Below, in pieces: positions 1 through 36,497 of a stretch of 36,497 nt of DNA (position 1 is the first letter of the stretch; every line of letters begins with the position of its first letter). Position numbers and translations under genes: made by a program. A model generated the notes under the pieces. The model saw only the letters and a program-made list of their open reading frames with translations, made no database searches and was not told the origin of the DNA. Location of the stretch: positions 1 through 36,497 of the IMG/VR virus record IMGVR_UViG_3300032058_000003; one strand, written 5' to 3'. The DNA comes from a virus.

Positions 1-130
1 GGCAGTACGTACTGGAGCAGACAATAGCGGCGCGCTAGTATTCGTTCCATACAACAACGGCATTCGTGCCGAGGCGATGCGTATATTGCCATCGGGCCGC
101 GTCGGCATCGGCACCACCTCGCCCGCCACA
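1..130. repeat. Left copy of terminal direct repeat
   Basis: Bases 1-130 match 36368-36497 except at base 11 (A here, G at 36378). The offset is 36367, so the circular or unit length is about 36,367 bp. The repeat lies inside the tail-fibre gene, and its single difference changes Thr to Ala in that protein. An assembly overlap of a circularly permuted genome is the simplest explanation; a short physical terminal repeat is possible. Confidence 0.9.
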
Positions 131-295
131 TCCGCGTTACTGGACCTGTCCAGCACCACCGGCGCGCTGCTCATACCGAGGATGACCACGACCCAACGCG
201 ACGCACTGACGGCAGTTAATGGTATGCTCATTTACAACACCACGACTAACAAGTTTCAGGGGAGGCAGAACGGTGCGTGGGTTGACCTTGCATAA
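2..295 (+). CDS. Tail fibre protein, C-terminal part (continues from 35781)
   Basis: The frame is open from base 2 and continues the gene that starts at 35781 and runs off the right end. Joined across the terminal repeat the protein is 293 residues. This part carries the sequence GIGTTSPAT followed by LLDLSSTTGALLIPRM and a closing NTTTNKFQG...AWVDLA. That arrangement is a common C-terminal tip of phage fibre and structural proteins, placed just before trimerisation or chaperone regions. The internal ATG at 77 is not a likely start, because the frame is open well upstream and no ribosome site precedes it. Role: distal fibre probably used for host contact. Identification as a fibre is good; the receptor is unknown. 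Confidence 0.85.
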   Translation, partial: AVRTGADNSGALVFVPYNNGIRAEAMRILPSGRVGIGTTSPATSALLDLSSTTGALLIPRMTTTQRDALTAVNGMLIYNTTTNKFQGRQNGAWVDLA

Positions 296-371
296 CGGGC
301 AGCCATGGACCACAAACTGAGCCACGCACCGCACCGCGGCGAGCGCCCACCACCGCGCCGCAAGCCGCCTA

Positions 372-440
372 ATGTACACCACCAACAACCGCTGGTACGT
401 GAACGTTGCTGGCACGTGGCGTTATGTAACGCTGACCTAA
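372..440 (+). CDS. Possible 22-residue fibre-tip-like mini ORF
   Basis: A short ORF follows the tail-fibre stop by 76 bases and ends one base before the ribosome site of the endolysin. Its translation, MYTTNNRWYVNVAGTWRYV plus a short tail, is rich in Asn, Trp and Tyr and resembles the end of fibre proteins; compare NTTTNKF...GAWVDL in the gene before it. No Shine-Dalgarno site precedes the ATG. The same frame is open upstream to a TGA at 318 without another start. It may be a remnant of a longer fibre tip reached by frameshift, or nothing. Bases 296-371 hold no other supportable feature. Confidence 0.25.
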   Translation: MYTTNNRWYVNVAGTWRYVTLT

Positions 441-456
441 GGAGGCATCAGGGTAG

Positions 457-2028
457 ATGGGATTCGATAAGCTGGGACTGCACATCATCGGAAACTGGCG
501 CGGCAGTCTGGGGCGGGCGCGGCTAGTGAAGTTGGTCGACGTCTCGGTCGAGTACGTCGCGCAGATCCGGGCAGAGCTGGGACCACAGGCACTCATCATT
601 GTGAGGTGGGTGCAGGGCTCGCAGCCGCTGGACAACCCTGCAGCGCGAGCACAGCAGTTTGTGGCCCGCTATCAGTCGGCCATGCTCGCCATGCGCCAGA
701 CGGCGGGGGCGAACATCGCCTTCGAGGGGTACAATGAAATCCCCGACGACCAGGCCGAGGCGTATGCCGCCTTTGAGGTGGAACGGCTGCGGCTGATGCA
801 TAGCCTCGGGCTGCGGAGCGTGGTCGGCAACTGGTCGGTGGGCACACCTGACATCCAGGTGTGGGCGAAGTATCAGCCGGTGCTCAATGCTATGGACTCC
901 CGCGACTTTGTAGGCCTGCATGAGTACTGGGTTGATACTGCCGACATCAGCAACCGCTGGCACTGTGGTCGCTGGCAGCTCGTACCGCAGCTCGCGGGCA
1001 AGCCCGTCGTCGTCACTGAATGCGGGCGCGACGTGGTAGAGGGACGCGGGCAGCCCGGATGGAAGCGCACTTGCGATCCGGCAACATTCCTGGCCGATCT
1101 GCGGACCTATAACACGCTACTAGAGCGGTTCCCGAATGTTCTTGGCGCGACCGTATTCAGCACGCCTGGGCCAGGGGGAGCGTGGTCCGACTTTGACCCC
1201 TCGCCGGTGTGGCCGTCCGTGGTCGCCTCGTACAGCAATCCGCAGACGTATCCAGGCGTCACGATACCCAAGCCCCCGACGAACAGCGCTAGGGGGCCCG
1301 ACCCGACCGTGCCCTACTGGCACTCAGACCGGCACGGCTACACCCCGGCGTGGGTGATTATCCACGACACCGAGGGGCCGGCGGAGGCGGCTCTGGCGTG
1401 GTGGAGCTCGGGCAGCAACCCGGGCAGGTCGAGCGCGCACTACCTGGTGCGCTCCAACGGCGAGGTGATATCCGTAGTGCCGGAGGTGCGTGCGGCGCAC
1501 CACGCCGGTGGCGGCAAGTGGCCGGGGATCCCCGCTGGGGCGATTGGCGGCACGAGCGTCATCAACCTGGTGTCCATCGGCGTTGAGCTAGAGTATCCCA
1601 AGGCGCCGGCCTCACCGCCATGGCCCGAGGTGCAGCTTGTGGCGGCGGCCAAGCTGGTCAGGGAGATAACCAGGCGGTATAGCATCCCCCGCGAGCGGGT
1701 GCTGCGACATGCAGATGTGGATCCTGGGAGGCGCAGTGACCCGCGTAATTTCGCATGGGATGACTTCTTGAACCGAGTTTTCGAGACGACACAGGAGGCA
1801 GACGTGGAGAGCGAAATCTTGAGAGCGGCTTGGGAAGCGATGAGAGTGCCGTACAATAGTCTGGCGGCGTTCCCCCGTGTTGCCAGGACGAATGATCTAG
1901 GTGCACCACTGCTGCCAGAGCAGGACGTCGTCATCGGCGGTGTGACGTACCGCTACCAGCCGTTCGCGCGAGGGGTTGTGTACGCCAAAGTCGGCGACTG
2001 GGGCAACTGCAAGATCATCAAGTGGTGA
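457..2028 (+). CDS. Endolysin: glycosidase-like domain plus amidase (PGRP/Amidase_2)
   Basis: A 523-residue lysis enzyme with a strong AAGGAGG site at 439-445. Residues 1-260 resemble a (beta/alpha)8 glycosidase of the GH-A type: Y-N-E at 92-94 supplies a possible acid/base Glu94, and V-T-E-C-G around Glu188 a possible nucleophile. After a Pro-rich linker (265-285), residues 295-440 form an N-acetylmuramoyl-L-alanine amidase. His303 in IIHDTEG, His418 and Asp428 in RHADVDPGRRSDP are the expected zinc ligands, and GVELEY is at 375-380. The last 80 residues are an unassigned C-terminal region, perhaps for wall binding. It is followed directly by two membrane-protein genes, which makes a lysis cassette. 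The amidase call is firm; the glycosidase call is by motif only. Confidence 0.85.
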   Translation: MGFDKLGLHIIGNWRGSLGRARLVKLVDVSVEYVAQIRAELGPQALIIVRWVQGSQPLDNPAARAQQFVARYQSAMLAMRQTAGANIAFEGYNEIPDDQAEAYAAFEVERLRLMHSLGLRSVVGNWSVGTPDIQVWAKYQPVLNAMDSRDFVGLHEYWVDTADISNRWHCGRWQLVPQLAGKPVVVTECGRDVVEGRGQPGWKRTCDPATFLADLRTYNTLLERFPNVLGATVFSTPGPGGAWSDFDPSPVWPSVVASYSNPQTYPGVTIPKPPTNSARGPDPTVPYWHSDRHGYTPAWVIIHDTEGPAEAALAWWSSGSNPGRSSAHYLVRSNGEVISVVPEVRAAHHAGGGKWPGIPAGAIGGTSVINLVSIGVELEYPKAPASPPWPEVQLVAAAKLVREITRRYSIPRERVLRHADVDPGRRSDPRNFAWDDFLNRVFETTQEADVESEILRAAWEAMRVPYNSLAAFPRVARTNDLGAPLLPEQDVVIGGVTYRYQPFARGVVYAKVGDWGNCKIIKW

Positions 2029-2030
2029 GC

Positions 2031-2288
2031 ATGGCCAAGATGGAAGACAGAAACGCCATCCTGGCGAAGATCGACGGCGCGCTCCAGGATGCTGATACGC
2101 CGCGCTGGGCTATCCCGGTGCTGCTGTGCATGCGCGACGATCACACCAAGTTGCATGCACATCTGGCCGCGCACAGAGACTGGTCGCAGCCGGTACGGCA
2201 GATCGTGGTGAGTGTGGTAACCGCGCTGGCGGTAGCGCTAGCGCTGTGGTTTGCGGCAGGCAGATTGCCGGCAGTGTTTGGCCCATAG
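2031..2288 (+). CDS. Small membrane protein of the lysis cassette
   Basis: An 85-residue protein with a charged, helical N-terminal half and one C-terminal hydrophobic segment (about IVVSVVTALAVALALWF). This suggests a single membrane pass with a cytoplasmic N-terminal domain. I chose ATG 2031; GTG 2022 and GTG 2025 overlap the endolysin stop, and ATG 2040 is another option, since no clear ribosome site separates them. It lies between the endolysin and a holin-like gene, so a holin-associated or antiholin role is likely by position. The family is not recognised. Confidence 0.65.
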   Translation: MAKMEDRNAILAKIDGALQDADTPRWAIPVLLCMRDDHTKLHAHLAAHRDWSQPVRQIVVSVVTALAVALALWFAAGRLPAVFGP

Positions 2289-2297
2289 GAGGGACAC

Positions 2298-2567
2298 ATG
2301 TTGGACTTTGTTGTTGCGGGTATCCCGGCTGGTGTAGTCGTCGTGGCGCTGGTCGAGGCGATCAAGCGCCTGCTCAAACTCGACGGCGACGTGGCCATCG
2401 CGGTCGCCCTGGTCGTCGGCGTCCTGGTGGCCGTCGGCGCGCACCTGGCCAGCATCTCGCCGGTTTTTAGCGAGTGGTGGCAAACCATCGTCGCTGGTCT
2501 GCTGCTTGGTCTGGCCGCCTGCGGGCTGTTCGATGCCGGGCAGGCGGTCAAAAGCAAGTTCCTGTAG
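2298..2567 (+). CDS. Putative holin
   Basis: An 89-residue protein with a strong AGGAGG site at 2287-2292. It has three predicted hydrophobic segments: about residues 3-20, 31-51 and 62-80. They are separated by a basic patch (AIKRLLKLDGD) and a short polar stretch, and the C-terminus is basic (KSKFL). Size, membrane topology and position right after the endolysin fit a class I-type holin that permeabilises the inner membrane to release the endolysin. A terminator follows, so this closes the late operon. No holin family can be named. Confidence 0.75.
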   Translation: MLDFVVAGIPAGVVVVALVEAIKRLLKLDGDVAIAVALVVGVLVAVGAHLASISPVFSEWWQTIVAGLLLGLAACGLFDAGQAVKSKFL

Positions 2568-2592
2568 CCTACAAGCCCCCTCCTCCCACGCG

Positions 2593-2626
2593 AAACCCCC
2601 GGGGCCACTCCCTCCCTGGGGGTTTT
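2593..2626 (+). terminator. Rho-independent terminator after the lysis genes
   Basis: AAACCCCC at 2593-2600 pairs with GGGGGTTT at 2618-2625, with a T tract at the end of the stem. It lies 26 bases after the holin stop and would end the late structural and lysis transcript. Confidence 0.75.
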
Positions 2627-2656
2627 GCGTCTTCCCGCGAAAAAAGTTGCATCCAC

Positions 2657-2678
2657 ATCGACCCGCTCGAGGGTACTG
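2657..2678. repeat. 22-bp intergenic repeat, copy 1
   Basis: A 22-base element beginning ATCGACCCGC and ending GAGGGTACTG. It occurs again at 3728-3749 with one difference (T/C at position 11). The core ACCCG-CTCGAG-GGT is nearly symmetrical, as for a protein binding site. Each copy lies just downstream of a hairpin and upstream of a gene. Confidence 0.6.
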
Positions 2679-2757
2679 AACGGCAGCGTAGCATGGTGGT
2701 GCGTAAAAATGATTCCTGCGCGCGGAAAAAAATAGGCATAAATGCCTACCAAAGGTC

Positions 2758-2786
2758 TTGACATCGTGTGCACTTTGGTGTACAAT
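2758..2786 (+). promoter_or_regulatory. Sigma70-type promoter with dyad in spacer
   Basis: TTGACA (2758-2763), 17-base spacer, TACAAT (2781-2786). The spacer and -10 hold an inverted repeat, TGTGCAC (2767-2773) and GTGTACA (2778-2784), with one mismatched pair. Its position suits an operator. It drives the gene at 2831. Confidence 0.85.
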
Positions 2787-2830
2787 ACGGTCACAATCGT
2801 GAATTGAAGAGTGGTCAGGGAGGCGACAAC

Positions 2831-3676
2831 ATGGCAACGATCAAGGATGTACGAGTCTGGTGGAACCCTGCTCGGACCGAATGCCGTGTGTATGTCCACA
2901 CGGCAGACGGTCGGGAGGGCGTCCGCTACCTCACCGATACGCGGTGGCACCGCCGCGGATCGGTAGAGGGCGACCTCACCGCAGAGGAGTGGCGGCAGGC
3001 CAGGGAGCTGGCCTGCCGTGGCAACCAATGGCATTTCTACGCAGCGCCCGCGCCCGCTGCGCCCGCCGCAGCGCCCGCGCCCGCTGCGCCCGCCGCAGCG
3101 CCCGCGCCCGCTGCGCCCGCTGCGCCCGCTGCGCCCGCGGGCAAGGCCGCATTCCCAAAGGCCAAGCGCGGCGGCTACTGCCCCCGCTGCGGGCACTGGG
3201 CCGCGCCGGGGAATGACTTGGTGCTAGAATATGACGCGGTAGAGGACCGCCAGGTCTACCGCGTCTACCACAGCGACCGCGGCGTCTGCGAAGCAAATAT
3301 TGCCGCGGACGCCGCGCGCCGCGCGCGGCGCTTGGCATTCGAGGAGCAGTTGGCGTCCTTCCGCGCGCGCTTTCAGGACGCCGAGTACCCGCCACAGGTC
3401 AGCGTCGATGAGATAGAGGCGGGCGAGACCGTATATGACACCTATTCGATTTATGGCTCCGGCTCTCGCATTGTAATTTGCGAGAGCTGGATTTGGTGGA
3501 TTGAACAGAACGGCATGGATGGCGATGACTGGGCGCGCAACAATTCTCGCCTCGGCATCGCCCGCCGTCTGCCCATCACCGATGAGCTAGTGGCGTCCGC
3601 CCGCGCCCTCGCCGCCGCCGCGGCGGCGTTCGAGGGCGAGACGGACCCGCGATTCATCCCATACGCGCTGCGCTAA
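2831..3676 (+). CDS. Hypothetical protein with Ala-Pro linker and zinc ribbon
   Basis: A 281-residue protein. The start at ATG 2831 is chosen because GGGAGG lies at 2818-2823 and the promoter at 2758-2786 would fall inside any longer version. Residues 1-70 form a small Trp-rich domain. Residues about 71-103 are an Ala-Pro linker encoded by a 27-bp repeat. CPRCGHWA follows and looks like a zinc-binding knuckle. The C-terminal half is charged, with an Ala run near the end. It stands alone between its own promoter and a strong hairpin, which is the layout of an accessory 'moron' gene. No family is recognised and the function is unknown. Confidence 0.75.
   Translation: MATIKDVRVWWNPARTECRVYVHTADGREGVRYLTDTRWHRRGSVEGDLTAEEWRQARELACRGNQWHFYAAPAPAAPAAAPAPAAPAAAPAPAAPAAPAAPAGKAAFPKAKRGGYCPRCGHWAAPGNDLVLEYDAVEDRQVYRVYHSDRGVCEANIAADAARRARRLAFEEQLASFRARFQDAEYPPQVSVDEIEAGETVYDTYSIYGSGSRIVICESWIWWIEQNGMDGDDWARNNSRLGIARRLPITDELVASARALAAAAAAFEGETDPRFIPYALR
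3041..3121. repeat. 27-bp tandem repeat (three copies) in coding sequence
   Basis: Three consecutive 27-bp units at 3041-3067, 3068-3094 and 3095-3121 (the last with one change), followed by 9-bp partial units. Each encodes AAPAPAAPA. Such a minisatellite can change length by slippage, so the linker of the 2831 protein is probably length-variable. Confidence 0.85.
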
Positions 3677-3687
3677 TCCAGTCCAGC

Positions 3688-3724
3688 GCTCCCCGCCCGC
3701 CGTCAGAATAGGCGGGCGGGGAGC
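3688..3724 (+). terminator. Strong GC hairpin after the 2831 gene
   Basis: A 14-bp perfect stem (GCTCCCCGCCCGCC with its complement) closes a 9-base loop 11 bases after the stop. There is no T tract, so it may be a non-canonical terminator or a 3'-end protecting structure. Confidence 0.6.
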
Positions 3725-3727
3725 CCT

Positions 3728-3749
3728 ATCGACCCGCCCGAGGGTACTG
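3728..3749. repeat. 22-bp intergenic repeat, copy 2
   Basis: The second copy of the element at 2657-2678 (21 of 22 bases identical). It lies between the 3688-3724 hairpin and the leader hairpin of the 3799 gene. Confidence 0.6.
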
Positions 3750-3750
3750 G

Positions 3751-3793
3751 CCACCAGCCCCGCGCTGGTGGGTCGTAGAAACAAAGAGGAGGA
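3751..3793 (+). promoter_or_regulatory. Leader hairpin, TCGTAGAA box and ribosome site
   Basis: CCACCAGC (3751-3758) pairs with GCTGGTGG (3764-3771). TCGTAGAA follows at 3773-3780, then GAGGAGG before ATG 3799. The box TCGTAGAA recurs at 4175-4182 and 5400-5407, also in leaders of this region, which suggests a shared 5' leader design. Confidence 0.5.
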
Positions 3794-3798
3794 TCATC

Positions 3799-4086
3799 AT
3801 GCAGTTAGCCTTTATTCTCGAGGAAAACGGAAACGTGAGTCTGGCCCGCGTCTTCCAGACTCCCAGGTGCACCGCCGTCGCCCTGACGAGCGACGGCCGG
3901 GTGCTCGAGGACGACAGGTTCTACATCCTGCCGTCCAACGACGACGAGCTTTTGGCTCGTCGTCTCGACATAATTGAGGCGGACGGGTTCCAAACGGAAA
4001 CCCTCCGCCGCCTCCGGGATGCGGTGGCGGAGCCAGCGTGGCTGCACCGATACCATATTGAGGTCGGTGCACACCTGGAAGATTAA
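3799..4086 (+). CDS. Hypothetical 95-residue protein
   Basis: The start at ATG 3799 is set by the GAGGAGG site a few bases upstream. The protein is acidic and without cysteines, membrane segments or a signal peptide. The first half is predicted as beta strands (QLAFILEENGNVSLARVF, then TAVALTSDGRVLEDDRFYIL), as in a small beta-sheet protein. The second half is helical. It is monocistronic by layout, with a hairpin in its leader and a 16-bp hairpin after its stop. The function is unknown; its neighbours are small regulatory-looking proteins. Confidence 0.7.
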   Translation: MQLAFILEENGNVSLARVFQTPRCTAVALTSDGRVLEDDRFYILPSNDDELLARRLDIIEADGFQTETLRRLRDAVAEPAWLHRYHIEVGAHLED

Positions 4087-4088
4087 CC

Positions 4089-4127
4089 AGATACGGCGCG
4101 GAGGCTGAACACCTCCGCGCCGTATCT
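4089..4127 (+). terminator. 16-bp perfect hairpin after the 3799 gene
   Basis: AGATACGGCGCGGAGG (4089-4104) pairs perfectly with 4112-4127 around a 7-base loop, three bases after the stop codon. No T tract follows. It is either a terminator of unusual type or an mRNA 3'-end stabiliser. Confidence 0.6.
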
Positions 4128-4138
4128 GCCGCTCCGCG

Positions 4139-4182
4139 GGCTAGCCCACGAAGCGGCTAGCCGCGTAGGGGAGCTCGTAGAA
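4139..4182 (+). promoter_or_regulatory. Leader with paired GGCTAGCC palindromes and TCGTAGAA box
   Basis: GGCTAGCC occurs at 4139-4146 and 4155-4162. Each is a palindrome and the two can pair with each other. TCGTAGAA follows at 4175-4182 and then AGAGGAG before ATG 4195. The order hairpin, box, ribosome site matches the leader of the 3799 gene. Confidence 0.45.
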
Positions 4183-4194
4183 GAGAGGAGAAAA

Positions 4195-4395
4195 ATGGCG
4201 AAATTCTATAACGGTTGGTGGCACTGCGAGTGCGGCACTGAGCTACCCGAGGCGCCCAGGACACGAGATGGGCGCGGGTTCGTGGAGTGCAGCGGTTGCG
4301 GGGCTTATTGGCTTTATGATTACTGGGTCCTAAACCGCTGGCCCGGTGATACTGGCACCGGCGGCCTGACGCCCCGGCTCATCCTGCGGCAATAA
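4195..4395 (+). CDS. Small zinc-ribbon protein
   Basis: A 66-residue protein with a strong GAGAGGAG site upstream. It contains W-H-C-E-C-G near residue 10 and C-S-G-C-G near residue 33. This C-x-C / C-x2-C pair is typical of a small zinc ribbon. The aromatic content is high (WWH, YWLYDYW). Zinc ribbons of this size in phages often bind nucleic acid or a host protein, but no family is recognised. A 14-bp hairpin follows 20 bases after the stop. Confidence 0.7.
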   Translation: MAKFYNGWWHCECGTELPEAPRTRDGRGFVECSGCGAYWLYDYWVLNRWPGDTGTGGLTPRLILRQ

Positions 4396-4414
4396 TAGAA
4401 GACCGTGCAGATCG

Positions 4415-4446
4415 GCGGCCCCCTGGGAACTGTCCCAGGGGGCCGC
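4415..4446 (+). terminator. 14-bp perfect hairpin after the 4195 gene
   Basis: GCGGCCCCCTGGGA (4415-4428) pairs perfectly with 4433-4446 around a 4-base loop. There is no T tract. This is the third gene in a row with such a 3' hairpin. Confidence 0.6.
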
Positions 4447-4521
4447 TGATGAGGTCGGCCGAGCATGGCGACACGAGGCGCTACTACTGCGCCCGAGCGC
4501 CATATTTGGCCATCGTGATCT

Positions 4522-4549
4522 GCCGCCAGCACACTTGCGCGCTGGCGGC
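4522..4549 (+). promoter_or_regulatory. Leader hairpin before the 4582 gene
   Basis: GCCGCCAGC (4522-4530) pairs with GCTGGCGGC (4541-4549). It resembles the CCACCAGC/GCTGGTGG hairpin before the 3799 gene. The sequence TTGTAAGAAATTGAGGAGG follows, with the ribosome site for ATG 4582. No promoter is visible in 4447-4521. Confidence 0.45.
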
Positions 4550-4581
4550 TAGCCCCTTGTAAGAAATTGAGGAGGTCGATC

Positions 4582-4914
4582 ATGGACATTTGCGATGCAC
4601 TGAAGCTCATTGCTACGCGTTCTGGCGCTGCGCAGCGCGACGCGATCAGGGCGCTGCGCAGTACCGGCCACGCACAGAAGATACGATTCAACCTCGTGGC
4701 CGAACATGCCCTGACCGACTATGCCGCCGCCTTCACGGCGGAGGAGCGCGACGCCATTCTCGCGCTCATCGACTGGCCCGAGGATGGGCCGCGCACCGAG
4801 CGGCTGAGCATTCGCCTCACGGAGGCGGAGAAGGCCACCATGCAGGCCCTCGCCGCCTCCGAGACGGGCGGCGACCTGTCCGAGTTGGTCCGCCGGCGCG
4901 TCCTCGGCTCATAG
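4582..4914 (+). CDS. Small protein with C-terminal ribbon-helix-helix-like segment
   Basis: A 110-residue protein. ATG 4582 is preferred over TTG 4567 because the GAGGAGG site at 4568-4574 lies properly before it. The C-terminal third (TERLSIRLTEAEKATMQALA then a helix ending LVRRRVLGS) has the strand-helix-helix pattern of RHH (CopG/Arc-like) DNA-binding domains. The N-terminal part is helical and of unknown role. It is probably a small transcription regulator of neighbouring phage genes; that role is inferred from the fold pattern only. Confidence 0.7.
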   Translation: MDICDALKLIATRSGAAQRDAIRALRSTGHAQKIRFNLVAEHALTDYAAAFTAEERDAILALIDWPEDGPRTERLSIRLTEAEKATMQALAASETGGDLSELVRRRVLGS

Positions 4915-4930
4915 TATGTGGGCGCGGAGA

Positions 4931-4957
4931 CCCCCGCCTTCAGAAGGGGGAGGAGCT
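4931..4957 (+). promoter_or_regulatory. Hairpin abutting the ribosome site of the 4958 gene
   Basis: CCC and CCTT (4933-4940, with one bulged base) pair with AAGG and GGG (4944-4950). The ribosome site GGGAGGAG starts inside the 3' arm. The structure could limit translation of the 4958 gene, or act as the 3' hairpin of the 4582 gene, or both. Confidence 0.45.
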
Positions 4958-5284
4958 ATGGACCAGCAGCAACTGATCGATAAGGCGCTCGATGACCTCT
5001 TCGGCGACCTCGCTGACGCCACGCTCTCACGTCAGCACGTTGAGCACGTGCTGCGGACCCTGGCCCAGCGGGTGGCGACCGATGCGGCCAACGCAGCGCT
5101 GATGAGTCTCCTCACGACGCAGGACATGGCGCATCGCCTGTTCGTAAGCGCGCGAAGGGTCCGCGCCCTGGCGAGAGCCAGAGGCGTGGGTCGGCAGGTG
5201 TCGCGCGGTACGTGGCTGTTTCGTCCAGAGGATGAGGAGCGTCTCCGACCTGGGCCGCCAGGTCGAAGACGCACGCGGTGGTAA
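4958..5284 (+). CDS. Excisionase/MerR-like helix-turn-helix protein
   Basis: A 108-residue protein with a GGAGGAG site directly upstream of ATG 4958. Residues about 48-98 (LLTTQDMAHRLFVSARRVRA, then arginine-rich sequence, then TWLFRPEDEERLRP) match the winged-helix DNA-binding pattern of small excisionase or MerR-type helix-turn-helix proteins. In that family the motif 'tt.e.A..l.vs...v..l' is followed by a Trp or arginine wing and 'fr.eD...l'. The N-terminal helices may dimerise. No integrase is visible, so a regulator is more likely than a true excisionase. Confidence 0.75.
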   Translation: MDQQQLIDKALDDLFGDLADATLSRQHVEHVLRTLAQRVATDAANAALMSLLTTQDMAHRLFVSARRVRALARARGVGRQVSRGTWLFRPEDEERLRPGPPGRRRTRW

Positions 5285-5294
5285 CCGAGACTGC

Positions 5295-5325
5295 CAGGGG
5301 CCGGCTGCTCTGAGGCTGGCCCCTG
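5295..5325 (+). terminator. GC hairpin after the 4958 gene
   Basis: CAGGGGCCGGC (5295-5305) pairs with GCTGGCCCCTG (5315-5325), 11 bp with one G-T pair. No T tract follows. The rest of 5326-5457 shows nothing clear apart from a TCGTAGAA box at 5400-5407. Confidence 0.55.
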
Positions 5326-5457
5326 CGGCGCCTCAAAGCCACCGATCCACGGGCCCACGTCTTTCCGTTTTGTCATACTCCCCCCCTACCCCCAGTAACT
5401 CGTAGAAACAGTATACAGCGTGGCGCAGAAATTCGCTAACGATTCCATCGAAAAATC

Positions 5458-5486
5458 TTGACATCTGCCACAGACTGTGGTATACT
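5458..5486 (+). promoter_or_regulatory. Early promoter with operator-like dyad
   Basis: TTGACA (5458-5463), 17-base spacer, TATACT (5481-5486). The spacer contains the perfect inverted repeat CCACA-GAC-TGTGG (5468-5480). It drives the recombination operon that begins at 5555. Like the 2758 promoter it starts TTGACATC and carries a dyad in the spacer, so the two may share a repressor. Confidence 0.88.
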
Positions 5487-5554
5487 TGAGCCATAGAAAA
5501 CGGCATGCTTAGACGGCCCTTTTTTCGGTCGCCAGAGCATAGAAAGAGCACGGA

Positions 5555-5803
5555 ATGACCATAGACAAAGAACAGGACATGACTCACATGACTCAGAGAG
5601 AGAAGACGTGCTTCACGGTCAACATTTCCATTCGCTACCGAGAGATGTTGACCAAACTAGCGGAAGTCAGCAGGCGGCCACGAGCAAACGTGCTGGAGGT
5701 ACTCATCGAGCAAGCAACCCGCCAGCCCTCGCTCGTTGGTATCCCGTCAATACCGGGCGTCGAGAGGCCAACGAGCGAGAACCCCACTGAGGACGCAGCA
5801 TGA
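5555..5803 (+). CDS. Ribbon-helix-helix DNA-binding protein
   Basis: An 82-residue protein, first in the operon downstream of the 5458 promoter. The core (CFTVNISIRYREMLTKLAEV, then SRRPRANVLEVLIEQA) is a clear RHH pattern: a strand, a helix, a turn with Ser-Arg-Arg-Pro, and a second helix. RHH proteins dimerise and insert the strand pair into the DNA major groove, usually at inverted repeats such as the dyad in the promoter just upstream. Autoregulation is therefore plausible. ATG 5555 has a weak ribosome site; in-frame ATGs at 5579 and 5588 are alternatives. Confidence 0.75.
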   Translation: MTIDKEQDMTHMTQREKTCFTVNISIRYREMLTKLAEVSRRPRANVLEVLIEQATRQPSLVGIPSIPGVERPTSENPTEDAA

Positions 5804-5839
5804 CCGATACGGCATACGGTGAGTTTGCAAGGAGGGGCT

Positions 5840-5932
5840 ATGGAGCGACCTGGTGATCGTGTGTGCGTGATAATCTGCCTGCTGGCCATGGCATACCTGC
5901 TCTGGCACATGATCCGAGCAGGATGGCTGTAG
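5840..5932 (+). CDS. 30-residue single-pass membrane peptide
   Basis: A very small gene with an excellent ribosome site (AAGGAGGGG at 5829-5837). The peptide has a charged N-terminus (MERPGDR) followed by one hydrophobic segment (VCVIICLLAMAYLLW) and a short basic tail, so it is a single-span inner-membrane peptide. Small membrane peptides at this place in phage early operons sometimes affect superinfection or host functions; none is recognised here. The strong ribosome site and compact operon spacing are the main support. Confidence 0.6.
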   Translation: MERPGDRVCVIICLLAMAYLLWHMIRAGWL

Positions 5933-6063
5933 AACAATGGGCACGCTTGGGTACGGGCCACTGCCGCTCAGACAACCGGTACGAGTGCATCAAGTTGCGG
6001 AAGGAGGTAGAAGCACTGAGGAAGGTCATCACAGACTTACGGCAAAAAGAGCAGCGCGCTTGA
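5923..6063 (+). CDS. Small coiled-coil protein
   Basis: A 46-residue ORF starting at ATG 5923, overlapping the end of the 5840 gene by ten bases in another frame. The C-terminal half (KLRKEVEALRKVITDLRQKE) is a heptad-like coiled coil, which suggests a small oligomeric protein or a membrane-fusion-type spanin relative without a signal. A GTG at 5863 would extend it by 20 residues but lacks a ribosome site. The function is unknown. Confidence 0.5.
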   Translation: MAVEQWARLGTGHCRSDNRYECIKLRKEVEALRKVITDLRQKEQRA

Positions 6064-6106
6064 CTTGAGTGGAGGCACTCGGAGCACACGAAAGGAAATA
6101 CTACAA

Positions 6107-6811
6107 ATGGCTACAAACCCCGTTCAAATGGACGACCCCTTTGAGACAGCGAGCAACGCGACCCTGGTCCCCCGAAACTACTACGGCCAGATTCAGATCG
6201 ACGCCTGGCACTGCGTGCTGATCAAAGGCCAGGGCAAAGTGCCATTCGATCCCACGTACCACAGCCGCGACGACCGGCGGACAGCGATCACCATCAGCCT
6301 GCTCCCGTTGCCTGAGCAGAACGTCCAATTCGATCTCGCCCGCGACCTGATCGCCGAGAGCCGCGAGTGGGCGGGGATCATCTGGCCAAGCCTCAGAGCG
6401 CTGGGACTAACCAGCGCCCGCGAGGCCCAGGGGCGATGGGCAAAAATGCAACAAGTGCCCAGCGGCCGACGCTACCGGAACGCCGCAGGCGAGGAAAAGG
6501 AGGCGACGACGTTCAAGTTCCTGGCGCTGTATCCCGACGAAGCGGCGTGCCGAGCAGCGTATCTGGCGGAAACTGGTCGCGGTGGGAACAATGCCCCGGC
6601 GCCTGTCTCCACCATCTCCACCAGCGGTAGCACCCCCCATGACCTCGACGTGGCCCGTCCGTTCATCGTGGCGTTTGCCAGGCAGAATGGCTACGACCTC
6701 GAACGCACCAAGGCTGCGTGTCGCTCGCAGGCGATCATTACCAAAGCCATCGACGTCGACTCGCCAGAATTCGCGGCGATTGTGGCTGAAGCGCTGGCGG
6801 GAGGCAAGTGA
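6107..6811 (+). CDS. Hypothetical protein of the recombination operon
   Basis: A 234-residue protein. ATG 6107 follows AAAGGA at a suitable distance; the in-frame ATG at 6065 has no ribosome site. Residues 30-75 look like a beta-rich domain (IQIDAWHCVLIKGQGKVPFD ... TAITISLLPLPEQ). The middle region (REWAGIIWPSLRALGL ... TTFKFLALYPDEAACRAAY) is followed by a Ser/Thr-rich linker and a helical C-terminal domain. The position before an ERCC4 nuclease and a RecT-like protein suggests a role in single-stranded DNA binding or recombination, but that is inference from neighbours only. Confidence 0.75.
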   Translation: MATNPVQMDDPFETASNATLVPRNYYGQIQIDAWHCVLIKGQGKVPFDPTYHSRDDRRTAITISLLPLPEQNVQFDLARDLIAESREWAGIIWPSLRALGLTSAREAQGRWAKMQQVPSGRRYRNAAGEEKEATTFKFLALYPDEAACRAAYLAETGRGGNNAPAPVSTISTSGSTPHDLDVARPFIVAFARQNGYDLERTKAACRSQAIITKAIDVDSPEFAAIVAEALAGGK

Positions 6812-6812
6812 G

Positions 6813-7055
6813 ATGGTACACCCTGATCCTCGCTGTCCGTGGATTCTCTTGCGAGATGATCCCGACGATCCGTTCGATGAGGCGGGCGCGGACTTGGTGC
6901 TGGAAGCCATGCACAATGGCCCACTGCCCCCGGAGGCATACAAAGACCCCGACGAGCTCGCTGCTGATCTGTTCCTCGGCAGCGTAGAGATCGTCACGTC
7001 GGGTTGGCTGCCGCCGGAGCCGCCGGAAATGCCGGCGCTCTCCCCGGCCGCATAA
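6813..7055 (+). CDS. Small acidic hypothetical protein
   Basis: An 80-residue protein starting one base after the stop of the 6107 gene (TGAG-ATG), consistent with translational coupling. It is strongly acidic and Pro-rich, especially in the first 20 residues (RDDPDDPFDEAGAD) and at the C-terminus (PPEPPEMPALSP). It has no cysteines beyond one and no hydrophobic segment. Acidic small phage proteins can mimic DNA or act as adaptors; there is no specific evidence here. Confidence 0.6.
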   Translation: MVHPDPRCPWILLRDDPDDPFDEAGADLVLEAMHNGPLPPEAYKDPDELAADLFLGSVEIVTSGWLPPEPPEMPALSPAA

Positions 7056-7079
7056 GCGGCCCTTGCCAGGAGGCCCCCA

Positions 7080-7808
7080 ATGTCTATCGTCGCTGTGATC
7101 ATCGACTCCCGTGAACCCGAGTGGGTACAGCGCTTGACTTTTGGGAATGCTATGGTCGCCCACTCTGCACTCGACGCCGGGGACCTCCTGGCCACTTGCG
7201 ATGACGGTGCCCTCCTGGCCGTTGAGCGCAAAGCCCCCAGTGATCTGCTTGGTTCCATCCGCGATGACCGGCTGTGGTTACAGCTTGCAGGTATCCGCAA
7301 GCTGACCCCATGGGCCTATCTGGTAATCACCGGCGACTTGCGCTGCAGCACGGACGGCAAAGTCATCACCGACAGCCGCGGCACGGGGTGGAATTGGGCT
7401 AGCGTCCAGGGTGCGCTGCTCCAGGTGCAGGAGATGGGAGTGTTCGTGGTGCAGTGTGCCGGCGACGATGATTACGAGACTACAGTGCTGCGGTTGGCGG
7501 CACGCAGTCACAAGCCGGAGCTAGTGATCCCGCCAACGCGCGAGGCAATCCCCATGAGCCCTGCAGAGCGTATCCTGCTGGCGCTGCCGGGCATCGGGCC
7601 GGAGCGTATCGCGGCGTTGATCGAGTACTGCAAGTCGCCGGCATGGGCACTGTCGTTCCTGACGTGCCACGATGTCGAGGGGAACGTTACCGGCATCGGG
7701 CCGGGCACAAAGCGCGCAGTTCGCCAGGCACTTGGCCTGCGAGATGATGAAGAACTAGCTGTCGTAGTAAGCGAAGCCAATCAGGCTACAAAGGAGCAAG
7801 CGGCATGA
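7080..7808 (+). CDS. ERCC4/XPF-type nuclease with helix-hairpin-helix
   Basis: A 242-residue protein. The N-terminal half has the ERCC4 nuclease signature: IIDSREP at 7-13, then VERKAPSDLL with Glu49-Arg50-Lys51 and Asp55 (family pattern ERKxxxD). These coordinate metal for cleaving branched or 3'-flap DNA. The C-terminal half carries helix-hairpin-helix elements (LLALPGIGPERIAALIEYC and VTGIGPGTKRAVRQAL) that bind DNA without sequence preference. It overlaps the RecT-like gene by 4 bases and belongs to the same recombination and replication operon. A role in processing recombination intermediates or branched DNA is likely. Confidence 0.88.
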   Translation: MSIVAVIIDSREPEWVQRLTFGNAMVAHSALDAGDLLATCDDGALLAVERKAPSDLLGSIRDDRLWLQLAGIRKLTPWAYLVITGDLRCSTDGKVITDSRGTGWNWASVQGALLQVQEMGVFVVQCAGDDDYETTVLRLAARSHKPELVIPPTREAIPMSPAERILLALPGIGPERIAALIEYCKSPAWALSFLTCHDVEGNVTGIGPGTKRAVRQALGLRDDEELAVVVSEANQATKEQAA

Positions 7809-8542
7809 CAGACGAAATAAAGGCGGTGACGATCTACAATCGTCCCCAGCTAACCCCAAGCACATGGGAAATGATCGAGCGGATTGCGCCAGCGATGCAC
7901 CAGGCGCGACTGTTCGGCATCTCAAGCCCGCAGCAGGCCATGGCTATCATGCTGAAGGGTTACGAACTGGGGCTTTCACTGACGGCGAGCTTTGAATTCA
8001 TCCAGGTAGTCGAGGGGCGGCCAGCAATCTCGCCCAGGGGCGCACTGGCGCTTATCCTCAACTCGCCCGTGTGCGCGGGGGTCAAAGTCACCGAGGAGCC
8101 GGGCAAGTGCACCGTCTGGATGAAGCGTAGAGACGGCTTTGAGTACACGGTCACATGGACCACCGAGGATGCTAAACGCGCCGGGGTGGTCAGGCCTGGC
8201 AGCGGCTGGGAGAAGTACGAAGCCAACATGTTGCGTTGGCGGGCGATCGGGTTCTGCGCTGACGTGGTTTTCCCTGACGTGATCGGCGGGATGAAGCGGA
8301 CGGATGAATTGGGAGTTGACGTTACGCCAGACGGCGATACTGTTGTTGACGGGGATTGGAAAGCAGTTGCTCCTGCCGCTTCCGAGCCTGTACCAGCGAT
8401 CCAGACCGCTGCTGTAACGCTCAACGACCTGGTAACTCGCTACGGCGCAGAGAAGATCATGGAGGCCAACGGCGGACGAATCCCTGGCACCGACGATGAG
8501 TTACAAGCGGTCGCGGCGGCGCTGGAGATCACAAATGTCTGA
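7805..8542 (+). CDS. RecT-like single-strand annealing protein
   Basis: A 245-residue protein. The region around residues 40-85 (QQAMAIMLKGYELGLSLTAS, then VVEGRPAISPRGALALIL) and the later WTTEDAKRAGVV and ANMLRWRAIGFCADVVFPDV match the conserved core of RecT/Redbeta-type annealing proteins as seen in phages. These proteins coat ssDNA and pair complementary strands, working with a partner exonuclease, here the next gene. The start ATGA overlaps the upstream gene and the end overlaps the exonuclease start, so the three are translationally coupled. Confidence 0.85.
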   Translation: MTDEIKAVTIYNRPQLTPSTWEMIERIAPAMHQARLFGISSPQQAMAIMLKGYELGLSLTASFEFIQVVEGRPAISPRGALALILNSPVCAGVKVTEEPGKCTVWMKRRDGFEYTVTWTTEDAKRAGVVRPGSGWEKYEANMLRWRAIGFCADVVFPDVIGGMKRTDELGVDVTPDGDTVVDGDWKAVAPAASEPVPAIQTAAVTLNDLVTRYGAEKIMEANGGRIPGTDDELQAVAAALEITNV

Positions 8543-9299
8543 GATCACCCACCTGTCGTACTCCAGTATCGGCGCGTACCTGCTGTGCGGCGAGTACTGG
8601 CGCCGCCGCTACATCGCCAAGGAGCCTGCGCCGATTGCCAGCAGCCTGGTACTCGGCAGTGCTTTTCACGGAGCTGTCGAGGCGTATCTCCGAGGGGCAC
8701 CGGACCTCGAAACGGCATACGAGCGCAGTTGGGCGCAGCAGATGGAACGCGGGCAGGAGATTGCGTGGGAAGCAGAGCAGCCGGATACAGTGAAAGCTGA
8801 TGGGTTGCGAATGGTACGCGCAAAGCCCGTGCAGCAGCTACTGGACCAGCTGCGTGCGAACTTTGATCCCGAACGCGGCGAGATGGAGCGACGAGTCGAA
8901 TTGCGAGTGCCCGGTGTGCCGGTGCCGATCATTGGTTACATCGATGTAATCACCAAAGACGGCATACCTGGAGACTTCAAAACGACTGCTCGCATGTGGT
9001 CCGACGAGAAAGCCGGTGATGAATTGCAACCGATCTATTATCTGGCTGCACTCAATCAGGAGGGCATCCAGGTGCCCAACTGGATGTTTCGGCACTACGT
9101 GTTCAGCAAAGGCCAATCTCCAGCAGCGAAAGTGTTCGAGGTCAAACGTAAGCCGGCGGAGGTCTTCGGGTTGTTCGAGGTTATCAAGGCCGCATGGCAT
9201 GGCATCGAGAGTGGCGTGTATCTGCAGCAGCCAGGCACCTGGAAATGCTCGCCGCGATACTGCGAGTTCTGGCAGGGATGCCGGGCCAAGTACGTGTAG
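8535..9299 (+). CDS. PD-(D/E)XK exonuclease (RecB/Cas4-like) with Fe-S cysteines
   Basis: A 254-residue protein starting at ATG 8535, 8 bases inside the RecT-like gene. Nuclease motifs: His45 in LGSAFHG, Asp137 in GYIDVI, Asp147-x-Lys149 in GDFKTT, and Q165-PIYY, the usual H...D...DxK...Q order of RecB-type nucleases. Cys18 near the N-terminus plus Cys238, Cys243 and Cys249 near the C-terminus form the split four-cysteine pattern that holds a 4Fe-4S cluster in Cas4 and AddB. It probably resects double-stranded ends to make ssDNA for the RecT-like partner. Confidence 0.88.
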   Translation: MSEITHLSYSSIGAYLLCGEYWRRRYIAKEPAPIASSLVLGSAFHGAVEAYLRGAPDLETAYERSWAQQMERGQEIAWEAEQPDTVKADGLRMVRAKPVQQLLDQLRANFDPERGEMERRVELRVPGVPVPIIGYIDVITKDGIPGDFKTTARMWSDEKAGDELQPIYYLAALNQEGIQVPNWMFRHYVFSKGQSPAAKVFEVKRKPAEVFGLFEVIKAAWHGIESGVYLQQPGTWKCSPRYCEFWQGCRAKYV

Positions 9300-9308
9300 G
9301 GGGCAGCT

Positions 9309-9491
9309 ATGCAACTGTCAGCAACGTTTGAGGCCGAGCGTGATACCAAAAACACGGTACGGTATCAGGAGATCGCCAGCGACCAGCCGCCGATCATGGG
9401 CACAGCCTATGTCCAAAAGTGGGCACTGAAGAAGCTTGGTAGTAATGGCGATATTCCCCGCAGGATCAAGATCACAATCACGGTTGAGTAG
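9309..9491 (+). CDS. Small conserved-type hypothetical protein
   Basis: A 60-residue protein with a GGGGG-type ribosome site just upstream. It is made of beta strands: QLSATFEAERDTKNTVRYQE, then AYVQKWALKKLGSN, then a final IKITITVE. Short proteins of this general pattern (an initial strand with a 'TKxxxRY' turn and a terminal ITITV strand) are common in phage replication regions, but I cannot give a function. The gap 9492-9596 holds only a doubtful 19-codon ORF and the leader of the next gene. Confidence 0.65.
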   Translation: MQLSATFEAERDTKNTVRYQEIASDQPPIMGTAYVQKWALKKLGSNGDIPRRIKITITVE

Positions 9492-9596
9492 ACAGAGTCG
9501 TTGCCCGTCTGCTGGCTATGAGAAATTGGCGGCGCAGGGGATGACATGCAGCTCGCTGCTGCCGCCGCCACTGACAACTGAACGAGAGCAAAGCGA

Positions 9597-10436
9597 ATGA
9601 GCAGTATCACGCTCGACGGCAACACCCTGGTATACCAGGCACCATACAACGCGGCATTGGTAGCCGCGCTGAAGCTCGCTATTCCGGCGGCAGACCGACG
9701 ATGGGATGGCGATCGCAAAGCGTGGTTGGTTGCTCCACAACACGGATCGGTCCTCGCACGACTGACCGAGCAGTATCTGTGCGAACAGATACGATTGCCG
9801 ATTCTACCAACCGCAACCACAGCGACCGAGACGCGCATCCTCGACGTGCGGTACATCGGGGCGACCAAGGATCGCGGCGACGGGCAACCGACAGCATTCG
9901 CGTGGATCGGCGGCCAGTGGGCGGCAGTGTTTCCGGAAAAGGTGCTACGAGAGTGGTTCAACGCAGAGCAGCGACCGGACGAGTCGCCAACGCTGTACGC
10001 GACATTGGGCGTGCCGAATACGGCAACTGATACCGAGATCAGGAGTGCATATCGGCGGCTTGCTCGCATGTGGCATCCTGACGTATGCTGCAAAGAGCCA
10101 GATGCCGCCGAGCAGTTCAAACGGATCAATCACGCCTACGATCTGTTGCGCAATCCCGCCAAACGTGCCAAATACGACGCAGGGCTAGTACTGGAAGCCT
10201 CGCTCAGAGACCAATCGCGAGCAGGCTGGAACGCATTCGTGGACACACAACAATTTGCTATGGGTTATCGCTCACCACTCCGCTGCGGGTTGATCATGGC
10301 CGAGGGGCACGAGTCGTTGGGGCGATTTGTAGTAGAGCGCATACTCGCATGGCAGGACATCACCGATGCTCAGGGACGCGTACTGGTGACGTCGTGGCCT
10401 GCGGGTGCACAGATGCCAGTGGAGCAATGGTCATGA
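9597..10436 (+). CDS. J-domain (DnaJ-like) protein with N-terminal HARP-like region
   Basis: A 279-residue protein. Residues about 131-195 form a J domain: SPTLYATLGVPNTATDTEIR, YRRLARMWHPDV with the essential His-Pro-Asp at 160-162, then FKRINHAYDLLRNPAKRAKYD. J domains stimulate ATP hydrolysis by DnaK/Hsp70, so this phage protein probably recruits host DnaK to replication or assembly complexes. The N-terminal part (ITLDGNTLVYQAPYN, then WDGDRKAWLV) resembles the HARP-type or 'substrate of helicase' module seen with DNA-remodelling proteins; that call is tentative. The C-terminal 80 residues are unassigned. The stop overlaps the next start (ATGA). Confidence 0.85.
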   Translation: MSSITLDGNTLVYQAPYNAALVAALKLAIPAADRRWDGDRKAWLVAPQHGSVLARLTEQYLCEQIRLPILPTATTATETRILDVRYIGATKDRGDGQPTAFAWIGGQWAAVFPEKVLREWFNAEQRPDESPTLYATLGVPNTATDTEIRSAYRRLARMWHPDVCCKEPDAAEQFKRINHAYDLLRNPAKRAKYDAGLVLEASLRDQSRAGWNAFVDTQQFAMGYRSPLRCGLIMAEGHESLGRFVVERILAWQDITDAQGRVLVTSWPAGAQMPVEQWS

Positions 10437-10957
10437 CAACAATTGTTACCAAAACGCTTCGCACGTTGGCAGAGTGGGAAAGCGTGATAGAGCTTGGCTT
10501 AGCGACATTCGTTGAGGTCGGCCAGGCGCTTATGGAAATACGCGACCGGCGGCTGTACCGCGAGCAGTACGAAACTTTCGAGGACTATTGCCGCGAGCGG
10601 TATGGACACGACATACGCTTGCGGTGGCCTCCTGGTGCGACCGAAGGAACAGCCGGGAAGCGTTGTATCACGGCAGAGAGAGGGAGGGTGAATGAAAACA
10701 GTATGCGCATGGTGCAGGAAGACGCTCTCGGGCCGCCGCGACGACCCGGACGTGTCGCATGGCAGCTGTGTGTCGTGCTCAGCCCGGATGTTGGGAGACG
10801 GGCCGCTAGTGCTGTACCACCGAGAGAGTGGCGAGCGAACAGCAGACTGGATCGACCGGGCGCTGCACCTGTACCGACTGCGGGAGGGCCTGGACGCCAA
10901 CTACATCGCCGCACATCCGACGCAGTGGCGCATGGTGCGGCGACTGGTCCGCCATAA
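10433..10957 (+). CDS. Possibly frameshifted protein with DUF3102-like N-terminus
   Basis: The ATG overlaps the stop of the J-domain gene. The first 60 residues (FVEVGQALMEIRDRRLYREQ, YETFEDYCRERYG) match a common phage motif in which 'IG.aL..I.d.rLYR' precedes 'fedYcrerwg.sr'. After YGHD the expected continuation is lost. The frame stays open to 10957 but overlaps the next gene by 266 bases with arginine- and glycine-rich sequence. In another frame an ORF ends at the ATGA of the next gene (10693-10695), which is the normal junction style here. A frameshift or decay near 10600-10620 is likely, so the true end is uncertain. Confidence 0.45.
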   Translation: MTTIVTKTLRTLAEWESVIELGLATFVEVGQALMEIRDRRLYREQYETFEDYCRERYGHDIRLRWPPGATEGTAGKRCITAERGRVNENSMRMVQEDALGPPRRPGRVAWQLCVVLSPDVGRRAASAVPPREWRANSRLDRPGAAPVPTAGGPGRQLHRRTSDAVAHGAATGPP

Positions 10958-11042
10958 GCTCGGCGACTCGATAACGGTGCGGGCGTCGCGGACGTTGCGC
11001 GTTGATGAGATCGCCTTGATGTGGAGGCGGGATGAAGTGTAA
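10692..11042 (+). CDS. Zinc-finger hypothetical protein
   Basis: A 116-residue protein with an AGAGGGAGGG-type ribosome site directly upstream. The N-terminus holds C-A-W-C (residues 5-8) and, about 20 residues later, C-V-S-C, a CxxC...CxxC zinc-binding pair with a His nearby. The rest is basic and helical (QWRMVRRLVRHKLGDSITVR), which suggests nucleic-acid binding. It is placed in the replication operon before the VWA protein. No family is recognised. Confidence 0.7.
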   Translation: MKTVCAWCRKTLSGRRDDPDVSHGSCVSCSARMLGDGPLVLYHRESGERTADWIDRALHLYRLREGLDANYIAAHPTQWRMVRRLVRHKLGDSITVRASRTLRVDEIALMWRRDEV

Positions 11043-11073
11043 CTACTCCTGAGGTGTATCAAGGAGATATGCA

Positions 11074-11652
11074 ATGGCTGAGCAGACAGCAGTTGTCCCC
11101 GGCAGCCTCTCTGCCGTTGCTGCACGCAACGGCCAATCGCTCGCCGAGAGCTTTCTCAACGCCGACGCGGTGATCATCGTCGATACGTCGGGCAGTATGT
11201 GCACGACTGACAGCCGCGGCGGCAAGAGCCGTTATGACGTGGCCTGTGAGGAGCTTGCCCAGTTGCAAGCACACATGCCAGGCAAATTGGCAGTGATTGC
11301 GTTTTCGAGTCACACAATGTTCTGTCCAGGTGGGCAGCTGCCAGAAGTAGGCGTGCTAGGAGTGAGTACCAACCTGGCAGACGCGCTGCAATTCGCCAAG
11401 GTTGCCGACGTGCCGGGCATGCGTTTCATTGTAATCTCCGATGGCGAGCCCGACGATGGCAAAGCTGCGCTCGCTGTCGCCAAGACTTACGCCAGTCGAA
11501 TCGACACGATCTTTGTGGGACCGGAGAATGACTGGCACGGCGGCAGGGCGTTTCTCCAACGGCTGGCGGCGGCCAGTGGCGGCCAGCACATCGCCGCCGA
11601 TCGAGTCCAAGAGCTAGCAAGCAAAACCGAGCAGTTGCTGCTTTCTGCATAA
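11074..11652 (+). CDS. Von Willebrand factor A (VWA) domain protein
   Basis: A 192-residue protein with AAGGAG upstream of ATG 11074. Residues 32-185 form a VWA domain. The MIDAS metal site is D-T-S-G-S at 37-41 (DAVIIVDTSGSM), with the later conserved Thr in VSTNLADAL and the FIVISDGEPDD strand. VWA domains bind protein partners through a metal ion and, in bacteria and phages, often work with AAA+ ATPases. The next gene encodes a P-loop ATPase helicase, so a helicase-loading or regulatory partnership is a fair inference. There is no signal peptide, so it is cytoplasmic. Confidence 0.88.
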   Translation: MAEQTAVVPGSLSAVAARNGQSLAESFLNADAVIIVDTSGSMCTTDSRGGKSRYDVACEELAQLQAHMPGKLAVIAFSSHTMFCPGGQLPEVGVLGVSTNLADALQFAKVADVPGMRFIVISDGEPDDGKAALAVAKTYASRIDTIFVGPENDWHGGRAFLQRLAAASGGQHIAADRVQELASKTEQLLLSA

Positions 11653-11661
11653 GAGGGCAAT

Positions 11662-13623
11662 GTGGCAGACGACACGGACATCGACCTCGGAAAAGCGCAG
11701 ATCGACAGCAGTCTGCTGGCAGCGCTGACTGCTATCGGTGTGAAAGATGCCGACGCACGGGAGATCGCACGCATCGATGCGTTTGGCACGTTGCCGGCAA
11801 TCCCATGGCGCAAGGGGCTGGAAGTTGCCGCGCGACTGGCCAACGGCGAGCAGATGAAACTCGACTGGGGCATGTTGCTGGCGCCCTGGGATACCGTATG
11901 CGGGGCAATGGCCAACGGCGACGGGCCCGCTGTGGGCCTCGCCGCAGCTGTATCGGGGCTGCGCAGCGAGTTGCAGGTAGCGATCGTGAGTGCGGTGGGG
12001 GCTGTGGCGCAGCGGCTCGCAGAAGAGGCCGCCAAGGCGCGCCCAGGCGCGGTCATGGCGAATGCACGTGTAGCTGCCGCAGCAGGTATACAAGACAGTG
12101 AACCTCGTTATCTCAGTTATATCGATGGCCGCCTGGTGGCGACTGTCAGGCGACTATTGCAGGCCAAGGACAAGGATCGCGAGCAGCGGCTACGTGCTGC
12201 TGGTGAGCAACTGGTGCAATGGCTGGCCAATCACGGTAAGTTCATCTGCACACCGGTAGGAGGCTACTACTATCTCTATAGCGATACCCACCGGCTCTAT
12301 ACACTGGAGACAGATGCCTGGCACCTGTTTCTCTATCGGGTGTGCGGGGTAAATCCTGCCAGTAAGACGTTTGGCTACTTGCGGGCTGATTGCCTGACGG
12401 CAGCCGACGAAGGTGAGCGCCTAGACGTTGTACGCGTGTCGCACTGGGATCAGGCTGCTCAGCTCCTCCGGGTGAGCGCCTTCGATGGCCGGGTCTACCG
12501 GCTTGACGGCGAGACCATCGAGCAGGAGAACAACGGCGATGGGCCAGTACTCTTTGACGATGCAACGTACTGGCAACCATACCAACCAGATTTCTCTGCC
12601 AATGGCCAAGCACTTACCTGGGCTACCGAGGAATTGCCCTGCTGGGATAGCAATCGGCAAGAGCTGTCATTGCTATATCGCTACTGGTGGTTGGCAACAT
12701 TCTTCTGTGAGCTATGTCCTACTCGCCCGATTTTGTTGCTCAAAGGCGAGAAAGGTTCTGGAAAAAGCATGGCTCTGCGGACAGTGCTGAGGCTGCTCTT
12801 TGGCCTGACGGTAGATGTATCGGGTGTACCAGACAAAGCCGATGCCTTTGTGGCCATGACCAGTAACTCACATGTCGTCGTCATGGACAATATGGATACT
12901 GTGACGCACGACATCCGCGACAAAATTGCCTCTCTGTCCACTGGCAAACAGGATGATCTGCGTACGCTCTACAAGACCAACGAAAAGACAACGGTGCGCT
13001 ATCGCTGCTGGTTGGCAGTGACAGCCCGTACCCCTGACGCGCTGCAACGTGACGATCTCGTTGACCGTATACTGTTGCTGCCCCTGAGGCGCATTGACGA
13101 CGCAGTCAGGGTACGGGAAAGCAAGTTCCTGGAGGAGGTGCTACAGAAACGAAACCAGTTCTGGGGCGACTGCTTGGCCGCCCTCAACTCAGTCGTCGCC
13201 GAAATCCGCCGTGGCGGCATTCCTGACCGCGGCGGAATACGGATGGAAGACTGGGCCGCGCTGGGCACAGTGATGGCGCGGGCCGAGGGCCTTGAAGCTA
13301 TCTGGGAAATCGGAATCAATGGGGTGAAGGCACGACAGGCCGAGTTCCTGCTTGAGGATGACGTGATAGTACAGGGTATCGACCTCTGCATGACTGATCC
13401 GACATGCAGACGCACACTCCTCGAAACACGTCAGCTGTACTCCGCAGTCAAATCCGCCTTGTACGGTCAAGACCGCCCAGATGCCTCCTGGCCCCGGTCC
13501 GTCAAGTCATTTGGCCGGCGCCTGGCAGGCAGTCGCCAAGAGATCAAAGACTATCTGGCTAAGAAGGGTATCCAGATGTCATGGCACGAGACACCATGGA
13601 GGACTTGGTATCGATTTGACTGA
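11662..13623 (+). CDS. Replicative helicase-like P-loop ATPase (D5/SF3-type)
   Basis: A 653-residue protein starting at GTG 11662, ten bases after the VWA stop. Walker A is GEKGSGKS at 362-369 and Walker B is VVVMDNMD at 405-412. A sensor-like ...LAVTARTPD and an arginine-rich DLVDRILLLPLRR follow, as in phage D5-type helicases that pair with primase-polymerases. The N-terminal 350 residues are unassigned, with a beta-rich segment (YYYLYSDTHRLYTLE) typical of the region before D5 ATPases. The C-terminus (EIKDYLAKKGI ... WYRFD) looks like a winged helix. It probably unwinds DNA at the phage origin that lies just downstream. Confidence 0.82.
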   Translation: MADDTDIDLGKAQIDSSLLAALTAIGVKDADAREIARIDAFGTLPAIPWRKGLEVAARLANGEQMKLDWGMLLAPWDTVCGAMANGDGPAVGLAAAVSGLRSELQVAIVSAVGAVAQRLAEEAAKARPGAVMANARVAAAAGIQDSEPRYLSYIDGRLVATVRRLLQAKDKDREQRLRAAGEQLVQWLANHGKFICTPVGGYYYLYSDTHRLYTLETDAWHLFLYRVCGVNPASKTFGYLRADCLTAADEGERLDVVRVSHWDQAAQLLRVSAFDGRVYRLDGETIEQENNGDGPVLFDDATYWQPYQPDFSANGQALTWATEELPCWDSNRQELSLLYRYWWLATFFCELCPTRPILLLKGEKGSGKSMALRTVLRLLFGLTVDVSGVPDKADAFVAMTSNSHVVVMDNMDTVTHDIRDKIASLSTGKQDDLRTLYKTNEKTTVRYRCWLAVTARTPDALQRDDLVDRILLLPLRRIDDAVRVRESKFLEEVLQKRNQFWGDCLAALNSVVAEIRRGGIPDRGGIRMEDWAALGTVMARAEGLEAIWEIGINGVKARQAEFLLEDDVIVQGIDLCMTDPTCRRTLLETRQLYSAVKSALYGQDRPDASWPRSVKSFGRRLAGSRQEIKDYLAKKGIQMSWHETPWRTWYRFD

Positions 13624-13652
13624 GGCATGAAATACTTGCTGAGCAGAAAACT

Positions 13653-13751
13653 GCGGTTTGGCGGTTTCTGAGGTCATTTCTCTATAACTTTTTCTCACTT
13701 TCATTTCTGCCAAAACTTTCCGGGAATAGGGCTTTAAAACCGCTAAACCGC
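13653..13751. repeat. Paired GCGGTTT repeats around an AT-rich core (candidate origin)
   Basis: GCGGTTT occurs twice in tandem at 13653-13667, and its complement AAACCGC twice at 13737-13751, giving a 15-bp inverted repeat with one mismatch. The 69 bases between are strikingly AT-rich and pyrimidine-rich for this genome (for example TCTATAACTTTTTCTCAC). The position between the helicase and primase genes suits a replication origin with four initiator sites around an unwinding element. A long-range operator for the primase gene is the alternative. Confidence 0.55.
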
Positions 13752-13764
13752 AAAGAGAGGGCCT

Positions 13765-14625
13765 ATGGACGCAACAGGATTTCTCAAGTCGGGAATCGCT
13801 GTCATTCCCGTGTTGCCTGGAACCAAAAAGCCGTTTGTGCGGTGGCGCCGATACGAAAAGCAGTTGCCTACGGAGCACGATCTGGCACGATGGTTCGCCC
13901 CAGGACGAGTGATGAATGCGGCGGTCGTCTGTGGCTGGCAGGGTCTGACAGTGCTGGATTTCGATGACATGCATCGATACGTTTCCTGGTTGGCGTGGAC
14001 GGCGACGGCAGGAGAGGTGGCGCGGAGAGTAGCAGCCGATACGTACCGGGTGCGGACGTCGAGAGGCATGCATGTGTATCTGTATCTGGACGAGGTGCCG
14101 AGATGCGGCCACTTTGAGTGGGGCGATATCAAGGGGCGCGGCGGCTACGTGCTGATACCGCCGTCGGTGCACCCGAGTGGTGCGGTGTACACGGCGGTCG
14201 ACGACAACGCGCCGATACTGCGAGTGAGTACTCTCGCGGAGGTGATTCCTGATGCACCGCCACCACCTTCGCCGCCGCCGCTGTCGCTGACGACCGTTGC
14301 GCCGATGAGCAGCTTGTGGCCGATGACGCGGTCGGAGGAAGTGCGCGCAGCAATACCGATCACGAGCTACTTTCCGGATGCCCGTGTGACCGGTGGCAAC
14401 GGCCGTTGGATGATGGCACATTGTGCCTGGCATGACGACCGACACGAGTCGCTGTGGATCGACACTGAACGAGGTATCTGCAAGTGCTACGCGGGCTGTA
14501 CGCCAAAGCCGCTGGACGTGATCGGTGTACACGCGCGGCTGCGGGGAATCAGCTATCGACAGGCGCTGCGGGAGTTGGAATCCAGGTTACAGGAGGATAC
14601 CCATGTACAGCTGGAAGTCGGGTAG
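13765..14625 (+). CDS. Primase-polymerase (Prim-Pol) with C-terminal CHC2-type zinc finger
   Basis: A 286-residue protein with AGAGAGGG upstream. Residues 5-150 are a bifunctional DNA primase/polymerase domain: VLDFDD at 63-68 (metal-binding acidic residues), SRGMHVYLY with His103, and GDIKGRGGYVLIPPSVHPSG. A Pro-rich linker follows (164-174). Residues 213-270 form a DnaG-like CHC2 zinc finger: C220-x2-H223, then KC241YAGC245, in the familiar HDDRHESLWI...ERG frame. It makes primers and perhaps extends them, with the D5-type helicase encoded just upstream. No other DNA polymerase is present, so host polymerase is probably used for elongation. Confidence 0.9.
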   Translation: MDATGFLKSGIAVIPVLPGTKKPFVRWRRYEKQLPTEHDLARWFAPGRVMNAAVVCGWQGLTVLDFDDMHRYVSWLAWTATAGEVARRVAADTYRVRTSRGMHVYLYLDEVPRCGHFEWGDIKGRGGYVLIPPSVHPSGAVYTAVDDNAPILRVSTLAEVIPDAPPPPSPPPLSLTTVAPMSSLWPMTRSEEVRAAIPITSYFPDARVTGGNGRWMMAHCAWHDDRHESLWIDTERGICKCYAGCTPKPLDVIGVHARLRGISYRQALRELESRLQEDTHVQLEVG

Positions 14626-15097
14626 TGTGCACGTTGTTGACGCTGATGTCGCTGGTCGGGCATTGGAAGAGATGGTAATGCGTCATGGTGTTTTGACGCC
14701 GAGTATCGTCGTGGAGGAGTCGCGGCCAGAGGACGCGCCGCTACACGATGAATTCGAGTGGGATGACGCCGTTGCGGCGCAACAGTACCGCGAGCATCAG
14801 GCTCGATACATCATTCGGTCGATTGTAGTTGAGATGCCGAATCGTGATGACAGGTTGGTGCGCGCATACGTGTCCGTGGTGCCTGGCAGTGATAATGCTT
14901 CAAAAGTGGGGATCGGACAGGTGTATGTGCGCACAATGGACGCGCTGGCGGACGAGACACTCAGGAAGCAGGTGCTCAAGCGTGCGCTGGGTGAGTTGGA
15001 TGCTTGGCAGCGCCGCTACGAGGATCTGGAGGAGTTGGCAGCGTTGTTCCAGAGCATCGAGGCCGCGCGGCAGCAGGTGCTGGTGCCGGTGACGTAG
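14603..15097 (+). CDS. Conserved-type phage hypothetical protein
   Basis: A 164-residue protein. ATG 14603 is chosen for the AGGAGG site at 14591-14596; it overlaps the primase end by 23 bases. The pattern WKSGSVHVVDADVAGRALEE, HGVLTPSIVVEESRPEDAPL, then FEWDDAVAAQQYREHQARYI is one I associate with a widespread phage protein of unknown role often found near replication genes. The C-terminal 60 residues are helical (WQRRYEDLEELAALFQSIEA). It is cytoplasmic, with no catalytic motif visible. Confidence 0.78.
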   Translation: MYSWKSGSVHVVDADVAGRALEEMVMRHGVLTPSIVVEESRPEDAPLHDEFEWDDAVAAQQYREHQARYIIRSIVVEMPNRDDRLVRAYVSVVPGSDNASKVGIGQVYVRTMDALADETLRKQVLKRALGELDAWQRRYEDLEELAALFQSIEAARQQVLVPVT

Positions 15098-15105
15098 CGG
15101 GGTGT

Positions 15106-15386
15106 GGTGAGGCAAGGCAGGCGTGGCGCGGCGTGGCGTGGCCAGGCTTGGCCCGGCTTGGTGAGGCGCGGTGAGGCAAGGCAGGCGTGGCGCGGCGGGG
15201 CTTGGCCAGGCTGGGCTTGGCTCGGCGAGGCTGGGCGGGGCAAGGCGAGGCTGGCAGGGCATGGCTGGGCGAGGCGTGGCTTGGCACGGCTCGGCAGGGC
15301 GGGGCACGGCGATGCAGGCTTGGCGCGGTTTGGCTTGGCGAGGCGAGGCACGGCGCGACAAGGCGATGCAGGCGCGACAAGGCGAT
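15106..15386. repeat. GGCNN pentanucleotide array
   Basis: About 280 bases made almost wholly of five-base units GGCNN (for example GGCGT, GGCTT, GGCAA, GGCGA), roughly 55 copies with few breaks. The + strand is very G-rich. A 28-base block is repeated exactly at 15106-15133 and 15170-15197. Near the right end a 15-base block beginning GCGCGACAAGG occurs twice. No reading frame through it looks like protein. It lies before the Com-like gene and may be a binding array, a recombination target or slippage-grown sequence. Confidence 0.85.
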
Positions 15387-15390
15387 ACAA

Positions 15391-15609
15391 ATGGAAGAGT
15401 CGACAGCGAAATCCTGGCGCTGCAAACGTTGCGGCAGGCATCTGGCAACAGTTGAGCAGGACGCTGACGGCAAGTTGCGGCTGGTATTCGATACTGCGTC
15501 TGTTCGTCAGGTGACGCGGGCGAGAGATGGCGTATTGCACGTTGAGTGCTTCGTCTGCGGCGAGGTGCGCCGTTGGTTTGGGGCGCTTGACTCTGCGGGA
15601 GATGTATGA
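15391..15609 (+). CDS. Com-like zinc-finger protein
   Basis: A 72-residue protein. ATG 15391 follows AAGG at 15379-15382; longer starts would translate the GGCNN array and are rejected. C11-x2-C14 (RCKRCGRHL) and C53-x2-C56 (VECFVCGEV) form a four-cysteine zinc finger in the layout of Mu-type Com proteins. Com binds the leader of the mom DNA-modification mRNA and opens it for translation. A methyltransferase-like gene lies downstream, so a similar regulatory or RNA-binding task is possible. The match to Com is by pattern and size only. Confidence 0.7.
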   Translation: MEESTAKSWRCKRCGRHLATVEQDADGKLRLVFDTASVRQVTRARDGVLHVECFVCGEVRRWFGALDSAGDV

Positions 15610-15615
15610 TACCAT
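15587..15615 (+). promoter_or_regulatory. Weak promoter candidate
   Basis: TTGACT (15587-15592), 17-base spacer, TACCAT (15610-15615), overlapping the end of the Com-like gene. A start near 15622 would give a transcript of only about 70 bases before the terminator at 15651-15689, unless it is read through. Confidence 0.4.
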
Positions 15616-15650
15616 AATGTCAACAATCTGAGCTGCTGCTGGAGATGAGC

Positions 15651-15689
15651 GCCCGGCGGTCTCTCGAAAGAGGGGCTGCCGGGCTTTTT
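15651..15689 (+). terminator. Rho-independent terminator with GAAA tetraloop
   Basis: A 15-bp stem (15651-15665 with 15670-15684) including three G-T pairs and closed by GAAA, followed by TTTTT. The next possible start codon is only 14 bases downstream (ATG 15704). Confidence 0.85.
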
Positions 15690-15703
15690 GGGGGTACTAT
15701 GCA

Positions 15704-15793
15704 ATGGCTGAGCAAGAGTTGCTAAGAGCAGCTAAGGAAATACTGGCCGTCACGCCCACGCGCGCGTGGGGAGCAAGTGACGCTGAAAAGTAG
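15704..15793 (+). CDS. Possible 29-residue ORF
   Basis: A short ORF, MAEQELLRAAKEILAVTPT plus ten residues, directly after the terminator. Its start region, TATGCAATGGCTGAGCA, also occurs at the start of the VWA gene (11069-11085), so it may be a leader copied from there or a remnant. No strong ribosome site precedes it. It is listed because it fills part of the 15690-15808 gap, which holds nothing else clear. Confidence 0.25.
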   Translation: MAEQELLRAAKEILAVTPTRAWGASDAEK

Positions 15794-15808
15794 AGATTTA
15801 GGCGGCGT

Positions 15809-15988
15809 ATGACCGACAAGCAGGGCTGGCGCAACCGAATAGTGGGCGAGGGCGAGCAGGTGGCTACTGGCTATTTGGGCGACGGGCAAGAAACCTTTCC
15901 ACTTTCAACGTGTTTATGGCAAGTGGGGCAAAGGGTGACGAGATTGGAAAGGGCGTTAGCGGACTCCCAGTCTCCGTCAAAGAGGTAA
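15809..15988 (+). pseudogene. Truncated 5' end of a ParB-like gene
   Basis: The first 19 codons (MTDKQGWRNRIVGEGEQVA) match the beginning of the ParB-like gene at 16652 (SSEWQNRIVGQGTKPAS). The frame then runs into sequence antisense to the HNH endonuclease and stops at 15986-15988. The endonuclease stop codon lies at 15871-15873, so the break in homology coincides with the edge of the inserted endonuclease. The two copies differ mainly at third codon positions, which points to an old duplication or a recombined second copy, not a recent one. Confidence 0.6.
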
Positions 15989-16635
15989 GCGGGCCGGATG
16001 TGATGGACGTGCAGATAACGCGGGGCCTTGGGACTCTTGCCGCACACCAGGCAGGTGGCGTTATCGCGGGCGAGTACGGCACGCCGTTGACGCCGCCAGT
16101 TGCCAGCGTATTCTCGGTTACGACCCCAGCCAGAACGATAGGCGGGGTTGTCTGGCCCGAGGATAGACAGGGCGCGACACTCGCGGGAGCAGTAGAAGTG
16201 GGAGTTGCGGCGCGTGACAACGGGAGAGACGCGGTAGGACTTGCCGCAGTGGGCGCAGATAACCAGTGTTTCGGTTTTGCGGTTGCGATAGATCGCGGCG
16301 CAGCGCAGGGAACAGAAGATGTGCTGTCCCTGTTTGGTGGACGCCTTGCCGACGAACTCGGTCCCGCACTCCTCGCAACGGAGAGTGCTGTACGCGGCCC
16401 TGGCGCGATGGCCGATCTGGTGCTCACGGCAGCAGAATACGTTGTCGGCCCCGAAGCGGTCAACGCGCCAGCGGTGAACCTGGATCGGCGTGCCACAGTG
16501 GGCGCACACGGTCGGTAGCAGATCGTTGACGCTTTCGCGGCCAGGAGTCTGCTTGTGCCCCTTGATGTATTGCGCGTGGGGATGTTTGACGACGCGACCG
16601 CAGCCGCACTTGCATAGCCTAAGTATCTCGTTCAT
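15871..16635 (-). CDS. Zinc-finger-array HNH homing endonuclease
   Basis: A 254-residue protein on the reverse strand; every other clear gene except the one nested in the intein is on the + strand. The start at 16635 is chosen because the -10 box TATAAT lies exactly six bases upstream. The N-terminus begins with a CKCGCG element, then three Cys4-type modules: C44-C47/C68-C69 (variant with His72), C87-C90/C108-C112 and C127-C130/C149-C153. An HNH domain follows with C195-C198, HVHHIRP (His211-His212), Asn231 and C236-C239-His240. HNH enzymes nick or cut DNA; the zinc modules probably read the target. This is a mobile gene beside a broken ParB-like copy. Confidence 0.88.
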   Translation of the reverse strand: MNEILRLCKCGCGRVVKHPHAQYIKGHKQTPGRESVNDLLPTVCAHCGTPIQVHRWRVDRFGADNVFCCREHQIGHRARAAYSTLRCEECGTEFVGKASTKQGQHIFCSLRCAAIYRNRKTETLVICAHCGKSYRVSPVVTRRNSHFYCSRECRALSILGPDNPAYRSGWGRNREYAGNWRRQRRAVLARDNATCLVCGKSPKAPRYLHVHHIRPAYLFDGDWESANALSNLVTLCPTCHKHVESGKVSCPSPK

Positions 16636-16641
16636 AGGTTG

Positions 16642-16664
16642 ATTATAGCATATGACGCAACGGT
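16642..16664 (-). promoter_or_regulatory. Extended -10 promoter giving a leaderless endonuclease mRNA
   Basis: On the reverse strand TGC-TATAAT (an extended -10; hexamer at 16642-16647) lies six bases before the ATG at 16635. Transcription would start at or next to the A of ATG. No good -35 box is present, as usual for extended -10 promoters. Confidence 0.65.
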
Positions 16665-17242
16665 CTAGCGAATGGCAGAACAGAATCGTCGGCCAGGGCA
16701 CAAAGCCGGCCTCGCAGTTCATGGCTAACCCGAAGAACTGGCGCACGCACCCACAGGCGCAACGTGACGCCCTACATGGCGCGTTGAATGAAGTCGGGTG
16801 GGTGGCTCCTGTCGTGGAGAACATTCGCACGGGGATGCTTGTCGATGGCCACGAGCGCGTGTGGCAGGCGCTACAGAACGGTGACGCGCTGGTGCCGTAT
16901 ATCGAGGTCGATCTGGACGAGCGCGAAGAAGCCTACGTGCTGGCGACGCTCGACCCGATCGGTGCGATGGCAACCGCCGACCGTGACCAGCTCGACGCCC
17001 TGCTCCAAGAGGTGCAGTCGGGCGAGGCGGGCATACAGGCGATGCTGGCGGAGCTAGGCGGATCGGAAACCGATGGTCGCGAGTATCGATCGCTGGAAGA
17101 GATTGATGCTGATATGATAGAGCCAAAGCCGCGGTGGGCACTTATCAGGATTCCGCCGTGTTCTCTTGGAGACGTTTTGGACGTACTGGCGCTCTGTCGC
17201 GTGATCCCCGGTGTCGATGTCGAGATAAGCGATGGCGACTGA
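16652..17242 (+). CDS. ParB-like N-terminal domain protein
   Basis: A 196-residue protein. Residues 10-95 resemble the ParB/Srx-like domain: NPKNWRTHPQAQRDALHGAL, VGWVAPVVENIRTGMLVDGH, ERVWQALQNG and VPYIEVDLDEREEAY. The DGHER element at 65-69 is the nucleotide-binding box (family GxRR or GHER). No helix-turn-helix follows, so it is not a plasmid-type partition protein. Phages often carry such domains beside or fused to DNA methyltransferases, and a methyltransferase-like gene overlaps its end here. The start is close to the antisense endonuclease promoter; no strong ribosome site is visible. Confidence 0.8.
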   Translation: MTQRSSEWQNRIVGQGTKPASQFMANPKNWRTHPQAQRDALHGALNEVGWVAPVVENIRTGMLVDGHERVWQALQNGDALVPYIEVDLDEREEAYVLATLDPIGAMATADRDQLDALLQEVQSGEAGIQAMLAELGGSETDGREYRSLEEIDADMIEPKPRWALIRIPPCSLGDVLDVLALCRVIPGVDVEISDGD

Positions 17243-17933
17243 CAACTCGGGATTGAGGCAGAAGATAGATATTCGCCGGTGGCTTATGGGCCGGATCAGC
17301 CCGCCACATCGTGTGCTTGATTTATACTGTGGCAGTGCGGGTGAGATGTATAGGGGGTGCTGGTCAGCGGCTGATCTGTATCTGGGGGTCGACAAGAGGA
17401 CGCCACATGCGCTAGGAAGGACGATTCGGTTGAGCGCAGAGGAGGCGGTGGAGGCGATTGATCTCGATCTGTTCAACATCTATGATCTCGATCCATATGA
17501 TTCGCCGTGGATAGTGGCACGAAGGATTATTCATCGTCGAGGGCCTGGTGTCTTTGGGATGGCGCTGACGAGCGGAGAGTGTCATGGGATGATGAGCGGG
17601 CGTAGTAACGAGGTCGTGCGGGCTATACTGGGCATCCGCAACCTGTCTGACACGAGGCTGTTTGGAAGATATTGGCACGATGTGTTTCATCTGCTGTGCA
17701 AAAGCTTGGGGGAGATAAACGGAACACGAATCATCTCTCCGATTGCTGTGGCGAGCAGCAAGCCCAAATCCGGCGCCTATTGGGTGAGCTATGCTGGAAT
17801 AGTGCTTGACAAACCCTCCGAGGCGTGCTATAATGACAACAAAAAAGCGCAAAGCACGGGGAGGGAGCATCATGCAGGGGACGTTGTTCGGAACAGTGGC
17901 GGCGACTCAGTTCGAGGGCACGACGATCTATGA
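17232..17933 (+). CDS. SAM-dependent methyltransferase-like protein
   Basis: A 233-residue protein overlapping the ParB-like gene by 11 bases. Residues 28-40 (VLDLYCGSAGEMY) match the glycine-rich SAM-binding motif I of class I methyltransferases, and YLGVDK at 50-55 fits the end of strand 2 with its acidic residue. A clear catalytic motif such as DPPY or a PC motif is not seen; YDLDPYDSPW near 88-97 is the closest. It might modify DNA together with the ParB-like partner, or be a degenerate member. Its 3' end overlaps the promoter and start of the radical-SAM gene. Confidence 0.65.
   Translation: MATDNSGLRQKIDIRRWLMGRISPPHRVLDLYCGSAGEMYRGCWSAADLYLGVDKRTPHALGRTIRLSAEEAVEAIDLDLFNIYDLDPYDSPWIVARRIIHRRGPGVFGMALTSGECHGMMSGRSNEVVRAILGIRNLSDTRLFGRYWHDVFHLLCKSLGEINGTRIISPIAVASSKPKSGAYWVSYAGIVLDKPSEACYNDNKKAQSTGREHHAGDVVRNSGGDSVRGHDDL
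17806..17834 (+). promoter_or_regulatory. Perfect consensus sigma70 promoter
   Basis: TTGACA (17806-17811), exactly 17 bases, TATAAT (17829-17834): an exact consensus. It lies inside the end of the methyltransferase-like gene and drives the radical-SAM gene starting at 17872. Confidence 0.92.
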
Positions 17934-18645
17934 GACGCGAGGGAGAGCGCGGGAGTATCGCGAGTTGGCTTGCAACCTATATACGGGTTGCGGGCATGGT
18001 TGCGTGTACTGCTATGCGCCGGATGTCGTGCGCAGAAGCAGGGACGCATTCTATGGCGAGCCAGCGCCTCGGGCAGGAATTCTGCGCGGGGTGGAAGCGG
18101 ATGCTAGGCGTTATGCTGAGGCTGGAGAGACTCGGCAGGTGCTGTTCAGTTTCACGAGTGATCCATATCAGCCAATCGAGGAGCGATATGGTATCGTACG
18201 TCAGGCGATTCAGGCATGTCATCGCTACGGCGTGCCGGTCTGTGTGCTCACAAAGGGCGGCAAGCGGGCGTTGCGGGATATCGATCTATTCGGGCCGCGA
18301 GATGCCTTTGCGTCCACACTCACTCTGTTGGACGCGAGTGAGTCGGCGGAGTGGGAGCCGCTGGCGGCTACACCTGACGAGCGTATGGCGACGCTTGCTG
18401 CTTATCATGCTTCCGGCGTGCCGACCTGGGTCAGCCTGGAGCCGGTCATCGATCCGGAAACGACATTGGAGATCATTCGGAAGACGCACACGTTTGTGGA
18501 TGAGTTCAAGGTGGGGGTGCTCAACTATCATCCTCGCGGTCGAGAGATTGATTGGCGGAAGTTCGCGCTGGATGCTGTTGAGACGCTGGAAGAGGTGGGC
18601 GCAGCGTACTATCTCAAGTACGATCTGCGGGCATATCTCGGCTGA
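17872..18645 (+). CDS. Radical SAM protein, SplB/COG1533-like
   Basis: A 257-residue protein. ATG 17872 is chosen because the promoter at 17806-17834 excludes the longer ORF and GGGGAGGG lies just upstream. Cys40-x3-Cys44-x2-Cys47 (TGCGHGCVYCYAP) is the 4Fe-4S site of radical SAM enzymes. LFSFTSDPYQPIEERYGIVR and VCVLTKGG match the spore-photoproduct-lyase-like family (COG1533). With its own consensus promoter and a terminator right after it, the gene is a self-contained accessory unit. The substrate is unknown; DNA or tRNA base repair or modification is possible, given the ParB-like and methyltransferase-like neighbours. Confidence 0.88.
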   Translation: MQGTLFGTVAATQFEGTTIYETRGRAREYRELACNLYTGCGHGCVYCYAPDVVRRSRDAFYGEPAPRAGILRGVEADARRYAEAGETRQVLFSFTSDPYQPIEERYGIVRQAIQACHRYGVPVCVLTKGGKRALRDIDLFGPRDAFASTLTLLDASESAEWEPLAATPDERMATLAAYHASGVPTWVSLEPVIDPETTLEIIRKTHTFVDEFKVGVLNYHPRGREIDWRKFALDAVETLEEVGAAYYLKYDLRAYLG

Positions 18646-18663
18646 CGACGTTTTTCTGTTGGG

Positions 18664-18697
18664 AAGAGGCGCGGGTTATTCCGCGCCTCTTTGTGTT
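18664..18697 (+). terminator. Rho-independent terminator after the radical-SAM gene
   Basis: AGAGGCGCGG (18665-18674) pairs with CCGCGCCTCT (18681-18690), with a 6-base loop and a TTTGTGTTT tail. It ends 14 bases before the small terminase start, so the packaging genes need read-through or an unseen promoter. Confidence 0.88.
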
Positions 18698-18710
18698 TGT
18701 GAGGCATAGC

Positions 18711-19061
18711 ATGGCCTACCGGTACGCAACCGAGGACATGATCGCGGCGCTCAAGGCCACCAACGGCCTGATCTCGCTGGCCGCCAAGCGTCTCGGGTGC
18801 ACGCCGCAAACGATATACACCCGCGCCAGGAAGGTGCAACGGGTGCGTGAGACGATAGACGACAGCCGCGACGAGCTGGTGGACTATAGCGAGATGGCGC
18901 TACGCAGGGCGATTCTGGCGGGCGAGCCGTGGGCCGTGGCGCTGACGCTCAAGACGCTCGGCAAGGACAGGGGCTATGTCGAGCGGCAGGAGACGGTGAA
19001 CAGGAGCGAGGTACTGGAGGTTGTCACGCGGGTGGTGAGGCGCGATGCGGATCACGATTGA
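18711..19061 (+). CDS. terS: Small terminase subunit (TerS)
   Basis: A 116-residue protein directly before the large terminase, overlapping it by 17 bases. Residues 5-45 form a helix-turn-helix (TEDMIAALKATNGLISLAAK then RLGCTPQTIYTRARK) of the kind that recognises the phage packaging site. The C-terminal half is helical for oligomerisation (VDYSEMALRRAILAGEPWAV ... KTLGKDRGYVERQE), which is typical of TerS. ATG 18711 has GAGG a few bases upstream. It binds DNA and hands it to the large subunit for packaging into the prohead. Confidence 0.87.
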   Translation: MAYRYATEDMIAALKATNGLISLAAKRLGCTPQTIYTRARKVQRVRETIDDSRDELVDYSEMALRRAILAGEPWAVALTLKTLGKDRGYVERQETVNRSEVLEVVTRVVRRDADHD

Positions 19062-20235
19062 CGTTCACCCCATCCAGCAGGCATTCCTCGATAGCCGGGC
19101 CTTCTACAGGGGCTTTGTCGGGGGACGGGGTTCAGGCAAGACGTGGATTGGCGCGCTGGACTTGCTGTTGCGGGCGATGTCGGGCCCGGCACCGCGTCTC
19201 TATGCCGTCTATGCCCCAACCTATCCAATGTTGCACGATAGCTCATGGCGCGCACTACTCGCCGCTGGCCAGCAGCTACGTTGTGTCAAAGCCATCAATC
19301 GCTCCGAGATACGCCTGGCCCTGGGCAACGGCAGCGAGGTCATCTGTCGTTCCGTTGATGATCCCGAGCGGGCCCGTGGGCCTAACCTGTCCGGCGCCTG
19401 GCTTGACGAGGCATCATTGATGAAGGCTGATGCCTACAGTATCATTATCGCCTCACTGCGTGAGGGGGGCGAACAAGGCTGGCTTTCCGCGACCTTCACG
19501 CCGAAGGGCAAGACGCATTGGACATATGAAGTGTTTGGCCAGGGGCGCCCAGATACCGAGCTATTCCACTGCCGGACCGTCGATAATCCGTTCCTGCCAG
19601 CTGGGTTTGCCGACACGGTGCGCGCGCAGTATCCGGCCTATTTTGCCCAACAGGAGCTGGGGGGTGAGTTCATCGACCCGCCAGGAGCCGTGTTCCGCCG
19701 GGAGTGGTTCCACGTGGTGGAAGAGATCCCGTTGGGCCTGCAATGGGTGCGCTATTGGGACCTGGCGGCAAGTACCAAGCAATCCGCTGATTACACTGCG
19801 AGCGTGGCTGTGGCGATGGCATCAGATGGCACCGTCTATCTGCGCGACATGATCCGTGGCCGCTGGGAGTGGCCGGACCAGGAGCGGATCATGATCCAGA
19901 CGATGCTAGCCGAACCACGTACCCGGCATGGGGTTGAGAAAGCGCTACACGGGATAGCTGCCGTGCAGGCACTCCTGCGCCGTCGGGAGTTGGCGGGCAT
20001 CGAGCTGCGCGGTGTGGATGTGGAGGGCGACAAACTGAGCCGGTCGCTAGCGCTGGCGGCAAGGGCGGAGCAGGGCAAGGTGGTATTAGTGCGAGGCGCG
20101 TGGATACCGGCGTTTTTGGATGAGCTATCGACATTCACGGGTGACGGCTCCACCCACGATGACCAGGTGGATACTGCATCTGGTGGGTTGCTGATGTTGA
20201 CAGAAACACGCTCCCGCAAGCTCATAACCTGGTAG
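19045..20235 (+). CDS. terL: Large terminase subunit (TerL)
   Basis: A 396-residue protein. Walker A is GGRGSGKT at 26-33 and Walker B with the catalytic Glu is AWLDEAS (Asp121-Glu122). The RNase H-like nuclease domain starts around 235 with RYWDLAAS (Asp239), and the late THDDQVDTASGG box near 373-382 supplies further metal ligands. The enzyme pumps DNA into the capsid with ATP and cuts the concatemer. Length and motif spacing fit the terminase_6-like group. It shares an operon with TerS and portal. Confidence 0.95.
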   Translation: MRITIDVHPIQQAFLDSRAFYRGFVGGRGSGKTWIGALDLLLRAMSGPAPRLYAVYAPTYPMLHDSSWRALLAAGQQLRCVKAINRSEIRLALGNGSEVICRSVDDPERARGPNLSGAWLDEASLMKADAYSIIIASLREGGEQGWLSATFTPKGKTHWTYEVFGQGRPDTELFHCRTVDNPFLPAGFADTVRAQYPAYFAQQELGGEFIDPPGAVFRREWFHVVEEIPLGLQWVRYWDLAASTKQSADYTASVAVAMASDGTVYLRDMIRGRWEWPDQERIMIQTMLAEPRTRHGVEKALHGIAAVQALLRRRELAGIELRGVDVEGDKLSRSLALAARAEQGKVVLVRGAWIPAFLDELSTFTGDGSTHDDQVDTASGGLLMLTETRSRKLITW

Positions 20236-20244
20236 GAGCATGTG

Positions 20245-21597
20245 ATGGCAGAACAACTTCCCGACATTGCTGCGGCTCTGGCTCAGCTTAGGGCCCGGAT
20301 CACAGACTATCAGCTCTATCACGACTACGCCGCGGGGCGGCATCGGCTGGCATTTGCCACGGAGAAGTACCGCAATGCCTTCGGTGCGCTCTTTCGCGCT
20401 TTCGCGGATAATCTCTGTTCGGGTGTGGTAGATGCCGTGGCTGACCGGCTCGTCGTGACTGGCTTCAGCGTCGAGCAGGGGCCAGAGAGTGCTGCTAACG
20501 ACGCATGGGCGATTTGGATAGTGAACCGCATGGACCAGCGGGCTGGCGAGGTGCACAATGAGGCATTGACCAGCGGCGACGCCTTTGTGATCGTTTGGCC
20601 GGATGGTGATAACAATCCGACTATCTACCCGCAGGACGCGGCCAACGTGACCGTGCGCTATGATCCCGAAACACCGGGTAGGCTGCTGTGGGCCGCGAAG
20701 GTGTGGCTCGCCGATGATAAGCGCTACCGACTGAACCTGTACTACTCCGACCGGATTGAGAAGTACGTCACGCAAGCAAAGGCTGAGGCTGGGTTGCCCG
20801 AGAGCGGTAGCGGCTTTGTGCCCTTCGAGGCGCCCGGCGAGGCATGGCCCCTCGTCAACCCCTATGGCCAGGTGCCGGTGTTCCATTTTGCCAACAACGC
20901 GCGCGTAGGCCGGTTCGGGCGGAGCGAGCTGGCAGACGTGGTACCGTTGCAGGACGCTCTGAACAAGTCCATTGCGGACATGTTGGTGGCAATGGAGTTT
21001 GTGGCTCTCCCACAGCGATGGGCGACGGGACTGGAGGTGGAGATCGACGAGGTGACAGGCAAACCGAAAGCGCCATTCGTGCCAGGTGTTGACCGCATCT
21101 GGAGTGTGGCGAGCGAGGATACACGGTTTGGCCAGTTCGATCCCGCCGATCTAGGGCAGTTTCTGGAGGTGCAGGAGAAGTTTCGCAAGGAGATTGCGAC
21201 CGTCTCGAGGACGCCGCTGCACTTCATCATCCCGCCGGCGGGTCAGTGGCCGAGTGGCGAAGCTCTTCGTTCGGCAGAGAGCGCCTTCCTGAAGAAGATT
21301 AGGGACCGGCAGGTGGCATTCGGCAACATCTGGGAGGACGTGATGCGCTTCGCGCTCCGGGTTGCTGGCAAACCTGATGCGATGCTCTCCTGCCAGTGGG
21401 AGGACCCCACGCCACGTGTTGCGCTCGAAATGGCGCAGGTGGCGTTGATCAAGCAGCAGTTAGGGGTTAGCCAGCAGCGTATCCTGAGCGAGTTGGGCTA
21501 CAGCCCTCAGGAGATCGAGCAGATACAGGCTGAGGCGGAGGAGAACGCGGATGTTGCCGCGAGCACAGCAGCAAGAGCATACAACCGAGGCGCGTGA
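20245..21597 (+). CDS. Portal protein (SPP1 gp6-like)
   Basis: A 450-residue protein with TAGGAG upstream of ATG 20245. It follows TerL and precedes the MuF-type protein, the usual order. Features of the SPP1-like portal family include the early ADNLCSGVVDAVADRLVVTG, VPVFHFANNARVGRFGRSEL, then DVVPLQDALNKSIADMLVAM and the late HFIIPPAGQWPSGEALRSAE with a long helical stem to IRDRQVAFGNIWEDVMRFAL. It forms the dodecameric ring at one capsid vertex through which DNA passes. Confidence 0.92.
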   Translation: MAEQLPDIAAALAQLRARITDYQLYHDYAAGRHRLAFATEKYRNAFGALFRAFADNLCSGVVDAVADRLVVTGFSVEQGPESAANDAWAIWIVNRMDQRAGEVHNEALTSGDAFVIVWPDGDNNPTIYPQDAANVTVRYDPETPGRLLWAAKVWLADDKRYRLNLYYSDRIEKYVTQAKAEAGLPESGSGFVPFEAPGEAWPLVNPYGQVPVFHFANNARVGRFGRSELADVVPLQDALNKSIADMLVAMEFVALPQRWATGLEVEIDEVTGKPKAPFVPGVDRIWSVASEDTRFGQFDPADLGQFLEVQEKFRKEIATVSRTPLHFIIPPAGQWPSGEALRSAESAFLKKIRDRQVAFGNIWEDVMRFALRVAGKPDAMLSCQWEDPTPRVALEMAQVALIKQQLGVSQQRILSELGYSPQEIEQIQAEAEENADVAASTAARAYNRGA

Positions 21598-21754
21598 GGT
21601 ACAACAGTGGCTGTTGGACGTGCTGCGGCGGCATGGGGCAGGGCGGTACATTGTTGATATTGCAACTGATGGCCGGGTAGAGGTGAAGCGACTGCGAACG
21701 CCACTGCATTTCACGTGTCCCGTGCGGCTGGAGAGCAGCAATGAAAAGAGCTAG
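21551..21754 (+). CDS. Small hypothetical protein between portal and MuF
   Basis: A 67-residue protein whose start overlaps the portal end by 47 bases, with a GGAGGAG site properly placed upstream of ATG 21551. The N-terminal half is helical (EHTTEAREVQQWLLDVLRRH) and the rest beta (YIVDIATDGRVEVKRL). It ends two bases before the MuF ATG, so the three genes are coupled. Small ORFs at this place are common in phage head operons; the role is unknown. Confidence 0.65.
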   Translation: MLPRAQQQEHTTEAREVQQWLLDVLRRHGAGRYIVDIATDGRVEVKRLRTPLHFTCPVRLESSNEKS

Positions 21755-21756
21755 AA

Positions 21757-24063
21757 ATGCTATCTAGCAACATCTTTGAGGTTGCTGATCGCTTCAAACG
21801 GCTACTGATTACCCGTGAGCAGGTCACGATCCGCGAGATTCGGAACTACTACCGCGAGGCAGAGCGGCGGATCACCAAACGGTTGGAATTGTTGGTCAAC
21901 GAGATTGAGCAGTGGCAGCGCGAGCGTCCTGACGAGCAGTTGCCAGTATGGTGGCTCTTTGAGCGTGAGCGGTTGCAGTCTCTACAGAAGCAGATCGAGC
22001 AGGAGCTGGCCCGCTTCTCCGAGCGCGCGACGACGCGCATCGAAGAGGAGCAGCGCCGGCTGGTCGAGCGCGCCGAGTGGGATGCCGAGACGCTAGCGCG
22101 AGTGGGATTGGGCGAGCCGCCACCGGGCGTGACGGTCACCTGGGCGCGGCTGCCCGAGTCGGCACTGGAGCAGATGGTCGGCCACTTGCAAGATGGCTCA
22201 CCGTTGCGTGAGCTGCTCGATGCGCTGGGACCGGCAGCGAGTGAAACGATCTGCCGCGAGTTGATCAGCGGCCTGGCGCTAGGGCAGAATCCCCGTGATG
22301 TGGCACACCGTATACGTGATGCCCTCGACGGCAACCGCAAGCGGGCGGAACTGATTGCGCGGACGGAAATGCTGCGAGCGTATCGCGAGGCGACGCGGCA
22401 GAGTTACCAGGCGAACGGTGATGTGGTTAAGGGCTGGGTGTGGCATGCGGCACGCGATGACCGGACGTGTTTCCCAGCCGGGACCCGAATACGGACACGA
22501 CGGGGGCAAGTGCCCATCGAAAGTGTGCGTCCTGGCGATGAGGTGCTAACACACAGCGGGGCATATTGCCGAGTTACCGAGGTTATACGCCGCCACTACG
22601 TTGGCCTATTGGTGGAGATATGCGCAGACGGGAGCAAGGTTATGGCAACTTCAGATCATCCGTTCCTGATTGAACGGCAAGGAAAGCTGAATTGGGTAGA
22701 GGCCAGCCGGCTCCGTCTGGGCGACACCGTGTTTCGCGATTGCCAGTGCCGCGCATATGTACGAGACCATGTCCTCCGCGAGGCAACCATAAAAAGGTGT
22801 GGCGGGCAGGCGCAATACACGGTATCCGCACGACTGGACAAAAAGGTCCTTTTGGCGGTCGCGGGCGCTAACCTGCCTGTGCCAATATGGCTCATCGATT
22901 TCCAGCGCAATGCCCAGATCGGGCAGCAGAAAGTCAACAGCATAGCGGCCAATTTGGAATTCTTGGACGAATCTGATCCGAAGTTGCTCCAAGCAAAGTC
23001 TGGCGTTGCGCTCGGGTTCGGTTTCTCCGGTGAAGCGCCGATAGCAGCGGAAGGAGCAGAAGCGTCGCCTATCGGTCGCGCTCGGTACGACGCGAAACTC
23101 TTTGCCGCAGGTAAGGCAAGTAACGGTGACCGGTGGTCGGCGGCAGATTTCCGAACAGTAGCTGCGATTTTCGCCGGGATGAACATAGAAAATCTTTCCA
23201 CACCTTTTGCAGGTCGCATAAATCACTTCTGGATGAGAGCACTTTGCGGAACAATAGGTATAGCGGTCAGTGTTGCTACGGCTTACCGTGAACTCTTTGC
23301 CGCAACGCGGGCACAACTTGGTGACAGTACGCCCCGCCTTGTAGCACTCTCTAGAGCAATAGATGCGGCTTGCGCTTGTGGGATGAAACTGCTTGCCACA
23401 TTTCGGGCAAGTGCGCTCTCCTCGTGGTTGCGCTGGCGTGCCTCCTGGCTTGCCGCCATGTGGAAACAGCTTTTGATAGGCCGCATAGCATTCACGAGAG
23501 CAAAATCGTCTGTTGCCCTTACGAACCCAAGCGGCGGGAATATCAAAGGGTTTGGCACACTGCTGACAGATGCATTTCATGCTCATATTATACAGGATGT
23601 GCGTTGGCATGTCCAGTCTTGCGACGTTTACAACCTGGAAGTTGAGAGAGAGCACAGCTATATCGCCAATGGTTTTGTGGTTCATAATTGTCCGATGTGT
23701 TGGGCGATGCATGGCACGGAGCATACGCTCGATGAGCATCTGGACGATCACCCGCGTGGGCGTTGCGCGATGGTGCCCTTGACCAAGACCTGGAAGGAGT
23801 TGGGTTTTGAGGGCGTGCCAGAGACTCGCGTTGAAGTTGAGCCCGGCGAGTTACTCTTCGCCAAGCTGCCCGAGGAGCAGCAGCGGGCAATCTTGGGCAA
23901 TGCGGGATACGAAGCTTACAAGGCTGGCGTGGTGACGCTGGCGGATTTTGTGGGCCAGACGAGCGACCCGCGCTGGGGGACGATGCGATACGCCAGGAGC
24001 CTGAAGGAGATGTTGGGAGCAAGTGAAGCGAAGGCGTGGTATGTGAGAAACGCTGGAGCTTGA
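21757..24063 (+). CDS. MuF-type minor head protein interrupted by an intein
   Basis: A 768-residue precursor. Residues 1-237 and 645-768 join to a 361-residue MuF (SPP1 gp7-like) head protein, a capsid-internal protein needed for head morphogenesis. The join rebuilds the family motif WHAARDDRT-CPMCWAMHGTE, and HPRGRCAMVP follows. The intein starts at Cys238 and ends with VVHN at 641-644, followed by Cys645 as the +1 nucleophile. Long helices with RTEMLRAYREATRQSY are typical of MuF. The middle of the intein is not protein-like in this frame because the opposite strand encodes an endonuclease. Confidence 0.9.
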   Translation: MLSSNIFEVADRFKRLLITREQVTIREIRNYYREAERRITKRLELLVNEIEQWQRERPDEQLPVWWLFERERLQSLQKQIEQELARFSERATTRIEEEQRRLVERAEWDAETLARVGLGEPPPGVTVTWARLPESALEQMVGHLQDGSPLRELLDALGPAASETICRELISGLALGQNPRDVAHRIRDALDGNRKRAELIARTEMLRAYREATRQSYQANGDVVKGWVWHAARDDRTCFPAGTRIRTRRGQVPIESVRPGDEVLTHSGAYCRVTEVIRRHYVGLLVEICADGSKVMATSDHPFLIERQGKLNWVEASRLRLGDTVFRDCQCRAYVRDHVLREATIKRCGGQAQYTVSARLDKKVLLAVAGANLPVPIWLIDFQRNAQIGQQKVNSIAANLEFLDESDPKLLQAKSGVALGFGFSGEAPIAAEGAEASPIGRARYDAKLFAAGKASNGDRWSAADFRTVAAIFAGMNIENLSTPFAGRINHFWMRALCGTIGIAVSVATAYRELFAATRAQLGDSTPRLVALSRAIDAACACGMKLLATFRASALSSWLRWRASWLAAMWKQLLIGRIAFTRAKSSVALTNPSGGNIKGFGTLLTDAFHAHIIQDVRWHVQSCDVYNLEVEREHSYIANGFVVHNCPMCWAMHGTEHTLDEHLDDHPRGRCAMVPLTKTWKELGFEGVPETRVEVEPGELLFAKLPEEQQRAILGNAGYEAYKAGVVTLADFVGQTSDPRWGTMRYARSLKEMLGASEAKAWYVRNAGA
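22651..23580 (-). CDS. Antisense homing endonuclease: five zinc fingers plus DUF559/Vsr-like nuclease
   Basis: A 309-residue protein encoded entirely within the intein on the opposite strand. Five CX2C-X(13-18)-CX3C modules have cysteines at 5/8/27/31, 58/61/75/79, 90/93/110/114, 124/127/142/146 and 155/158/175/179, a tandem DNA-reading array. Residues 193-282 match the PD-(D/E)XK DUF559/Vsr-like fold: YAVDFLLPDLG with Asp216, LEIDEPYWH with Glu227-Asp229 and His234, Asp241, and CGYRVLRL. I chose ATG 23580, six bases after TATAAT; ATG 23586 is an alternative. The stop TGA is antisense to Ser299 of the intein. It probably cleaves intein-free MuF alleles to spread the intein. Confidence 0.88.
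   Translation of the reverse strand: MKCICQQCAKPFDIPAAWVRKGNRRFCSRECYAAYQKLFPHGGKPGGTPAQPRGERTCPKCGKQFHPTSASRIYCSRECYKAGRTVTKLCPRCGKEFTVSRSNTDRYTYCSAKCSHPEVIYATCKRCGKIFYVHPGENRSYCSEICRRPPVTVTCLTCGKEFRVVPSATDRRRFCSFRCYRRFTGETEPERNARLCLEQLRIRFVQEFQIGRYAVDFLLPDLGIALEIDEPYWHRQVSARDRQKDLFVQSCGYRVLRLPATPFYGCLAEDMVSYICAALAIAKHGVAQTEPAGLYPIQLSLPFNQERMI
23587..23615 (-). promoter_or_regulatory. Near-consensus antisense promoter inside the intein
   Basis: On the reverse strand: TGGACA (23610-23615), 17-base spacer, TATAAT (23587-23592), then ATGAGC and ATG 23580. Eleven of twelve consensus bases match. The start point would fall on or near the ATG, giving a leaderless mRNA. Confidence 0.8.
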
Positions 24064-24089
24064 CATAGTAGCTTGATTTGCTGTAGAAT
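24060..24089 (+). promoter_or_regulatory. Promoter between MuF and the capsid operon
   Basis: TTGACA (24060-24065), 18-base spacer, TAGAAT (24084-24089), overlapping the MuF stop. A transcript starting near 24096 meets a strong terminator after about 70 bases. Confidence 0.75.
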
Positions 24090-24126
24090 ACAGCTAACAG
24101 AATAGCTAGCTCTAGAGCGAAGCTGA

Positions 24127-24166
24127 GGGGCATTCATCGGATTAGGTCCGGTGGGTGTCCCTTTTT
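24127..24166 (+). terminator. 15-bp terminator or attenuator before the capsid genes
   Basis: The arm 24127-24141 pairs with 24147-24161 at every position, including four G-T pairs, around a 5-base loop. TTTTTGTTT follows. It stands between a promoter and the 24193 gene, so it may be an attenuator controlled by antitermination, or end a short RNA. Confidence 0.85.
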
Positions 24167-24192
24167 GTTTGGGTTCAGTTCGGGAGGCGCAC

Positions 24193-24516
24193 ATGCCGTT
24201 CAGTGACAAGCCATGGGGGAGTATTTCAGAGAGTGACTACAGAGACGCAGACGCATTCTGTAGCGCGTGTTTGATCGATCTGAATGACCCTGGGGCCCAG
24301 AAGGTCAAGGCGAAGTGCAAGTTGCCCGTGAAGGAGCCGGGAGGGGCCTACAACCGCAACGCCATCCATGCGGCAGCGGCGGCGCTGGCGGGCGCGCGCG
24401 GCGGCGTCGATGCTCCCCCGGAGGAGAAGCGCAGGGCAGCGCGCAGGCTGATACGGCTGTATGGCGAGATGGACGAGGAACCACCAGAAAGTCTACGGCG
24501 GCTAGCCGGACTATAA
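24193..24516 (+). CDS. Hypothetical protein at the start of the capsid operon
   Basis: A 107-residue protein. GGGAGG lies before ATG 24193; a longer version from GTG 24151 would begin inside the terminator stem and is rejected. The sequence KVKAKCKLPVKEPGGAYNRN, AIHAAAAALAGARGGV, then PPEEKRRAARRLIRLYGEMD is a pattern found in phage head regions and in fusions with prohead proteins (XkdF-like C-terminal regions). Its role may be in prohead assembly. No protease motif is seen. Confidence 0.75.
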   Translation: MPFSDKPWGSISESDYRDADAFCSACLIDLNDPGAQKVKAKCKLPVKEPGGAYNRNAIHAAAAALAGARGGVDAPPEEKRRAARRLIRLYGEMDEEPPESLRRLAGL

Positions 24517-24548
24517 CGCGACGACGGCGGTAACTGTCGGAGGAGAAC

Positions 24549-25121
24549 ATGGCAGATCAAACTCAGCAGGGGACTCAGCAGACAGGCGACGCGGCGCAAA
24601 CCGCGGATAATCGGGACGGCCAGCAGGCTGGTAATACGAGCAGGACCTTCACTCAGCAGGACCTTGATCGGATCATCGAGGATCGGCTTGCCCGTGAGCG
24701 GCAGAAGTACGCCGACTATGACACGATCAAGGCCGAGCTGACGAAGCTCAAACAGTCGCAAATGAGCGACCTGGAGAAGTTGCAGCATGCTGCTAGCGAA
24801 AACGAGCGGCGAGCGATTGCTGCGGAGAGCCGGATCGCGGCAACCGAGATCAAGGCCGACTTCGTGGAGAAGGCCATCGCGGCCGGCGTGACGGACATCC
24901 GGCTGGCGTATCTCGCTGCTCAGGCTGAAGGGCTGCTCGGCGCATACGATCCCGACGAGGGGGTCGGCAAGCACAACTTTGAGGAGCTGAAGAAGCGGTA
25001 TCCCCATCTGTTCCGCGCTATGACTGGCGGCTCTGCTGATGCTGGTGCAGGTGCTGACGGCAGTGGAAGGACCAGTGGGGACATGAATGCATGGATCAGG
25101 CGCGCCGCAGGGCGGGCCTAG
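24549..25121 (+). CDS. Scaffolding protein
   Basis: A 190-residue protein with GGAGGAG before the ATG. The N-terminal 35 residues are Gln/Gly/Thr-rich and disordered. TFTQQDLDRIIEDRLARERQ then starts a long charged helix or coiled coil to about residue 110 (LKQSQMSDLEKLQHAASENE), followed by a globular C-terminus and a Gly/Ser-rich tail. This is the standard layout of phage scaffolds of the DUF4355/GP20 type, and the gene lies directly before the major capsid gene. It guides capsid assembly and leaves before maturation. Confidence 0.88.
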   Translation: MADQTQQGTQQTGDAAQTADNRDGQQAGNTSRTFTQQDLDRIIEDRLARERQKYADYDTIKAELTKLKQSQMSDLEKLQHAASENERRAIAAESRIAATEIKADFVEKAIAAGVTDIRLAYLAAQAEGLLGAYDPDEGVGKHNFEELKKRYPHLFRAMTGGSADAGAGADGSGRTSGDMNAWIRRAAGRA

Positions 25122-25133
25122 GAGGAGAACAAG

Positions 25134-26075
25134 ATGCCTGTTTACAACAGTCTGATCAGTAGGACAGATGCCGCACCGCTAATGCCGGAAGAGGCATCGC
25201 GGCAGATCATCCAGGCTTTGCCGCAGCAGTCAGCGGTGCTGCGGCTGTTCCGGCAGGTGACCATGAGCCGGGCACAGCAACGCATGCCAGTCCTCGCGGC
25301 TCTGGCCACGGCCTACTTCGTTGGCAGTGATACGGGTCTGAAGCAAACCACGGAGATCAGTTGGGCGAACAAGTACCTGAACGCCGAGGAACTGGCGGTG
25401 ATCGTGCCCGTGCCGCAGGTCGTGCTCGACGACAGCGACTTCGACATCTGGGGCGAGGTGCGACCACGGCTGGTGGAGGCGTTTGGGCGAGCACTGGACG
25501 CCGCGGTCTTCTTCGGCACCAACAAGCCTGCCACTTGGCCGGATGGTATCGTGACGGCGGCCACCGCTGCTGGGAACAGTGTCACGCTGGGCACGGGGTC
25601 TGACATCGCCGACGACATCGGCAGCGAGAGCGGAATCATGTCGAAGGTCGAAGCTGATGGGTTCGACGTGAACTTCTTCGTCGGCGCCACGTCGGTGAAG
25701 GCAAAGCTCCGCGGTCTCCGGACGACTGAAGGGGCCTTGATTTTCCAGCCCTCACTCACGGCTGGCACCCCCAACACGCTCTACGGCCAACCGCTGGAGT
25801 TCCCCCAGAACGGTGCGTGGGACTCGTCCAGGGCGCTGCTCGTCTGCGGGGACCGTACGCAGGGGATCATCGGCCTGCGCCAGGACATTCAGGTTCGGGT
25901 ACTCGACCAAGCTGTGATCCAGGACGGCAGCGGCGCAATCGTCTACAACCTGGCCCAGCAGGACATGGTGGCGCTGCGGGCGACGATGCGGGTCGCGTTC
26001 CAAGTGGCGAACCCGATTACGAACCTGGGGGGCGGGGGTACCAGCCAGTACCCGTTCGCAGTCCTGACGCCGTAA
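25134..26075 (+). CDS. Major capsid protein (HK97 fold)
   Basis: A 313-residue protein with TAGGAGGAG before the ATG, 12 bases after the scaffold. Typical HK97-fold elements are present: the N-terminal arm, SAVLRLFRQVTMSRAQQRMP, the E-loop region VGSDTGLKQTTEISWANKYL, then AEELAVIVPVPQVVLDDSDF with the spine helix EVRPRLVEAFGRALDAAVFF, and the P-domain and A-domain strands to MVALRATMRVAFQVANP. It has no N-terminal delta domain; a separate scaffold gene serves instead. Confidence 0.93.
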   Translation: MPVYNSLISRTDAAPLMPEEASRQIIQALPQQSAVLRLFRQVTMSRAQQRMPVLAALATAYFVGSDTGLKQTTEISWANKYLNAEELAVIVPVPQVVLDDSDFDIWGEVRPRLVEAFGRALDAAVFFGTNKPATWPDGIVTAATAAGNSVTLGTGSDIADDIGSESGIMSKVEADGFDVNFFVGATSVKAKLRGLRTTEGALIFQPSLTAGTPNTLYGQPLEFPQNGAWDSSRALLVCGDRTQGIIGLRQDIQVRVLDQAVIQDGSGAIVYNLAQQDMVALRATMRVAFQVANPITNLGGGGTSQYPFAVLTP

Positions 26076-26086
26076 GGAGGTGATCT

Positions 26087-26668
26087 ATGATGTGGTATCC
26101 CTATAACCCGAACTTCGGGCAGAGAATCCAGGGGGAACCTGGGGCGGAGCCAGTCGATATGGCCTTCTTGGCCCACTATCGGGAGGCCCCTGCCGCAGTG
26201 GGTAATGCTACGGTCCACGCAGCCATCACCTTGACGACCTCGCAGCAGACGATCACGACTGGCATCACAAATCCCGATGTACCGCGCACGATCACCATCA
26301 CGGGGAATCAGGCGGGCGAGGCAGGGAACGTGGTCATTGCGGGCACGGATGCCGCTGGAACCAGCATCACGGATACCATCGCCCTCAGCGGGACGAGCAC
26401 GGTCGAGGGAGTAAGGGCCTTCAAAACGGTAACGAGCATCACTGTGCCGGCCAAGACGAACGAAGGCGATACGGTATCCGTGGGGTGGGGCAAGAAGCTG
26501 GGCCTCCCCCACAAGGTCTACAACGCCGCATGCCTACTAGTGAAACTGTTCAGCGGCTCGGCTGACTCCGGCACCTTGTCTGTACACAGTGACCTGAGTA
26601 AGAACCTGTTTGCTCTGAACGGTACACCGGACGGCATCAAGGTCGTAGATCTGTTCTACATCGTGTGA
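26087..26668 (+). CDS. Capsid decoration / Ig-like head protein
   Basis: A 193-residue protein with an exceptionally strong ribosome site (TAAGGAGGTGATC, complementary to the whole 16S tail) that predicts very high expression. From residue 45 it is Thr-rich with alternating strands (AAITLTTSQQTITTGI, TITITGNQAGEAGNVVIAGT, TVEGVRAFKTVTSITVPA), an immunoglobulin-like beta sandwich. Position after the major capsid gene and strong translation fit a capsid surface decoration protein made in high copy. ATG 26087 or 26090 may serve as start. Confidence 0.7.
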   Translation: MMWYPYNPNFGQRIQGEPGAEPVDMAFLAHYREAPAAVGNATVHAAITLTTSQQTITTGITNPDVPRTITITGNQAGEAGNVVIAGTDAAGTSITDTIALSGTSTVEGVRAFKTVTSITVPAKTNEGDTVSVGWGKKLGLPHKVYNAACLLVKLFSGSADSGTLSVHSDLSKNLFALNGTPDGIKVVDLFYIV

Positions 26669-26676
26669 GGTGAACG

Positions 26677-27033
26677 GTGAACGAGGCGGAGGCGCTAGCC
26701 CGGCTCAAGCGAATGACCGATGCTGACAGCGAGCCTGTCCTCACGGCTGACGACATCGCCGACTGCCTGGCGATGTCGAAGCTGGTAGATGCTGATGGGC
26801 TAGCGCCTTCTGACTCCTCGTGGACGCCGACCTTCGACCTGAACCGTGGTGCGGCTGAAGGCTGGCGGCGAAAAGCTGGAAAACTGGCAATGCACTTCAA
26901 CTTTTCTACTGACGGCCAGACCTTCGACCGCTCACAGGCCGTCGCTCACTGCGAGCGGATGGCCGAACAGTACCGGCGGCGGATCGTCTCTAGTGTGCCG
27001 ACCCCGGGGGTGCTAGCCAGGAGCGATGACTGA
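26677..27033 (+). CDS. Head-tail region hypothetical (connector-like)
   Basis: A 118-residue protein starting at GTG 26677 behind GAGGTGAAC. The first half has helical acidic segments; the centre SSWTPTFDLNRGAAEGWRRK, then AGKLAMHFNFSTDGQTFDRS, is a pattern seen in phage proteins encoded between the major capsid and head-closure genes. In several phages genes at this place encode the adaptor that binds the portal. The C-terminus is short and unstructured. The adaptor role is inferred from position. Confidence 0.7.
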   Translation: MNEAEALARLKRMTDADSEPVLTADDIADCLAMSKLVDADGLAPSDSSWTPTFDLNRGAAEGWRRKAGKLAMHFNFSTDGQTFDRSQAVAHCERMAEQYRRRIVSSVPTPGVLARSDD

Positions 27034-27239
27034 TGGCCACCGAAGAGGAGCGCGCGGCACTCTACCGCCAGCAGGCGCAGGCTCGCGAGCGGGCAGCGCT
27101 GGCGCGCTACAGGATGCTGGCGGGCTCAGTGAGTGCTCGCGTGCAACGGTTGGCCGAGACCGAGCCGCTGCAACGTGACGACGGCTGGGACCCCATCGAG
27201 TACCTGACGCCGGAGGAACGCGATGTTGTCGGCAACTGA
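27033..27239 (+). CDS. Small helical protein
   Basis: A 68-residue protein whose ATG overlaps the previous stop by one base (TGATGG). The first 40 residues are a charged, Ala- and Arg-rich helix (EEERAALYRQQAQARERAAL). The end overlaps the head-closure gene by 17 bases. It is probably a small structural or assembly factor in the head-tail joining set; no family is recognised. Confidence 0.65.
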   Translation: MATEEERAALYRQQAQARERAALARYRMLAGSVSARVQRLAETEPLQRDDGWDPIEYLTPEERDVVGN

Positions 27240-27579
27240 GTTGGCGGCCATGCGCTCGACGCTCAATGATAGCCTACCCGATACCGCGCAGGTGCGGCGT
27301 AAAAGCCTGACCAGCGACGGAGCTGGCGGGTACACCGAGTCCTGGTCTACCGTGGCGGCGGTGGCCTGCCGGGTAGCTCCCTCGGGCCAGTCGCCGCAGG
27401 AGCGGGTAATTGCCGAGAGGTTGACAGCGACGGCTATCTGGACAGTCACATTGCCAGCAGGGACCGACGTGCGGCCTGCTGACCGAATCGTCGTAGGCTC
27501 GCGGGCATTCGAGGTTGTAGGCGTGTTGGCGCGCAGCTACGAACTGGCGCGGCGCGTGGTCTGTACTGAGGCACTGTGA
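27223..27579 (+). CDS. Head closure protein (phage head-tail joining)
   Basis: A 118-residue protein. The pattern MRSTLNDSLPDTAQVRRKSL, DGAGGYTESWSTVAAVACRV and the late ADRIVVGSRAFEVVGVLARS matches small beta-barrel head-tail joining proteins of the SPP1 gp16 / HK97 gp7 kind. These close the portal channel and offer a platform for the tail. The start overlaps the preceding gene and the stop touches the next start, so expression is coupled. Confidence 0.85.
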   Translation: MLSATELAAMRSTLNDSLPDTAQVRRKSLTSDGAGGYTESWSTVAAVACRVAPSGQSPQERVIAERLTATAIWTVTLPAGTDVRPADRIVVGSRAFEVVGVLARSYELARRVVCTEAL

Positions 27580-27914
27580 TGGCGAAGAGTTTGGTGGTCG
27601 CTCAGATCGTGTTCGATAAGCTGCCGGAGCTGCAGGGAGAGTTGAGACGGCAGGCGAGTGCAGCAATTCGCAAAGCTGCCCACGACGTTGAGGCCTATGC
27701 GAAAGCTGTAGTGCCGGTGGATACGGGCAATCTGAAGAATAGCATCCAGACAACGATGGAGTCCGATCTGACGGCGATTGTGGGGACGCACGTGGAGTAC
27801 GCGCCGTATGTTGAACTCGGCACATACAAGATGGCCGCTCGTCCATACCTGAGGCCCGCGGCTGAAGCGGTGCGGCCTAGCCTAGAGTCGGCCATGAAGG
27901 GGCTCCTGGGATGA
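27579..27914 (+). CDS. HK97 gp10-like tail-joining protein
   Basis: A 111-residue protein starting at ATG 27579, overlapping the head-closure stop. The signature VVPVDTGNLKNSIQTTMESD, THVEYAPYVELGTYKMAARP, YLRPAAEA is that of the HK97 gp10 family (conserved 'vDTG.L..Si' and 'YA.yvE.GT...aqPfl.Pa'). Members act at the neck or tail-completion step of siphoviruses. It lies between head closure and tail terminator as in HK97-like genomes. Confidence 0.92.
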   Translation: MAKSLVVAQIVFDKLPELQGELRRQASAAIRKAAHDVEAYAKAVVPVDTGNLKNSIQTTMESDLTAIVGTHVEYAPYVELGTYKMAARPYLRPAAEAVRPSLESAMKGLLG

Positions 27915-28348
27915 TCGAGACGGTTCGAGTCGAGCAGTGGCTGTATACGATCCTGACCGGTGATACCGGCGCGGGGAAGGTCAATACTCTGGTTAGCGGT
28001 CGTATCTACGCATACCAAGCACCGGAGGGAGCGGCTTTTCCGTTCGTAGTCTATTCCCGCCAGGCTGGCCACGATGTGATGGGGGTCGGCGCGGCGCGGA
28101 TCATGGCAAGTGAGGTTTACCAGGTCAAGGCGGTCGGCAAGGGGGCCACTGTATCATTTTGGACTATCAAGGCCATCGCCGACCGGATCGACGAAGTGCT
28201 GCAGGGGGCGAGTGGCAGCGTTGTCGATGGCCGGGTACTGTCTTGTGTTCGTGAGCAGATCATCAGCTACGTGGAAAACAGCGGTTCAGATGTGTATTCG
28301 CACCTGGGTGGGCTGTACCGTATCCAGGTGCAGGAGGTAGAAACGTGA
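27911..28348 (+). CDS. Tail terminator / tail completion protein (DUF3168-like)
   Basis: A 145-residue protein overlapping the previous gene by 4 bases (ATGA). The order 'WLY.iL' helix, GRIYAYQAPEGAAFPFVVYS, a strand region, then WTIKAIADRIDEVLQ and CVREQIISYVENSGSDVYSH, fits tail terminators of the DUF3168 type. These proteins cap the growing tail tube and join it to the head. The next gene is the tail tube, which is the expected order. Confidence 0.85.
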   Translation: MIETVRVEQWLYTILTGDTGAGKVNTLVSGRIYAYQAPEGAAFPFVVYSRQAGHDVMGVGAARIMASEVYQVKAVGKGATVSFWTIKAIADRIDEVLQGASGSVVDGRVLSCVREQIISYVENSGSDVYSHLGGLYRIQVQEVET

Positions 28349-29337
28349 GCGAGCGAACGACGATCAGCCAAGTCGTGCAGTTGGGCGCAGAGGCAGTTCC
28401 TGGGACTGCTGTAGCCGCGAACCGGCGTCTGCAAGCGGTCTCTATCGAGCCGGGGATCAAAGCGGACGTAAAGGGCTTCCGCCCGATGGGGGGCAAGTTC
28501 CCGGTCTTGTCGGCTCTTGGCAAAGAGTGGGTTGAAGCGAGGATCAGCGGGCAGGCGGCGTACAACGACCTCGCGTTTCTGCTGGCGAGTTGCCTAAGCT
28601 ACGACGAGCCGATGCGGCGGGGAACGACGGCTGCGTATGCGTGGGCGTTCGAGCCGGGGCAGTCCGCTGAGGACATTGTCAAGACATTCACAGTCGAGGC
28701 AGGGTCGGGTGTTCGTGCTGGCCGTTTCGCCTATGGGCTGGTGACCGAACTCGGGCTGAAGGCCGATCGAGAGAACGTTGAGGTCTCCGGGTCGATGTTG
28801 GGCCAGCAGTATGAGGATGGGGTTACTCTGACAGCGGGAGCGCAGGCGGTAGAACCCGTCCCCATTCTCCCGACGCAGATCGACGTGTTTCTCGACAGCA
28901 ACAGCGCGAACCTCGGCAACACGAAACTTACGCGAGTGCTCTCTGCCGAGTTCAACGTCAGCGACCGGTTCGGCCCTCTCTGGGTGCTGAACAGCGAGTT
29001 GCCGAGTTGGGCGGTGCATGTCGAGACAGAACCCAGAGCGACTCTCACACTCCTTGTCGAGGCCGACGACGAGGGGATGGCGTTGCTACCTGTCCTGCGG
29101 TCTGGGGACAAGCGGTTCGTGAGGCTGCAGGCAACTGGACCGGTCATCGACGACCCGTATACGTACCTACTGCAGCTAGACATGTGCCTAACGGTGGCTG
29201 ACGTTGGCGAGTTCAGCGACGAGGATGGAGTGTATGCGGTTGAGTGGACATTCAATGTCACGTACGATGCGGCCTGGGGCAAAGCCCTTACCTGCTCGCT
29301 GGTCAATACGTTGGCCGATCTGGGCGGAGGCAGCTGA
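28345..29337 (+). CDS. Major tail (tube) protein
   Basis: A 330-residue protein starting at GTG 28345 behind AGGAGGT. It opens with TISQVVQLGAEAVPGTAVAA, a common beginning of siphovirus tube proteins ('Q.G.E...GTAV.A...L'). It continues as alternating strands through GRFAYGLVTELGLKADRENV, EVSGSMLGQQYEDG and the Asp-rich C-terminal half. It forms the hexameric rings of the tail tube. It is followed directly by the tail assembly chaperone genes. Confidence 0.88.
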   Translation: MSERTTISQVVQLGAEAVPGTAVAANRRLQAVSIEPGIKADVKGFRPMGGKFPVLSALGKEWVEARISGQAAYNDLAFLLASCLSYDEPMRRGTTAAYAWAFEPGQSAEDIVKTFTVEAGSGVRAGRFAYGLVTELGLKADRENVEVSGSMLGQQYEDGVTLTAGAQAVEPVPILPTQIDVFLDSNSANLGNTKLTRVLSAEFNVSDRFGPLWVLNSELPSWAVHVETEPRATLTLLVEADDEGMALLPVLRSGDKRFVRLQATGPVIDDPYTYLLQLDMCLTVADVGEFSDEDGVYAVEWTFNVTYDAAWGKALTCSLVNTLADLGGGS

Positions 29338-29699
29338 TGCCTGTCAGAGTTGGGAATCTGGTGCGAGATCGCCGGACTGTCACCATGCCGATTGGTGACG
29401 AGTCGTTGACCATTACGTACCAGCCGAGTGGCATTACCCCCGACACTGAGGACAAGCTACGCGAGTATGCGGCAGATCAGCGGGGTGGGGCGATGCTGGT
29501 CGCTCTCCTCGTCGATTGTTTGGTTGAGTGGGACCTACTCGATGACCGTGGCAAACCTCTGCCAATCACGGCGGACAGCTTGCGGAAACTGCCGACGATT
29601 TTCCTCGCTCAGGTCGCGCAGGCGATCACCGAGGACATGCGCCCAAACCTGCCGAGCGCCGGAACCTCCGGCGCTGGCTCGCTACAGATGGGCGGCTAG
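29337..29699 (+). CDS. Tail assembly chaperone, short form (G-like)
   Basis: A 120-residue protein between the tail tube and tape measure genes, where the lambda G/GT pair lies. The N-terminus is beta (RRTVTMPIGDESLTITYQPS) and the rest helical. Near its 3' end it carries a -1 slippery heptamer, so a fraction of ribosomes make a longer GT-like fusion. The short form coats the tape measure protein during tail assembly. Its ATG overlaps the tail tube stop. Confidence 0.88.
   Translation: MPVRVGNLVRDRRTVTMPIGDESLTITYQPSGITPDTEDKLREYAADQRGGAMLVALLVDCLVEWDLLDDRGKPLPITADSLRKLPTIFLAQVAQAITEDMRPNLPSAGTSGAGSLQMGG
29642..29675 (+). promoter_or_regulatory. -1 ribosomal frameshift signal (CCCAAAC plus hairpin)
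   Basis: In frame the codons read CGC-CCA-AAC, so C-CCA-AAC at 29642-29648 is a perfect X-XXY-YYZ slippery site. After a 6-base spacer AGCGCCGGA (29655-29663) pairs perfectly with TCCGGCGCT (29667-29675) around a 3-base loop. The -1 frame then stays open to 29863. Confidence 0.9.
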
Positions 29700-29863
29700 G
29701 GGCGCCACCTGAGTGGTATCTCCTGATCCGGGCGGCACGGTACCTGGGTGTGCCGCCGTGGGAGTTGGCCCAGCAGCCAGTGACGTGGCGGGACTGGGCG
29801 CTAGTTGCCGAGAGCATGGAGAACCAGGCGGAGGCAGATAGGTTGAAGCGGAGTAACCGGTAA
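29648..29863 (+). CDS. Tail assembly chaperone, frameshifted extension (T-like)
   Basis: This is the -1 frame reached from the CCCAAAC site. It adds 71 residues to the first 104 of the 29337 product, for a 175-residue fusion. The extension runs KPAERRNLRRWLATDGRLGA, then PPEWYLLIRAARYLGVPPWE, then VTWRDWALVAESMENQAEAD, a helical T-like domain with the common 'PWEL...p..w.d.a....' ending. It has no start codon or ribosome site of its own, which supports translation by frameshifting. T domains recruit tail tube protein to the chaperone-coated tape measure. The stop overlaps the tape measure ATG by one base. Confidence 0.88.
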   Translation, partial: PAERRNLRRWLATDGRLGAPPEWYLLIRAARYLGVPPWELAQQPVTWRDWALVAESMENQAEADRLKRSNR

Positions 29864-32271
29864 TGGCGATCACAGCTGCGGAGCTGCTTGTCAAGATCGG
29901 CGCCGATACAGGTGGCGCCGAGCGGGGCATGCAATCGGTCAGCGCCAAGCTGGCCGACTTTGGCAAGTCGGCGACGATTGCTGGAGGGATGCTCACTGCT
30001 GGCCTGACCCTGCCACTCGTGGGCGTGGCCAAAGCTGGTGTCGAAGCCGCTACCGGCTTGGACCGTGAGATGCGTAACATCCAGAGTATCTCGAAGGCTA
30101 CTGACGAAGAGATCGCTGCTCTGTCGGAGACCTTCGTACGCATGAGCATGGACGTCAGCGTGACCACGGACTCGGCGCAGAAATTGGCAGCCGGATTCTA
30201 CGACATTCAGTCATCGGGGTTCGCCGGTGCGGACGCCATGACAGTACTGCAGGCCAGCACGAAGGCGGCAAGCGCCGGTCTGACCGACACTGCTGTGGCG
30301 AGCAAGGCAATCACAGCTGTGCTGAATGCCTATGGGATGTCCGCTGACCAGGCGACGCGGGTGAGCGATACGCTGTTCCGTACGGTGGATATCGGCGTTG
30401 TGAGCTTTGAGGAGCTGGCGACCAACCTGGGCGATGTGGTGGGTACGGGCGCCGTTGCTGGCGTCACCATCGAAGAATTGGGTGCTGCGTTTGCCACGAT
30501 GACCAAAGGCGGCATATCCGCTGCCGAGTCCGCGACGGCACTCAACCAGTTGATGCTATCGTTTATCTCGCCATCTAAGGCGGCGGCGGGAGCAGCAGTA
30601 GCACTGGGCGTTGACCTATCGGCAGCAGCACTGCAGAGCAAGGGCCTCGCAGGGGTAATGGCCGAGGTTACCCAGAAGACCGGCGGCAGTGTTGAGGCTC
30701 TGAGCGCTCTCTTTCCCAACGTGCGAGCGCTCAAAGCGGCGCTGTCATTGACACGCGGTGAGATGGGACCGTTCGCTGAGGACTTGGCAACCATCGGCAC
30801 AGCAGCGGGAGCGACACAGGCGGCTTTCGAGATACAGACCCGGTCGTTCGCGGCCCAGATGGCGTCGTTTCAGAATACTCTTCAGGGGCTGTTCATCGGT
30901 TTGGGGCAGATCATCCTGCCTGTTCTGACCGATCTGATAGCTCAGATCAAGCCTGTCATCGATCAGATCATGGGCCTGGACGAAGGTACAAAGCGGCTGA
31001 TCGTGACCATCGGGGCCGTGGCCGCCGCGGCCGGGCCTGTACTGCTCATCATCGGTGGATTGGCAGCAGGCCTGGGGGCGCTCTTGTCACCGATCGGGCT
31101 GGTGATTGCAGCGTTGGCGGCGCTGGGAGCTGCCTATGCCACCAACTTCGGCGGCATGCGTGACGCAGTCGATCAGCTCGTTGCGCAGGCTCAGGCCGTA
31201 TGGCCCGCCATACAGACCACGATCACCACAGCGGTTCAGACGATCCAGACTGTGATCGCGAGAGTCTTCACTGCGATCCAAGAGTTCTGGTACCAGCATG
31301 GTGACGAGATCCTCACCTTTGCACGAACCGTCTGGGGCGCGATCCAGCAGTTCGTCGACCTCGCTGTCCGCAACATCTCTGACATCGTGACCACAGTCAT
31401 GGCGACCGTGCAGAAATTTTGGGATGAGAACGGCCAACAGATCATGGAGGCCACGCAGATTGTCTGGAATCGGATCTGGCAGATCATCAGTACGATCATG
31501 CATGTGATACAGACGATCTGGCGAGACCATGGCGAGCAGATACTGCACGTCGCCCAGAACGTCTGGAACAGCATCAAGGTTGTGATCGAGACGATGATCA
31601 ATGTAATCCTGGGAATCATCAAGCTGGTTACGTCGCTGATCCGGGGCGACTGGGAGGGCGCCTGGGAGGCGATCAGGGGGATCGCTGAGAGTGTCTGGAA
31701 TGGTATCTACCGTATCATCTCGAACTTGCTGGACAGTATCAAGACGATCATCTTCATCGCGCTTGACTCTGTGCGACCTCTCTGGGAGAGAGTCTGGGGA
31801 GGGATCCAGGACACGACCGAGCGCATCTGGGAGGGGATCGTCAGCACGGTGAGGAATGCGATCAACTCGATCATCAGGGGGATCAACTCACTGATCACAG
31901 CCTGGAACCGGTTGGAGTTCCGCATACCGGGGTTCGGCGTAGACATCCCCAAGGTCGACATCCCTGGAATCGGCACGGTGGGGGGAGGGCACCTGGGCTG
32001 GCCAGGGATTACGATCGGCACACCAGACATCCCGACCATCCCACTGTTGGCGGCTGGTGGTTTAGTCACACGTCCAACGCTGGCCATGCTCGGCGAGCAG
32101 GGACCGGAGGCAGTGCTGCCGCTGGATAGACTAGATGTCCTCGCTGAGCGCATCGCCGCCGCCGTCGCCGGCCGCCCGACCTACACGATCAACGCGCAGT
32201 ATCGCTACCAAGATGAGCGGTCGCTGCGAGACGACTTGAGGCTGCTGCAGTTGCTGGGAGTGGCGATATGA
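29863..32271 (+). CDS. Tape measure protein
   Basis: An 802-residue protein, the longest reading frame of the genome. The N-terminus (AAELLVKIGADTGGAERGMQ) and the region LDREMRNIQSISKATDEEIA, then SMDVSVTTDSAQKLAAGFYD and SAYGM-like repeats, match the TP901-type tape measure core. Hydrophobic segments lie at about residues 380-430. These are followed by repeated amphipathic units with Trp (VWPAIQTTI..., EFWYQHGDEIL..., KFWDENGQQIM..., TIWRDHGEQIL...). The C-terminus has the usual GGLVTRPTLAMLGEQGPEAV box. It sets tail length and probably forms the DNA channel into the host membrane. Confidence 0.95.
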   Translation: MAITAAELLVKIGADTGGAERGMQSVSAKLADFGKSATIAGGMLTAGLTLPLVGVAKAGVEAATGLDREMRNIQSISKATDEEIAALSETFVRMSMDVSVTTDSAQKLAAGFYDIQSSGFAGADAMTVLQASTKAASAGLTDTAVASKAITAVLNAYGMSADQATRVSDTLFRTVDIGVVSFEELATNLGDVVGTGAVAGVTIEELGAAFATMTKGGISAAESATALNQLMLSFISPSKAAAGAAVALGVDLSAAALQSKGLAGVMAEVTQKTGGSVEALSALFPNVRALKAALSLTRGEMGPFAEDLATIGTAAGATQAAFEIQTRSFAAQMASFQNTLQGLFIGLGQIILPVLTDLIAQIKPVIDQIMGLDEGTKRLIVTIGAVAAAAGPVLLIIGGLAAGLGALLSPIGLVIAALAALGAAYATNFGGMRDAVDQLVAQAQAVWPAIQTTITTAVQTIQTVIARVFTAIQEFWYQHGDEILTFARTVWGAIQQFVDLAVRNISDIVTTVMATVQKFWDENGQQIMEATQIVWNRIWQIISTIMHVIQTIWRDHGEQILHVAQNVWNSIKVVIETMINVILGIIKLVTSLIRGDWEGAWEAIRGIAESVWNGIYRIISNLLDSIKTIIFIALDSVRPLWERVWGGIQDTTERIWEGIVSTVRNAINSIIRGINSLITAWNRLEFRIPGFGVDIPKVDIPGIGTVGGGHLGWPGITIGTPDIPTIPLLAAGGLVTRPTLAMLGEQGPEAVLPLDRLDVLAERIAAAVAGRPTYTINAQYRYQDERSLRDDLRLLQLLGVAI

Positions 32272-33155
32272 CCTGGCAGGTATCGGTTGTCAGCCGTGGA
32301 ACCGAGTACAACCTGTCGGACAACCAGGATTACCTGCTCACCGGCATCGACGGCATCGCGGCGGCGCCGGTGGCTCGAATCAGTGAGCGAGGGCCGATGC
32401 AGCACGGCGAATCTGACCTTGGCTACCGATTGCAGCCTCGGCGGATCGCGTTGGCACTGATGGTGCGGGGAGGCGATACAGCGGCTTGGTTCGCCAGGCG
32501 AGAGACATTGCTGCGTATATTCCGTAGCAGTGACAGTCCGGTCAAACTGAAGATCGTCAATGGTGACATCGTACGCCAAGTCGACTGCCACCTGAGCGGG
32601 ACGATGGAGATGGCGCCGGAGGTCGGGCTGTCACCGCGCTGGCAGCGGGTGGGGATCGAGCTGCTGGCGCCGGACCCCATCTGGTACGACCCGGTAGGCG
32701 TGACCGAGATTTTTGAGTTAGGTGCCGGTGGGCAGACGATGGATATCCCACTGGCCATCCCTTGGAAGGTGGGAGCCAGCACGATCAGCACCACTCGTCG
32801 AGTCAACTACGCTGGGACCTGGGACGCTTGGCCTGTGGTGATCATCACCGGTCCCATCACTAACTGCGTCATCACCAACGAGACGATGGGGGACAGGCTG
32901 GACTTCACAGGTACGACCATCGGCGCCGGGGTGAGCTACACTATCGATTGCCGTTACGGGTACAAGACAGTGACCCGCAGTGACGGCGCCAACCGCGTCC
33001 AGGACCTCACGGCGAACAGCAACCTGGCGACGTTTCGGGTCGGCGCACACCCAGACGTGCTTGACGGGGTCAACATTTTTCGGGTTCGGGGGTCTGGCTG
33101 TACTGCAGCTACGCAGGTTGTCCTGCAGTTTCACACACGATACGTGGGGGTATAG
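32268..33155 (+). CDS. Distal tail protein (Dit-like)
   Basis: A 295-residue protein overlapping the tape measure end by 4 bases. The N-terminal half (YLLTGIDGIAAAPVARISER, RRIALALMVRGGDTAAWFAR, RETLLRIFR) followed by LKIVNGDIVRQVDCHLSGTM and LLAPDPIWYDP matches the phage distal tail family (Sipho_tail), including the 'l.a.DP.wy' motif. A beta-rich C-terminal domain (residues 160-295) with LDFTGTTIGAGVSYTIDCRY follows. It forms the hexameric hub between tube and baseplate. Confidence 0.88.
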   Translation: MTWQVSVVSRGTEYNLSDNQDYLLTGIDGIAAAPVARISERGPMQHGESDLGYRLQPRRIALALMVRGGDTAAWFARRETLLRIFRSSDSPVKLKIVNGDIVRQVDCHLSGTMEMAPEVGLSPRWQRVGIELLAPDPIWYDPVGVTEIFELGAGGQTMDIPLAIPWKVGASTISTTRRVNYAGTWDAWPVVIITGPITNCVITNETMGDRLDFTGTTIGAGVSYTIDCRYGYKTVTRSDGANRVQDLTANSNLATFRVGAHPDVLDGVNIFRVRGSGCTAATQVVLQFHTRYVGV

Positions 33156-33157
33156 AG

Positions 33158-34702
33158 ATGGCAGAGTTCTCAATCTTCTGGACAACGGGGGCTACTGGTG
33201 ATGGGGCTTCGCCGTACACGACGGCGCAGATCACCGCTTGGCTGCGGCGGACCTTCGCCCCAGGGCAGGCCAACGGGGGCGTCCTCAGGGGGTACGGCAA
33301 CGAGCTCGCGGTCTCGGGGACGTCCTCGCCAGTCACCGTGGGGACAGGGGCGGCGCAGGTCTATGGCTACCCGTATGAGAACGACTCGGCTGTGACCGTG
33401 ACTATCCCCACGCCATCGAGCGCTACCCGGATCGACTGGATCGTGCTGCGGGCCAGCTGGCCCGCGCAGACTGTGCGGATCGCGCACGTCGCTGGTACCG
33501 AGGGGGGTGGAGCCCCGTCACTGACTCAGATGCCAGGGACAGTCTACGACATCCCCCTGGCCCGGGTGTCTATCACCACAGGGGGCGTGATCACCGTTAC
33601 GGACCAACGGGTCTTCTGCACCTTTGGAACGGTGCTGCAGACAGCCAACCTGGCAGACAGCGCTGTTACCGTAGCCAAGATCGCAGATGGGGCCATCACA
33701 ACAGCCAAGTTGGCCAGTGGGGTTCTGAGTGCCGACACTACGGGCCGTGCCAAGATGGCCGACGGCTTCGTCACCACGGCCAAGATCGTAGATGGAGCGA
33801 TCTCTATGGCCAAGCTTGCGGCCAACGCCGTAACCAACGACAAGTTCCGCCAGTCTGGTGCCTGCTCTGTCGTTGGACGTTCGGCCAACTCCATGGGGAA
33901 CGTGGCGGACATCTCGGCGGGGAGCAATGATACATTGTTGCGGCGAGTGAGCGACGCACTCAGCTTTGGTGTGCTCACCCTGGACATGATCCCGGATGCC
34001 CTCATCACCGGCGCCAAACTCGCAGCCAACGCCGTGACCAACGATAAGTTTCGCCAGTCAGCAGGCCTGTCCGTCGTGGGGCGCAGCGCCAACTCCACGG
34101 GCAATGTGGCGGACATCTCGGCAGGCACGGACGGACACGTGCTCAGGCGGAGTGGGACGACACTGGGTTTTGGCCAGGTTGCTACGGCAGGCATTGCTGA
34201 TGGGGCAGTGACAGCGGCTAAGATCGCCAACCGCCAGCGGCGGTTTCTTGTGCCAGCAGTATTTGCGAGGAACGAGACCGATGGGACGTATCTCAACTGG
34301 GGCGACGCCAACGCCCCTGGTTGGAATACCCCAGACAACAAGCGGAGCACCCTCGTTGGGGGCTTCCTGGTCCCTAGGGACTATGTCTCTGGTATGTACA
34401 TCTACGCCGTAGTACTCCCCCAGGCGTCGGGCTATCTCTACTGTGAGCACCTGTTCCGCAGCGCCAAAGCAGAGGAGACGTTCCCACAGCATGGACATAC
34501 GGAGTTTTATACGGCGGCATTCGTTACGAATAACAGGGTCCAGGAGATTCAGGCCATCGGCCCGGCTACGCAGCTACAGTACGTTGAGCCCGACGAGTAT
34601 GTGATGCTGCGGTGGGCGCGCGATGCTACGTCTGCATACGATACGATCAACACCACCTGCAGGTTCCTCGGCTGGATGGTTTACTATACGGCAGATAGCT
34701 GA
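33158..34702 (+). CDS. Baseplate / tail fibre protein with internal repeats
   Basis: A 514-residue protein. The N-terminal 150 residues resemble a baseplate-attached upper region, with ...GYPYENDSAVTVTIPTPSS and RIDWIVLRASW. From about residue 160 come repeated 'AKIADGAITTAKLASG' units, typical of fibre shafts. A module beginning AANAVTNDKFRQS and continuing with VVGRSAN...GNVADISAG occurs twice, starting near residues 224 and 289. The C-terminal 130 residues form a distinct domain with aromatic residues, possibly for host binding. It may be one of two fibres, the other starting at 35781. Confidence 0.82.
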   Translation: MAEFSIFWTTGATGDGASPYTTAQITAWLRRTFAPGQANGGVLRGYGNELAVSGTSSPVTVGTGAAQVYGYPYENDSAVTVTIPTPSSATRIDWIVLRASWPAQTVRIAHVAGTEGGGAPSLTQMPGTVYDIPLARVSITTGGVITVTDQRVFCTFGTVLQTANLADSAVTVAKIADGAITTAKLASGVLSADTTGRAKMADGFVTTAKIVDGAISMAKLAANAVTNDKFRQSGACSVVGRSANSMGNVADISAGSNDTLLRRVSDALSFGVLTLDMIPDALITGAKLAANAVTNDKFRQSAGLSVVGRSANSTGNVADISAGTDGHVLRRSGTTLGFGQVATAGIADGAVTAAKIANRQRRFLVPAVFARNETDGTYLNWGDANAPGWNTPDNKRSTLVGGFLVPRDYVSGMYIYAVVLPQASGYLYCEHLFRSAKAEETFPQHGHTEFYTAAFVTNNRVQEIQAIGPATQLQYVEPDEYVMLRWARDATSAYDTINTTCRFLGWMVYYTADS

Positions 34703-35784
34703 TGGCTACTGAGTACCGCCTGGACATCTACACTGCTGCTGGCGTGAAGTTAGCAGAGGTCTCTGACTTCTGGATGCTGCGGTACCGCCGGCAAGTCAAT
34801 GCGCCAGGAGTCCTGTCGTTCACTCTGGCTGGAGATCACCGCGTTGTCCCGCAGCTGGAGCACAATAGCCAGGTGATCGTCTACCGCCGCAATGCGGCGA
34901 TGGGGTTGCCGTGGACGGCGGACTTCTACGGGCTCTTCCGAGGGCAGAAGCGCAACTATACAGATCATGACACGTTCGCCGCAACGTGCCCCGGCATCCT
35001 GACGATGCTCTCGTGGCGAATCGTGGCCTGGAAGGCGGGGATCAGCAACCGGTCGTCGTTTTCCAGCGCCAGGGCTGAGACCGTGATGAAAACGCTGGTC
35101 TCCTACAACGCGGGGGCCAATGCGACGACGGCGAACGGTCGGATCAGGAACGGGATGATCCCAGGGATCAGCGTCCAGGTAGACGGTGCCCGCGGCAACA
35201 CGATCTCAGTCGACTGTGCCTGGGATAACCTGCTGGAGATATTGCAGAAGGTGGCGGGCATCGGCGGCGGGGATTTTGATCTGATCAAGATCGGCGCGGC
35301 GGCCTGGGAGTTCCGCTGGTATACAGGACAGCGGGGGACTGACCGCACGGCGTCCCTGCTCTTCGCGCTGGAGCGGGGCAACATGGCCGAGCCAGAGTAC
35401 GAGTACGACCGGGTTGATGAGCGAACGGTCGCTGTTGTCGGGGGGCAGGGCGAGGGAAGCGACCGGGTGGTGGTGGTACGCTCGGGGCCGGACTACTCCG
35501 CGGGGAATGACATCGAGACCTTCGTGGATGCCCGTAACTGCACGACAACTGGGGGGCTGAACAGCAGCGGCGATTCCCGGCTGGTGGCTCTGAGGGCTCG
35601 GCAGGAGTTTACGTATCGAGTAGTGCAGACTCCAGGCTGCACGTATGGCGTGCATTACGAACTGGGCGACCTGGTGAGGGCACAGTACGGCACCGTCAAT
35701 GTGACGCAGAAGATCGTGGGCGTGACGATCAGCCTGAGCCGCGATGGAGCTGAGACGATCGATGTGGAGATGCAGACTATATGA
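34702..35784 (+). CDS. Tail-associated protein (ReqiPepy6 Gp37-like)
   Basis: A 360-residue protein overlapping the previous stop by one base. The opening YRLDIYTAAGVKLAEVSDFW, MLRYRRQVNAPGVLSFTL and the region DHDTFAATCPGILTMLSWRI, then EYEYDRVDERTVAVVGGQGE and VHYELGDLVRAQYG, fit the siphovirus Gp37-like/hub family. Members are baseplate hub-type proteins found in tail operons of phages of Actinobacteria and other GC-rich hosts. It probably forms part of the tip complex below the distal tail protein. The stop overlaps the next start (ATGA). Confidence 0.82.
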   Translation: MATEYRLDIYTAAGVKLAEVSDFWMLRYRRQVNAPGVLSFTLAGDHRVVPQLEHNSQVIVYRRNAAMGLPWTADFYGLFRGQKRNYTDHDTFAATCPGILTMLSWRIVAWKAGISNRSSFSSARAETVMKTLVSYNAGANATTANGRIRNGMIPGISVQVDGARGNTISVDCAWDNLLEILQKVAGIGGGDFDLIKIGAAAWEFRWYTGQRGTDRTASLLFALERGNMAEPEYEYDRVDERTVAVVGGQGEGSDRVVVVRSGPDYSAGNDIETFVDARNCTTTGGLNSSGDSRLVALRARQEFTYRVVQTPGCTYGVHYELGDLVRAQYGTVNVTQKIVGVTISLSRDGAETIDVEMQTI

Positions 35785-36497
35785 GCGACGCGTTGCTGGA
35801 ACGGCTGGTCGCTGAGATCGTGGCGCTGCGGGAGAGGGTGGCGCATCTCGAGCGGTGCGAGTACATCGCTCGAGCGGGCGTAGCGGGGGACGCCGACCTG
35901 CTGGACGGCCTGCACGCCGACGCCACTAACGCTGCCGATGCCCACGTGGTAGCGACGGATCAAGCTGGTAAAGCGAAGCTGAAGGGCCTAGGTCTTGATA
36001 CCACGGGCACAGCAGGCACTGGCGACTTGAGGCTAACAGGCAGGATCAACTTCGAGTCTAGCGGAGTTGTGGATACGAACCTCTATCGCTCCGCCGCCGA
36101 TACACTCAAGACCGACGATTCGTTGATAGTGGCAGATGGTCTCAACGTCGGCTCAGTGACGACGGCGCGGTGGGGGCAGGCATTCGTCAGGACCACTCGA
36201 TATCCGGTAGTGCTGGCGGAACGCTCTAGCTCCAGCACTACGGGCCTATCGGGCGGGCTTTCAACCAAGCATACCACGTCGGCCAACATGAACGACGGCT
36301 TTGGCACCAGCATCGGCTTTCACATCGAGGATGATGCGGCGGTGAACAACGTGATCGGCGAGATCGGGGCAGTACGTGCTGGAGCAGACAATAGCGGCGC
36401 GCTAGTATTCGTTCCATACAACAACGGCATTCGTGCCGAGGCGATGCGTATATTGCCATCGGGCCGCGTCGGCATCGGCACCACCTCGCCCGCCACA
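35781..36497 (+). CDS. Tail fibre protein, N-terminal part (runs off the window)
   Basis: The frame is open from ATG 35781 to the last base (239 codons) and continues at base 131 of the window to the stop at 293-295, for 293 residues in all. The N-terminus is a coiled coil (LLERLVAEIVALRERVAHLE), followed by DADLLDGLHADATNAADAHV, a 'DA..LdG..a' motif common in fibres. Next come TGTAGTGDLRLTGRINFESS and shaft-like strands, ending with GIGTTSPAT shared with the left end. It is probably a trimeric fibre attached to the baseplate. Confidence 0.87.
   Translation, partial: MSDALLERLVAEIVALRERVAHLERCEYIARAGVAGDADLLDGLHADATNAADAHVVATDQAGKAKLKGLGLDTTGTAGTGDLRLTGRINFESSGVVDTNLYRSAADTLKTDDSLIVADGLNVGSVTTARWGQAFVRTTRYPVVLAERSSSSTTGLSGGLSTKHTTSANMNDGFGTSIGFHIEDDAAVNNVIGEIGAVRAGADNSGALVFVPYNNGIRAEAMRILPSGRVGIGTTSPAT
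36368..36497. repeat. Right copy of terminal direct repeat
   Basis: Matches bases 1-130 except at 36378 (G here, A at base 11). The reading frame of the tail fibre passes through both copies in register, which supports joining the ends. Confidence 0.9.

Follow-up and report, generated by a model that had tools for sequence, protein, structure and literature searches.

TATAAT-N6-ATG start sites at two antisense endonuclease genes of a virus, one of them inside an intein

Two reverse-strand endonuclease genes in phage coding sequence

We analyzed the complete 36,497-base virus record IMGVR_UViG_3300032058_000003 (the window), which carries two endonuclease genes on the reverse strand, P0001 and P0002. 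An Rfam search of the whole record gave no match. The features of the two loci and of a control promoter in the same record are as follows.

15809-15868, plus strand: left remnant of a ParB-like gene (MTDKQGWRNRIVGEGEQVA...), aligning with the N-termini of uninterrupted relatives (L019-L031)
15871-16635, minus strand: P0001, HNH endonuclease gene, 254 aa (translation; Pfam HNH, 9.4e-9; PDB 5h0m, HNH endonuclease, 2.6e-8)
16642-16650, minus strand: extended -10 element of P0001, TGC-TATAAT (TGC at 16648-16650), six bases before the ATG at 16635-16633
16652-17242, plus strand: ParB-like gene restarted with a second N-terminus (MTQRSSEWQNRIVGQGTKPASQF...), starting beside the HNH promoter
17806-17834, plus strand: control promoter, a perfect sigma70 consensus TTGACA-N17-TATAAT with an extended -10 (TGC); third TATAAT of the record at 17829-17834
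21757-24063, plus strand: P0003, MuF-like minor head protein gene with an intein (Pfam Phage_Mu_F, 3.5e-10; 80% identity to L014)
22468-23688, plus strand: intein of 407 aa in the MuF-like head protein (Pfam Intein_splicing, 2.3e-11; Hint_2, 4.3e-10)
22651-23580, minus strand: P0002, zinc-finger-array endonuclease, 309 aa, with a C-terminal DUF559/VSR-like nuclease domain (Pfam DUF559, 5.3e-7)
23587-23592, minus strand: -10 element of P0002, TATAAT, six bases before the ATG at 23580-23578
23610-23615, minus strand: -35 element of P0002, TGGACA, with a 17-base spacer to TATAAT

P0001 begins with an array of zinc-finger (treble-clef-like) motifs and is embedded in the ParB-like gene. The left remnant of that gene adjoins the far side of the P0001 stop, and the ParB-like N-terminus is present twice, on either side of P0001 (15809-15868 and 16652-16720), as the same segment in different coding. 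ParB-like relatives in other contigs (L019-L031) consist of a single uninterrupted copy without an insert. P0001 looks like a homing gene that brought with it a recoded replacement for the 5' end of its target; such a replacement N-terminus would keep the target protein intact and at the same time destroy the cut site. Upstream of the uninterrupted ParB-like gene of L019 (about 2660-2800), a divergent TTGACA-N17-TATAAT with a Shine-Dalgarno (SD) leader points away from the gene. The scan of viral contigs returned no homologue of P0001, and searches of Chloroflexota and phage sequences gave only HNH-domain matches or matches of 28-40%, with no close full-length homologue. All of these matches were left out of the promoter comparison.

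P0002 has a longer zinc-finger array than P0001, and its nuclease domain matches PDB 3r3p by profile (8.2e-9), an entry annotated as a mobile intron protein and known as I-Bth0305I. The motif ALEIDEPYWH...RD was sighted by eye. The surrounding MuF intein shows Hint splicing blocks, the junction Cys and a C-terminal HN before Cys (C238...HN644, then C), and it is exactly absent from the MuF proteins L014 (80% identical), L015 and L016. P0002 does not occupy the intein's own reading frame but lies on the opposite strand, antisense and codon-aligned, so that the middle of the intein is the antisense reading of P0002, while its promoter overlaps codons of the intein's C-terminal splicing block. 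The gene is free of TTA, CTA and TCA codons, which keeps the intein frame open, a depletion of marginal significance (P = 0.05); P0001 has two such codons.

Both genes encode a nuclease domain of a homing family, and in both cases the host gene is uninterrupted in relatives. By this comparison, P0001 and P0002 are probably homing endonuclease genes, inserted antisense into phage genes that are transcribed rightward. The MuF relatives in named genomes belong mostly to Chloroflexota/Anaerolineae, together with a few Actinomycetota and one archaeal MAG; judged solely by these relatives, the virus most likely infects Chloroflexota bacteria.

Sequence layout of the two start sites

The original prediction had placed a TATAAT six bases before the ATG of both reverse-strand endonuclease genes, and this was confirmed. 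On the minus strand, P0001 starts with TATAAT-CAACCT-ATG (16647-16633) and P0002 with TATAAT-ATGAGC-ATG (23592-23578). No other copy of TATAATN6ATG occurs in the record, for which dinucleotide shuffles gave a mean expectation of 0.03; none of 100 shuffles yielded two. Bare TATAAT is present three times, about the number expected by chance, and the excess therefore lies in the placement and not in the hexamer itself. The accompanying elements that had been described were also found: the TGC of an extended -10 at P0001, where a search for a -35 element gave no match above 3/6, and a good -35 at P0002, whose promoter matches 11/12 consensus positions overall. At P0002 an extra in-frame ATG (23586-23584) directly follows TATAAT, upstream of the ATG at 23580-23578. 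Given the normal distance from -10 element to transcription start, this upstream codon would not be transcribed.

As had likewise been stated, neither gene has an SD site, the anti-SD pairing amounting to +1.5 (P0001) and +0.8 kcal/mol (P0002). The accompanying statement that other genes of the phage use strong ribosome sites holds for most of those checked (-5.9 to -15.4 kcal/mol), a few being weak as well. Among the genes checked, TATAAT-N6-ATG was found only at the two antisense endonucleases. All three TATAAT copies of the record look like parts of promoters. Downstream of the third, in the control promoter, come a leader containing a good SD site and, from 17872, a radical-SAM-like gene; we conclude that the phage uses the ordinary layout as well.

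Start sites of homologues and of endonuclease genes in other contigs

An earlier genome scan with P0002 gave no match. A phylum-wide search of 400 Chloroflexota genomes led to L500, the closest homologue found (49% identical). Its endonuclease gene is also antisense and codon-aligned within an intein (1333-2376), at the same MuF site as P0002, and hence likewise outside the intein's own reading frame. It starts with TTGTAA-N17-TATACT-N6-ATG and has an in-frame stop directly before the ATG. In an ungapped comparison with P0002, the -10 element is identical at 5/6 positions, whereas spacer, N6 and upstream sequence agree at 8/48, about chance identity. When the L500 upstream region was shuffled, such a layout arose in only 0.04% of cases. 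The TATAAT-N6-ATG-type layout is thus conserved in one homologue amid diverged flanking DNA.

Other homologues start differently. The related zinc-finger-array DUF559 genes L536-L539, from Anaerolineae-class genomes, are inserted sense-wise between rpsG and fusA, and the TATAAT-N6-ATG layout was looked for in their upstream regions and is not there. The distant homologues L006, L008, L012 and L013, mostly of lower G+C content, have leaders with SD sites. L494, a region of an Anaerolineaceae genome that is probably a prophage, contains two inteins, in its MuF and terminase genes. The MuF intein is differently placed and harbors an antisense gene with HTH and REase-like domains (5721-6641, minus strand), which has a leader with an SD site. 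The terminase intein harbors a zinc-finger HNH gene on the same strand and out of frame (1935-2642, plus strand). The comparison of zinc-finger homologues proposed with the original prediction consequently gave a mixed result, with the layout kept in L500 and missing from L006, L008, L012, L013 and L536-L539.

Bacteria of several phyla, Chloroflexi among them, make wide use of leaderless genes, which are recognized by a -10 box lying about 12 bp ahead of the start codon (Zheng et al. 2011, PMC3160421). In 41 genomes of the Anaerolineae class, a plausible host group, we counted TATAATN6ATG 630 times and the corresponding N11 pattern 397 times, with reversed-pattern controls of 136 and 137. As the controls are equal, the surplus of N6 over N11 indicates that the leaderless spacing is in use in these genomes.

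For a wider survey we collected 229 viral contigs by the pattern CxxC(G/A)KxF, which replaced a CxxCGK start pattern that had proved too loose to decide. In 36 zinc-finger-array genes a TATAAT lies no more than 20 nt from the ATG, and the spacing between the two peaks sharply at six bases (10/36; P ~1e-6 compared with a flat distribution). The remaining genes of these contigs also favor this spacing, though less strongly (17/175; Fisher P = 0.006 between the two groups), and for spacings of 5-7 taken together the zinc-finger genes exceed other phage genes only weakly (P = 0.09). A -35 match accompanies 85% of the zinc-finger-array genes with a spacing of 5-7, and 8% of them have an SD site; SD sites are present in 90% of those with a spacing of 14-20. 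Opposite-strand genes on both flanks were found for 5/10 leaderless zinc-finger endonucleases and for 1/26 of the others (P = 0.003), in a small test devised after the data had been seen. When the survey genes were scanned with Pfam, 3/10 had no named nuclease domain.

One contig of the survey, L261, resembles the window in having two endonuclease-like genes, each with a perfect TTGACA-N17-TATAAT-N6-ATG. One (1977-2738), an antisense DUF559 gene, is flanked by what appear to be two pieces of a DNA methylase gene, and its promoter overlaps the resumed piece. The second runs in the same direction as its neighbors and was recognized as HNH by eye, not by family search. Perfect TTGACA-N16-18-TATAAT-N6-ATG also precedes many non-endonuclease phage genes, among them those for an exonuclease, a thymidylate synthase and a clamp loader.

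Expression of the inserted endonucleases and relation to known systems

We consider it likely that both sites are sigma70-type promoters at which transcription would start on the A of the ATG, each endonuclease being made from its own leaderless mRNA. The position of this start follows from the geometry of the -10 element. Five lines support the leaderless reading: the canonical distance from -10 to +1, the lack of an SD site, the conservation in L500, the enrichment in Anaerolineae-class genomes and the distance criterion of PMC3160421. For an antisense insert, neither transcription nor a ribosome-binding site of the neighboring genes could serve P0001 or P0002. If a promoter runs right up to the start codon, about 40 bases would suffice for both transcription and translation start, and in the intein so compact an element may share its bases with codons of the C-terminal splicing domain. 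A gene with a compact start signal of its own could be switched on without assistance from the DNA around it. The suggestion that the design makes such genes independent of their landing place fits these data, both genes being antisense inserts and leaderless zinc-finger endonucleases elsewhere often being lone antisense genes.

It is very improbable that AT-rich hexamers merely happen to lie near two ATGs and were picked after the event, with expression coming from elsewhere. TATAAT is no commoner than chance and the layout was chosen by eye, but two sites were found for 0.03 expected, a start on the ATG predicts a spacing of N6, a -35 or an extended -10 is present alongside, and L500 keeps the layout despite diverged DNA; on the strength of the shuffles and of L500 we reject coincidence. 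Real promoters with slightly shifted starts (by 3-9 bases, for example) would give a very short leader or, for P0002, translation from the ATG at 23586-23584. Bacterial transcription start-site choice varies by a few bases and TATAAT-ATGAGC-ATG does offer a second in-frame ATG. However, this ATG lies 1-3 bases past the -10 box, too near for that box to direct its transcription, and the stop directly before the ATG of L500 also speaks against an upstream start, which makes such a shift unlikely.

It is quite possible, if on the whole doubtful, that these are ordinary leaderless promoters, a general option of phages and bacteria without any link to the mobility of P0001 and P0002. Many non-endonuclease phage genes do have perfect leaderless promoters, the excess at spacings of 5-7 extends to non-endonuclease genes of the same contigs, and leaderless genes are widespread in bacteria (PMC3160421). 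Against this stand the restriction of the layout, among the checked genes of this phage, to its two antisense endonucleases, the larger share of spacing six among zinc-finger endonucleases compared with the remaining genes (P = 0.006) and its association with lone antisense orientation (P = 0.003). The layout is therefore best described as a real, conserved and self-contained expression signal. It does not single out endonucleases: it is present at many ordinary phage genes and missing from several of the endonuclease homologues, and we reject it as a marker of endonucleases alone. For the proposed common leaderless design this means that the leaderless part is supported, given the -10 spacing, the lack of SD sites and L500, while a common design of such mobile genes was too strong a claim in view of L006, L008, L012, L013, L494 and L536-L539.

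With the leaderless genes of Zheng et al. (PMC3160421), the two start sites proposed here as leaderless promoters share a TAtaaT-like box at the right distance and the lack of an SD site. They differ in belonging to antisense endonuclease genes within phage coding sequence and in having a -10 and, for P0002, a -35 near consensus. The ShiLan endonuclease, of the zinc-finger HNH kind, is concealed within an insertion through which the frame of the host gene stays open; the authors describing it suggested a leaderless start for want of an SD site and reported no promoter (Arsenault, Gosselin and Gogarten 2025, PMC11855218). A zinc-finger HNH endonuclease hidden in an insert is also found here. 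ShiLan lies out of frame on the same strand of a non-intein insert, whereas P0001 and P0002 are on the opposite strand, with explicit promoters and, in one case, in a recognizable intein.

In T4, some of the homing endonuclease genes, which are either intron-encoded or free-standing, carry a promoter of their own into the gene that they invade, as P0001 and P0002 appear to do. Hairpins sequester the SD sites of I-TevI, II and III, many seg and mob genes are promoter-less, and segD, the sole antisense gene, is without an identified promoter (PMC2988022). The genes described here differ from I-TevI, II and III in having no SD site. The nuclease domains of P0002 and L500 match I-Bth0305I and other VSR-like (EDxHD) homing endonucleases by profile; P0002 differs from these in its long zinc-finger array and in its location, on the antisense strand of an intein instead of within an intron or between the halves of a split intein.

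A literature search for an endonuclease gene antisense in an intein returned no description, ShiLan being the only near precedent. This arrangement, present at the same site in this virus and in L500 and at another in L494, is the more novel result. We lean towards the view that it represents a class of Chloroflexota-phage inteins whose homing endonuclease is a separate gene on the opposite strand, with a leaderless promoter written over codons of the C-terminal splicing block. If so, the two strands of a single DNA segment would carry different things, a splicing protein in one direction and an endonuclease together with its promoter in the other. Earlier work has left open how selfish endonuclease genes come to be expressed once they are inserted in foreign coding sequence (PMC2988022, PMC11855218), and for such inserted genes a concrete, conserved and testable promoter is visible here. 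The antisense intein arrangement shows, in addition, how an endonuclease gene can be superimposed on the codons of a protein that must still splice.
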